From positions 1 through 40,417 of the IMG/VR virus record IMGVR_UViG_3300023099_000014: a DNA stretch of 40,417 bases; one strand, written 5' to 3'. The DNA is from a virus. This document shows positions 1 through 40,417 of this stretch, piece after piece; the first letter of the stretch is position 1; each line of letters starts with the position of its first letter. The notes under the pieces were generated by a model. The model was given only the letters and a program-made list of their open reading frames with translations, had not been told where the DNA came from and did no database searches. The translations under genes and the position numbers were made by a program.

Positions 1-1
1 G

Positions 2-1612
2 TACAACTTCCGCAGCAGCAAGGCCGGTATCTTCTGGCTTCCAGAACTAGAAGCGTTCAAGTGGGCGCGAAGGAAGGTGACAATTGTCTACGACTCCGAT
101 TATTCTGAGAAGCCAGACATTTGCGCTGCAATCAACGTGCTGGCCGAAGAGCTCCAAGCCCGAGGGGCTATGGTTGAACTTGCATCTCTTCCTGATGTTT
201 ATCAGGACGATAGAAAAACCGGGTTGGATGATCTCCTCGTGGCTCGAGGAGACGCCGGACTACTGGAAGCACTCAGCCAATCAGAACCACTAGCCCTCTC
301 CACCAAGCTGTGGCGTATGAACGACGAGCTGGTCTACGTGGCCGACCCCGGCTTTATCATGGTCCGCTCCACAGGTCAGAAGCTGACGCCGAGCAACTTC
401 ACCGCCCACAGCATCTGGTCCACGCACGACACGCCTGAGCGCAAGGTCAAGCCGGACGGCTCCATCAGCTACCAAAAAGCGCCTGCCGCCCCCGCGTGGG
501 TAAAGTGGCCGCTGCGCCAGACCGTAAACAAGCTAACGTATCGGCCGGGCGAGGACGAGTTCTGCACGGACGACAAAGGCCACCTTCAATACAACCAGTG
601 GCGCGGCTGGGGCGTGCAGCCCGCAAAGGGCGACGTCAAACCGTGGCTGGACCTGATAAAGTTCATCTTCGAAGGCGCTGAAAAAGACGCCGTGGAGTGG
701 TTCTTGGACTGGTGCGCCTACCCGCTGCAATACCCCGGCACCAAATTGTTCAGCGCCGTGCTGGTGTGGGGCCGCTTGACCGGCACCGGCAAGACCTTGC
801 TGGCCTATACCCTGAAGCGCATCTACGGTGCGAACTTCATAAAGATCAAGAACGAAGACCTGAAGAATACGTGGTGGCTGGAGAACAAGCAGTTCATTCT
901 TGGCGACGAGATAAGCAGCAACGACAAGCGCTCCGAGTCTGACGCTCTAAAGACCATGGTCACGCAGGAAGAGGTCAACATCAATGTCAAGTATGTTCCG
1001 CAGTTTTCTGTCCCTGATGTGGCGAACTACTACTTCAGCTCTAATCACAGCGAAGCCTTGTTTATGGAAGATGAGGATCGGCGCATCTTCGTCCACGAAG
1101 TACAGCAACAGTCCGCCCTTCCCGACGACTTCTACCAAGCGTATGATAAGTGGAAAGACAGCGACGCCGGGGCGGGGGCGCTCTTCCATTGGCTACTGCA
1201 GAGAGATCTCAGCAAGTTCAACCCCAAAGCCAAGGCGTACAGGACAGCGGCGCGGCAGAGGATGATTATGCAGGGCAAGTCGGACCTGGGCACTTGGGTG
1301 GCTGAGCTACGCGAGTTCCCCGCCGCTAAGCTTACCGTGGGTCACATGCGTCATACCAAGGACCTGTTCACCAGCCATGAGTTGCTGAACATGTACGCCG
1401 CAGAGCACGACAGCGCCGGTAAGGTCACCGCCAACGGCATGAGCCGCGCCCTAGCCGCCGCCGGGTTCAATCAGGTTTACAACGGTAACCCCATTGCCGT
1501 GAATGGGAAGGGAGGCCGCTACTTCGCTGTCCGCAACATGGATCATTGGGCCAAGTGCAAGTCCATGAAGGACATCATCAAGAACATCAGTCAATCACCA
1601 GTGAGGGACTAA
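2..1612 (+). CDS. Primase-helicase (TOPRIM-like + D5/DUF5906-type SF3 helicase), 5' end missing
   Basis: The reading frame is open from base 2, so the gene starts outside the window; the GTG at 77 is probably not the true start. The left part contains an acidic VYDSDYS stretch and a DDL motif typical of the TOPRIM-like module (DUF3854) of phage primases. The C-terminal half is a helicase with Walker A (GTGKT, about base 785) and Walker B-like LGDE (about base 900), followed by an N..YFSSN segment (sensor-like) and an R finger-like DEDRRIF, as in D5/DUF5906 phage helicases. It should unwind and prime DNA at the replication fork, and it heads an operon with ligase and DNA polymerase. The downstream ORF starts in a stop/start overlap. 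Domain names are from memory of these families; the helicase call is firm and the primase half less so. Confidence 0.8.
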   Translation, partial: YNFRSSKAGIFWLPELEAFKWARRKVTIVYDSDYSEKPDICAAINVLAEELQARGAMVELASLPDVYQDDRKTGLDDLLVARGDAGLLEALSQSEPLALSTKLWRMNDELVYVADPGFIMVRSTGQKLTPSNFTAHSIWSTHDTPERKVKPDGSISYQKAPAAPAWVKWPLRQTVNKLTYRPGEDEFCTDDKGHLQYNQWRGWGVQPAKGDVKPWLDLIKFIFEGAEKDAVEWFLDWCAYPLQYPGTKLFSAVLVWGRLTGTGKTLLAYTLKRIYGANFIKIKNEDLKNTWWLENKQFILGDEISSNDKRSESDALKTMVTQEEVNINVKYVPQFSVPDVANYYFSSNHSEALFMEDEDRRIFVHEVQQQSALPDDFYQAYDKWKDSDAGAGALFHWLLQRDLSKFNPKAKAYRTAARQRMIMQGKSDLGTWVAELREFPAAKLTVGHMRHTKDLFTSHELLNMYAAEHDSAGKVTANGMSRALAAAGFNQVYNGNPIAVNGKGGRYFAVRNMDHWAKCKSMKDIIKNISQSPVRD

Positions 1613-1659
1613 TGCAACATCACACTGGATACAGCCTTCAAAGCCAAAGGAGCAAAGCC

Positions 1660-1902
1660 ATGGGCAGCAGCCGAGATATCAGCGAAGAAGTGAACGCCAA
1701 GCAAGCCGACGATCAACGGCGATATACTCACGATATCGAAGGAGATGAGCAGTACATCATCTTCCACTCTTTTGCACGAGATGGAGAAGAGTACGTAATT
1801 TTGCAAGACACAATCGCTAAAACTCTAGAGATTATGTCACGAAAGAATTTTCGTGCTGATTATTCGGAAGCGGCTGCTCAAGGATATGTGGACCAAGGCT
1901 GA
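1660..1902 (+). CDS. Small acidic hypothetical protein
   Basis: An 80-residue acidic protein of unknown function. Two starts are possible. An ATG at 1612 overlaps the primase-helicase stop (TAATG) with a GAGGG nearby. The ATG at 1660 has a better AAAGGAG seven bases upstream, and I chose this one. The middle is predicted to be beta-rich (residues GDEQYIIFHSF and YVILQDTIAK), suggesting a compact fold. Its stop overlaps the next start (TGATG), so it is translationally coupled to the J-domain gene. No recognised domain. Confidence 0.6.
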   Translation: MGSSRDISEEVNAKQADDQRRYTHDIEGDEQYIIFHSFARDGEEYVILQDTIAKTLEIMSRKNFRADYSEAAAQGYVDQG

Positions 1903-2261
1903 TGCACATAAACGCTAGTAAAGCGCTGGAAGCCGCAGAGGCCCTTGACCTAGAGGTTGAGGGCCTTACGCTTGACGCCGTAACAACCGCCTACCGCACC
2001 GTCGCCAAGACCTGCCACCCTGATGGCGGCAGCTACGACGCTGCCAAATGGGCGCGCATAGGCTGGGCCAAGGACCTGCTGACCAACTGGATCAATCTAC
2101 GACAAGCGGCAAGCACCCCGCCCAAGGGCAGTGGCGACTGTAGGGCGTGCACCGGCACAGGGCGCGTCCAAACACGCCGTGGCCTAAGCGTAGGACCTAC
2201 CATGTTCTGCGCCCTTTGCAACGGGACCGGTAACGCGGTCCGTAGAGACAGGGACGAGTAA
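1902..2261 (+). CDS. Mini J-domain protein with a DnaJ-type zinc motif
   Basis: A 119-residue protein. Residues 5-65 form a J-domain with the diagnostic HPD tripeptide at 39-41 (CHPDGGS), which in the DnaJ family stimulates the ATPase of Hsp70/DnaK. It continues into a half-size Cys-rich module with two CxxCxGxG-type repeats, CRACTGTG (80-87) and CALCNGTG (103-110). A full DnaJ has four such repeats, so this could bind one zinc ion. Lying between helicase and ligase, it may recruit host DnaK to remodel replication complexes, as lambda does with host DnaJ/DnaK; this role is inference. It overlaps the upstream stop (TGATG). Confidence 0.85.
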   Translation: MHINASKALEAAEALDLEVEGLTLDAVTTAYRTVAKTCHPDGGSYDAAKWARIGWAKDLLTNWINLRQAASTPPKGSGDCRACTGTGRVQTRRGLSVGPTMFCALCNGTGNAVRRDRDE

Positions 2262-2262
2262 T

Positions 2263-3141
2263 ATGTTCAAGCCCATGCTGGCCGGTAAAATCACCGACCC
2301 GAACGAACTGACCTATCCGCTGCTGGCTAGCCCTAAGCTGGACGGCATTCGGTGCCTCATAATCAACGGCGTGCCCGTCAGCCGTAACATGAAGCCTATT
2401 CCCAATTGGATGGTGCAGGACATTCTAAAGAAGCTACCACCCATGGACGGCGAGCTGATCGTGGGGCCGCCTAGCGGACAGGATGTGTTCCAACGCACCA
2501 GCAGCGGGGTGATGAGTCGTGATGGCGAGCCGCAGTTCACGTTCTGGGTATTCGATGTCATGGTCAACAGCCCCATGCCGTTCAACCAGCGCTACGAGAT
2601 GATGAAGAGCTGGGCCAGCAGCGCGGGCAAGAACGTTAAGCCCGTGATCCATAAACTGATCAAGACACCGGAGGCCCTGGCCGACTACGAAGCCCAGATG
2701 CTACTGGCCGGGTACGAAGGTGTGATGACCCGCCACCTGGACGGCATGTATAAGAACGGCCGCAGCACCGAGCGCGAACAATGGTTGCTGAAGCTAAAGC
2801 GCTTTGAAGATAGCGAAGCGGAGGTCCTAGGTTATGAAGAGAAGCAGCACAACGAGAATACCCTGCAAGAAGACGAATTGGGCCGTGCCAAGCGCTCCAG
2901 TCATAAAGCAGGAAAGCGAGCGGCAGGCGTGCTTGGAGCATTATCTGTCCGCGACGTTCACACCGGGGTCGAGTTCAGCGTTGGCGCTGGCTTCAGCGAT
3001 GAACAGCGTGCTTCTGTATGGGCAGGCCGCAGTGAGAATCTCATTGGACGAACAATCAAGTATCGTTATCAACCCACTGGAGTTAAGGACAAGCCCCGGT
3101 TCCCGGTTTTCCTAGGCTTCCGCCATGAAGACGACGCATAG
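2263..3141 (+). CDS. ATP-dependent DNA ligase
   Basis: A 292-residue minimal ligase of the T7/viral type. Motif I is KLDGIR with the adenylated Lys at residue 25. Further motifs are a DGEL segment (motif III region), FWVFD, YEGVMTR (motif IV) and WLLKLKR (motif V). The C-terminal OB-fold contains a GAGFSDEQR segment and ends in an IKYRYQP stretch. It seals nicks, for example between Okazaki fragments, and sits one base after the J-domain stop in the replication operon. The length fits minimal phage ligases, and no key residue appears to be missing. Confidence 0.93.
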   Translation: MFKPMLAGKITDPNELTYPLLASPKLDGIRCLIINGVPVSRNMKPIPNWMVQDILKKLPPMDGELIVGPPSGQDVFQRTSSGVMSRDGEPQFTFWVFDVMVNSPMPFNQRYEMMKSWASSAGKNVKPVIHKLIKTPEALADYEAQMLLAGYEGVMTRHLDGMYKNGRSTEREQWLLKLKRFEDSEAEVLGYEEKQHNENTLQEDELGRAKRSSHKAGKRAAGVLGALSVRDVHTGVEFSVGAGFSDEQRASVWAGRSENLIGRTIKYRYQPTGVKDKPRFPVFLGFRHEDDA

Positions 3142-3379
3142 ATATCTACGCAGTCTGCCCATGCCGCCGGAAGAGGAGATGGGCCCAAGCGCCAGCTACC
3201 TAACCCGTGTGCGGCGCGAGATGCCTGTGATAGACGGCTTGCCGCAGGTAATGCGCATCGCCGTACATGACTATGGAGCCAAGGCCTTCAACGCTGTGTA
3301 TCAGCAAGGCGTGGCTATCAGCTACCTGGAAGAAACGCTGGCCTTTAACTTCGGTCCGCCCATAAGGAGAATACGATGA
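3125..3379 (+). CDS. Hypothetical protein in replication operon
   Basis: An 84-residue protein of unknown function. The ATG lies inside the ligase C-terminus, a 17-base overlap; an alternative ATG is at 3161. It has a Pro/Glu-rich start (MPPEEE) and a helical middle with no recognisable motif. Its stop overlaps the next gene's start as ATGA, so the two are likely translationally coupled. Confidence 0.65.
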   Translation: MKTTHRYLRSLPMPPEEEMGPSASYLTRVRREMPVIDGLPQVMRIAVHDYGAKAFNAVYQQGVAISYLEETLAFNFGPPIRRIR

Positions 3380-3663
3380 CCATCGGTGGCATGCACTACT
3401 TACTGAACCGCATTATCAAGGTTCCGATCTACCGCCCACGCACGTTCAAATACACGCTGATGTTCGGCGGTAGCTTTGAACTCCAGACGCTCTACAATAT
3501 GCAGGCGCTGGGCGGCGAAATCCGTGACATCTACGCCCCTACCGTGGGCGAGCTGATGTCCACCAAGGAAGAGATGACCATGGCCCGCGAGCAGGCCGAA
3601 GAAGCCTTCCGCCGCGAGGCTTTGGCCGACGAACTCAAGCCGGTTGTCGCCACCAAGCATTAA
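3376..3663 (+). CDS. Hypothetical protein
   Basis: A 95-residue protein of unknown function. The start is supported by AAGGAG seven bases upstream and by ATGA coupling to the preceding gene. The N-terminal half is basic and aromatic (residues 12-30). The C-terminal half is strongly helical and charged (EEMTMAREQAEEAFRREAL), consistent with a short coiled coil. It is part of the replication operon. Confidence 0.7.
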   Translation: MTIGGMHYLLNRIIKVPIYRPRTFKYTLMFGGSFELQTLYNMQALGGEIRDIYAPTVGELMSTKEEMTMAREQAEEAFRREALADELKPVVATKH

Positions 3664-3726
3664 GCCTATACTCCATGCACCGGCTTGCCGGGTACCCGTT
3701 CACTCGTTTCTCGTTAGGACTATATA

Positions 3727-4131
3727 ATGGCCAAGCTGCCAACCAAGGCGAAAGCCTACCCGAAGTCTCTCGGCGCGTGCGCCGACCTGCTGTTCACCCT
3801 CAAGCAAAAACGCTTGGACCTGGACAAGCTGGCCGCCGCCGCCAAGGCGGAAGAAACCGCCCTCAGCGACTACATCATCAACAATCTGGACAAGGCCTCG
3901 GCCGGTGCCATCGGTAAGACCCACAAGGTTGTGGTGAAGACCGAGGATGTGCCGCAGCTGGACATGGAAAACACCGACGCCTTCTACGCCTACGTGGCCA
4001 AGAACAAAGCGTGGGACATGCTGCAGCGCCGCCTTAGCACCACGGCCATCCAGGCCCGGCTGGACGCGGGCAAAAAGGTGCCGGGCATCAAGATGTTCCG
4101 CGCCGTCAAGCTCTCGCTCACCAAGGTGTAG
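3727..4131 (+). CDS. Conserved-looking phage protein, unknown function
   Basis: A 134-residue basic protein. Residues 1-75 look helical (LLFTLKQKRLDLDKLAAAAKAEE), followed by a short beta segment around KVVVKTED and a C-terminal helix-strand. The KVPGIKMFRAVKLSLTKV ending resembles the tail of a family of phage proteins found near replication genes, but I cannot name it. It is preceded by a 63-base intergenic stretch, so it may have its own ribosome loading site (TTAGGA). A role in recombination or nuclease inhibition is possible but unsupported. Confidence 0.75.
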   Translation: MAKLPTKAKAYPKSLGACADLLFTLKQKRLDLDKLAAAAKAEETALSDYIINNLDKASAGAIGKTHKVVVKTEDVPQLDMENTDAFYAYVAKNKAWDMLQRRLSTTAIQARLDAGKKVPGIKMFRAVKLSLTKV

Positions 4132-4133
4132 CT

Positions 4134-4319
4134 GTGGCGAGTATGGGCGCAGAGATAAAGCAATTGCGCGAAGAACGAGGCATAAGCATACAAGAAGCTA
4201 AACGCATCGTGCTAAAGCGTAATCTGCGAGAAGACATCGCCGCTGCTAGGACGGTAGAAGAACTCCAGCCTATCCTTCTGATATTGCTGGATAACATCAT
4301 TCCTCAGGAGGCCTATTAA
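4134..4319 (+). CDS. Small hypothetical helical protein
   Basis: A 61-residue protein, or 58 if the ATG at 4143 is used. The GTG at 4134 has AAGGTG five bases upstream, formed by the end of the previous gene. The segment LREERGISIQEAKRIVLKR resembles a helix-turn-helix-like or L7/L12-like helical pair. The stop overlaps the next start (TAATG). Function unknown. Confidence 0.6.
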   Translation: MASMGAEIKQLREERGISIQEAKRIVLKRNLREDIAAARTVEELQPILLILLDNIIPQEAY

Positions 4320-5182
4320 TGGCACCGCGTAAACCTTCCAACACCAATGGCTCCGGGACCGAAGTGGTCGACTGGGAAGCCCAAATGGCCGCCGACGCCG
4401 ACGTAGCGGCGGGCAGTCAGCGCGCCAGCGGGGGCGGGGGCAAGTTCCTCAGCCTGCGCGCTGGCGTCCTCAGCTTCGACGGCAACCCCATGCCGGGCAA
4501 CCAGATGGCGGTCATCATCCTGGCCGACACCATGGAGAACTCCTACTACGACGGCGCGTTCGACCCCGATACGCCCGCAAGCCCCAAGTGCTTCGCCTTC
4601 GCCAAAAGCGAGGACGATCTGGAGCCGCACACGGCGGTGGACAATGATCCGTACTTCGAGCGCCAGCACGACCAATGCGCTGGATGCCCGATGAATGAGT
4701 GGGGCAGCGCCAGCACCGGCAAGGGCAAGGCCTGCAAGAACGTGATGCGCTTGGCCATGATCCCGGCCGGGCAGTATGTGGCTCAAGGCAAGGGCCGCTC
4801 CGCCACCTACGAGCTGGAGACGTTTGACGACCCTGATCACTTCGCTGACGCGGAAGTCGTCTATCTCAAGCTGCCGGTCATGTCGGTGAAGAACTACGGC
4901 GCGTACGTCAAGCAGGTTGCTGGCGAGCTCCGCCGCCCGCCGCACGGCGTGCTGACCAACATCTACCTGGAGCCGGACCCTAAGTCCCAGTTCAAGGTGA
5001 TGTTCGAAGTCATCGACAAGGTGGACGCCAAGCTGCTACCCGTGATCATGCCGCGCCACAAGATCACGCAGGACAGCATCGACTTCGCCTACAGCCCGCC
5101 CATGGCTGCGGACGAGGCCAAGCCTCAGCCGTCGGCCAGTAAGCTGACCAAGAAGCCCGCTGCTAAAACCGGGCGGAGGTAG
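4319..5182 (+). CDS. Cys-rich replication accessory protein (possible ssDNA-binding protein)
   Basis: A 287-residue protein. After a Gly/Ser-rich N-terminus (residues 35-42) there is a beta-rich core. A conserved-looking cysteine cluster, CAGCPMNEWGSA then GKGKACKN, could bind metal. The C-terminus is a Lys/Ala/Pro-rich tail (PSASKLTKKPAAKTGRR). Proteins with this cysteine pattern occur near DNA polymerase genes in other phages, and ssDNA binding has been suggested for some, but I cannot confirm it here. AGGAGG lies just upstream of the start. The gene sits two positions before the DNA polymerase, consistent with a replisome role by inference. Confidence 0.72.
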   Translation: MAPRKPSNTNGSGTEVVDWEAQMAADADVAAGSQRASGGGGKFLSLRAGVLSFDGNPMPGNQMAVIILADTMENSYYDGAFDPDTPASPKCFAFAKSEDDLEPHTAVDNDPYFERQHDQCAGCPMNEWGSASTGKGKACKNVMRLAMIPAGQYVAQGKGRSATYELETFDDPDHFADAEVVYLKLPVMSVKNYGAYVKQVAGELRRPPHGVLTNIYLEPDPKSQFKVMFEVIDKVDAKLLPVIMPRHKITQDSIDFAYSPPMAADEAKPQPSASKLTKKPAAKTGRR

Positions 5183-5184
5183 CC

Positions 5185-5379
5185 ATGACGTACGAAGAAT
5201 TCAAAGACTACTCTGGCGAACCAAGGAGCAGAACTGTGCAAGAAGAACCGGATATCTGCGTAGCGCTGGCCGTGTTGCCGGTGCCGTGTTCGACACCGCG
5301 CCGACCGCGCCGACCGCGTCAATGCCCGCCCACGCCAGCAACATCGCTAGCGCGGTGCAGCTGGCGCATAACTACGTGA
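5185..5379 (+). CDS. N-terminal part of a probable frameshifted small gene
   Basis: The ATG has an excellent GGAGG seven bases upstream and codon use is normal for the first ~22 codons (MTYEEFKDYSGEP...). After about base 5250 the product becomes Pro/Arg/Cys-rich (RRPRRPRQC) and looks out of frame. The good coding signal then moves to the overlapping -1 frame (see 5286-5546). The simplest reading is a single ~120-residue protein made by a -1 frameshift, either programmed or a sequencing/mutational indel. Function unknown. Confidence 0.45.
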   Translation: MTYEEFKDYSGEPRSRTVQEEPDICVALAVLPVPCSTPRRPRRPRQCPPTPATSLARCSWRITT

Positions 5380-5546
5380 GCCGCATTCTGGCGGCGCTGG
5401 ACGGTCCCTCGCCCGAAGTCGCCATGGGCGAGCTGCGCAAGGAAGCACAGAACCCGCCCATCATGGAGTCGCTGGAAACTAGCTCCCGCAGCCTCGGCGC
5501 GCTGTGTACGCGGCTGGAGAACCTCAGCGCCAAGCTGGGCGCGTAA
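5286..5546 (+). CDS. C-terminal part of the small gene, or separate helical protein
   Basis: An 86-codon frame from GTG 5286. The frame is in fact open further upstream, but has no ATG or Shine-Dalgarno there, and the codons before ~5250 include AGA/CGA runs untypical of this phage. It contains a TAPTAPTAS repeat from a 9-base DNA repeat, then two amphipathic helices (SAVQLAHNYVSRILAAL and SLGALCTRLENLSAKL) compatible with a small helical bundle. An internal ATG at 5322 is an alternative start. Function unknown; the lack of a good start argues that it is the tail of the 5185 gene. Confidence 0.6.
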   Translation: MFDTAPTAPTASMPAHASNIASAVQLAHNYVSRILAALDGPSPEVAMGELRKEAQNPPIMESLETSSRSLGALCTRLENLSAKLGA

Positions 5547-5659
5547 TACATCGTCGCCCTGTTAACGCGGGGCGGCTTTGGTGGATGCATCGGACACGTT
5601 CCTGACCCGAACGCTGGCTAGCTTTATCCGGTGCATCCTCCCAAGCCTTAGAGGTCCAA
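5547..5659 (+). promoter_or_regulatory. Structured leader before DNA polymerase
   Basis: A 113-base intergenic region. It contains an 11-base inverted repeat with one mismatch: 5583-5593 (GGATGCATCGG) against 5628-5638 (CCGGTGCATCC), 34 bases apart. A smaller CGCCC/GGGCG hairpin lies near 5558-5578. A Shine-Dalgarno-like AGAGG precedes the polymerase ATG. It could be a weak terminator or a control element on polymerase expression; the sequence does not decide. Confidence 0.4.
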
Positions 5660-7606
5660 ATGAAAAAGCCACCTAAAGTCACGTGTATCGACTTCGAAAC
5701 CGACCCGATCCAAAAGCGGCCGGAGTATCCTCCCCGCCCGGTGGGCGTGGCTATCCGCCGTTATAACGAGAAGAAGCCGCGCTATTACGCATGGGGTCAC
5801 TACAGCGGCGAGAACAATTGCACCGAAGCGGAAGGGCTCGCAGCCCTGGCCGAGGCGTGGGCCGACCGTGAAACCCATGGCCTCCTGTTCCAAAATGCCC
5901 AATTCGACGTGGACGTGGCCATCACCCACTGTGGCATGCCTATGCCGGAGTGGCACCAGTTACACGACACAATGTTCCTGCTCTTCCTCCACGACCCTCA
6001 TGCGCCGGACCTGAAGCTGAAGCCGAGCGCCGAGCGTATTCTAGGCCTCCCGCCGGAGGAGCAGGACCAGATGCTGCTGTGGCTTAAGGCGAACAAGAAG
6101 CGGCTAATAGCCGAGACCGACATCACCCGCTGGGTGGATGGCAAGGGTAAGGCGCTGGTAGCGACCACAAGCCTGGATAAGCTGGGCGCGCTGGTAGCCT
6201 ACGCCCCCGGCAACGTGGCCGGACCCTACGCGTGCGGCGATATTACTCGCACCGACGCCTTGTTCAATCACCTATGGCCGCGCATTGTAGAGCGGGGGAT
6301 GCTTAATGCCTACGACACTGAGCGGGAGCTCATGCCTATTCTGCTCGAAAATGAACGCGTGGGCATGCGTGTCGACGTCCCGGCTCTTAGACGGGACATC
6401 GCTATTTACGATACGGCGCTGGGAGTTGCAGATGCATGGCTGCGCAAGCGACTTAAGTCACCGCAGCTTAACCTCGATAACGACGGAGAAGTTGCCCACG
6501 CCCTATCTACCTCCGGAGTGGTTGCGGACGATGCTTGGACACTGACCGAGACCGGCCTGCGCAGCGTAAGCAAGAAGAACCTGCTGCCTGAAATGTTTCA
6601 GGACGCCAAGGTAGCTCAGATGTTCGGCTACCGTAACCGGCTGGTCACGTGCCTGAAGATGTTCATGTATCCATGGCTCAAGCAGGCCACGGCGCGGGGC
6701 GACGGCTACATCAGTACCAACTGGAACCAAGTGCGCCAGCCGGGCGGCGGCACCCGTACGGGGCGGCCGAGCACGAGCGATCCTAACTTTCTCAACATCA
6801 GCAAAACTTGGGATGATAAAGACGATGGCTATAAGCATCCTTCATTCATCAAAGATATTCCTGAGCTTCCGCTTGTTCGGCGCTACATTCTCCCTGACAA
6901 AGGTCACGTCTTCTGCCACCGAGACTACAACGGGCAGGAACTGCGCTTGCTGGGCCACTTTGAAGATGGAGATCTTCTGGCCGCCTACCAAGCCGATCCG
7001 CGAATGGACGTCCATGCGTTCGTCAAGCAGCTCATCCTCGATATCACAGGTCTCGATTACCACCGGACCCAAGTCAAGATCACCAACTTTAGACGAATTT
7101 ATGGTGGAGGTGCTCCGGCAACCGCAGGAGCCTTGAACGTAAGCCTAGAGGCCGCCAAGCAACTGCTAGCGGCCCATGGCAAGGCCCTGCCCGGTTTGAC
7201 CGGTCTGAACAAGCAAATTAAGGCTCTGAGCGCCGCCGGACTGCCCCTTACCACCTGGGGCGGGCGTGAATACTACGTGGAGGCTCCCGGCTTCAACAAG
7301 CGCTTCAACAAGATGATGACCTACGAGTACAAGCTGCTGAACTACCTTATTCAGGGCAGCGCGGCAGACGTGACCAAGCGGGCCATTATTAATTATCATA
7401 ACCATCCGCAACGGCGGGGCCGGTTCATGGTTACTGTGTACGACGAAATCAACGTTTCCGCGCCGAAAGAACACTACCAGCAAGAGATGCAGGTTCTCCG
7501 CGAATGTATGGAGGGACTTGAAGGCATCGACGTTGAAATGCTGACCGACGGCAAGACCGGCTCCAATTGGGCCTCCCTCAAGAAACACCAGGACGCACCA
7601 TGGTAA
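5660..7606 (+). CDS. DNA polymerase, family A (T7/Pol I type)
   Basis: A 648-residue replicative polymerase with a 3'-5' proofreading domain. Exo I is DFET (D11, E13), exo II is NAQFD (79-83) and exo III is YACGDITRTD (190-199). The polymerase domain has TRTGRPSTSDPNFLNI (365-380), motif A RDYNGQELR (metal ligand D422), motif B K473...RRIYGG and motif C VYDEI (594-596), where Tyr replaces the usual His of HDE. No 5' nuclease domain is present, as in T7. It lies in the replication operon with helicase and ligase and would copy the genome, incorporating whatever thymidine analogue the modification cassette supplies (inference). Confidence 0.96.
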   Translation: MKKPPKVTCIDFETDPIQKRPEYPPRPVGVAIRRYNEKKPRYYAWGHYSGENNCTEAEGLAALAEAWADRETHGLLFQNAQFDVDVAITHCGMPMPEWHQLHDTMFLLFLHDPHAPDLKLKPSAERILGLPPEEQDQMLLWLKANKKRLIAETDITRWVDGKGKALVATTSLDKLGALVAYAPGNVAGPYACGDITRTDALFNHLWPRIVERGMLNAYDTERELMPILLENERVGMRVDVPALRRDIAIYDTALGVADAWLRKRLKSPQLNLDNDGEVAHALSTSGVVADDAWTLTETGLRSVSKKNLLPEMFQDAKVAQMFGYRNRLVTCLKMFMYPWLKQATARGDGYISTNWNQVRQPGGGTRTGRPSTSDPNFLNISKTWDDKDDGYKHPSFIKDIPELPLVRRYILPDKGHVFCHRDYNGQELRLLGHFEDGDLLAAYQADPRMDVHAFVKQLILDITGLDYHRTQVKITNFRRIYGGGAPATAGALNVSLEAAKQLLAAHGKALPGLTGLNKQIKALSAAGLPLTTWGGREYYVEAPGFNKRFNKMMTYEYKLLNYLIQGSAADVTKRAIINYHNHPQRRGRFMVTVYDEINVSAPKEHYQQEMQVLRECMEGLEGIDVEMLTDGKTGSNWASLKKHQDAPW

Positions 7607-7866
7607 GCCGGAAAGCTGACGACGCTCTGCAGACCGCCGTTAACCAGCGAATGCTGGCAGGCACGGAATGGTCTGTAATCGTAGAGCTCGGTGATTATGA
7701 TTTCACCATTCTTGTCCGTGTTGATTTCAATAGTAACCCGGTGGTCGGAATGTGTGTTGGCTTTGATTTCGACGGCAGCCGCACTCATGCTTGGATGCTA
7801 GAGCTTATCGGCGCAATCTATAAATACTGCATTGAAGGAAATATGGAATGCCAACCCCGCTCGTAA
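7600..7866 (+). CDS. Small hypothetical protein
   Basis: An 88-residue protein whose ATG overlaps the polymerase stop in another frame (AGGA upstream). It contains a helix (KADDALQTAVNQRMLAG), a beta-hairpin-like centre (WSVIVELGDYDFTILVRVDF) and a C-terminal helix. It overlaps the next gene by 19 bases. No recognised domain; it is coupled between polymerase and nuclease. Confidence 0.6.
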   Translation: MVSRKADDALQTAVNQRMLAGTEWSVIVELGDYDFTILVRVDFNSNPVVGMCVGFDFDGSRTHAWMLELIGAIYKYCIEGNMECQPRS

Positions 7867-8522
7867 CCGCCTGGAGCTACAGCCGCTACGCTGATTATGC
7901 GCAGTGCCCATTCAAGTTCAAGTGCAAGCACATCGACCGCCTGCCCGACCCCGGCAGCGCCGCCATGCAGCGCGGCAACACCATTCACAAGCTGGCGGAG
8001 GACTACACCCTCGGCAAAATCAAGAAGTGCCCGCCGGAACTGAAGCACTTTGCCGGACAGTTCAAGGAGCTCCAGAAACTGAGCCCCATTGTGGAGCAAG
8101 CCTGGGGCTACCGCAGCGACTGGACCTGGACGGGCAAGCCCAACTGGTTCGGCGATGATGTGTGGTTCCGCGCCAAGGCCGACCTCATGGTCGTCTACGA
8201 CGACGCCACTGCCGACTTGATCGACCACAAGACCGGCAAGAAGTATCAGACCAACAAGGATCAGGTGGAGTTGTTCGCGCTGGCCGGGTTCAAGCGCTAT
8301 CCCCACCTGACCGAGATCAACACGCGGCTGTGGTATCTGGACCAGCCTACCGACAACGAGGTGGTTCTGTCCTACACCGCTAAGGACGCCGCTTTGATCC
8401 AGAAAGGCTGGAGCAAGAAGGTCATCCCCATGTTCGCGGACCGCAAGTTCGCGCCCCGTCCCAATGACAAATGTCACTGGTGTACTTTCCGCAAGGCCAA
8501 TGGCGGCCCTTGTAAATTCTAG
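7848..8522 (+). CDS. PD-(D/E)XK nuclease, Cas4/RecB-like, with probable Fe-S cluster
   Basis: A 224-residue protein with the signature of the PDDEXK_1 / RecB-Cas4 family. SYSRYADYAQCPFKF is at 10-24 and GNTIHKLAEDY (motif with catalytic-site His) at 43-53. Asp112 lies in RAKADLMVV, the core IDHKTGK has D126 and K128, and a DQVELFAL Q-motif follows. Four Cys (20, 209, 212, 222) are spaced as in the 4Fe-4S cluster of Cas4 and AddB. It should be an exonuclease for recombination or replication. It is followed by a second exonuclease and could process DNA ends or degrade host DNA. Confidence 0.9.
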   Translation: MPTPLVTAWSYSRYADYAQCPFKFKCKHIDRLPDPGSAAMQRGNTIHKLAEDYTLGKIKKCPPELKHFAGQFKELQKLSPIVEQAWGYRSDWTWTGKPNWFGDDVWFRAKADLMVVYDDATADLIDHKTGKKYQTNKDQVELFALAGFKRYPHLTEINTRLWYLDQPTDNEVVLSYTAKDAALIQKGWSKKVIPMFADRKFAPRPNDKCHWCTFRKANGGPCKF

Positions 8523-8531
8523 GAGAAGACT

Positions 8532-9131
8532 ATGCAAGACGTAATGGTAGACCTGGAAACCGGCGGCACCGTAGCGGGCTGCGCCATCTTTAGCATCGGC
8601 GCGGTCTACTTCGACCAGACCACGGGCGAACTCGGCGATGAGAAGTACATCATCGTACGCGACCTGAACAAGGAGCAGGAGAAAATCTTCGGCCTGCACT
8701 ACTCCACACAAGGCGAGAATAGCACCATGGCGTGGTGGTCCCGCCAATCGGCCGAGGCACGCGCCATCTTCGGTCCCAGCGGCGACTGGGCTGCGCCCGA
8801 CTATCACCCAGACGCCGTGCCGCTGGACCAAGCCATCATCCAGCTGCACGACTTTGTGTTGGGCGGTCCGCGCCGCAACGTGCGTGTGTGGGGCAACGGC
8901 GCGGACTTTGACAATCCCATCATCGCCGTGGCGGCGCGGGCCGCCAACGTGAAGCATCCGTTCGCACCGTTCAACGGGCGGTGCTACCGCACCATCAAGT
9001 CCATCGCCGGGGCGGCGGACATCAAGATCGAGCGGGCCAAGGGCATCCATCACAACGCCCTGGCCGACGCCAAGAACCAAGCGGTTCACATGGCCAAGGT
9101 GCTCAATCGCCTTGGCATCGTGGTGGGCTGA
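8532..9131 (+). CDS. DEDDh 3'-5' exonuclease (Rv2179c-like)
   Basis: A 199-residue exonuclease. The first catalytic motif is VDLETGG (D7, E9), the second is WGNGADFDN, and the C-terminal HNALADAKNQ carries His and Asp, giving the DEDDh set. The arrangement fits the Rv2179c-like family of small phage exonucleases, which act on RNA or DNA 3' ends. AGGAGA lies seven bases upstream of the ATG. It is adjacent to the Cas4-like nuclease, so the two may cooperate in end processing or nucleotide salvage (inference). Confidence 0.9.
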   Translation: MQDVMVDLETGGTVAGCAIFSIGAVYFDQTTGELGDEKYIIVRDLNKEQEKIFGLHYSTQGENSTMAWWSRQSAEARAIFGPSGDWAAPDYHPDAVPLDQAIIQLHDFVLGGPRRNVRVWGNGADFDNPIIAVAARAANVKHPFAPFNGRCYRTIKSIAGAADIKIERAKGIHHNALADAKNQAVHMAKVLNRLGIVVG

Positions 9132-9134
9132 GCC

Positions 9135-9449
9135 ATGGGCACGAAGAGCGAAGGTGATATGTGCTACTCCGCCGCGCTGCCGGACGAGCCCATGTTCGTG
9201 CTGCTAGCGCGCGACCCACAAGCGCCTGAGTTGGTGCGGAAGTGGGCTAACGAGCGCGAAAATAAGCTCGCAACGCCCGCCATGTATATCGACGGCACCT
9301 ATGGCGACGGGCGTAAAGGCTGGCATTACCCGGACGACGACGAAACCACGGCCGAAAAAGCCAAGATCGCCGAAGCTCGCTACTGCGCAGCCCGCATGGA
9401 AGTGTGGCGCTACGAGAACGAAGGGAAGTGGAGAAAAGGCGATGCGTAA
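9135..9449 (+). CDS. Conserved-type phage protein, unknown function
   Basis: A 104-residue protein. The core EPMFVLLARDPQAPELVRKWA (split here: EPMFVLLARDP, then APELVRKWA) is a pattern I associate with small proteins widespread in phages and prophages, with no known activity. The C-terminal half is a charged helix (TAEKAKIAEARYCAARMEVW). The start follows the exonuclease stop by three bases. Confidence 0.75.
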   Translation: MGTKSEGDMCYSAALPDEPMFVLLARDPQAPELVRKWANERENKLATPAMYIDGTYGDGRKGWHYPDDDETTAEKAKIAEARYCAARMEVWRYENEGKWRKGDA

Positions 9450-9603
9450 CATCGGCAACGCCCAAGACGCCATGGACTACGCGCTCGACGTGGTCTTCCC
9501 AGCTGGGAACGAAGGCGATACCTTCCTCCGTAGCTGGCGGGAAGGCGATCTCAGCGAATGGCCTGAGTACTTCACGTGGCTAGCCGCCCGCTATGCGGCG
9601 TAA
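9442..9603 (+). CDS. Small acidic hypothetical protein
   Basis: A 53-residue acidic protein starting at an ATG inside the end of the previous gene, 8 bases of overlap, with AAAAGG upstream. It contains Trp/Tyr-rich helices (SWREGDLSEWPEYFTWLAA). The following nuclease gene starts within its last codons. Function unknown. Confidence 0.65.
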   Translation: MRNIGNAQDAMDYALDVVFPAGNEGDTFLRSWREGDLSEWPEYFTWLAARYAA

Positions 9604-10093
9604 GCCACGCCAAGAAAAGACGCGTGTGGAGGACCCGCTTGTACAGCAGGTTCTCCACAAGCTACTTGTGCCCAGCATACCCATCAAGCTGGTGGCGGGT
9701 AGCGACACAGGCTGGCCCGACCAGCTATTTCTAATCCCCGGTGGTCGTCCTCTCTTTATTGAGGTAAAGTGGCCGGGATACGAGCCTGAACCAAAACAGG
9801 TTGAAAAGCACACCATTCTAAAGGCGCTAGGCTATGACGTCGAAGTCCACGACACCGTCCAAGAGGCTCTTTGCGCGATCGCCCGCAAAGTGGTCGCCGC
9901 ACAACTATCAGCGCAAGGCGGTCAAGTGGTTACTGGAGCACGCCGCCGCAGCGCTGTTTCTGGACCCTGGCCTGGGCAAGACAAGCGTTACGCTCGCTGC
10001 GTTCAGCTTCTTAAAGAAGCGCAAGGTGGCCAGCAAAGCCCTGGTGATCGCGCCACTGCGCGTGTGTCACGGCGTGTGGCCCCAAGAAGCTGA
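9593..10093 (+). CDS. VRR-NUC nuclease
   Basis: A 166-codon frame. Residues 15-96 match the VRR-NUC domain, a PD-(D/E)XK-type endonuclease found next to SNF2 helicases in many phages: GWPDQLFL has the Asp, PLFIEVKWPG has the E-x-K pair, and KQVEKHTILKALGYDVEV completes the fold. The family is thought to cut branched or Holliday-like DNA. The ATG overlaps the previous gene with no clear ribosome site, implying translational coupling. Residues 97-166 overlap the helicase gene for 260 bases in another frame and look unconstrained, so the functional domain probably ends near residue 96. Confidence 0.85.
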   Translation: MRRKPRQEKTRVEDPLVQQVLHKLLVPSIPIKLVAGSDTGWPDQLFLIPGGRPLFIEVKWPGYEPEPKQVEKHTILKALGYDVEVHDTVQEALCAIARKVVAAQLSAQGGQVVTGARRRSAVSGPWPGQDKRYARCVQLLKEAQGGQQSPGDRATARVSRRVAPRS

Positions 10094-11300
10094 GGACTGG
10101 AAGGACTTCAATCACCTGCGCGTGGTGGTGCTGCATGGCCCGCATAAGGAGGAACTCCTCCACAGCGACGCCGATGTGTACTGCATCAACCCCGAGGGGC
10201 TGGAGTGGCTGGTGTACGGCAAGGGCGGCACCATATTCAACGCCAAGCGCTGGAAAGCCCTGGGCTTTGACACCCTGGTGATTGACGAGCTGACCAAGTT
10301 CAAGCACCCTAAAGGCGTGCGCTTCAAGGCGCTCAAGACCGTACTGGGCACCTTTGCCCGCCGCTGGGGCCTTACGGGCACGCCCGCCGCCAACGGGCTG
10401 CTAGACCTGTTTGGCCAGTGCTTTGTCCTGGACGAGGGTAACGCCCTAGGCCGCTACATTACCCATTACCGGATGACCTACTTCATAAATCCGGACAGGC
10501 AGGGTTGGAAATGGCTGCCCAAGCCGGGGGCCAAGGAGTTGATCTATGAGAAACTCAAACCGTTGGCGCTACGGATGGCTGCTGCCGATTATCTTGAGCT
10601 GCCTGAGTTGGTGGATACTTTCACGCTGCTGGACCTTCCTGCTAGGGCTCGTAAGCTCTATGATCAACTAGAGGAAGACCTGCTCGCCAAGATTGACGAG
10701 GGCGTGATTGTTGCAGCCAACGGCGCGGCGGCCAGCATCAAGCTCCGTCAAATCTGTAACGGCGGCCTGTATGTGGATGACGACGTGCTGAGCATCATCG
10801 GCGGTAAAGAACGCCAGACGCTGGAAATCCACGATGTTAAGACCCAATGGCTGCAGGAACTGGTTGAAGAGCTACAGGGTGCGCCCCTGCTAGTGGCGTA
10901 CGAGTTCAAGCATGATCTAGAGCGCTTGCAAAAGGCGTTCGGCAAGGACCTGCCGTATATAGGCGGCGGCGTTACCGGGGCCAAGGGTAAAGCGCATGAA
11001 GACGCGTGGAACCGTGGCGACTATACCGTTATGGCCGTGCACCCCGCCAGCGCGGGCCACGGCATTAACCTACAGCACGGGCAGGCCTGCCACTTGGCCC
11101 ACTACTCTATGACGTGGGACTTTGACCAGTATGATCAGCTAGTCAAGCGAATACTACGCCAGGGCAACAAATCTGCTCGCGTGTTACGCTACCATGCAGT
11201 AATGCGTGAAACCGTTGACCAAGATATGCGTTTCGCGCTCGCTGGAAAGAACAAAGGTCAGCAAGCGCTGTTCGCCGCCTTGGCCGCCCGCAAGAGATAA
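9834..11300 (+). CDS. SNF2-type DEAD-like helicase/translocase
   Basis: A 488-residue SF2 helicase. It has a Q-like motif HNYQRKAV (23-30), Walker A DPGLGKT (44-50), motif II VIDELT (149-154, so DELT instead of DEAH), motif III LTGTPAAN (180-187), and C-terminal motifs V and VI HPASAGHGINLQHG and RILRQGNKSARV. It probably remodels or translocates on DNA, and in phages it typically pairs with VRR-NUC, as here. The ATG lies inside the nuclease gene and is the only candidate upstream of the Q motif. It follows the nuclease in the same transcription unit. Confidence 0.93.
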   Translation: MTSKSTTPSKRLFARSPAKWSPHNYQRKAVKWLLEHAAAALFLDPGLGKTSVTLAAFSFLKKRKVASKALVIAPLRVCHGVWPQEAEDWKDFNHLRVVVLHGPHKEELLHSDADVYCINPEGLEWLVYGKGGTIFNAKRWKALGFDTLVIDELTKFKHPKGVRFKALKTVLGTFARRWGLTGTPAANGLLDLFGQCFVLDEGNALGRYITHYRMTYFINPDRQGWKWLPKPGAKELIYEKLKPLALRMAAADYLELPELVDTFTLLDLPARARKLYDQLEEDLLAKIDEGVIVAANGAAASIKLRQICNGGLYVDDDVLSIIGGKERQTLEIHDVKTQWLQELVEELQGAPLLVAYEFKHDLERLQKAFGKDLPYIGGGVTGAKGKAHEDAWNRGDYTVMAVHPASAGHGINLQHGQACHLAHYSMTWDFDQYDQLVKRILRQGNKSARVLRYHAVMRETVDQDMRFALAGKNKGQQALFAALAARKR

Positions 11301-11339
11301 CGCTTGCGCATCTGTTAAATCAAGGGTAGAAATTAACTC

Positions 11340-12023
11340 ATGCGTAGACGGCAAGAACATAAGGCTCCCTTTGTGGTGCTCAAGGCGACCAGCATGGGCC
11401 ACGACATCTGCGTGGCTGCGCTGGAAGTCGGTGACGGCTTTCTGTGCTTGAAGTTCTCTCTGGGCGTGAGCCAAGTAGAGACCTTCGTCGCCAAGAAGGA
11501 TGACTTCACGTGGCGGCATAAGCTTTCTGATCTACCTTTGGCCCCGCAACTGCAGGAGCTAAAGGCCAAGGCCTTGCGCCATGGAGCCACGCTGGAGGCT
11601 ATCCAGCTTCTTGGGACGCTGATGTCCCTATCCAAACCTGAGGAGGCCACCATGGCCCAGACCAAGCTGTCGTCCAAAGCCACGCCGGACAAGGAAGGCC
11701 TCAAGGCCGCCGCCAAGTCCACGCCCGTCAACCCGGCCAAGAAGGCTACTCCGGCCGCCAAGGCCGATGCTCCGGCCAAGCCCAAGGGCAACGTGGCCGC
11801 GCTGCAAAAGGCTCGTGAAGCCCGCGCCGCCAAGGGCCCGGACGAGCGCAAGATCAAGGTGCTGAACAAGAAGCACACCGCCCGCGAAGGCACCTTCCGC
11901 GCCACCATGCTGGAAGACCTGTTCGCCAGCAAGACCGTCGCGGAGTTCCGCGCGAAGGACTCGAAGTACGACGCGGGCTGCCTGAAGTTCGCCGTCGACG
12001 CCGGGTACGTCTCGGTCGGCTAA
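11340..12023 (+). CDS. Lys/Ala-rich basic protein with phage C-terminal domain (possible dual start)
   Basis: A 227-residue frame. Residues 1-95 form a small folded domain (FVVLKATSMGHDICVAALEV). Residues 105-165 are a histone H1-like Lys/Ala/Pro-rich linker. Residues 170-227 are a C-terminal domain ending in AGYVSVG. This last domain is shared with the protein at 39282-40142, so the two are partial paralogues. An internal in-frame ATG at 11652 has a perfect AGGAGG five bases upstream, whereas the ATG at 11340 has only a distant AAGGG. A 123-residue short form is therefore likely, alone or beside the long one. DNA binding is plausible from charge but unproven. Confidence 0.75.
   Translation: MRRRQEHKAPFVVLKATSMGHDICVAALEVGDGFLCLKFSLGVSQVETFVAKKDDFTWRHKLSDLPLAPQLQELKAKALRHGATLEAIQLLGTLMSLSKPEEATMAQTKLSSKATPDKEGLKAAAKSTPVNPAKKATPAAKADAPAKPKGNVAALQKAREARAAKGPDERKIKVLNKKHTAREGTFRATMLEDLFASKTVAEFRAKDSKYDAGCLKFAVDAGYVSVG
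11641..11654 (+). promoter_or_regulatory. Strong internal ribosome binding site and ATG
   Basis: AGGAGG at 11641-11646 precedes ATG 11652 by five bases, in frame with the ORF beginning at 11340. It is the best ribosome site in the neighbourhood, and the same GAGG-TCCACC-ATG style precedes the paralogue at 39282. It suggests that the short C-terminal form is the main product. Confidence 0.65.
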
Positions 12024-12051
12024 ACCTTCGGCGCCAACCAGACTGACTAGC

Positions 12052-12088
12052 AAGGCCAGCGTGACTTAACGGTTGCGCTGGCCTTTTC
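12052..12088 (+). terminator. Rho-independent terminator
   Basis: A perfect 10-bp stem, AAGGCCAGCG (12052-12061) with CGCTGGCCTT (12076-12085), a 14-base loop, then a short T run (TTTT to 12087). It separates the replication block from the glycosyltransferase cassette, which starts only 21 bases downstream. The cassette must therefore rely on read-through or on a promoter overlapping this region. Confidence 0.85.
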
Positions 12089-12108
12089 ATGCCTAGAGGG
12101 AGTTTGTC

Positions 12109-13380
12109 ATGTCGAAGGTTCTGTATGTGGTCCCCCATGGGGCGGACTTGGGCGGTATTATCACCGCTAGCGAAAACTACATGGCAGGCTTCAAAGAAGC
12201 TAGCCACACAGCGACGTTCATAACCGTCAGCTTCAGCAAGACCAACCGTGGTGTTGGCGGCGAGCCGCGCGGCAAGTATGAGCGCGAGTTCACGCGCGGC
12301 GTGGGCACGGGCGAACTGATGCACCCCACGCAAGGCTGGCGCGGCGAGCGGCGCATCAGCATCTGTACGCCGGAAGGCGTCAAAGAATTCATCAAGCTCG
12401 CTAACGCACACGACGTCGTGGTGTGGGCCAGTATGTTCGGCTTCCGCAACGAAGCGACCGAGGGCACGACGCTCTGGCTAGACGCCATCCGCAAGCACAA
12501 GGCGGGTAACGTGTTCATGATCCATGACGACCACATGCCCAAGCGCTATCTGTGGGCCGCCAGCCTGGGCAAGTATGCCGCCGCCTTTGTGGGCGTGCAG
12601 CCGTGCAGCCTGGAGAGCACCGTAGGCGTGGCTAGCCCGCGCGCCATGGTCTATACGGCCATCCCCACGCCGCCAGGGCGGGTTACGCCCATGGAGATGC
12701 GCGCGGGCTTCATGTCCATCCAGGTGTGGAAGCAATGGAAGCGCGCCGACGCCCTGGTGCGCGCCGTGCCGCACATGCCCAAGGGCAAGGTCTTCTTCGC
12801 CGGCGATGGCATTGCCCTACGCTACATGCGCAGTGAGACCAAGTGCCCTGATAAGTTCAAGGACGAGAAGGGCGTGCCCATCTGGACCACGGCCATGAAG
12901 AAGGCGCACTATATGGGCGTGCTGGACGAGACGATGCGGGACGCCCACTTCCGCGCCAGTAAGTTCCTGGTGGACCTGAGCGTACGCCAGAACAGCGGGC
13001 AGCTGAACCGCGTGGTGCAGGAGGCTATGGCCCAAGGTTGCGTCGTCATCGCCAATCCACGGTTCCTCACCGGCACCACGCCTAACCCCATCTTCGTGCC
13101 GGGGCGTGACTACCTGCCTATCGACACGAACCTGGAGCCGCGTAAGCTGGCCGATGTGCTGGGCGAGTACGACCACATAGACGCGACAGCCTACGCCAAA
13201 ATCCAGCGCAGCGCCCGCGCCAAGCTGGGCTTGTTCAACCGCGCCCACGCGGCGGAGGACCTTGTGCAGCTAGGATTGGGCAAAATTGCGGGAGCGGCCT
13301 GTTACCCCGCAGAGCCCGACAAGGATATGATCAAGCGCGCCACGGAAGAGTTCGTGGCTATCTTTGGAGCTAAGCCATGA
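12109..13380 (+). CDS. GT-B glycosyltransferase (GT4-like), candidate DNA glycosyltransferase
   Basis: A 423-residue protein with a two-Rossmann GT-B layout. The N-terminal half starts with VLYVVPHGADLGG and has a Gly-rich acceptor-side loop. The C-terminal half has GKVFFAGDG, then the donor-site segment RVVQEAMAQGCVVIANP, which carries the Glu and Gly typical of GT4 enzymes. There is no signal peptide or membrane segment, so it acts in the cytoplasm. AGGGAG precedes the ATG. The stop overlaps the next start (ATGATG) and the neighbours are thymidine-modification enzymes, so I infer that it glycosylates a hydroxymethylated base in phage DNA. Modification of a virion or host glycan is the alternative. 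Confidence 0.8.
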   Translation: MSKVLYVVPHGADLGGIITASENYMAGFKEASHTATFITVSFSKTNRGVGGEPRGKYEREFTRGVGTGELMHPTQGWRGERRISICTPEGVKEFIKLANAHDVVVWASMFGFRNEATEGTTLWLDAIRKHKAGNVFMIHDDHMPKRYLWAASLGKYAAAFVGVQPCSLESTVGVASPRAMVYTAIPTPPGRVTPMEMRAGFMSIQVWKQWKRADALVRAVPHMPKGKVFFAGDGIALRYMRSETKCPDKFKDEKGVPIWTTAMKKAHYMGVLDETMRDAHFRASKFLVDLSVRQNSGQLNRVVQEAMAQGCVVIANPRFLTGTTPNPIFVPGRDYLPIDTNLEPRKLADVLGEYDHIDATAYAKIQRSARAKLGLFNRAHAAEDLVQLGLGKIAGAACYPAEPDKDMIKRATEEFVAIFGAKP

Positions 13381-14225
13381 TGCGCGTTCTGGACCTATGT
13401 ACTTTCATCATCGCGCGGGAGAAGGTGCGCGTCAACAAAGCTGACGGGCTGCCGCGCGCCAAGTGGACCAAAGACCCCATTCTAGCCAAGTATCGGTTCT
13501 GTAATATTCACCGCGAAGACGATGCGGTAACCAAGTGGATCGCCAGACACTGGCGAGATGATTTCATGTCTGGAAATAGACCAGACCATCTATGGTTCGC
13601 CATGGTCATCGCCCGTCTGTTCAACAACCCGGACACGCTGGCGGAGATTGGCTTTCCGCTGCCTTACAAGCCGGAGAAGCTACGCGCCGCCTTGCACCGC
13701 CGCAAGGCGCGTGGAGACAAGGTGTTCAACAGCGCGTACATCGTCAGCACCAACGGCCACACGGGCGACAAGATCGACTATCTGTTTGACAAGGTGCTTG
13801 GACCGTTGTGGACTAGCCGTGAGTGGGCTATGCCGACAAAGGGTGATACTCTGGCCGACTTCCATGAGCGCCTCATGACTTTCGACGGCCTCGGCAGCTT
13901 CATGGCCGCCCAAGTGGTGGCCGACATGAAGTACGTGGAGCCACTCAGATCGGCCTCAGACTGGCAAACCTTTGCTGCCAGCGGCCCAGGCAGCAGGCGC
14001 GGCCTTAACCGGGTATGCGGCCTGCCTGTGGATAATTACTGGCGTGGGACTAACTGGAATGTTACCCTGGAGACCCTGCACATGGCCGTGAACGCCCGGC
14101 TGGCCAAGCACGACATTGAGCTACACGCCCAAGACTTGCAGAACTGCCTCTGCGAGTTCGACAAATATGAGCGCGTCCGCCTTGGCGAGGGCACGCCCAA
14201 GCAACTCTATAAGGAGAAGTCATGA
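13377..14225 (+). CDS. Helical protein of the 5-hmdU DNA kinase / aGPT-Pplase (amino acid:DNA transferase) type
   Basis: A 282-residue protein. WTKDPILAKYRFCNIHRE (30-47) matches the hallmark of the helical domain found in phage 5-hydroxymethyl-dU DNA kinases and alpha-glutamyl/putrescinyl thymine pyrophosphorylases. Later it has FDGLGSFMAAQVVADMKY, a helix-hairpin-helix DNA-glycosylase-like segment, and AASGPGSRRGLNR, also typical. No P-loop is visible, so this is a stand-alone helical protein, not a kinase fusion. Family knowledge: these proteins act on hmdU already in DNA, activating it or attaching amino-acid-like groups. It is translationally coupled to the glycosyltransferase (ATGATG) and lies just upstream of the synthase. 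The exact clade cannot be decided by eye. Confidence 0.72.
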   Translation: MMRVLDLCTFIIAREKVRVNKADGLPRAKWTKDPILAKYRFCNIHREDDAVTKWIARHWRDDFMSGNRPDHLWFAMVIARLFNNPDTLAEIGFPLPYKPEKLRAALHRRKARGDKVFNSAYIVSTNGHTGDKIDYLFDKVLGPLWTSREWAMPTKGDTLADFHERLMTFDGLGSFMAAQVVADMKYVEPLRSASDWQTFAASGPGSRRGLNRVCGLPVDNYWRGTNWNVTLETLHMAVNARLAKHDIELHAQDLQNCLCEFDKYERVRLGEGTPKQLYKEKS

Positions 14226-14479
14226 TAGAGTGGCTGAACACAGATGGGCGTTGGGTATCTTGGCTGCTTGCTAGCGGGTTTGGTGCGGTGATTATAGGCG
14301 GCGTCGCTGGCATGTTTCACGAGATTGATCATATGTTCTGGCGCACATCTTCGTGGCGGCGCGAAGAACAGCCTGAGCCAATGTACTGGCATTACTTCCT
14401 TCAGTTAGCGGTTATCGCCATCGTAGCGTGCGTGGTAATCGCTGTTGGTATCTACTTCAGCCCGAATAGGATTAGATAA
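14222..14479 (+). CDS. Small membrane protein inside the modification cassette
   Basis: An 85-residue protein with two hydrophobic segments, about residues 13-31 (WLLASGFGAVIIGGVAGMF) and 58-78 (YFLQLAVIAIVACVVIAVGI), joined by a charged loop. It is probably an inner-membrane hairpin. AAGGAG lies six bases upstream of the ATG. No family recognised. Its location between two DNA-modification genes is odd; it may be an unrelated cargo gene, a superinfection or lysis-related protein, or a partner of the glycosyltransferase (all inference). Confidence 0.75.
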   Translation: MIEWLNTDGRWVSWLLASGFGAVIIGGVAGMFHEIDHMFWRTSSWRREEQPEPMYWHYFLQLAVIAIVACVVIAVGIYFSPNRIR

Positions 14480-15598
14480 ATGGTTCGCTGCATCAACGTT
14501 CATAACGTCAACCAAGGCCTTGCAGAGGGCCTGCGCCTGCTGGCCCATAGCGGCGTGAGCAAGTCCAGTCGCAACGGCCCGGTGATCCGCTGCCGGGAGC
14601 CGGTGATCACCACCTACACCGACCCCACGGCCCGCGTCCTGTTCAGCCCGCTGCGGGACGCCAATCCCTTCTTCCACGTCATGGAGGCGCTGTGGATGCT
14701 GGCCGGGCGGAACGACCTGCCGTGGCTGGCGCAGTTCAACAAGAACATGTTGAGCTATAGCGACGACGGCGGGCGCACCCAGCCCGGAGCGTACGGCTAC
14801 CGGTGGCGTAAGCACTTCGGCTATGACCAGTTGAACGAGGTCGTGGCGCGGCTGGCAGGCGATAACGACGACCGGCGCACCGTGCTGGCCATGTGGGACG
14901 CAGGCCAGCACTCCGATCCCGGCGAGTACAACGCGCCGCCCATTATCGGCGACCTGATCAACGCTCAATTCAGCGCCGACGTACCGTGCAACACGCACGC
15001 CTATTTCGAGATACAGGACGGCAAGCTGAACATGACCGTGCTGTGCCGCAGCAACGACATCTGGTGGGGTGCGTACGGAGCCAACGCCGTCCACTTCAGC
15101 TTCCTACTAGAGTACGTGGCCGCCATGGTGGGCGTGGACGTCGGTGTCTACAACCAGTTCAGCAATAACTTTCACATCTATCCGGGCAAGCTGCCGGGCG
15201 GCGCTTTCGATGCGCCGCACAGGTTCGAGACACTGCAAGAAGACGCCCGCCATAGCGACCAGTATACCGAGGCCGCTCCCGCCCACACGCCGCGCAACAT
15301 TCCCCGTACCCCGGCGCTGCTGCGCGTGCCGTTGGTTAGTGATCCGGAAAGCTTCAACGACGAGCTTAACCTATTCATGGCGGGATGGTGTGTCGATCAC
15401 ACGTGGAAGAACCAATTCTTCAAGAGTGTCGCCCGGCCCATGTGGGACGCATGGCAGGCTTTCAAGATGGGCGACTTCCACGCCGCCGAGAAGCACGCCG
15501 AGAGCATCAAGGCCGGTGACTGGTCCATCGCGTGCTGCGATTGGCTGGAGCGGCGCAACCAAAAGCGGCTGGCCAAGCTGCGCAACGGAGTAGGCTGA
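14480..15598 (+). CDS. Thymidylate synthase homologue, probable dUMP (dNMP) hydroxymethylase
   Basis: A 372-residue protein, much longer than the ~264 residues of bacterial ThyA and close to the size of phage dNMP hydroxymethylases. The catalytic Cys is C170 in VPCNTHAYF. The dUMP-binding CRSNDIWWGAYGANAVHF (189-206) carries the phosphate-binding Arg190-Ser191 and Asn202. GAYGYRWR (103-110) corresponds to the YGxxWR loop. The enzyme uses methylene-tetrahydrofolate on dUMP, and either dTMP or 5-hydroxymethyl-dUMP could be the product. Placement after the helical hmdU-DNA protein and before an HD phosphohydrolase favours hydroxymethylase. The stop overlaps the next start (TGATG). Plain thymidylate synthase remains possible. 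Confidence 0.87.
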   Translation: MVRCINVHNVNQGLAEGLRLLAHSGVSKSSRNGPVIRCREPVITTYTDPTARVLFSPLRDANPFFHVMEALWMLAGRNDLPWLAQFNKNMLSYSDDGGRTQPGAYGYRWRKHFGYDQLNEVVARLAGDNDDRRTVLAMWDAGQHSDPGEYNAPPIIGDLINAQFSADVPCNTHAYFEIQDGKLNMTVLCRSNDIWWGAYGANAVHFSFLLEYVAAMVGVDVGVYNQFSNNFHIYPGKLPGGAFDAPHRFETLQEDARHSDQYTEAAPAHTPRNIPRTPALLRVPLVSDPESFNDELNLFMAGWCVDHTWKNQFFKSVARPMWDAWQAFKMGDFHAAEKHAESIKAGDWSIACCDWLERRNQKRLAKLRNGVG

Positions 15599-16179
15599 TG
15601 GAAACCCTCGACTTCATCCGCAACGGCGGCGAGACCCGCCGCTACCACACCATCCCCGTTCTGCGCAGCCAGAATGTTGCGGAGCATAGTTTTCATGTGG
15701 CTATGCTGTGCTCGTGGCTTGTGGGGCATAGTGTGCCCGGCATTGGCGCGGCGCTGCTTATGGCGGCCCTCACCCACGATCTGGCCGAGCATAAGATGGG
15801 CGACCTGCCCGCGCCCGTGAAGCGTAGCCTGCCGGATTATGAACAGTCCGAGGGCGAAGCTCGTCCATTCCGTCAGGTGTGGGATGACCTGGAGCAAGAA
15901 CATCTGGAAGCAGCAGAGCTAAACTGGGACCACGTTCTCACGCCGTTTGAGCGCCGCATCCTTAAGCTGGCCGACGCCGCCGAGGGCTGCCTGTACTGCA
16001 TCCGCGAGCGGGCTATGGGCAACCGCTTGATCACGGAAGTGTTTGGCAACTTCCTCAGTTATACGGAGAAGCTAATCAACGACCGCACCGTCGGCGTGAA
16101 CGAAGCACAGTGCGACCAGGAAGCGACTCTGCTCGCTTACATCAACTTTGAATGGAGTAAAGCCAATGACCCCGCGTAA
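15598..16179 (+). CDS. HD-domain nucleotide phosphohydrolase (YfbR/HDDC2-like)
   Basis: A 193-residue protein. The metal ligands are seen as VAEH (H30), the HD pair H60-D61 in THDLAEH, and D126 in LADAAEG, which is the HD set of YfbR-type deoxynucleotidases. YfbR cleaves dNMPs to nucleosides, and the related phage enzyme DatZ destroys dATP in diaminopurine phages. By analogy, this enzyme could deplete a normal thymidine or uridine nucleotide so the modified one is used; substrate is inference. The start at 15598 overlaps the synthase stop and gives METLDFIRNG, typical of the family N-terminus. Confidence 0.85.
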   Translation: METLDFIRNGGETRRYHTIPVLRSQNVAEHSFHVAMLCSWLVGHSVPGIGAALLMAALTHDLAEHKMGDLPAPVKRSLPDYEQSEGEARPFRQVWDDLEQEHLEAAELNWDHVLTPFERRILKLADAAEGCLYCIRERAMGNRLITEVFGNFLSYTEKLINDRTVGVNEAQCDQEATLLAYINFEWSKANDPA

Positions 16180-16420
16180 GACCACCAGCACTGCCGATGC
16201 CAACAGCCGCCAAGTGGCGGGCACCCACTACGCCGCAGAAAGCGGCATTCAGCACTGGGACATCGTGGCCCAGCATGATCTGGATTACTTCCAGGGCCAG
16301 ATCACCAAGTATGTGATGCGCGCCAAAAAGAAGAACGGCGTGGAAGACCTGCACAAGGCTAAGCACTTCCTAGAGAAATACATCGAGCTCGTAGAAGCAG
16401 GCGAAATCTCCAGCTTCTAA
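16166..16420 (+). CDS. DUF3310 protein
   Basis: An 84-residue protein. HYAAESGIQHWDIV, then FQGQITKYVMRAKKKNG and HKAKHFLEKYIEL, match DUF3310, a small helical domain common in phages and sometimes labelled nucleotide kinase without proof. GGAG precedes ATG 16166 by eight bases. It is the last gene of the rightward block and ends six bases before the shared terminator. A link to nucleotide metabolism is suggested only by position. Confidence 0.85.
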   Translation: MTPRKTTSTADANSRQVAGTHYAAESGIQHWDIVAQHDLDYFQGQITKYVMRAKKKNGVEDLHKAKHFLEKYIELVEAGEISSF

Positions 16421-16425
16421 ACGGC

Positions 16426-16453
16426 AAGGCCGCCCTTATGGGGCGGCCTTTTT
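16426..16453. terminator. Hairpin terminator between convergent operons
   Basis: A perfect 10-bp stem, AAGGCCGCCC (16426-16435) and GGGCGGCCTT (16441-16450), with a five-base loop, followed by TTT for the + strand. The loop holds the stop codon of the leftward gene at 16436, so the last leftward codons are part of the hairpin. It ends rightward transcription well. Leftward termination is weaker because no T run follows on that strand. Confidence 0.9.
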
Positions 16454-16792
16454 CTCTAGATAAGCGAAGATGGCGATGCCTATAGCCGCCAGCCACGGCG
16501 TATAGTCTTTAAGCCACGCGACGAAGGACCTAGCGCCATCCTCTTTAAGGTGGCGGTCTTCCATAAGCTTTAGGCGGGCGTCCATAGCGGCCATGGTTTT
16601 GGTCAGGTCTTCGATAGGCCGCGCTTCAATCTTAGACAGCCGCTGAACGATGTCCATGTTGGTTTCCTGCAGCCCGTGCAGGCTAGCGTTTACCTCCCGC
16701 AGGCCGGTAAGCATTTCCCGCATCATCTGCAGATACAGCTGATCCGTGAAATGCTCTTCACTCATGTCGGTGAGAAGTTTACCCGGCGACAT
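16436..16792 (-). CDS. Coiled-coil protein with C-terminal membrane segment, lysis region
   Basis: A 118-residue protein. The middle is strongly helical (LREVNASLHGLQETNMDIV, then LSKIEARPIEDLTKTMAAMD), giving a likely coiled coil. The C-terminal residues 99-113 (YTPWLAAIGIAIFAYL) form one membrane segment, followed by EKKAAP. The ATG at 16792 overlaps the o-spanin stop (TGATG) with GGAG upstream. It is the last gene of the lysis cassette, so a second holin, an antiholin or a spanin-associated factor is possible. No family recognised. Confidence 0.75.
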   Translation of the reverse strand: MSPGKLLTDMSEEHFTDQLYLQMMREMLTGLREVNASLHGLQETNMDIVQRLSKIEARPIEDLTKTMAAMDARLKLMEDRHLKEDGARSFVAWLKDYTPWLAAIGIAIFAYLEKKAAP

Positions 16793-17157
16793 CACTTACT
16801 CCAGAATTGATACCACTTTCGCGGCGGCTTATGGACTACGTCGTTGTGATTATCAATCAACTCAAGCAGCGTTTTGAACTTCTCGATGGCGACGGACATG
16901 GCTGTTTCCTGCCGCACTATCAAAGCATCTTTGTCGCCTTCAGTGGAGAGGCTCCCCACTACCGCTCGAGCCGGCAGCTGCCGCAGGGTCGCAGGCACGG
17001 TCAAGGGCGGCGCAACCGGCGTCGTCTCGCAGCCTGCTAAGCTCACGGCAAAGCACAGCGCGGCGCACTGTGTCCAAGCATACCGTGGCCCCTGGCGCTG
17101 CCTGTACGGCTTGCTCTGCAGCCGCGCCTTGGATGATGATTGGCTGTAGTCGCTCAT
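16792..17157 (-). CDS. Outer-membrane spanin lipoprotein (Rz1-like), embedded in the i-spanin gene
   Basis: From ATG 17157 (GGAG seven bases upstream) the product is 121 residues. It begins with a basic region and a hydrophobic signal ending in the lipobox FAVSLAGC, so the Cys would be lipidated after signal peptidase II cleavage. A Pro-rich stretch (TTPVAPPLTVP) follows, as in Rz1, and the C-terminus is helical. The first two thirds lie within the i-spanin gene in another frame, like lambda Rz1 within Rz. It would join the i-spanin across the periplasm and fuse the membranes in the last lysis step. Confidence 0.87.
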   Translation of the reverse strand: MSDYSQSSSKARLQSKPYRQRQGPRYAWTQCAALCFAVSLAGCETTPVAPPLTVPATLRQLPARAVVGSLSTEGDKDALIVRQETAMSVAIEKFKTLLELIDNHNDVVHKPPRKWYQFWSK

Positions 17158-17341
17158 AGTGTTGCTCCATGGTGTGCGTGGTGCGCTCAGCTTGCGCGGT
17201 CTTGACTTCGGCGGAGGCGGCTTTGACCTCCGCATTGTGGCGGCGCTTGAATGGATCAAAGTTCCAGACTAACAGGCCCGCCACTACCAGCACCACCACG
17301 GCGGCTAAGGTGTACAGTAGGAGTTTAATTGGGTCTTTCAC
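16940..17341 (-). CDS. Inner-membrane spanin (Rz-like)
   Basis: A 133-residue type II membrane protein. Residues 7-26 (LLLYTLAAVVVLVVAGLLVW) are the membrane anchor. Residues 35-66 are a charged helical periplasmic segment (AEVKAASAEVKTAQAERTT) consistent with a coiled coil. It starts at a GTG that overlaps the endolysin stop (GTGA), with GGAG upstream. Its partner o-spanin is encoded inside it in another frame. Together they disrupt the outer membrane after holin and endolysin act. Confidence 0.85.
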   Translation of the reverse strand: MKDPIKLLLYTLAAVVVLVVAGLLVWNFDPFKRRHNAEVKAASAEVKTAQAERTTHTMEQHYERLQPIIIQGAAAEQAVQAAPGATVCLDTVRRAVLCRELSRLRDDAGCAALDRACDPAAAAGSSGSGEPLH

Positions 17342-17766
17342 CGATAAATCTCCGCTTCATCTAGGCGGCGGCGCGTCAAACCGTTCAGCACCTTGCCCGC
17401 TTGCTTGTTCCACATGACGAATGCGTTGGCCGCGCCAGTGTAGTCACCCGCGTTATGCTTCCGCAGCACCGTGGAGCCCTTGAACGCAGCGAGCCCGATA
17501 TTGTAGGCTAAGCTGAACATAGCGTCGAACTGATCTTGACGGGTCGGTCCAGTCAGCAGCGCGGTAACCCCAGCGGCGAACTTATTGGCGTCAGCTGTAA
17601 ACCGCGCATCTGCCTGCTCTTGCGTCCAGCGCATGCCGAGCTTGATATCCGGCCCGGTGGAGCCCCAGCCCAGAGTGGGTTTGTCGTTCGGTGTGGGCAT
17701 GTAAGCAGTCAGCTTGCACTTTTCAAAGTTCTTGACGAACGCGATTATCTGCTTGCTAGGTTGCAT
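17338..17766 (-). CDS. Endolysin, GH24 (T4-type) lysozyme
   Basis: From ATG 17766 the protein is 142 residues. The catalytic Glu is in NFEKCKLTAY, and the downstream D and T occur in NDKPTLGWGSTG, the E-D-T pattern of GH24 muramidases. The C-terminal GLTRRRLDEAEIY is typical of this family. It cleaves the glycan strand of peptidoglycan. There is no signal peptide, so export depends on the holin just upstream. The start overlaps the end of the holin gene by 11 bases, which favours it over the longer frame to 17841. Confidence 0.92.
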   Translation of the reverse strand: MQPSKQIIAFVKNFEKCKLTAYMPTPNDKPTLGWGSTGPDIKLGMRWTQEQADARFTADANKFAAGVTALLTGPTRQDQFDAMFSLAYNIGLAAFKGSTVLRKHNAGDYTGAANAFVMWNKQAGKVLNGLTRRRLDEAEIYR

Positions 17767-18043
17767 CGGTAGGTTCCTTCTTGCCCAGAATGCCGCCTTC
17801 GGCTTTTGTCTGTAGCGTAACGTAAGCGATGACCACACCACCCATGGTGACTTGAAACACAGCGCCGAACTGGAAAAACAAGGCCCAATCAGCTATGGTG
17901 GTAGTTTCTTTGAAGAAGAACTTGCCACCCACGCCAATGAAGCTGGCCTGTGTGATGAAGAACGTCACCGCCGCCGCGAACTTATTGAAGCTGTAGCTGG
18001 TGCCGTCAGGACCGGTGAATAACTCTTTCAGTAGCACGTGCAT
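17756..18043 (-). CDS. Holin
   Basis: A 95-residue protein with two hydrophobic segments, about residues 21-38 (NKFAAAVTFFITQASFIG) and 52-77 (WALFFQFGAVFQVTMGGVV), and a charged C-terminus (KAEGGILGKKEPTD). Size, two membrane segments and position directly before the lysozyme fit a class II-like holin, which forms membrane holes to release endolysin. The ATG overlaps the upstream stop (TAATG) with GGGAG before it. No exact family recognised. Confidence 0.82.
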   Translation of the reverse strand: MHVLLKELFTGPDGTSYSFNKFAAAVTFFITQASFIGVGGKFFFKETTTIADWALFFQFGAVFQVTMGGVVIAYVTLQTKAEGGILGKKEPTDAT

Positions 18044-18540
18044 TATCCACTCCCAAAGGCAGTTATGTTGACAGGCTTGGTGACGGTGCTTACCTCACCC
18101 GTGGCTGTGTTGGTTACGATGAGGGTGACGTCACACGTCTCGTTCACAGAGTCGTTGACGCTCAACACCATTTGAGCACGACAGTTGATAGTGGCCGCGC
18201 CAGTCAAGTACATGAACGTCGCGTCACCAACGCTCCAGCTGAAGTTGTAGCTGCCAGCGGGAACAGTAGCTGTCATGTCGCGGTAGTACCGCACCAGACT
18301 ACCAGCAGGCATTTGCTCTTGGCTGCCCACAGAGAAGTCGATCGCTGGGCCAGGGCCAGGAGGCGGGCCCCCGCCCCCGCCAGCGCTTTTGCCGTGCAAC
18401 ACGTCCATGCTTATAGGACCGCTAGCCACCCCCGCCAGCGTGCGCACGGCCCCGTTGCCCAGGCTAAGCCCAATGGGGCTTATGCCAAGCTCCGCAGCCA
18501 CGCCAGACATGGAAATAAAGCCCGTGCTAGGTAGCGTCAT
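18043..18540 (-). CDS. Virion-associated protein with Ig-like domain
   Basis: A 165-residue protein. Residues 1-50 (ISMSGVAAELG, then ISMDVLHGKS) are a short module seen at the start of many phage fibre-tip or decoration proteins. Next comes a Gly/Pro linker (AGGGGGPPPGPGP) and then a beta-sandwich-like domain with TVPAGSYNFSW and DVTLIVTNTATGEVS, resembling an Ig-like fold. It is probably attached to the tail fibre, whose gene overlaps it by 14 bases. GGAGG lies upstream of the start. Confidence 0.75.
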   Translation of the reverse strand: MTLPSTGFISMSGVAAELGISPIGLSLGNGAVRTLAGVASGPISMDVLHGKSAGGGGGPPPGPGPAIDFSVGSQEQMPAGSLVRYYRDMTATVPAGSYNFSWSVGDATFMYLTGAATINCRAQMVLSVNDSVNETCDVTLIVTNTATGEVSTVTKPVNITAFGSG

Positions 18541-19276
18541 GGTGGGCCTCCAGCTGTTCTACGCGGGCGATGACCTCCTGCAGCGCCGCCACCACGGGCG
18601 CGAACATTTGGAAGTACCGAATATACAGCGTTTTGTCTCCATTAGCGCCGATCATGGTGGGGAACAACTTCTCCACTTCTTGCGCAATGAAGCCCATGCT
18701 GTTGATATCGGTATCTTTCAGCGTATACGTGACGGGGCGGAGACGCTTGACTTTCTCCAGCTGGGACTCCATAGTGGCAATGCCACGCTTCAGCTTTGCG
18801 TCGGAATACGCGCCAACGTTGCCCACGGCAACAAAGTCGCCCGTAGTGCTGAGCGTGGCTAGGCTGGTGGCGGAGTTGGCCAGCCATTCAAACGCCGTGC
18901 CGCTGCTGGTAGGGTTGAAGCGCATGATTTGCTGATTGTCGCCGTCGGTGCGCCGCTGCAATTCCAGGGCCAAGGTGGTCCAAGTGGTGCCCGTGGCCAT
19001 GCGCCTAGCCACGGTGGTGAGATAGTTAGCGTTGCCGTCATTGTACAGAGCATTGAAGCTGTACGTGACATTACCCGCCCCCGCAGGCGAGCCGTTAGTC
19101 ACCGTCGGACTGCCGGTAAGCGCCGGGCTAGCCAACGGAGCGATGGCTGCCTTGAGCTGCGCCATCATCTCGCGCACGTTATTGTTGATCAACGCGGGAG
19201 ACATGCCCTCCGCCCAGTCCATACCGGGCGTAACGGCATTCGACGTCGGGTTAGTGCTCCAGTCGGAGAATGCCAT
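18527..19276 (-). CDS. Tail fibre with C-terminal S74 intramolecular chaperone
   Basis: A 249-residue protein. The N-terminus (MAFSDWSTNPTSNAV...GMDWAEGMSP) is a virion-attachment module, followed by a Gly/Ser/Thr-rich shaft. Residues 160-230 are the S74 peptidase/chaperone domain: VGAYSDAKLKRG has the Ser-Asp/Lys self-cleavage region, and NSMGFIAQEVEKLFP follows. In endosialidases and the phi29 appendage this domain trimerises the fibre and then cuts itself off. AAGGAAA precedes the start. Confidence 0.9.
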   Translation of the reverse strand: MAFSDWSTNPTSNAVTPGMDWAEGMSPALINNNVREMMAQLKAAIAPLASPALTGSPTVTNGSPAGAGNVTYSFNALYNDGNANYLTTVARRMATGTTWTTLALELQRRTDGDNQQIMRFNPTSSGTAFEWLANSATSLATLSTTGDFVAVGNVGAYSDAKLKRGIATMESQLEKVKRLRPVTYTLKDTDINSMGFIAQEVEKLFPTMIGANGDKTLYIRYFQMFAPVVAALQEVIARVEQLEAHHDAT

Positions 19277-19278
19277 AG

Positions 19279-21441
19279 TCAGTTTCCTTCTTGAAGAGAG
19301 ACGGGAGCGCCGATGATGTTGCCCAGCCCAGCACCGGCCAGCTTAGATTGCGCGGCGCGGCGGAGTATGTCAGCTTCTTGTTGACGGCCAGCGGCCACCA
19401 ACTCTTGGATAGTGCGCTGGATAGCGGCCGGGTCCTGCGCTAGTAGGCGGGGCAGAGCAGCTTCATTAATAGCGGCGTTGCGGCGTAGGTCCACCGCGCC
19501 AGCAGCTTTACGGCCGAAGAACGCGAGCCAGCTGACAGGGCTAGTGGGGTTGAACGGAGTTTGGCCACTCACACCAGCGTCCGCATCAGCACGGGCGGCA
19601 AGGCGTGCGTCGGTCTGCGCGCCGGTAAGCTCGCCGTGCAGGCGGTCCAGTTGGCGTTCTTGCCGCACAGCGGTGGTCAGCTTACCCACGTTCTCAGGCG
19701 TTACGCCAGTGGCTTCCAGCTGCGCGATAGACTCCGGCGTGTTGAGAATGCGGTTAGCAGGAGCGGCCGTCTCACGAGTGGAGCGGACAGTATCGTCCAG
19801 GTTCCGCGCCACGCCCACGCGGTAGAGCTCTTGCTCCGCCGTGCTGCGCCCCGCCTGCCCAGCTGCGATCTGCTCAGGGTCCAGCTGATCAAACCCCTTT
19901 ACCGTGCCGCGCCCGTTGGGCATTACACCGCCACGGCCAGCGGCCAGAGCGTCCCGCATGGACGAGATATCGCTATAGGTGTCCAGGTACTCGCCGTACT
20001 CAGGCACGGCGGTGCGCATACGCTCACGCAAAGCGTCACGCAGTTGCTTGAGCTCAGCGGCTTCGGTATGCGCGCCATTACGATAGAGCTGGTCTACCTG
20101 CTTGTCCATGTAGCGCTTCATGTAGTCTAGCGACTTCATGTCCAGCGGTGCGCCGGGATCGGGGAAGTCGGGCAGATCGTCGATGGATTGACCCTGCGCC
20201 AGCCGCAGCATACGCTCGTTCTCGGCTAGGCCACGCGCTTCGCCAAGGGCCTTTTGGGCCATAGGCAGACGTGCGATTTGCTGAAGCACGTTGTCTTCCG
20301 GCACCACGGGCACCAGCCCTTGAGCGTTGGAGAGAACGATGCTGCGACCGTCAGACGTTGTAGCCGTCTTGTTGGTGCGCAAGGCAGCTTGACGCAGCGG
20401 GATGGCGGTGGCGGTGCGTTGCTCCACCAGGGCGTCGTCCAGGGCATACACGTCGGTACGCGGGGCCACGGTATCGGTAATGTCGCGGCTGAGGCGAGGA
20501 CCTTGGCCAGCGCGGCGGGCGATGACAGTATCTACTGACTGTGACTGCACCTTGCTGGGCGTGCGCAGACCAACGCCCGTGCGGGCGCGTGTAGCATTAC
20601 CGATGTCTGCGAGACTGACAGGCTTGCCCGCGTAGCTGCTAAGCTCAGCTTGTAGCGCCTGTACACCTTGCGGGCTGGTGACGTCGTAGCCTTCTTGTTG
20701 AAGTGCCTTGGCGATTTGCTGCAGAGCCTGCTGTGTGACGCCCTTATTGAGGAATGCGTCAGCATACTTCTTCACTACGGGAGAGAGCCCTGCCACCGTG
20801 CCCGCCACCGCGCCGCCCAGCACAGCGCCAGTAAGCCCGCCTAGAGCGGCAGACTTACGCCGTGTTTCCAAACTGCCTTCTGCAGCGCCAGCGCCAGCCG
20901 CCGCGCCACTTGCTGCACCACCAGCCGCCGCACGCGCCACAACGCTGCGCCCGACGCCGCTGCGCGCCAAAGCTGTGACCCCAGGTACCTTACTCAGAGC
21001 CGGTGCAGCCGCCCCAATGGCCTTAGCCCCTAGCAAGGCCTGCGTAATGCCGCCTGCGATGGTTCCTGCGCCTCGGCTTTTAGGCGAGTTCTTAGCGTCG
21101 TCCGCCACCAAGGCGCGGTCCGTGGCCAAGTTCTTCTCAAACGCTTCACGGGGGCTGATGCCGTCCCACATGCTGGCGGTTTGACGCTCCGGGTGCAGGA
21201 TGCGGTCCAGCGGCAGAACCGTGTTAGCGGCGGCGGCTAGCTCGTCATCAAAGTTAGACGTGATGCCACTGACAAACCCGCGCAAGCCCGCGCCAGCTTT
21301 GTTGCTGACGGGCTTCTTAGCCGCAGGCTTGTAGAGCCGTTGCGCTTGGGCGATGACTTCTTGCTCGCTTGCACCTTCAGGCCCTTCCACTTTAATGGTG
21401 GAGCCGTCAGGCGCTTGAACTTTATAGATCTTCGTAGCCAT
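19279..21441 (-). CDS. Large DNA-ejection / internal virion protein
   Basis: A 720-residue Ala/Gly-rich helical protein. Its N-terminus (YKVQAPDGSTIKVEGPEG) is a small beta module common at the start of phage ejection proteins. Residues 135-235 contain Gly/Ala hydrophobic stretches (AAAGGAASGAAAGAGAAEG, then GLTGAVLGGAVAGTVAGL) that could enter membranes. The rest is helical and charged. Size and position after three smaller proteins resemble P22 gp16, which is injected with the DNA. I do not see a lysozyme motif. Confidence 0.7.
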   Translation of the reverse strand: MATKIYKVQAPDGSTIKVEGPEGASEQEVIAQAQRLYKPAAKKPVSNKAGAGLRGFVSGITSNFDDELAAAANTVLPLDRILHPERQTASMWDGISPREAFEKNLATDRALVADDAKNSPKSRGAGTIAGGITQALLGAKAIGAAAPALSKVPGVTALARSGVGRSVVARAAAGGAASGAAAGAGAAEGSLETRRKSAALGGLTGAVLGGAVAGTVAGLSPVVKKYADAFLNKGVTQQALQQIAKALQQEGYDVTSPQGVQALQAELSSYAGKPVSLADIGNATRARTGVGLRTPSKVQSQSVDTVIARRAGQGPRLSRDITDTVAPRTDVYALDDALVEQRTATAIPLRQAALRTNKTATTSDGRSIVLSNAQGLVPVVPEDNVLQQIARLPMAQKALGEARGLAENERMLRLAQGQSIDDLPDFPDPGAPLDMKSLDYMKRYMDKQVDQLYRNGAHTEAAELKQLRDALRERMRTAVPEYGEYLDTYSDISSMRDALAAGRGGVMPNGRGTVKGFDQLDPEQIAAGQAGRSTAEQELYRVGVARNLDDTVRSTRETAAPANRILNTPESIAQLEATGVTPENVGKLTTAVRQERQLDRLHGELTGAQTDARLAARADADAGVSGQTPFNPTSPVSWLAFFGRKAAGAVDLRRNAAINEAALPRLLAQDPAAIQRTIQELVAAGRQQEADILRRAAQSKLAGAGLGNIIGAPVSLQEGN

Positions 21442-21442
21442 G

Positions 21443-22141
21443 CTACTTCACCAGCTTCCAGCCACCGTTGCCCTTGGGCGCGGAGGACTTGTTGAGATCT
21501 TCTTGGAATGCCTGCTCAACGCTGCGACCTTTCTCGTCCACACCGTTCAGGCCGTAGGTGTTAGCCCACTTGCTGTAGAACGGTGCGCGCTTGATGGCGC
21601 GATCAGCCTTTTTGCGGCCGCTATCCACCACAGCGGCGTTGACTTCAGAAGTCTTATACGGGCTGATTTCCGTAAGGTTCAGGCGGGCGGCGTCACTATC
21701 CGTCTGCGGACCTTTCTGCTCAATCTGGCCCGTAAGCACGCGTTGCGCCTGTAGACCTTTCAAGCGCTGAAAGTCCGTAGTGTCTTGCGGCGTTACCGCC
21801 CCGAGAATTTTAGCCGGGCCACCGATGACGATGCTGCCCAGCTTGTCCATCAAGTTGCCGCCTTGTTCCGGGATGGCAGCGTCCAAGAACGCGCCACGGA
21901 ACGGCCCGGGCTTCAAACGCTTGAGAGCGGCTTGGGCGTTGCTATACTCGGTTGCAGTTTCACGCGCTGCGGCGGCTTGTGCATTCAAGCCGTTCAGCTG
22001 CTTCTGCGCTTCCACAGACATCTTCGGAGCCACGCGCGGCGTGCTGCCTGTAACCTTCACCCATTCACGGCCGTTGAACTGCTTCTGCTCACCAGTGCTA
22101 GGGTTGGTGGCGATGTCGCCCACTTTGTATGCGTCAGCCAT
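21443..22141 (-). CDS. Probable DNA-ejection protein
   Basis: A 232-residue helical protein. The N-terminus (ATNPSTGEQKQFNGREWVKV) is a short beta module of the kind seen in small virion proteins. The middle is Ala/Gln-rich helix and the C-terminus is basic (KGNGGWKLVK). It is flanked by other likely ejection proteins, in the P22 gp7-gp20-gp16 position. AGGAG precedes the start. No catalytic motif seen; role inferred from position. Confidence 0.65.
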   Translation of the reverse strand: MADAYKVGDIATNPSTGEQKQFNGREWVKVTGSTPRVAPKMSVEAQKQLNGLNAQAAAARETATEYSNAQAALKRLKPGPFRGAFLDAAIPEQGGNLMDKLGSIVIGGPAKILGAVTPQDTTDFQRLKGLQAQRVLTGQIEQKGPQTDSDAARLNLTEISPYKTSEVNAAVVDSGRKKADRAIKRAPFYSKWANTYGLNGVDEKGRSVEQAFQEDLNKSSAPKGNGGWKLVK

Positions 22142-22152
22142 AGTGTTCTCTC

Positions 22153-22758
22153 CTACTTCGGCCGCGTGACTGTGAAGCCTTCACCCGGTCCAGGCTGGGC
22201 AGCCTTACCAGCGGCGCGCGGCGCAAAGCGCTTGGTCTTATTGTTGGTGGCGACTACGCGCTCCTTTGCCTTGGTCTGGCGCTCGATCACAGGCTCGGTA
22301 TACTGATAACCTTTGATGGCGCGCTCGTACAAGGCGCGGATGGGAGAGCCTTCGGGCGCGGCGAGCCATTTCTCAATCAAGCTCTCCGTCTCCGTCGGCT
22401 TTACGGGCGGTGTATAGACTTGCTTGGGCGCTCCGCCTTCGGTGGGAATTTGCAGCACCGCACCTTGCGGCGTGGTGATGTACTCCCCGCGCGCGGCTTT
22501 GGTAGCTGCGGCCTGAGCTTCTTGCGCGGCTTTGGCTTTTTCGGCTTGGTAAACTTCCATGCCAGGGCGCGCGTTCACCAGTCCGTTCTGCAGGGCGCTA
22601 GACCAGAAGCTGCCAGCCTCCGGCGCTAGTACGCTACCGATGGTCCCTAGAATGCTGGGCGGCGCTTGGGCGGCAGCAGGCGCGGCAACCTGCGCCCCCG
22701 TGGTAGGCGCGTGCGTAGCCCCAGCGATCTTAGTTAGGATGTTATCCAGAATTCCCAT
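22153..22758 (-). CDS. Probable ejection / internal virion protein
   Basis: From ATG 22758 the protein is 201 residues. MGILDNILTKIAGATHAP is an amphipathic N-terminal helix. An Ala-rich stretch then precedes a charged helix (YQAEKAKAAQEAQAAATKAA) and a Pro-rich segment. The C-terminus is basic (RFAPRAAGKAAQPGPG). The longer frame from 22767 is rejected, because 22758 has AGGTGG upstream and abuts the previous stop. Function inferred from neighbours only. Confidence 0.65.
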   Translation of the reverse strand: MGILDNILTKIAGATHAPTTGAQVAAPAAAQAPPSILGTIGSVLAPEAGSFWSSALQNGLVNARPGMEVYQAEKAKAAQEAQAAATKAARGEYITTPQGAVLQIPTEGGAPKQVYTPPVKPTETESLIEKWLAAPEGSPIRALYERAIKGYQYTEPVIERQTKAKERVVATNNKTKRFAPRAAGKAAQPGPGEGFTVTRPK

Positions 22759-22759
22759 C

Positions 22760-22948
22760 TTAGCCACCTGCGAAGAGTTTGACGATCATCTTCATAATGT
22801 CCCCGCCGCCTTGGCCGCCTTGGCCAGCCTGCTCAGGTGGAGCTTGAAGAAGCTGCGGCGGCGCGACTTGTGGAAGCTGAGGCTGCACCGCCGGACGCTG
22901 AGCCAACGGTTGCAGAAACTGCATATTACGAATTGCTTGCTGGATCAT
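22760..22948 (-). CDS. Small Pro/Gln-rich protein
   Basis: A 62-residue protein with a central Pro/Gln repeat-like stretch (AVQPQLPQVAPPQLLQAPP), then a Gly-rich turn (GQGGQGGG) and an amphipathic end (DIMKMIVKLFAGG). The ATG at 22948 overlaps the upstream stop (TGATG), with GGGAG nearby. It sits among ejection protein genes and may be a minor virion component. Unknown function. Confidence 0.6.
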   Translation of the reverse strand: MIQQAIRNMQFLQPLAQRPAVQPQLPQVAPPQLLQAPPEQAGQGGQGGGDIMKMIVKLFAGG

Positions 22949-23670
22949 CACACGCTCCCGGGGAATAGTTGGTTCTGGATGCTGCCGAACACCCCTTTGT
23001 TTTGCGAGACGCCAGTGGTCTTACCGGTCGTCGTTCCACTTGTCGTACCGCCAAGCCCGGCAAGGCTGCTGAGAATGCCGCCATAGCTATTGGCGATGTC
23101 GAACGGGCGGGCGCTGATGCCTTTACCCGCCTCAATCAGCGCATTAGGCGCGGTGTAGCGGCTGGCGTCCACCGTCCCGGCGCGAGCAATGGCTCCGTCT
23201 TGGCGACTACGCTCAGACTCGTAAACCGAGCCGTACAGGTCCGTCAAGGCATTGCCGACTCCTTCACCTGCGTACGTAGCGTGTAAGCCGCTGCCCGTAC
23301 GCCCCCCACCGCCAAAGGTGGTGTTGATAGTCTGCAACGCCCCTGCGCCAACCCGCTTAGCGATGTCAGCCAAGTAAGGGTTGGTATCGGGCGTTAGATA
23401 ATCGCCATTGATCGTCTTCGTATTCGCCGCCACAGCAGCGTCTACTCCAGACGTGTCAGAGGCCACACCCTTCAAAGCATCGTAGCCTTGTTGCTCATAC
23501 TGACTGATCTGGGGCGTGTTGGCGTAGGTGCCTTGGATTTGTGAGATATAGTCGTTGATGGCCGGGATCACTGCAGCATACGGGCTCGTCGTCGACTCAG
23601 CAGAAGTTGCCGAAGTCGACTTGGCCTTGCCGCCGAAGATGGCCTTCTTAATGCTGCTGAAAATCCCCAT
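22948..23670 (-). CDS. Virion protein, P22 gp7-like position
   Basis: A 240-residue protein. MGIFSSIKKAIFGGK is an amphipathic, membrane-type N-terminus. Helices follow (PAINDYISQIQGTYANTPQ), then a Gly-rich region (TFGGGGRTGSGLH) and a Gly/Thr-rich C-terminus. Proteins like this are common between tail and ejection genes of podoviruses and are often injected. It starts just after the upstream stop with AAGGAAG before it. Confidence 0.7.
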   Translation of the reverse strand: MGIFSSIKKAIFGGKAKSTSATSAESTTSPYAAVIPAINDYISQIQGTYANTPQISQYEQQGYDALKGVASDTSGVDAAVAANTKTINGDYLTPDTNPYLADIAKRVGAGALQTINTTFGGGGRTGSGLHATYAGEGVGNALTDLYGSVYESERSRQDGAIARAGTVDASRYTAPNALIEAGKGISARPFDIANSYGGILSSLAGLGGTTSGTTTGKTTGVSQNKGVFGSIQNQLFPGSV

Positions 23671-23673
23671 TGG

Positions 23674-23892
23674 TTAGTCTTCCTTAGCTTCGTATTGGTT
23701 GGCGGCGGCAGCTTCGGCCGCTGCGGCGGCAGCTTTTTCAGCGGCTTGGGCGGTGCGCTGCTCGTTTGTAGCACGTTGGAACGCTTGCTCCAGCAGCGCC
23801 ATTACGGGAGCGCTCTGCTTGTACGGAAGCTCCGCCACGCCACGCGCTACGATCTCGAGCTCTTGCTCGTCAAGCTGAATATTGATCTTCAT
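23674..23892 (-). CDS. Small acidic/Ala-rich protein
   Basis: A 72-residue protein with a helical N-terminus (LDEQELEIVARGVAELPY) and a highly Ala/Glu-rich C-terminus (AEKAAAAAAEAAAANQ). AGGAG precedes the ATG at seven bases. It lies between the tailspike and the ejection genes. No known family; possibly a tail-assembly chaperone, but unsupported. Confidence 0.65.
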   Translation of the reverse strand: MKINIQLDEQELEIVARGVAELPYKQSAPVMALLEQAFQRATNEQRTAQAAEKAAAAAAEAAAANQYEAKED

Positions 23893-23902
23893 AGTGTTTC
23901 TC

Positions 23903-25480
23903 CTAGACTATAAGGTTGAAATTTGCGCCGCCGTCTTGAGTGGCCCAGATATGGATGCCGATGTACTCAATCCAAGCAGTTTGCGCCGGGTTCATATAAA
24001 GTCGGCCAGCTACCCCAACGTTTCCAGCGAAGTTGGCGTTACCAGCATTGACGTTAAGGCCATTAGAAATGTTAAGCTGACCATTCCAAGCTGCGATGCC
24101 GTTGGAGCGCATGCGGAGGCGATAACCTGCTCCAGCGAAAATGTCCAGAAAGGGTGACGTTCCGTCGCTATCGTGCGTCATGTAGCTGTCGCCAATGCCA
24201 CCGGAAGCAGAAGAGTACAGCGTGTACAGTCGGCTCGGGTCACCAGCGGTGTTATTGAAGTAGATGCGCTGCTGGTTGGCCAGGGCCATGGCAATCTTAT
24301 TGGTGCCGAAGTCGGCCAAAGCCAAGTCCAAACCGACGTCGTACTTACCGATAAGGCACAGGCCGTTATTCAGCGGCTGAGATCCTTCAGATTTTAGCTG
24401 GATGCCTGACCAGAATGCGCCGCGTGCTTGCGTCTTGTTGTTACGCTGGAAGTTGAAGATTTGCCCAACGGCACCGATGTCATAAACTCCGCCGTCGATA
24501 TTCACTTCAGAGGCTGTAAGAAACCCACCATCGACCAGGGCAGTCATATCTCCGCCGTACAAGCCAATCGTACCGCCAAAGAAGATATGCTTCTGGCCAG
24601 CAGTAGGCGGATAATTGGCGCGGGCGCGGATAACGATGCCGTACACATCGCCAGCGCCTTCTTGCTGAACGCGCTGATAGTACAAGCTGGAGTTGGTGCG
24701 CTTAGTACGGAAGATAATGGCTCCGCTGGGCAGACCACCACTAGGCGCTCCGGGCGAGAATGTCAGTGTAGAGCCGGACAAGCTGATCACTGTAGCGGTG
24801 TGCGTAATCGGTCCGTCAGGAATAGACGTAAAGGCGATTTGGTCACCATTGCTCAGCGGCGCTGCGCCGGGGCTGCTAACATCGACAGACACCGACGTAG
24901 CGCCCGAGCCAATGGCGCTGGTTGTAGCGGTGTCGTAACCCGAGCCACCGCTTTGCACATTGAACCACTGATTGTGGGGCACAATGGCGGGTTCAAAATA
25001 TTGAGCGTCAATGCCCGTGCGCGCGTTAGGACCGATGATGAACCACTCCGGCTCCAAGCTGATAGCCGTAGGCGCAAACCACAAGTTCTCACCCGTTCCG
25101 CTGGGCGGTGGACGCACAGCCAAGAACGAGAACCTGCCGGGCAGTTTAGACGTATTCTGCGCGTTTATGCGTCCAGGACCGTAGTAATGCTTAGTCAGCA
25201 ACGAGCGGCTGGCGGAGGTATAGAACATACCTTCTGGAATGCGAATACGGTAGTAGGGGCTGGCCTCGGCGGCGGCAAAGGCGGCGGCGTTATCCGTAAC
25301 GCCGTCACCAACACCGCCGAAATCGTCAATCAAGTTGACAGTGTCAAAAGGCGAGCGACTACCGCCCGGCGTAGGAGAACCGCCGTCATCGGGCTTATTC
25401 AGCTCAGTGACTAGGCGCTTAGCCCAGGCCCAGACAGCCTCATAAGTTTTCTCGTTCGTGGTAAGATAAGGATACGCCAC
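23903..25480 (-). CDS. Tailspike / receptor-binding protein with pectate-lyase-like fold
   Basis: A 525-residue protein. Near residues 48-75, VNLIDDFGGVGDGVTDN and AAFAAAEASPYYRIRIPEG match the N-terminus of right-handed beta-helix (pectate lyase_3) tailspikes. The rest is Gly/Ser/Asn-rich beta structure, and the end (MNPAQTAWIEYIGIHIWATQ) is capsule-spike-like. It probably binds or degrades a host surface polysaccharide. The start is a GTG at 25480 overlapping the previous stop. Confidence 0.8.
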   Translation of the reverse strand: MAYPYLTTNEKTYEAVWAWAKRLVTELNKPDDGGSPTPGGSRSPFDTVNLIDDFGGVGDGVTDNAAAFAAAEASPYYRIRIPEGMFYTSASRSLLTKHYYGPGRINAQNTSKLPGRFSFLAVRPPPSGTGENLWFAPTAISLEPEWFIIGPNARTGIDAQYFEPAIVPHNQWFNVQSGGSGYDTATTSAIGSGATSVSVDVSSPGAAPLSNGDQIAFTSIPDGPITHTATVISLSGSTLTFSPGAPSGGLPSGAIIFRTKRTNSSLYYQRVQQEGAGDVYGIVIRARANYPPTAGQKHIFFGGTIGLYGGDMTALVDGGFLTASEVNIDGGVYDIGAVGQIFNFQRNNKTQARGAFWSGIQLKSEGSQPLNNGLCLIGKYDVGLDLALADFGTNKIAMALANQQRIYFNNTAGDPSRLYTLYSSASGGIGDSYMTHDSDGTSPFLDIFAGAGYRLRMRSNGIAAWNGQLNISNGLNVNAGNANFAGNVGVAGRLYMNPAQTAWIEYIGIHIWATQDGGANFNLIV

Positions 25481-26997
25481 TAGAACGCCCCCAAAATCTT
25501 ACGCCAAATCGTCATGCCTTTAGCGGCCGACCACAAGGTGCCTGCCGGAATGTTGATAACGAAGCGTGCGTAACGCCCTTCGGCCAGTACGGGGCACTCA
25601 CCCGTCACTTCCTGCGAAATGGCAGTGCCGTACAGAAGATCGCCGCCCATGAGTTGATCACGCACAGCAACTTGAACCGTTACGCCCGGCGTAGTGATGT
25701 CGACCAGCGGCATGACTTTGTTTATGAAGATGCGCTTACCACCGGGCGCGGTTGCCTCAGCTGTCTCTAGCGTAGCGGCTAGCGGGATGCCGCTGAACGC
25801 GCCGAACACATGCTCGCTATTGAAGCCGCCAAGGCGCGGACGGCCCGTGACTACCGTATCAAAGCTGATGGGGTAGTCAGTGTCCAAATTACCGCTCAGC
25901 GAGTCTAGGCTGGGCGAGAGGCTGAACGCAGGCAGCATGTACTCCACCGTAAGCCCAGCGTGGGACCAGCGGTTTTCTTTGTAAGAGTAGATGATCGTTT
26001 CGCTAAGCAGGCTAGAGCCGCCCGCCGGGAACGCCCACCGGATGCATTCGTTCTCGTAGTCTACCGCGCCGTTGATCAAGCTGCGCTTCTCATAGTTGAG
26101 GCGCTCAAAGAACCACCTGTTGACGCGATTACTACCAATGGGAACAGAGTTGGTGCCGTTAAAGAGGAAGAAGCCTTCATCCGAGATATAGAAGATGCTA
26201 GTGCCGACGTCCACGACCGAGTTGGTGCTAATTGCGCCGCGCTCTTCTTCCACCGTTTCAATGGTGAATACAGAAGGCAGTCCAACATACGTCATGCGCG
26301 AGATCATGCGCTCTTGAAACACAGTACCGACTTCACGGCCTGTGATAGCAATAACGGCTCCACCTTCGGCAGGCATGTCGTTATAGTCAGCTTGCGTGCC
26401 TGGGTCGGTGATCCAGGGTTGTGAAATCTGGTTAAAGCCGTTCCAGCGGATGCGCGCAGGCTGTTGCGCCGCGCCAACATCCGGCTCGCCATCCAGGTTG
26501 CCGATGACCAAGAAGTCGCCCACGCGGGCAGCGCAGCGGGCGCGGGGCGGGCTGCCGCCCAAGTTGGCAAACGCTCCACCAGCGGTGATCTGAGCCACTT
26601 GAATGGGGAGCTCCGGGCGCAAGGCTACCAGCTGGTCCCCAAACTGGACAAACTGCCAGTAAAAATCGTCGCTTACAGCGGTGCCGGTGGTGTAGCGCTC
26701 AGTGAATACGCTGGTGCCCTCAAACAGCTTATTCTTGGTGGAGGCGTAGAGCTTGGCTCCAGCCGTGCGAGTGTTGACCGTAACCGCGCCCTTGGCGGCG
26801 GCGGGTAGCGTAAGCCCAGGCGTGAGTACGAGCCCTTTATACGGCACGTAGCCCAGCTGATTAGGGATAACGTTGAAAGCCCCGGACATGCCGGGGCTGT
26901 TGAGGGCTTGAATGTCGGGGAGCCACTCGCTGACTTCTACGTCAACGGGCTCGACATCCGACGGAGACGCGCCAAGGCTAAGGAAATTGCGTCCCAT
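25480..26997 (-). CDS. Tail tubular/hub protein (P22 gp10-like)
   Basis: A 505-residue beta-rich protein. The N-terminal SEWLPDIQALNSPG and NVIPNQLGYVPYKGL are typical of the packaged-DNA stabilisation / tail hub family that includes P22 gp10. Internal repeats with Trp and Asp follow (EVGTVFQERMISRMTYVGLP, NRWFFERLNYEKRSLINGA). It should bind below the gp4-like factor in the short tail. The ATG overlaps the upstream stop (TAATG). Confidence 0.82.
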   Translation of the reverse strand: MGRNFLSLGASPSDVEPVDVEVSEWLPDIQALNSPGMSGAFNVIPNQLGYVPYKGLVLTPGLTLPAAAKGAVTVNTRTAGAKLYASTKNKLFEGTSVFTERYTTGTAVSDDFYWQFVQFGDQLVALRPELPIQVAQITAGGAFANLGGSPPRARCAARVGDFLVIGNLDGEPDVGAAQQPARIRWNGFNQISQPWITDPGTQADYNDMPAEGGAVIAITGREVGTVFQERMISRMTYVGLPSVFTIETVEEERGAISTNSVVDVGTSIFYISDEGFFLFNGTNSVPIGSNRVNRWFFERLNYEKRSLINGAVDYENECIRWAFPAGGSSLLSETIIYSYKENRWSHAGLTVEYMLPAFSLSPSLDSLSGNLDTDYPISFDTVVTGRPRLGGFNSEHVFGAFSGIPLAATLETAEATAPGGKRIFINKVMPLVDITTPGVTVQVAVRDQLMGGDLLYGTAISQEVTGECPVLAEGRYARFVINIPAGTLWSAAKGMTIWRKILGAF

Positions 26998-27617
26998 TAG
27001 AATTGCGTGCTCTGTAGTTGACCGGTCGCGCTACGCGACTCAGTAATTGACAAGAGATCATCTTTGAGGTCAGCAGCAATAGCCTCATACGCTGTGGCTT
27101 CGCCGAAATCGCGGATGACGTCTTTCATAAGGATGGATTTGGCGAGCGCGCGAATGTAGCGCTCAGCCTCTACCATCCAATTGTTCGTGTCAGCGTCAGC
27201 CACTAGCGGCCACGGGGCCAGCTTGCCAAAGCCGGACACATTCAACGTGATAACAGTGCTAGGGATAGGATACAGACGCAGCTGCATTCCGTACCTGCTA
27301 TAGCTGCTGATTTGGCCACCGCTGATAGTGCCAGTGGCGTAGTTGTCAGCATCGATATTGTTCTCGAGCTCTACATTCCAGCGCGAGCTACCGTTCATCC
27401 ACCACATGCAGTCGATCTCGTTCAGACCGAGATCAGGATAGTACTCTTGACCGGGAACCGTATTGAACGTGTAGCCGATCATCTCATTCAGATAGAAACG
27501 CGTTTTAGACGCTTCGATAATCGCGTCGTTAATCGCCGCTTTGATGTCAGCGGTGATGTTAGAACGACGGAGCTCGCGCGCGATGCGAGCGACCATGGTG
27601 CCGAAATCGTATGCCAT
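26997..27617 (-). CDS. Head-tail adaptor / tail accessory factor (P22 gp4-like position)
   Basis: A 206-residue protein. MVARIARELRRSNITADI followed by a beta-rich middle (GQEYYPDLGLNEIDCMWWM) and a helical C-terminus (VEAERYIRALAKSILMKDVI) is the pattern of the short-tail accessory factor that sits on the portal. It directly precedes the gp10-like hub in transcription order. AAGGAG lies ten bases upstream. The gp4-like label rests on order and overall pattern. Confidence 0.75.
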   Translation of the reverse strand: MAYDFGTMVARIARELRRSNITADIKAAINDAIIEASKTRFYLNEMIGYTFNTVPGQEYYPDLGLNEIDCMWWMNGSSRWNVELENNIDADNYATGTISGGQISSYSRYGMQLRLYPIPSTVITLNVSGFGKLAPWPLVADADTNNWMVEAERYIRALAKSILMKDVIRDFGEATAYEAIAADLKDDLLSITESRSATGQLQSTQF

Positions 27618-27637
27618 AGCGTGCGAGCTCCTTAGTT

Positions 27638-28078
27638 CTAGCGGACGTGCTTGTTCTTGTTGGCGGAAGCGTTCTGCTTGGTCACCGCTTCCAGCTCGGC
27701 TTCTTCAGCCGCGCGCACGCGCTCGGCTTCGGCTTCGGCGTCGGAAGCCGCTGCTGCACGCAGCCGCGCTTCTTCAGCTTCCATCTCGGCCAGCTGTTCT
27801 TCTTCCGTCTTTTCGACACCGAGCTCGTCGACGCTGATGCCGAACTCGGCCTTAGCGGCGTTCCACTTGGTCTCGTCGCCCGTGCCGGGGACGACGTCAT
27901 AATAGACGCCGTAGATCGGCTGCGAAGCGGGACCGTTGTGGACTTCTTCCACTACGCGCACACCGAATTCGCCGCCACCCATCGCCGCATCTTCGATGAT
28001 GAGCTTCGCGTCTTCGGCGGAGAGAAGAGTGAGGTCGACCAGGAAGTAGGCGGCCTTGGACTTGTTGATGCGAGCCAT
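27638..28078 (-). CDS. Hypothetical virion-region protein with acidic coiled coil
   Basis: A 146-residue protein. The first ~95 residues are folded (YFLVDLTLLSAEDAKLII). Residues 97-138 are acidic and Ala-rich with heptad-like spacing (EEEQLAEMEAEEARLRAAA), a probable coiled coil. It lies between the coat-region gene and the gp4-like gene, where head-completion or decoration proteins are often found. AAGGAG seven bases upstream. No family recognised. Confidence 0.72.
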   Translation of the reverse strand: MARINKSKAAYFLVDLTLLSAEDAKLIIEDAAMGGGEFGVRVVEEVHNGPASQPIYGVYYDVVPGTGDETKWNAAKAEFGISVDELGVEKTEEEQLAEMEAEEARLRAAAASDAEAEAERVRAAEEAELEAVTKQNASANKNKHVR

Positions 28079-28090
28079 GTCGTGCTCTCC

Positions 28091-28498
28091 TTACTGATCG
28101 TTATTGGGCGCGTACTGCACGACCAGATCGGCTTGACCAGCGGTGGCAGCCGTGCCCGTCTGCGTGTAGCTCACGTAGACATCGGTGTCCGTGGCCAGCG
28201 TCGCCGCTGCCGCGAATGCCGTACCCGTCTTGGCCGACTTGAAGCCGGTCGCACCAGCCAGGACGACGGCGCTGGCCAGGATTTCACCGCCGGTGGGCGT
28301 GATCCCCATCTGCAGCACGTTCGTCGTCGCGGCGTTGAACGCCGTGTTGATACGAGCGGCGGCGTCCAGCAGCACAGCGCCAGCGGGCAGCGTGCCGATG
28401 TTGATGCCAGCGGCGATGCCAGCGTCGTTCCAGTTCACGCGCTTACGGAAGTAGTGCGATTGCTGATATTGCGTCTGCCGAGCGTTGTTAGCGGGCAT
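28091..28498 (-). CDS. Possible capsid decoration protein
   Basis: A 135-residue Ala/Thr-rich beta protein (ITPTGGEILASAVVLAGAT, DVYVSYTQTGTAATAGQAD). It follows the coat gene and is preceded by a hairpin and AAGGAG. Proteins of this composition next to N4-gp56-type coat genes often decorate the capsid, but I have no direct motif. It begins with a basic aromatic segment (QSHYFRKRVNWND). Confidence 0.6.
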   Translation of the reverse strand: MPANNARQTQYQQSHYFRKRVNWNDAGIAAGINIGTLPAGAVLLDAAARINTAFNAATTNVLQMGITPTGGEILASAVVLAGATGFKSAKTGTAFAAAATLATDTDVYVSYTQTGTAATAGQADLVVQYAPNNDQ

Positions 28499-28520
28499 GT
28501 CGCGTTCTCCTTAAGGCAAA

Positions 28521-28545
28521 GCTCCACGGCACACTGCCGTGGAGC
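28521..28545 (-). terminator. Hairpin downstream of the coat gene (attenuator)
   Basis: A perfect 11-bp stem, GCTCCACGGCA and TGCCGTGGAGC, with a three-base loop. For leftward transcripts it is followed by TTTGCC, so the T run is short. It could partly terminate transcription or protect the coat mRNA 3' end, giving more coat message than downstream message. Confidence 0.7.
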
Positions 28546-28564
28546 GAGTTTCGTTCAGCCGAGA

Positions 28565-29659
28565 TTACGGCTGCGGGCTGTAGGTAGAGAAGACGATGGT
28601 GCCGAAGTCGACGCTGTTGAACTGCGTCTTCTTCATGCCGGCGATCATCCCAGCGGCGACGCCGAGCTGATTGTTGTAGTCGAAGAGTTCTTCGACCCAC
28701 GTCATCTTCTCGGGACCCGTGTCATCACGGCCGGTGGCCATCAGCGCCGCTTGCGCGCCGCAGAGTACAGCCCGGCGAACGTTGGTTACCGCCGCACCGG
28801 TGGTGCTGTTGACGCCGTTGGTCACGCGGGCAGCGCTGTGCAGCACCACGCCGTTGTAGATGCCCAGGAACGACCCGCCGCTGAAGATCGGGTTGTCGTT
28901 GCCGGTGACACCGCCTTGGATGCGCTTCTGTTGCAGGTCGGCCCAGGCACCTTGGTTCGTCGCCGAACGGAGCTGGAATTCCTGGAACGGATGGATGAAC
29001 ATCACGAAGTAGTCACCACCCTTGTAGCGGATGGGACGCAGTGGCACCGCGCCGTTGACCGACGTTTGGAACGTCTTGGCGCGGGCGACCATGCGATCGA
29101 TGATGGCCAGGGAGAACTCGTCACCCGTGGTCAGCGCTTCGTCGGTGGTCTTGGAGTTGGGGCGGAACAGGTGAACCGCGTCCGGCGCGATAACCGGCTG
29201 GAGGCCCGTGTAGCGCACATCCGTCTGCGCGGTGAAGCCGCAGAGCTGATTGAAGCCCCAGGTGTCGATGCGGTCGGCCCACCAGTCTTTCAGGCCGTCC
29301 ATCGACTCTTGGCGCACCGAGAACGGCACGCGCTGCTCCGACATCTTGCCCTTGGAGCGAACAGCATGGCGCAGCTGATCGATCAGGATGGTGTCGGCGT
29401 AGGTGGCGAGCGCTTCTTCGTTGCCTTCCAGGGTATTGTCGCCCTGAGTACCGGCGCCGATCAGCTGGATGCGCAGGCCGACGGTGATGCGGTCACCGGC
29501 CGACTTAGTCAGCTCATCCTTCATGTAGATGATGGAGTTCTTCTCGGACGTGCCGATGAACCGATCGAGGAAGCACTCACGGAGCGTTTCGACGAACAGG
29601 CGTTTGGCCCAGATGCGCACCGCAAGCGGGTGATTGGGGCCGTATTCAGTGAGAGACAT
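28565..29659 (-). CDS. Major capsid protein (N4 gp56-type)
   Basis: A 364-residue coat protein. The N-terminal WAKRLFVETLRECFLDRFIG, then TKSAGDRITVGLRIQLIGAG, IDQLRHAVRSKGKMSEQRV and WWADRIDTWGFNQLCG match the N4-gp56 family of HK97-fold coat proteins. It has a typical length for that family. GGAAG lies eight bases before the ATG. It follows the scaffold gene and has a long, structured leader with a candidate promoter, consistent with its need for high expression. Confidence 0.92.
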   Translation of the reverse strand: MSLTEYGPNHPLAVRIWAKRLFVETLRECFLDRFIGTSEKNSIIYMKDELTKSAGDRITVGLRIQLIGAGTQGDNTLEGNEEALATYADTILIDQLRHAVRSKGKMSEQRVPFSVRQESMDGLKDWWADRIDTWGFNQLCGFTAQTDVRYTGLQPVIAPDAVHLFRPNSKTTDEALTTGDEFSLAIIDRMVARAKTFQTSVNGAVPLRPIRYKGGDYFVMFIHPFQEFQLRSATNQGAWADLQQKRIQGGVTGNDNPIFSGGSFLGIYNGVVLHSAARVTNGVNSTTGAAVTNVRRAVLCGAQAALMATGRDDTGPEKMTWVEELFDYNNQLGVAAGMIAGMKKTQFNSVDFGTIVFSTYSPQP

Positions 29660-29918
29660 TGGCGTGTCTTCCGATTAAGGTTAAGGGAGAGTTCCGTTGG
29701 CCTCTGACGCTGACCTAGCGAAACACCCTGTAACGTCGGGAGTACACGAAAAGCCGTTACCGTCGCTTGCACGGACTACCTGTATCGTTCGGTAGCTTAC
29801 GAAGCCCACCCTCCACGCCAGCGGCTAAGACGAACGTGGAGGGCTTCCGGACAGGAAGGTGACGAGGGCACATCACGCGAGCTATACTAAAGGGGATTTA
29901 TCCCTTTGTAAAGCTGAT
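29660..29918 (-). promoter_or_regulatory. Coat gene leader with candidate promoter and palindrome
   Basis: A 259-base gap between scaffold and coat genes. On the leftward strand TTTACA (29912-29907) and TAGTAT (29889-29884) are 17 bases apart, a sigma70-like pair. The spacer lies within an inverted repeat (AAAGGG...CCCTTT, 29889-29907), which could be an operator or a scaffold terminator. Further downstream in the leader is a larger hairpin: CGTGGAGGG (29835-29843) pairs with CCCTCCACG (29809-29817), with GAAG/CTTC flanks. The leader is therefore structured. No ORF in it looks real. Confidence 0.55.
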
Positions 29919-30863
29919 CTAGCCGATCTCGGCAAAGCGCGCATTCGCGCCTTTGCTGCCGGGCTTCAGCCAGTCTTCAAACTGCTCGTCAGTCCAGGTC
30001 AGCATCTCCTCAGCAGTAGGCGCGGTCTTACCCGTAGCTCCCTTGGCCGTGGACATGCTGCGCCCTGTAGCCTGACCCGCCTTAACGCTGGCCACCGCCG
30101 CCGCCGGGGCTACGCGGGCCACCGGGGCGGCTTGGGGCGCTGCTGCGGTCGGCCGTGGGGCTGGCGTAGGAGCCGGAGCAGCGCCGGGGGCGTAGCCGCG
30201 CGCCCTGGCCAAGTCATACAGGCTTTGGGCGGCGGGGACGCCCTTGGCCCAGCTTTGGCGGGCGATGGCGCGGACCTCGTTAGTCAGAATTTGACTGGCT
30301 TGGTCTGGCGAGTGGAACATGAGCAGCTCAGTCGCACGCGACTGAACATAGTGACCCATGGCTTGCTCGTAGTCCGGCGTGAAGCTCTGGAAGCTGGCTT
30401 CATCATCCTGCAGCGCGGCGTCAATGCGAGCGGTCTCTTGCTCGGCGGCGCGGGAAGAACGGACTTCTTCTACGCGCTGCTCCAACGCCTGCATGTAGCC
30501 CACAGGATCAGCGTCCATGTCGGGCAGCGGCTCGGCGTCGGGCGTGCGTTCAGCCAGAACGGCGTTCATCCGCGCCTTCATCAGCAGGTTCTGACGTTGA
30601 AGATCGGCCTTTGCCTGCCGCTCGGCATGTAAAGCCGCGTGCGGCACAAAGCCCGGCGGTGGCGCGGCGGCAGGCTCAGCACCTTCTACCGGAGCCGGTT
30701 CTTCCGCAGGAGCAGCGCCATCGACAGGAGCTTCACCCTCAGTAGCCGGTTGCTCGGGTTCCAGCGGGGCGGAGCCTTCTTCCACTGGCGGCTGGTCAAA
30801 CGCGACGCCTTGGGCTTCGAACTCGGCGCGTTCTTCGGGGGTCAGGTCGTTTTCAACGGTCAT
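29919..30863 (-). CDS. Scaffolding protein
   Basis: A 314-residue protein. An acidic, Pro/Glu/Ala-rich N-terminus (EQPATEGEAPVDGAAPAEE) leads into helices (LHAERQAKADLQRQNLLMKA and QALEQRVEEVRSSRAAEQE). A Pro/Ala-rich linker and a small C-terminal domain (WTDEQFEDWLKPG) follow. This composition and the position between portal and coat genes fit a podovirus scaffold that guides procapsid assembly. It overlaps the portal stop (TAATG). Confidence 0.82.
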   Translation of the reverse strand: MTVENDLTPEERAEFEAQGVAFDQPPVEEGSAPLEPEQPATEGEAPVDGAAPAEEPAPVEGAEPAAAPPPGFVPHAALHAERQAKADLQRQNLLMKARMNAVLAERTPDAEPLPDMDADPVGYMQALEQRVEEVRSSRAAEQETARIDAALQDDEASFQSFTPDYEQAMGHYVQSRATELLMFHSPDQASQILTNEVRAIARQSWAKGVPAAQSLYDLARARGYAPGAAPAPTPAPRPTAAAPQAAPVARVAPAAAVASVKAGQATGRSMSTAKGATGKTAPTAEEMLTWTDEQFEDWLKPGSKGANARFAEIG

Positions 30864-33082
30864 TAGATTAGTTCCTCTTGTTGGATTTGTTCAGCAGGCG
30901 GTGCAGGCTGCATGGCGGCCAGCATTGCGGAGAGACGACCGAGTTCGGTCATCACAGTTTCTAGCGACGGCTGAGCAGGTGTGGGCGCACCTTCCTCACC
31001 ACCGCCGGAAGATTGGCCAGCGCTAATAGCTGCGATGGCATTCTTCTGCGCGGCGGTAACAGCGTCAAGCTCAGCTTTCCAGCGCTCAGTCTCAGCGCGG
31101 AAGTCTTCGATCATAAGTCTGAGCTCTTCCGCCTCATTGCTTTCTTCAGCGGTTTGTGCGGCCTTCAGCGCCTCCTGTAGCTGCTGCTCCATGACTTGGA
31201 GGGCCTGCTCAGCTTGCTCTAGCTTCTTCTTCATGACCTCGGGCGGCATTTCAGAACCGAAGCCCATGGCGTCGAAGATTTCTTGGACCACGCTCTCAGG
31301 GTACGGGCTGTACTTCAGCAGCTTGATCACGACTTCCGGCGGCAGCGGCGTGCCGCTTTGCAGGAGCTGCATGGTAGTGGCCCAGACCAGTTGCTTCTGA
31401 TCCGGTGAGTATGGCGTCTGATCGATGACGACGTCGTACTCCATAGGATCGCCACGCTTGATGAACGGGATGAACTTGTATTGTCCCTGTTCAAGCACGC
31501 GCACCATGGTGTTTTCAGGCAGCAGCTCAGCATAGTCGCTGAGTAGGCGGCCTTGGTTCTTCACGAAGCGGCGCTTGCTGTCAAACAACGTGGCCAGAAT
31601 GGTCATCGTTGATTGACGGCGCTGTGCCTCCAAGCTAGCGGCTTGCTCACGGTCTGCTTGGCCCAGCGTTTCCAGGTTCACACCGCTGGCATCACGAAGG
31701 CTATTGATGGCGAACATCATCAAGTCACCAAGCTGCTGCGGGAACTGCGGCGGCTGGCGCTCCTTGACCCTATCCATCTTCCCATCCTTGATCATGACGA
31801 TCTTGGTGGGGTCGGACCAATCCTTCTCGGCCTTGCGCGGATTGTCAAACGCCGTCTTCTCGGCCATGAGGCCGCCCTTGGCGTTGCTGTTCAAGATGTG
31901 CAGGCTTTGGCTGAGCCACTTGTTCGCCCACATTTGCGGATCGAACATGTCACGCAGCATGCCGAAGAAGCACTTCAACTTGCGGTCCCGCTTAGCCGTC
32001 ATCGCGCCGAAGTTGAAGCCCATCTTCAATTCCGTGGGCGCTCCGAGCATTTTGCTGCCCAGGTAGACCTCATAGTAGCGGCGGCGATAGGTGGGGGCGG
32101 CGTCGTACTGCGGGGCGGTAGGGGCTGGCGGCGGCTGGTCCACGGGGATGCCTAGGGCCGTAGCTGCTTCTGCGGCTTGGACGTAGGCGTCTGTAGTTTC
32201 CATGTCCACTTGCCGCATGGCGGCGGCGCGTTGCTCATACTTGGCGAACTCTTCCTCCGTCATTTCCACCAGCTCGTCTTCACCCTGGATAGCGACTAGC
32301 TGGATGCGTTCACGCTCCCACCATTGCAGCTGCACCAGGGTGACCTTGTTCCGCTTGCCGCTGGAGGTGCCCAGAGCGTCCCGCGTCGCGTCGGGATAGT
32401 CCTTCTTATCGCCTTCGCCGCCATCTTCAGGCGTGATGCGTGTGTTGATCCAGCGGGCGTGCAAGTCTTCAACGGTGTAAGGCTCTTCAAACAAGGCCTT
32501 GGCGTCTTCCGTGTCGAGCTCACGCACGCGGAACTTACAGCGCGCATCTTCGTAGTTCTGGCGGGTGGCGCTGTCGTTCACGCCCATTTCAAGCGGGCTG
32601 ATGCGCTCTTCAACAATGCGACCTTTCGGGTCCACGTCGTAGTCCATGCGCGTCTCAACCCAGCCTTCACCGGTAATGCACATGTCGCGGAACGCTTCGG
32701 ACTCTTCGTCTTCGGCATTGGTGACTTCGCGTATCCACTTGACCATGGCACTACGGGCCTCGTCCGGCGCGGCGTCGCCCATGGTGCGGGGCAGGTATGC
32801 CACCGTCATGCGGTTGTTGACTTCCAGACCGCACACGGCCTCAATAATCGGCGCGGTGCGGTTGAACGTGATAGGCTGGCGCTTTTGCTCTTCCAGAATG
32901 CGGCGGTCGTCGTCGGACCACTGATGGCCTGCGACAAAGTCGTAGGCGCGCTCGGCTTCACGGAACCAGCGTTGGCGGCCCCGCCATCCATCGGTGACCC
33001 AGCGCTGCAAGCGCTTGAACTTCGACTCTTCGTCGGTGCCGTCATCGGGCTCTTGATCGTCGCGAATACTCATGTCGTCCAT
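30863..33082 (-). CDS. Portal protein (P22 gp1-like)
   Basis: A 739-residue protein, the length of large podovirus portals. QRWVTDGWRGRQRWFREAER, DDRRILEEQKRQPITFNR and PIIEAVCGLEVNNRM are typical of P22-type portals. The C-terminus has a long helical barrel-like segment rich in Gln/Glu (EQALQVMEQQLQEALKAAQ). It forms the dodecameric DNA channel at the head vertex and binds the terminase. The ATG at 33082 has AGGGAG upstream and overlaps the terminase stop by 13 bases. Confidence 0.9.
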   Translation of the reverse strand: MDDMSIRDDQEPDDGTDEESKFKRLQRWVTDGWRGRQRWFREAERAYDFVAGHQWSDDDRRILEEQKRQPITFNRTAPIIEAVCGLEVNNRMTVAYLPRTMGDAAPDEARSAMVKWIREVTNAEDEESEAFRDMCITGEGWVETRMDYDVDPKGRIVEERISPLEMGVNDSATRQNYEDARCKFRVRELDTEDAKALFEEPYTVEDLHARWINTRITPEDGGEGDKKDYPDATRDALGTSSGKRNKVTLVQLQWWERERIQLVAIQGEDELVEMTEEEFAKYEQRAAAMRQVDMETTDAYVQAAEAATALGIPVDQPPPAPTAPQYDAAPTYRRRYYEVYLGSKMLGAPTELKMGFNFGAMTAKRDRKLKCFFGMLRDMFDPQMWANKWLSQSLHILNSNAKGGLMAEKTAFDNPRKAEKDWSDPTKIVMIKDGKMDRVKERQPPQFPQQLGDLMMFAINSLRDASGVNLETLGQADREQAASLEAQRRQSTMTILATLFDSKRRFVKNQGRLLSDYAELLPENTMVRVLEQGQYKFIPFIKRGDPMEYDVVIDQTPYSPDQKQLVWATTMQLLQSGTPLPPEVVIKLLKYSPYPESVVQEIFDAMGFGSEMPPEVMKKKLEQAEQALQVMEQQLQEALKAAQTAEESNEAEELRLMIEDFRAETERWKAELDAVTAAQKNAIAAISAGQSSGGGEEGAPTPAQPSLETVMTELGRLSAMLAAMQPAPPAEQIQQEELI

Positions 33083-34749
33083 GCGCTCCCTTGGCTGTGC
33101 GTACCGCGATTACCGTAGCGTTCTCGGCGGTAGGCGGCTGGTTCTAGTAGTACGTCAGAGTCGGCAAAGGTCAAGACAAACGCGTCGGCAGCATCGGGGC
33201 TGCGCCCCAAGCGCTCTTTGGTGTCTTGCTTCGGCTCTAGCTTGATCTTACCGTTAGGCAGGTAGCTGAATAGGATGTCCCGCATCTCGTCGATGATCGG
33301 GCTTTTACGCACCTTGGGCAGATCAGCAAACAAAGCCTCGTCATTGGACTCAGATTCGGTCCACGTGGCGTTACGCTTCTCTTTATCTTCCACCATGGAG
33401 CAGGTAAGTGTTTCAAACCAGCTACGGGCGCGCCACCATAGCTCGTCACGCAGGCGGGCGAACTTCTCGTTAGCGGAGGCGCTCTCACTGACGTTGACGC
33501 CGATGATGCTGGTGTCGCCAAGCTGGCCACGGCTGGCCATGTCGCTTAGGATGTCGACCACACCAGCGCCCAGGCCGATGGCGTCGATGCAGATGCTGGC
33601 GGGCTTATCGTCAACGGGCGTGGCCTCCCACATCTGGCGCACACGCTCAGCGGTTTGGGTCGTGCTGAGGCCCTGCCATATGCTGGCGGGCTCCATGAGC
33701 TTGCGCTGCCGCCGCTTGACTACGCAGGTGCGGTCGTCGCCAAAGCGGGCAACGTCTAGGCCCCAAATGGGCTTGTAGCGCTCTGCGCCGTCTACCGGGC
33801 GGTTGGCGCTGCGATCCAGCCACTCCGCAGGGATAAGCGTGGCGACATCTTGCTCCGGAAACTCGCCCAAAACCCGAACCCGGACGTAATCGCTGTCCAG
33901 GCCCCAGTCTTCAATCATTTCGGCAAGGCGCTTCTTGTTCGCGGCGGCGGCTTTGCGCGCATCAACCGTGAATTTAGTCCAACGGCGGCTGAATTTATGC
34001 CACGCCTCATAAAAACGTCCGGAGCGCTTAGTTGGGTTACCGAAAAGGAACCAGAAGGCGTCCGGGTCAGACATTGCGCCTTCGGCCACTTCGAAAATCT
34101 TGTCAGCGATGCCTGATGCTTCGTCAAAAATCATCGCTTGGCCGCGTCCGCCGTTGTGCATACCGGCGAAGGCTTCGGAATTGTGCTCGGACCAGGGTGT
34201 GGCGTCCGTCCGCCATGTATTGGTATGCTCTACGTGGTGGAACGACGTTGCATTGTACTTGAACCAGTGCCCGGTGATGCAGCGCTGATGCCAGACGGCG
34301 AGTTCTCGCCACGTTTTGCGGATCAGCTGCTCTTTTGTGTTGGCGGTGACCACTCCAGCAAAATGCGGGCGGGTAGACATAAGCCATAGAACGATCCACG
34401 AAGTGAAAGCAGATTTACCCACGCCGTGCCCGGCCTTTGTGGCGTAGAAAAGGGCGTCGTTTTCGGTTTCGACATTGTTGCGGGTCTCCTGCAGCTTGTC
34501 ACGGATGGAAATCAGCGCCGCAGTCTGCCACGCGTCCGGACCTTCGTGTTTTTCGAGATCACCTCGACCCCAATCGAACGCCACCATGACGAAACGATAG
34601 GGATCGAGGTAACAAGCAGCCATCTCCTCGGCAAGCTCGTCATCAATATTTCGCGCGATCTTCTGCCGTTCGATCTCCTCCAAGCTTGGCGGAGCGGCGA
34701 ACATGGGCCGCTGCATGTGATGCGGCATTTTGATGACGGGCTTTTTCAC
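33070..34749 (-). CDS. Terminase large subunit
   Basis: A 559-residue ATPase-nuclease. Walker A is GHGVGKS and Walker B AMIFDEAS in the N-terminal half. The RNase H-like nuclease domain has WGLDVARFGDD, ICIDAIGLGAG and a late SPDAADAFVLTF carrying the acidic ligands. It cuts concatemers and drives DNA into the procapsid through the portal encoded next. The start is GTG at 34749, with GGAG six bases upstream lying inside the previous gene's last codons. Confidence 0.96.
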   Translation of the reverse strand: MKKPVIKMPHHMQRPMFAAPPSLEEIERQKIARNIDDELAEEMAACYLDPYRFVMVAFDWGRGDLEKHEGPDAWQTAALISIRDKLQETRNNVETENDALFYATKAGHGVGKSAFTSWIVLWLMSTRPHFAGVVTANTKEQLIRKTWRELAVWHQRCITGHWFKYNATSFHHVEHTNTWRTDATPWSEHNSEAFAGMHNGGRGQAMIFDEASGIADKIFEVAEGAMSDPDAFWFLFGNPTKRSGRFYEAWHKFSRRWTKFTVDARKAAAANKKRLAEMIEDWGLDSDYVRVRVLGEFPEQDVATLIPAEWLDRSANRPVDGAERYKPIWGLDVARFGDDRTCVVKRRQRKLMEPASIWQGLSTTQTAERVRQMWEATPVDDKPASICIDAIGLGAGVVDILSDMASRGQLGDTSIIGVNVSESASANEKFARLRDELWWRARSWFETLTCSMVEDKEKRNATWTESESNDEALFADLPKVRKSPIIDEMRDILFSYLPNGKIKLEPKQDTKERLGRSPDAADAFVLTFADSDVLLEPAAYRRERYGNRGTHSQGSAWTT

Positions 34750-35178
34750 TTATAGCTCCGAGGCAGTCATATGCAGCTTTATGGACGCAGGCGTGGGATT
34801 AATTGACAACGCGCCCAGCAGCAACGCCAGCAATCCGCCACTAACACGATTTATTTGAAACACGCACTGAGTGTTTGTGGGATCGCCCACGACTTGAACG
34901 TTGAAAAGGTCCGTATTTCCCGACGCAACTTGTGCAATGGCGTTGCAGATAGGCGACACGCCAACTTCAAAAGGCGTCGGATAGACCCAGGTATAGAGCG
35001 AAACGCTGACAGTTTTCTTTTCTTTGCGCACTTTACTGGCGTGCGTGTGATCTTCTCGCGCGTAACGCGGCTGCGACCCGGAAGCACCAGCGTCCGCCAC
35101 TGCAGGCGGCATGCTAGTGGCCGGTTGTGGAATATCCGCCTGAGTAAGCCCAGGCGGATTGTTCGTAGACGGAGCCAT
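34750..35178 (-). CDS. Virion-associated protein with phage attachment motif
   Basis: A 142-residue protein. The N-terminus is Pro-rich, and QPRYAREDHTH is a pattern common in fibre or head-fibre N-terminal linkers. A beta-rich C-terminal domain follows (VSVSLYTWVYPTPFEVGV, QCVFQINRVSGGLLALLLG). It is probably a structural or adhesin component. It lies between the adhesin genes and the large terminase. Function inferred. Confidence 0.65.
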   Translation of the reverse strand: MAPSTNNPPGLTQADIPQPATSMPPAVADAGASGSQPRYAREDHTHASKVRKEKKTVSVSLYTWVYPTPFEVGVSPICNAIAQVASGNTDLFNVQVVGDPTNTQCVFQINRVSGGLLALLLGALSINPTPASIKLHMTASEL

Positions 35179-35182
35179 TTAC

Positions 35183-35482
35183 CTACTCATCGTCAGGGCG
35201 GTCAGGCAGATGCGTTCCATCCACCTCGGGGCGACTGCCGCGCAAGGCGGCCAAGGCAGACGTTTCGACGAAAGGGTAGCCCGGAGCCAGCTCAGCGGGC
35301 GTACCATACTTGGCCACGACCCACTCGCCAGTCTTGGCGACCCACGGAATGGTCCAAACTGCGCCGGGCTCCGGCCAGGGAGTGGTGGACAGGAAGGTCT
35401 CGTACTCCGCATTACAGGCGTCGGTGTAGGTTTCGGCCTCGGTTTGCTCGGTCGAGCCGAAAAGAATGAAATGCGTAATCAT
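35183..35482 (-). CDS. Small hypothetical protein, tail-fibre-assembly-like size
   Basis: A 99-residue protein with many Trp and Pro (TPWPEPGAVWTIPWVAKTGE) and an acidic C-terminus (GTHLPDRPDDE). Its ATG overlaps the stop of the adhesin gene upstream (TAATG), so the two are coupled. It may be an adhesin chaperone; no family recognised. Confidence 0.6.
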   Translation of the reverse strand: MITHFILFGSTEQTEAETYTDACNAEYETFLSTTPWPEPGAVWTIPWVAKTGEWVVAKYGTPAELAPGYPFVETSALAALRGSRPEVDGTHLPDRPDDE

Positions 35483-36282
35483 TAGACAATGCCTCCACGG
35501 GTTTTGAGGAAATTCTTCAGGTTTAATGCTTGGTCATCAGAAAGCGGCGCGGTCACAATCACCGTGTTCGCTGCCATGCCCATAAAGCTGGACAGCGTGT
35601 GACTAGCGCAGCCAACGCGCATAGTAGTACCTACGGTGTTGGGCACTACGGCGATGGTGTTGGTAGGAGCGTCGTCGATGTTGAGCGCCGCTTCCGTAGA
35701 AGTGACTCGCCCACGAACGACGTGCGGACCGTTATATTCCACGGTGCTGTTACTGGTCGTCAGCTCGTTGGTGCCGTCACCGACTCCCATGCTGGCGCGG
35801 TTAACTACGTTGACAATACGGTTCAAGCGCCGAGTGTTCCGCGCGCTGGTGCCTGCCCCGTAACCGACAATAGTGCGCGTAGTGGCGCTGCCAGTACCTA
35901 GAAGCTGACTAACGAGGGACCATAGCTCGCTGGGTTCGCTGCCAGCAGGGAAGGGATGCGGCGTCAACGCCAAGAAATCATCTGAACCGTCGAAAGTCAT
36001 GGCTGGGCGATTGTTCATGCTGTCGGCAGCCCAGAGAGGCTTGAACGTTCCGGTAACTTGGGATAGTGACAGGCCAGCTACTTTGTCGCTCCAGGCGGTT
36101 ACTTGAGCTCCGTTAAGAGTTAGCGTCGCTTCATCCTCGGCATCCCACCAGCCCAGCAGGCTAGCGCCGAGATCAGCAGGAGTCCAGCCCGATGGCGGGA
36201 GTGGGGCGATGGCTTCTTGAGCGGACCGCGCCTTTTCGCGCAGATACGTGAAGAAGCCGTTCAGGGGCACGGTCGCGGGCAT
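35482..36282 (-). CDS. LamG/concanavalin-like lectin-fold virion protein
   Basis: From ATG 36282 the protein is 266 residues. SLLGWWDAEDEATLTLNG, VTAWSDKVAGLSLSQVTG, RPAMTFDGSDDFLALTP and ALNIDDAPTN follow the pattern of LamG-like jelly-roll lectin domains in phage adhesins. The C-terminal SDDQALNLKNFLKTRGGIV is the usual end of that fold. It may bind a host glycan. The longer frame to 36363 is rejected because 36282 overlaps the previous stop (TAATG). Confidence 0.78.
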   Translation of the reverse strand: MPATVPLNGFFTYLREKARSAQEAIAPLPPSGWTPADLGASLLGWWDAEDEATLTLNGAQVTAWSDKVAGLSLSQVTGTFKPLWAADSMNNRPAMTFDGSDDFLALTPHPFPAGSEPSELWSLVSQLLGTGSATTRTIVGYGAGTSARNTRRLNRIVNVVNRASMGVGDGTNELTTSNSTVEYNGPHVVRGRVTSTEAALNIDDAPTNTIAVVPNTVGTTMRVGCASHTLSSFMGMAANTVIVTAPLSDDQALNLKNFLKTRGGIV

Positions 36283-36695
36283 TAGCTGAAGTACGCGATA
36301 TTGAGCAGAGCGCCGGGCGTCTCGCTGATGAAGCGCATGGTGCTGAGATCGGCTACGTCGCACGCCAGCTCGGAATTGGCGAGCAGCCGCATACCACTGG
36401 ACGCCGTGGGAGGGGTAGTCGCGCCATCGTAGCGATAACGCGCGTTTTGCACGGCGGCCTGAATCTGTGCGTACTTAGCGCCGATAGGAATGGTGGGCAG
36501 GGGCGTGCTGGAGTCAATAGCTACGTTCAGCTGGTGACTCAGAAAAGTGTATGTGGGTGCTTTGGTCACGCCATTAGCGTCTCGCGCGGAGGCGCTTGCA
36601 CCTGCGTAAAGGCCAGTCGGATCGACCGACATGGTAGGCTGCGTGTCTAGCGGGCGGTCTGTTCTGTCTGTCGCCAGCCCAGTGATCTTGGTCAT
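36282..36695 (-). CDS. Virion protein upstream of the LamG adhesin
   Basis: A 137-residue protein. DTQPTMSVDPTGLYAGAS is a structural-protein-like N-terminus, and PTIPIGAKYAQIQAAVQNARYRYDG resembles virion surface domains (segments here up to 20 residues: IPIGAKYAQIQAAVQNARYR). AAAGGAAA precedes the ATG. It is coupled to the LamG gene (TAATG) and may be its attachment partner. Confidence 0.62.
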   Translation of the reverse strand: MTKITGLATDRTDRPLDTQPTMSVDPTGLYAGASASARDANGVTKAPTYTFLSHQLNVAIDSSTPLPTIPIGAKYAQIQAAVQNARYRYDGATTPPTASSGMRLLANSELACDVADLSTMRFISETPGALLNIAYFS

Positions 36696-36917
36696 GGTTC
36701 ATTTCCTTTGTGATTAGAGGGCAGGCTTCTAAGATGTCCTGAGATGTCCTGAGATGCTATCGAGCTGAGATGCTTAGCTTCTGAGATGCTGAGTACGCTG
36801 AGTCGCGTCGGTTCTCAGGACATGTTAGAAATCTGGCCGAGATCTAAAATATTTTGAAATTTGGACTCCCTATCAAATTGTCCCTATTGCTGCGGCACCC
36901 ACCCCCACCGAGAGCCC
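36696..36917 (-). promoter_or_regulatory. Repeat-rich gap after terS with candidate leftward promoter
   Basis: A 222-base non-coding region between the small terminase and adhesin genes. It holds AGATGTCCTG twice in tandem (36732-36741, 36742-36751), CTGAGATGCT twice (36765-36774, 36781-36790), and an inverted copy TCTCAGGACAT (36813-36823). A leftward promoter candidate is TTGATA (36876-36871), with AATATT or TATTTT 17-19 bases downstream (36853-36846). A G-tract cluster lies at its right edge. It could contain the packaging (pac) site, an operator or an mRNA leader. Confidence 0.5.
36732..36823. repeat. Short direct and inverted repeats
   Basis: Two tandem 10-bp copies of AGATGTCCTG, two CTGAGATGCT copies and one inverted ATGTCCTGAGA (as TCTCAGGACAT at 36813-36823). 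Such clusters next to the small terminase gene can be terminase recognition sites; this is inference. Confidence 0.7.
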
Positions 36918-36942
36918 TCATACCCCGGTACCCCCGCCCCCC
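36898..36942 (-). other. G-quadruplex-type motif at the 3' end of terS
   Basis: On the leftward (coding) strand the G tracts are G6-C-G5-TACC-G4-TATGA-G3, then an 8-base gap and G5-T-G3. The first four satisfy the usual G3+N1-7 pattern, and the stop codon is in a loop. It could fold in the mRNA or in DNA and affect terS translation end, transcription or packaging. Folding was not tested. Confidence 0.6.
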
Positions 36943-37517
36943 TGTTCATCGTCCGACGAATTCCCAAGTCCCCGAGTAACATTGAGCATGCGTCGCCGAG
37001 CATTGAGCAGTCTGTCGCTGATATCCACAGTGACCTTGACCTCTTCGTTCTTGAGCATGCCAAGGTGTCGCATGTAGAGCTCTATGTTCCTAGTCTTGTC
37101 AGCTACTCCGTACTTGGTCTGTAGCTCCTCGGCGATTACCTCGCCATCCTTGTTATACACCTTGCGTCGCTTGGTCTGCACTCCGGTCAGAGCACGTTGC
37201 TGCTCAGGCGTCGCGTTCCTAAAGTCTACAACGGGCTGACCATCCTCGTCGATGCGGTAAAAGGCAGCCGGATCACTCAGTGCGAGGAGCTCTAGTTCCT
37301 TCAGTAATCTCTGCTGTATTGTGTCCGTCGCTTGCTGCACTGGTTTGCGCCGGGTCGCCAAGTACTCTTGGACAGCAGTGGTTCGCAAGGTAGTAGGTCC
37401 TACCGTACGAGCGCTCCTTGCTGAGTATCCAGCAGCGATTGCAGCCTTCTCAGCAGACAATCCTGCTAGCACGCCCTCGGCTAGTTTAATCTGCTGTTCG
37501 GTAAGTGCCTTGCCCAT
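36918..37517 (-). CDS. Terminase small subunit
   Basis: A 199-residue protein of the Terminase_2 type. LTEQQIKLAEGVLAGLS, EKAAIAAGYSARSARTVG and TAVQEYLATRR form the N-terminal helix-turn-helix DNA-binding domain. A charged helical middle follows (QQRLLKELELLALSDP), and a Gly-rich tail (DDEQGGGGTGV) ends it. It would recognise the packaging start site and recruit the large terminase. No Shine-Dalgarno is visible before ATG 37517. The stop codon lies in a G-rich run on this strand. Confidence 0.85.
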   Translation of the reverse strand: MGKALTEQQIKLAEGVLAGLSAEKAAIAAGYSARSARTVGPTTLRTTAVQEYLATRRKPVQQATDTIQQRLLKELELLALSDPAAFYRIDEDGQPVVDFRNATPEQQRALTGVQTKRRKVYNKDGEVIAEELQTKYGVADKTRNIELYMRHLGMLKNEEVKVTVDISDRLLNARRRMLNVTRGLGNSSDDEQGGGGTGV

Positions 37518-37905
37518 GCGAGTATAGATACCACGCGCGCGTACGGTAGGACAAATGTCGCGCCAATGGGAGGACGTTCCTACACATTAAGTGCTTGTTT
37601 TGGCAGGCTTTTACACATTGTGTTAGAGCTTTCCACAGTATGTGTTAGAGCATTTGTGGAGGAACTAAACCGTTGTTTTGGCGGAGCAAATGACTACTTA
37701 CTCTAACATTCTTACACTTTTTCTTAATTGAGAATAGAAGAGGTAAAGTAAATTATATAGTCAGTAAGTTAACAGGAATGCTATAACACTCCAACGTTGA
37801 ATGTGTTGTGTGCATTTGTGCTTATTCAGTAAAAACAATGCCAATGCCCTCCACACATGGTCTAACACAACGGCCAAAAGGCCTATTTGTAAGAGGTTTT
37901 TCACA
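37518..37905. promoter_or_regulatory. Divergent control region with iteron-like repeats (possible origin)
   Basis: A 388-base non-coding, AT-rich gap between leftward terS and the rightward genes. TGTGTTAGAGC occurs at 37619-37629 and 37641-37651, exactly 22 bp apart. Inverted copies are CTCTAACA (37701-37708) and TCTAACACA (37861-37869). TTGTTTTGGC repeats at 37595-37604 and 37673-37682, and GCATTTGTG at 37650-37658 and 37812-37820. A rightward extended -10 is TGCTATAAC (37779-37787). GGCCAAAAGGCC (37872-37883) is a small hairpin. The region may carry operators, divergent promoters or a replication origin. Confidence 0.6.
37619..37869. repeat. Repeat family TGTGTTAGA and companions
   Basis: Two direct 11-bp copies spaced two helical turns apart (37619 and 37641), plus one full and one partial inverted copy at 37861 and 37701. 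Two further direct repeat pairs are interleaved (TTGTTTTGGC and GCATTTGTG). The spacing suits protein binding on one DNA face. Confidence 0.75.
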
Positions 37906-38502
37906 GTGTCCAGAAACAAAAACCCAACAATTATAGATTACGACGAGTCCACGCCTCCACTACGTTTGGGGTCTGTGCGTAGTAACAAGCAGGTGTTCAC
38001 GCTTACCTGGGCAGGTGGCGGCCCGGCCCAAACGCTCACAGGTTATACGGCTGTGTGCCTGTATATCAAGTGGTCCATGCCAACGCTGCGCGCACGGCTA
38101 GCCCAAGGCAAAGGCCGCGCTACACGCACCATGGAGAACCCGCACACAGGCGTGCAAGACACCTTGGAAGTAGTGCGCCAACGCGACAAAGAACCAGCAG
38201 GGCCAAGAACCGTGCTGGCCAGACAGTACATGCTGCCTGAGCAGCGCCAGTTTTTGATTACCATGCCCAACGGCCAGCCCAAGCTTATTACAGGTGAGCA
38301 GACCATTGCCCGCCTGCTTAATCTGGCTTGGTCCAGCTTGCGCGTTATGTTCTACCAAGCGCCGGACCAAACCCTGAGCCGTGTGTGGCGCGGCCAGCCT
38401 GTGACCATTAAGCGCCTGCCCATTAGCAAGCCCGACAAGGTCACCCATGTAGGCAAAGTGGGCCGCCCGCCGCGCAAGCAGGCTGAAGAGCCAGAACCGT
38501 GA
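37906..38502 (+). CDS. Unknown early-type protein
   Basis: From GTG 37906 (AAGAGG nine bases upstream) the product is 198 residues. The frame is open back to ATG 37801, but that stretch lies in the repeat-rich control region, directly after a -10 element, and looks non-coding. The protein is beta-rich at the start (QVFTLTWAGGG, YTAVCLYIKWSM) and basic, with a Lys/Arg-rich C-terminus (GKVGRPPRKQAEEPEP) containing an AT-hook-like GRP. DNA binding is possible, not shown. No family recognised. Confidence 0.65.
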   Translation: MSRNKNPTIIDYDESTPPLRLGSVRSNKQVFTLTWAGGGPAQTLTGYTAVCLYIKWSMPTLRARLAQGKGRATRTMENPHTGVQDTLEVVRQRDKEPAGPRTVLARQYMLPEQRQFLITMPNGQPKLITGEQTIARLLNLAWSSLRVMFYQAPDQTLSRVWRGQPVTIKRLPISKPDKVTHVGKVGRPPRKQAEEPEP

Positions 38503-38708
38503 GAACAGAAAGAGAACAAATCGCGGAACGGAATTTTCCATACCAGCGTGGCACCCGTCAGACAAATTCACTGTACGCAGATTTAAAGGACCATTGCGCA
38601 GACTGCAGATTATTTCGCTATGGCGTGACGATTTCTCTTGTAGCCGCCAGAGTCCGGTCCTATACCAATTGTCAGGCCCAGACGGGGCCGCCCACCGGAG
38701 TCCAGCCA
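38503..38708 (+). other. Gap without a convincing gene
   Basis: A 206-base stretch. An open frame runs through it from GTG 38499 into the next gene, but it has no start signal and an unconvincing amino acid content. I see a weak TTGTAG...TATACC pair (17 bases apart) near 38638-38668, too poor to call a promoter. Confidence 0.4.
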
Positions 38709-38954
38709 ATGTTTACCAGCCTGCCCCTGTTTATGGCCATGGACGGCATGAGCCCGCGCCCTAACTACCAGCAAGTTGCTGACAAGCTGCGCACCCGCTA
38801 CAGCGAGCAAACTCTGTACTTGGTGGCTTACCACTTGGCTAAGCTGGCGGACACCGACCTGGACGCTTTTGAAGCCGAAGTTAACGGTCCCGCCAGCGAC
38901 CCCACCGTGGACCGCGTGCTGACCGACATGCACTATTGGCTGCAACACACCTAG
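38709..38954 (+). CDS. Small hypothetical protein
   Basis: An 81-residue protein from ATG 38709 with GGAG eight bases upstream. It starts with a hydrophobic segment (MFTSLPLFMAMDGM), followed by helices (YQQVADKLRTRY, LYLVAYHLAKLADTDLDAF) and an acidic end. It is probably a small helical early protein; unknown function. Confidence 0.65.
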   Translation: MFTSLPLFMAMDGMSPRPNYQQVADKLRTRYSEQTLYLVAYHLAKLADTDLDAFEAEVNGPASDPTVDRVLTDMHYWLQHT

Positions 38955-38965
38955 GAGCTAAGACA

Positions 38966-39205
38966 ATGTGGATCGTAGTTTACCGCCCGCACAACGTGTT
39001 CAATTGCCACACTCAGTACATTGGCCCGTTTACCGACTACATGGCCGCCGAAGACGCCTTGTGCGCTTTAGGTGCGCTGGGCACGTATGTGGAAGATGGA
39101 GTACTCAACAACCCCGGCGTCAAGTTTATAGAAGATCTTGTTCGCACTCCGCAGCAAGCATTACAGTTCTTTACTGAGGTAGACGCTGACGGTTGTCTAC
39201 GTTAG
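38966..39205 (+). CDS. Small hypothetical protein
   Basis: A 79-residue protein from ATG 38966 (AGGAGC seven bases upstream). It has a beta start (WIVVYRPHNVFNC), a helix (YMAAEDALCALGALG) and a mixed C-terminus (FFTEVDADGCLR), with Cys at three places. No known domain. A terminator follows. Confidence 0.65.
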   Translation: MWIVVYRPHNVFNCHTQYIGPFTDYMAAEDALCALGALGTYVEDGVLNNPGVKFIEDLVRTPQQALQFFTEVDADGCLR

Positions 39206-39214
39206 GCACTCTCT

Positions 39215-39240
39215 AAGTCTGTTGTCCGCAGCAGACTTTT
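39215..39240 (+). terminator. Rho-independent terminator
   Basis: A 10-bp stem with one G-U pair, AAGTCTGTTG and CAGCAGACTT, with a four-base loop and TTTT at the end (39237-39240). It closes the small early gene pair before the Lys/Ala-rich gene. Confidence 0.75.
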
Positions 39241-39281
39241 GGCGCAGCCTAGCGCACTAACCCAAACACATGAGGTCCACC

Positions 39282-40142
39282 ATGTCTAAAGCCGCCCTGA
39301 AGCGTGTTGCTGAACGCCAAGCCCAAGCCCTGGACGATACCAAGCGCGCCCAACGCCAGCACGAAGCGAACACCAAGACCGACGCCACCAAGGCCACCGC
39401 CCGCAAGCTGGGCGACCCTGCCCGTACCGCCGAAGACCAAACCGCCGTGGACGCCACCGCCAAGCGGGCCGAACGCGCCAACCTGACCAGCGCCCAGAAG
39501 CAAGCCCTGCTTGCCGCCAACAAGGCCAAGCGCGCTGAGGCTGCCGCCAAGACTACCGCCACCCTGGCCAAGCAGAAGGCTGCCGCCAAGCCCGCCCCCC
39601 AAGTGCTTAAGGTGGGCAGTGGCGCGGCCATTGGCGTTGCCACCGGCGCTATGGACGGCCAGCCCCACACCAAGCAAGCCGTTAAGGAAGCCCGTGAGCG
39701 CGAAGCCAATGAGGCAAAGCGTGACGGACTGGTGCTGGCCAAGAACATTGCGGGTCACCCCGTGTATGTCAAGCCGGATAGTAAGCTGCTGGTGGCTGGC
39801 GTGCTGTATCAGAACGCAACCCGCGCCAGTGAGGCCCGCATGCAGATGGCCGAAGCCGCCAAGACCCCGAAGACCGTGCCCGCCAAGGCTGCTAAGCCCG
39901 CCGCGTCCAAGGCTGCCCCTAAGCCCAAGGCCCCCGCTGCCGCAGACGCCCGCAAGATCACTGTGCTGGTCAAGCCGTGCCCGTACAAGGCTGGCACCAA
40001 GGCCGCAGCCATCTACGCCTTGTTTGCCAAGTGCAAGACCATGGCTGACCTGAAGGCCAAGCTGGCCGAGAACCCCGCCGCCTATGGGGACATCGGCTAC
40101 GTTAAGCACGCCGTGGCCAAGGGCTACATCACGGTCGGTTAA
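39282..40142 (+). CDS. Lys/Ala-rich basic protein, paralogue of the 11340-12023 product
   Basis: A 286-residue protein from ATG 39282, with GAGG seven bases upstream; the in-frame ATG at 39270 lacks this. Long Ala/Lys-rich helices (residues 1-100, for example ANKAKRAEAAAKTTATLAKQ) surround a small folded part (GLVLAKNIAGHPVYVKP). An H1-like Pro/Ala/Lys linker follows. The last ~60 residues (RKITVLVK to KGYITVG) match the C-terminal domain of the other protein: RKI-VL-K, GT, LFA-KT-A, AV--GY--VG. It is probably a DNA- or RNA-binding phage nucleoid-like protein (inference). Confidence 0.8.
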   Translation: MSKAALKRVAERQAQALDDTKRAQRQHEANTKTDATKATARKLGDPARTAEDQTAVDATAKRAERANLTSAQKQALLAANKAKRAEAAAKTTATLAKQKAAAKPAPQVLKVGSGAAIGVATGAMDGQPHTKQAVKEAREREANEAKRDGLVLAKNIAGHPVYVKPDSKLLVAGVLYQNATRASEARMQMAEAAKTPKTVPAKAAKPAASKAAPKPKAPAAADARKITVLVKPCPYKAGTKAAAIYALFAKCKTMADLKAKLAENPAAYGDIGYVKHAVAKGYITVG

Positions 40143-40201
40143 GACGCTTCCCGGTTGCTAGGCTGGTTTACCAGCTGGCCTAGCACCCTGCTGAGCGTCT
40201 T
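40141..40201 (+). other. Nested hairpin in intergenic region
   Basis: Outer 8-bp stem AAGACGCT (40141-40148) with AGCGTCTT (40194-40201). Inside it GCTAGG (40157-40162) pairs with CCTAGC (40179-40184), and CTGG with CCAG. The folded unit starts at the stop codon of the preceding gene. It may act as a terminator or mRNA stabiliser; no long T run follows. It is not a tRNA. Confidence 0.6.
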
Positions 40202-40222
40202 GCTCTAACTGGAGGTTCAATC

Positions 40223-40417
40223 ATGGCTACCCAAACCATCAACGGCGTGGAACGTAACATTCAGCCCTTGGCCGATCTGTACGGTGCCGATCTGCGCGGT
40301 GCCGATCTGTACGGTGCCGATCTGCGCGGTGCCAATCTGCACGGTGCCGATCTGTACGGTGCCGATCTGCGCGGTGCCGATCTGTACGGTGCCGATCTGC
40401 GCGGTGCCGATCTGTAC
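40223..40417 (+). CDS. Pentapeptide-repeat protein, 3' end missing
   Basis: The gene starts at ATG 40223 with GGAGG seven bases upstream and is cut by the window end after 65 codons. After 16 leader residues come ten A(D/N)LxG units, alternating ADLYG and ADLRG with one ANLHG. Pentapeptide proteins form a right-handed quadrilateral beta-helix; family members such as Qnr and MfpA mimic DNA and bind gyrase. Here a DNA-mimic role is only a possibility. The repeat is nearly identical at DNA level, pointing to recent expansion. Confidence 0.85.
40271..40417 (+). repeat. 30-bp tandem DNA repeat within the pentapeptide gene
   Basis: A unit of two pentapeptide codon sets (GCCGATCTGTACGGT then GCCGATCTGCGCGGT) repeats almost without change to the window end; one unit has AAT and CAC variants. 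Synonymous sites are also identical, so the array arose by recent duplication or is being homogenised. Confidence 0.9.

Follow-up and report, generated by a model that had tools for sequence, protein, structure and literature searches.

Does an operon that carries the genes of a thymidine hypermodification cassette, with a glycosyltransferase (GT) gene in place of the 5-hydroxymethyl-dU (5-hmdU) DNA kinase gene, encode a different end product? The question was raised by IMGVR_UViG_3300023099_000014, a linear IMG/VR virus record of 40,417 bases that was analysed over its whole length (hereafter the window) and is possibly incomplete, its first ORF being cut at the left end. At positions 12109–16420, six tightly coupled genes form one operon between two terminator-like hairpins, all on the + strand and in the 5'→3' order GT-B glycosyltransferase, HMUDK_hel helical protein (HEL), small membrane protein, thymidylate synthase (TS) homologue, HD nucleotidase and DUF3310 protein. 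The GT stop overlaps the HEL ATG (ATGA, 13377), the ATG of the membrane protein overlaps the HEL stop (14222), the membrane-protein stop directly abuts the TS ATG (14480), the TS and HD genes share a TGATG overlap (15598), and the HD end is overlapped by the DUF3310 ATG at 16166. An intrinsic-terminator-like hairpin (12052–12085, + strand, 15-bp stem, T-run end, −25.4 kcal/mol, z −5.5) sets the cassette apart from the helicase/lysine-rich gene unit upstream, and another (16426–16450, + strand, 11-bp stem, T-run, −21.7 kcal/mol, z −4.0) ends it, so that the limits of the unit are almost exactly those drawn in the original prediction. The coupled cassette described there was thus borne out in its ORFs, all six of which lie where they had been placed, in its start/stop coupling, in its gene families and in its flanking hairpins; it had been said to end in a glycosyltransferase, which was incorrect, since the transcription unit begins with the GT gene.

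The protein encoded at 13377–14225, which had been suspected to be of the HMUDK_hel or aGPT-PPlase type, falls squarely into PF18723 (HMUDK_hel, aGPT-PPlase1; E = 2.4e-40), with 139 bits against a curated cut-off of 25 and a full-length alignment to profile positions 7–277 of 281, and it is well conserved across 80 sequences. No sequence relatives of HEL were found in the PDB, and the nearest PDB neighbour of its model (pLDDT 95.7) was a weak one, the 5-PmdU glycinyltransferase 8z2m (prob 0.89, E = 0.16, TM 0.41), so that an HhH/glycosylase-like nature of HEL can be suggested only tentatively. The TS homologue (14480–15598) matched PF00303 (E = 3.5e-17) and phrog_5131 (E = 2e-105), was 45% identical to the M6-group phage enzyme over 96% and 36% identical to the SPO1-like CampHawk enzyme, and retained the active-site Cys and the ThyA N177-type (uridylate-type) Asn. 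We propose on these grounds that it is of the dUMP-hydroxymethylase type, with the enzymes of M6 and of SPO1-like phages as nearest relatives, keeping in mind the warning that TS and hydroxymethylase are hard to distinguish by sequence (PMC5977210). The residue at ThyA Trp80 was discarded as a hydroxymethylase marker, since T4 gp42 retains Trp at this site and Trp80 therefore does not discriminate hydroxymethylases. The HD phosphohydrolase (15598–16179, PF12917, E = 1e-13; PDB matches YfbR, 1e-8, and DatZ, 2e-5) is YfbR-like and is proposed to be a 5'-deoxynucleotidase that would clear dTMP/dTTP. The DUF3310 protein (16166–16420, PF11753, E = 1e-9) contains the domain that forms the C-terminal part of the T7 gp1.7 nucleotide kinase (gp1.7 residues 122–184, E = 4.5e-23), and the small protein (14222–14479) showed two hydrophobic segments and no confident family match.

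Regarding the first gene (12109–13380), the encoded protein scored below threshold against Pfam Glyco_trans_1_2 (E = 0.007, 16.7 bits, gathering cut-off 25) and Glyco_trans_1_4, and thus its assignment to the Glycos_transf_1 / Glyco_trans_1_2 clan did not reach Pfam significance. Its AF2 model, of low confidence (pLDDT 56), adopts a two-Rossmann GT-B fold with 213 PDB matches at E ≤ 0.001 (best E 1e-9), the top ones of which were mostly GT-B enzymes, including the lipid glycosyltransferase PimA as the best match and T4 alpha-glucosyltransferase with HMU DNA (1y8z, E = 6e-9). The TAGT profile (PF20691), which represents a different GT family occupying the same slot in other phages, did not match the window GT. 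Megablast with the initial 25 kb as query and tblastn with the GT protein gave no match against the phage collection, a plasmid search returned none, and no relative came up when IMG/VR was scanned with the GT sequence by itself; relatives there were recovered only with a 3-sequence profile. They define a rare family, named GT7 here, whose members adjoin either HEL and TS (3 distinct loci) or TET/JBP genes (2 loci, probably one phage type). In this second setting the GT7-family gene is directly coupled to the gene for the TET/JBP dioxygenase, an enzyme that likewise produces hydroxymethyl groups in DNA. Relatives of a further family, GT10, were found at 28 loci with HEL and TS and at 18 with TET. 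These TET/JBP genes (Tet_JBP match E = 1e-15 beside the GT relatives) stand in loci devoid of HEL and TS. From genomic association and fold, the window GT would most likely transfer a sugar to hmU in DNA and is our proposed writer.

The other genes of the cassette have counterparts in the M6 thymidine hypermodification cassette (5-NedU; grouped with those of ViI, phiW-14 and SP10), where HEL, a TS-type dUMP hydroxymethylase, an HD protein and DUF3310 occur in the same order as in the window (M6 gp55, 58, 59 and 61). M6 in addition encodes a 5-hmdU DNA kinase (gp54, PF18748), an amino acid:DNA transferase (gp51, PF18724 ADDT), and PLP and radical SAM enzymes; all of these are absent from the window, which encodes a GT instead. 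The claim that no P-loop kinase was visible was upheld across the whole 40,417 bases of this possibly incomplete record, in which a 13-sequence profile of the 5-hmdU DNA kinase found no match and detected 7 of 7 kinase-type records used as positive controls; the kinase was found in 0 of 24 GT-type records (the window and 23 others). Likewise, ADDT gave no match in the whole record and was detected in M6 gp51 and P26218 gp14.

Is the replacement of the kinase by a GT a general rule? Against ascertainment bias from the GT- and kinase-query scans, we recounted on loci collected by HEL query only, which gave 60 dereplicated viral cassettes with HEL and TS: 20 had the kinase, 39 a GT or putative GT, none both and one neither. 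The last one proved to carry a TAGT-radical SAM fusion, so that the count became 20, 40, 0 and 0. After clustering of HEL at 60%, the numbers were 13, 27, 0 and 1, respectively. On the HEL tree the kinase/GT label changes at least 13 times, 6 of them forced by starred branches, so that relatedness alone does not account for the exclusion and was rejected as its cause. In the all-query set, the kinase occurred together with TAGT, GT7, GT10 or C12 in 0 of 143 cassettes and together with GT6, a putative GT whose status as a proven glycosyltransferase was not supported, in 3 of 143, and GT7 was in none of the kinase-plus-GT cases. The accessory genes were likewise partitioned (ADDT with the kinase 19/19, PLP enzyme with the kinase 14/15, radical SAM-SPASM with GT only 22/24), and TAGT relatives adjoined HEL and TS in 57 of 62. 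In the per-locus output from a separate collection of bacterial and archaeal genomes, the kinase was found 6 times, a clear GT 5 times, both never and no writer twice. The slot region of the first 80 loci served to define the writer families behind these counts, and the families were afterwards used on a wider set that includes those loci; GT10 is called a glycosyltransferase because its C-terminal part matches GT7 at the profile level. Directly computed here were the gene families and the operon, the lack of kinase and ADDT, the rule that a cassette has one kind of writer or the other, and the repeated exchange of writers. That a GT in place of the kinase predicts a different end product, as the original prediction held, gained support from the 60 independently gathered cassettes, none of which combines kinase and GT, from the lack of the kinase in the 23 other GT-type records, from ADDT and PLP enzymes tracking the kinase, from the match of the GT model to the T4 enzyme on HMU DNA, and from the TET/JBP neighbourhoods of GT7 and GT10.

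Since HEL is common to kinase-type and GT-type cassettes, it is not a kinase-specific domain. Its name aGPT-PPlase hints at an amino-acid transferase, which we rejected for these cassettes, because ADDT forms a family of its own that occurs only in kinase cassettes, HEL is present where the kinase is absent, and in phage P26218 kinase and ADDT were found but HEL was not. We propose that HEL works together with the writer, most likely through recognition and presentation of hmU in DNA.

The pairing of HEL with a GT is real, but not as singular as had been implied, because one pelagiphage case was noted before. As far as the available part of PMC9599517 goes, HTVC023P-type pelagiphages carry, near polA, a TS, aGPT-PPlase1, a 5'-deoxynucleotidase and a beta-glucosyl-HMC-alpha-glucosyltransferase, following the same pairing logic as the window, and the authors suggested that the pairing broadens the system; no either/or rule with the kinase is reported for pelagiphages in that part. 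The annotation name of this GT matches phrog_842, which TAGT proteins match, so it is probably of the TAGT type, and the window GT belongs to a GT-B family unrelated to it. T4 alpha-glucosyltransferase, a GT-B enzyme acting on 5hmC DNA, shares its fold with the window GT at the fold level only (about 11–12% identity), and T4, unlike the window, modifies hydroxymethylcytosine derived from dCMP hydroxymethylase and does so without HEL. TET/JBP-dependent clusters of phage DNA glycosyltransferases (TAGT) were reportedly described by Pyle et al. 2024; they resemble the window in that GT7 and GT10 relatives adjoin TET/JBP, but they oxidise DNA bases, whereas the hydroxymethyl group in the window would come from the nucleotide pool, with HEL present. 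Kinetoplastid base J (glucosyl-hmU) is of the product class predicted for the window, glycosylated hmU, but is made in unrelated organisms by unrelated enzymes, through JBP oxidation of T and JGT, at about 1% of T (PMC6449724).

We consider it quite probable that the operon makes glycosylated 5-hmdU, which is incorporated at replication and receives its sugar in DNA, HEL being shared by both kinds of writer. The TS homologue would, judging from homology, hydroxymethylate dUMP, and the HD protein would remove competing dTMP/dTTP. Host kinases, perhaps with help from DUF3310, would convert hmdUMP into hmdUTP, which the phage polymerase would incorporate opposite A. The GT-B enzyme would then move a sugar from a nucleotide-sugar donor onto the 5-hydroxymethyl group in DNA, most likely on hmU presented by HEL.

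Other readings were weighed against this pathway. Many phage GTs target surface glycans, and PimA, the best match of the GT model, acts on lipids; both would suit virion DNA with plain 5-hmdU, as in SPO1, and a GT whose target would be a sugar of the host surface, the virion or, ahead of replication, a free nucleotide. We regard this as unlikely, because start/stop coupling links the GT to HEL, the kinase slot is filled by several GT or putative GT families whose presence excludes the kinase, GT7 and GT10 adjoin TET/JBP elsewhere, and plain hmdU would require no exchange of writers beside HEL. An M6-type route, with the 5-hmdU DNA kinase encoded in a part missing from the record and the sugar, if any, placed on an amino-acid- or phosphate-derived modification, draws on the linear, possibly fragmentary record with its truncated first ORF and on the 3 cassettes combining kinase and GT6. 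It appears still less probable, given that the kinase is absent from all 23 other GT-type whole records and present in 7/7 kinase-type ones, that ADDT is also missing from the record, and that none of the kinase-plus-GT cases involves GT7. Least probable of all, and very improbable in our judgement, is that the TS homologue is an ordinary thymidylate synthase beside decayed or unrelated genes in a phage with normal T: although the two enzymes share a fold and are hard to separate by sequence (PMC5977210), it is most closely related to the enzymes of M6 and of SPO1-like phages, the 80 HEL sequences are well conserved, and the genes are coupled with intact frames.

Glycosylated 5-hmdU is the preferred product, and the operon is one of the widespread phage cassettes with a sugar-adding enzyme in the kinase slot of known thymine-modifying phages. 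Glucosylated 5-hmdU was unreported from phage DNA as of 2019 (PMC6449724). About evenly balanced, in our estimate, is the wider view of a widespread second branch, in which 5-hmdU incorporated at replication would be glycosylated by interchangeable GTs (TAGT, GT7, GT10 and perhaps GT6) and tailored by radical SAM enzymes or sulfotransferase, with HEL as a universal hmU-DNA docking protein for kinase or GT. The cassettes suggest a kinase-independent function of HEL, which Pfam lists as a 5-hmdU DNA kinase domain, and predict that glycosylated hmU is common in uncultivated phages, made through several unrelated sugar-adding enzymes; both predictions are testable with a few expressed genes and hmU oligonucleotides. 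If true, they would yield enzymes for attaching sugars to hmU DNA and, for work on restriction and Type IV defence, a phage equivalent of base J.

The window, 40,417 bases long, is a linear virus record from IMG/VR and has podovirus-like genes for a primase, ligase, PolA-type polymerase, helicase, portal, major head protein and terminase. All six ORFs of the original prediction were present and start/stop coupled, and terminator-like hairpins at 12052-12085 and 16426-16450 flank precisely this block on either side, so that its bounds stood; however, the glycosyltransferase (GT, 12109-13380), with which the cassette had been said to end, comes first in the unit. The predicted assignment of the helical protein (HEL, 13377-14225) was borne out by a full-length match to HMUDK_hel (PF18723, E=2.4e-40), a family called aGPT-PPlase1 in older annotations that includes gp55 of Pseudomonas phage M6. 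The thymidylate synthase (TS) homologue (14480-15598, phrog_5131) was ~45% identical to the enzyme of an M6-group phage across 96% of its length; for the enzyme of CampHawk, an SPO1-like phage, identity was 36%. Since it keeps both the catalytic Cys and the uridylate-specifying Asn, dUMP is its likely substrate, and from these relatives we infer hydroxymethylase rather than synthase activity. The HD protein (15598-16179) is YfbR-like, with a weaker match to DatZ (6zpa, E=2e-5). In phages that replace a base, members of the DatZ family remove a normal dNTP, and a dTTP/dTMP-clearing role is plausible for the window protein. The DUF3310 protein has a counterpart in T7 gp1.7, whose C-terminal domain it matches. 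The window GT (family GT7) scored under Pfam cut-offs; its model, built with five sequences at modest confidence (pLDDT 56), has a GT-B fold, and its best PDB matches included T4 alpha-glucosyltransferase in complex with UDP and hydroxymethyluracil DNA (1y8z, E=6e-9).

A search profile built from 13 kinases, among them the PF18748-matching M6 gp54, detected no kinase in the whole window record, nor in 23 further records carrying GT-type cassettes, and matched in 7/7 kinase-type records used as positive controls; the earlier remark that no P-loop kinase was visible thus holds for the entire record. ADDT (amino acid:DNA transferase) was likewise not found in the window record.

HEL relatives were gathered from IMG/VR with two HEL queries, and around HEL and TS the genes recurrently followed one order: helicase, variable slot, HEL, TS, HD and DUF3310. 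The slot was occupied by a putative writer, namely a P-loop kinase, the glycosyltransferase TAGT (PF20691, E=1e-21), GT7 (GT-B), GT10 or GT6 (two further families with GT-like sequence) or the TAGT-like C12, sometimes joined by a radical SAM-SPASM or sulfotransferase-like protein. The protein of unknown function directly upstream of the window cassette (11340-12023), whose middle is rich in lysine and alanine, belongs to a family (28 members in the slot clustering) found between helicase and slot in many related cassettes.

After dereplication at 90% HEL identity, the loci collected with HEL queries alone gave 60 HEL+TS cassettes, of which 20 had a kinase, 39 a GT, none both and one neither; the last proved to be a TAGT-radical SAM fusion, giving a corrected split of 20:40:0:0 (chance ~2e-16 if loci were independent, which they are not). 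Because of this non-independence, the writer was mapped on the HEL tree, where it changed between kinase and GT at least 13 times, 6 of them forced by well-supported branches. Writer exchange has recurred, every time to kinase or GT and never the two. In a wider set of 143 cassettes, which adds loci from GT or kinase queries, a kinase occurred with TAGT, GT7, GT10 or C12 in 0/143 and with GT6 in 3/143 (L176, L178 and L179), where this putative glycosyltransferase may mark a hybrid pathway. A search of bacterial and archaeal genome contigs, with HEL as the only query, gave 6 cassettes with a kinase, 5 with a clear GT, none with both and 2 in which no writer was found.

In two GT7 relatives without HEL and TS (L090 and L092, probably one phage type), the gene to which the GT gene is coupled encodes a TET/JBP dioxygenase (PF12851, E=1e-15), and GT10 loci comprised 28 with HEL+TS and 18 with TET. 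TET/JBP and dUMP hydroxymethylase have in common that they put hydroxymethyl groups on DNA pyrimidines. This partnering of GT7 and GT10 with either hydroxymethyl maker is the strongest clue to the probable GT substrate. At L090 (6571-11016), a protein whose GmrSD_N match is close to threshold comes after the coupled genes, and a peptide deformylase lies upstream. Two more distant GT7 proteins (L440, L441), on contigs binned as marine Bacteroidota, adjoin HEL+TS.

Pfam names HEL a kinase domain, yet two-thirds of the HEL-query cassettes have HEL without any kinase. HEL was absent from the TET-type loci of the survey. A profile that matched the window HEL in a separate run also detected no HEL in P26218, a phage with kinase and ADDT. 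Its high-confidence model is all-helical, with the PaMx11 5-PmdU glycinyltransferase as nearest PDB neighbour (8z2m, probability 0.89, E 0.16). The chances are roughly even that HEL serves base recognition or presentation on hmU DNA, common to both writers, the least certain step of our scheme. HEL-like proteins without TS or a nearby writer also occur on contigs of Alphaproteobacteria, Patescibacteria and others (L424, L427, L430, L447-L488), and aGPT-Pplase is among the predicted defence domains listed in PMC13092281.

The combination of TS, aGPT-PPlase1, 5'-deoxynucleotidase and a putative glucosyltransferase was earlier noted in pelagiphages (PMC9599517), where the glucosyltransferase annotation name corresponds to phrog_842, matched by TAGT proteins. 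Phage YerA41 carries a T modification of roughly 1 kDa, suspected to be an oligosaccharide (PMC9023294), and SP-15 has glucosyl groups on dihydroxypentyluracil (PMC5977210). At L316 (3324-5063), a 579-aa TAGT fused to a radical SAM-SPASM domain adjoins HEL and TS, which suggests a tailoring role for the radical SAM enzyme, on either the sugar or the glycosylated base; at L013 and L079 the GT-type slot holds sulfotransferase-like proteins, predicting sulfated sugar or base modifications.

Computation established the gene families, the operon, the missing genes and the exclusivity of the writer. In the mechanism that we infer at every catalytic step, the TS homologue would convert dUMP into hmdUMP, the HD protein would deplete dTMP/dTTP, the polymerase would incorporate hmdUTP into DNA, and GT together with HEL would glycosylate hmU there. 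Accessory genes of the 143 cassettes tracked the writer: ADDT (19/19) and PLP (14/15) occurred with a kinase, and radical SAM-SPASM (22/24, with GT only) and the sulfotransferase-like family (4/4) with a GT. This sorting agrees with two chemistries, a kinase followed by amino acid transfer versus direct glycosylation followed by later tailoring.
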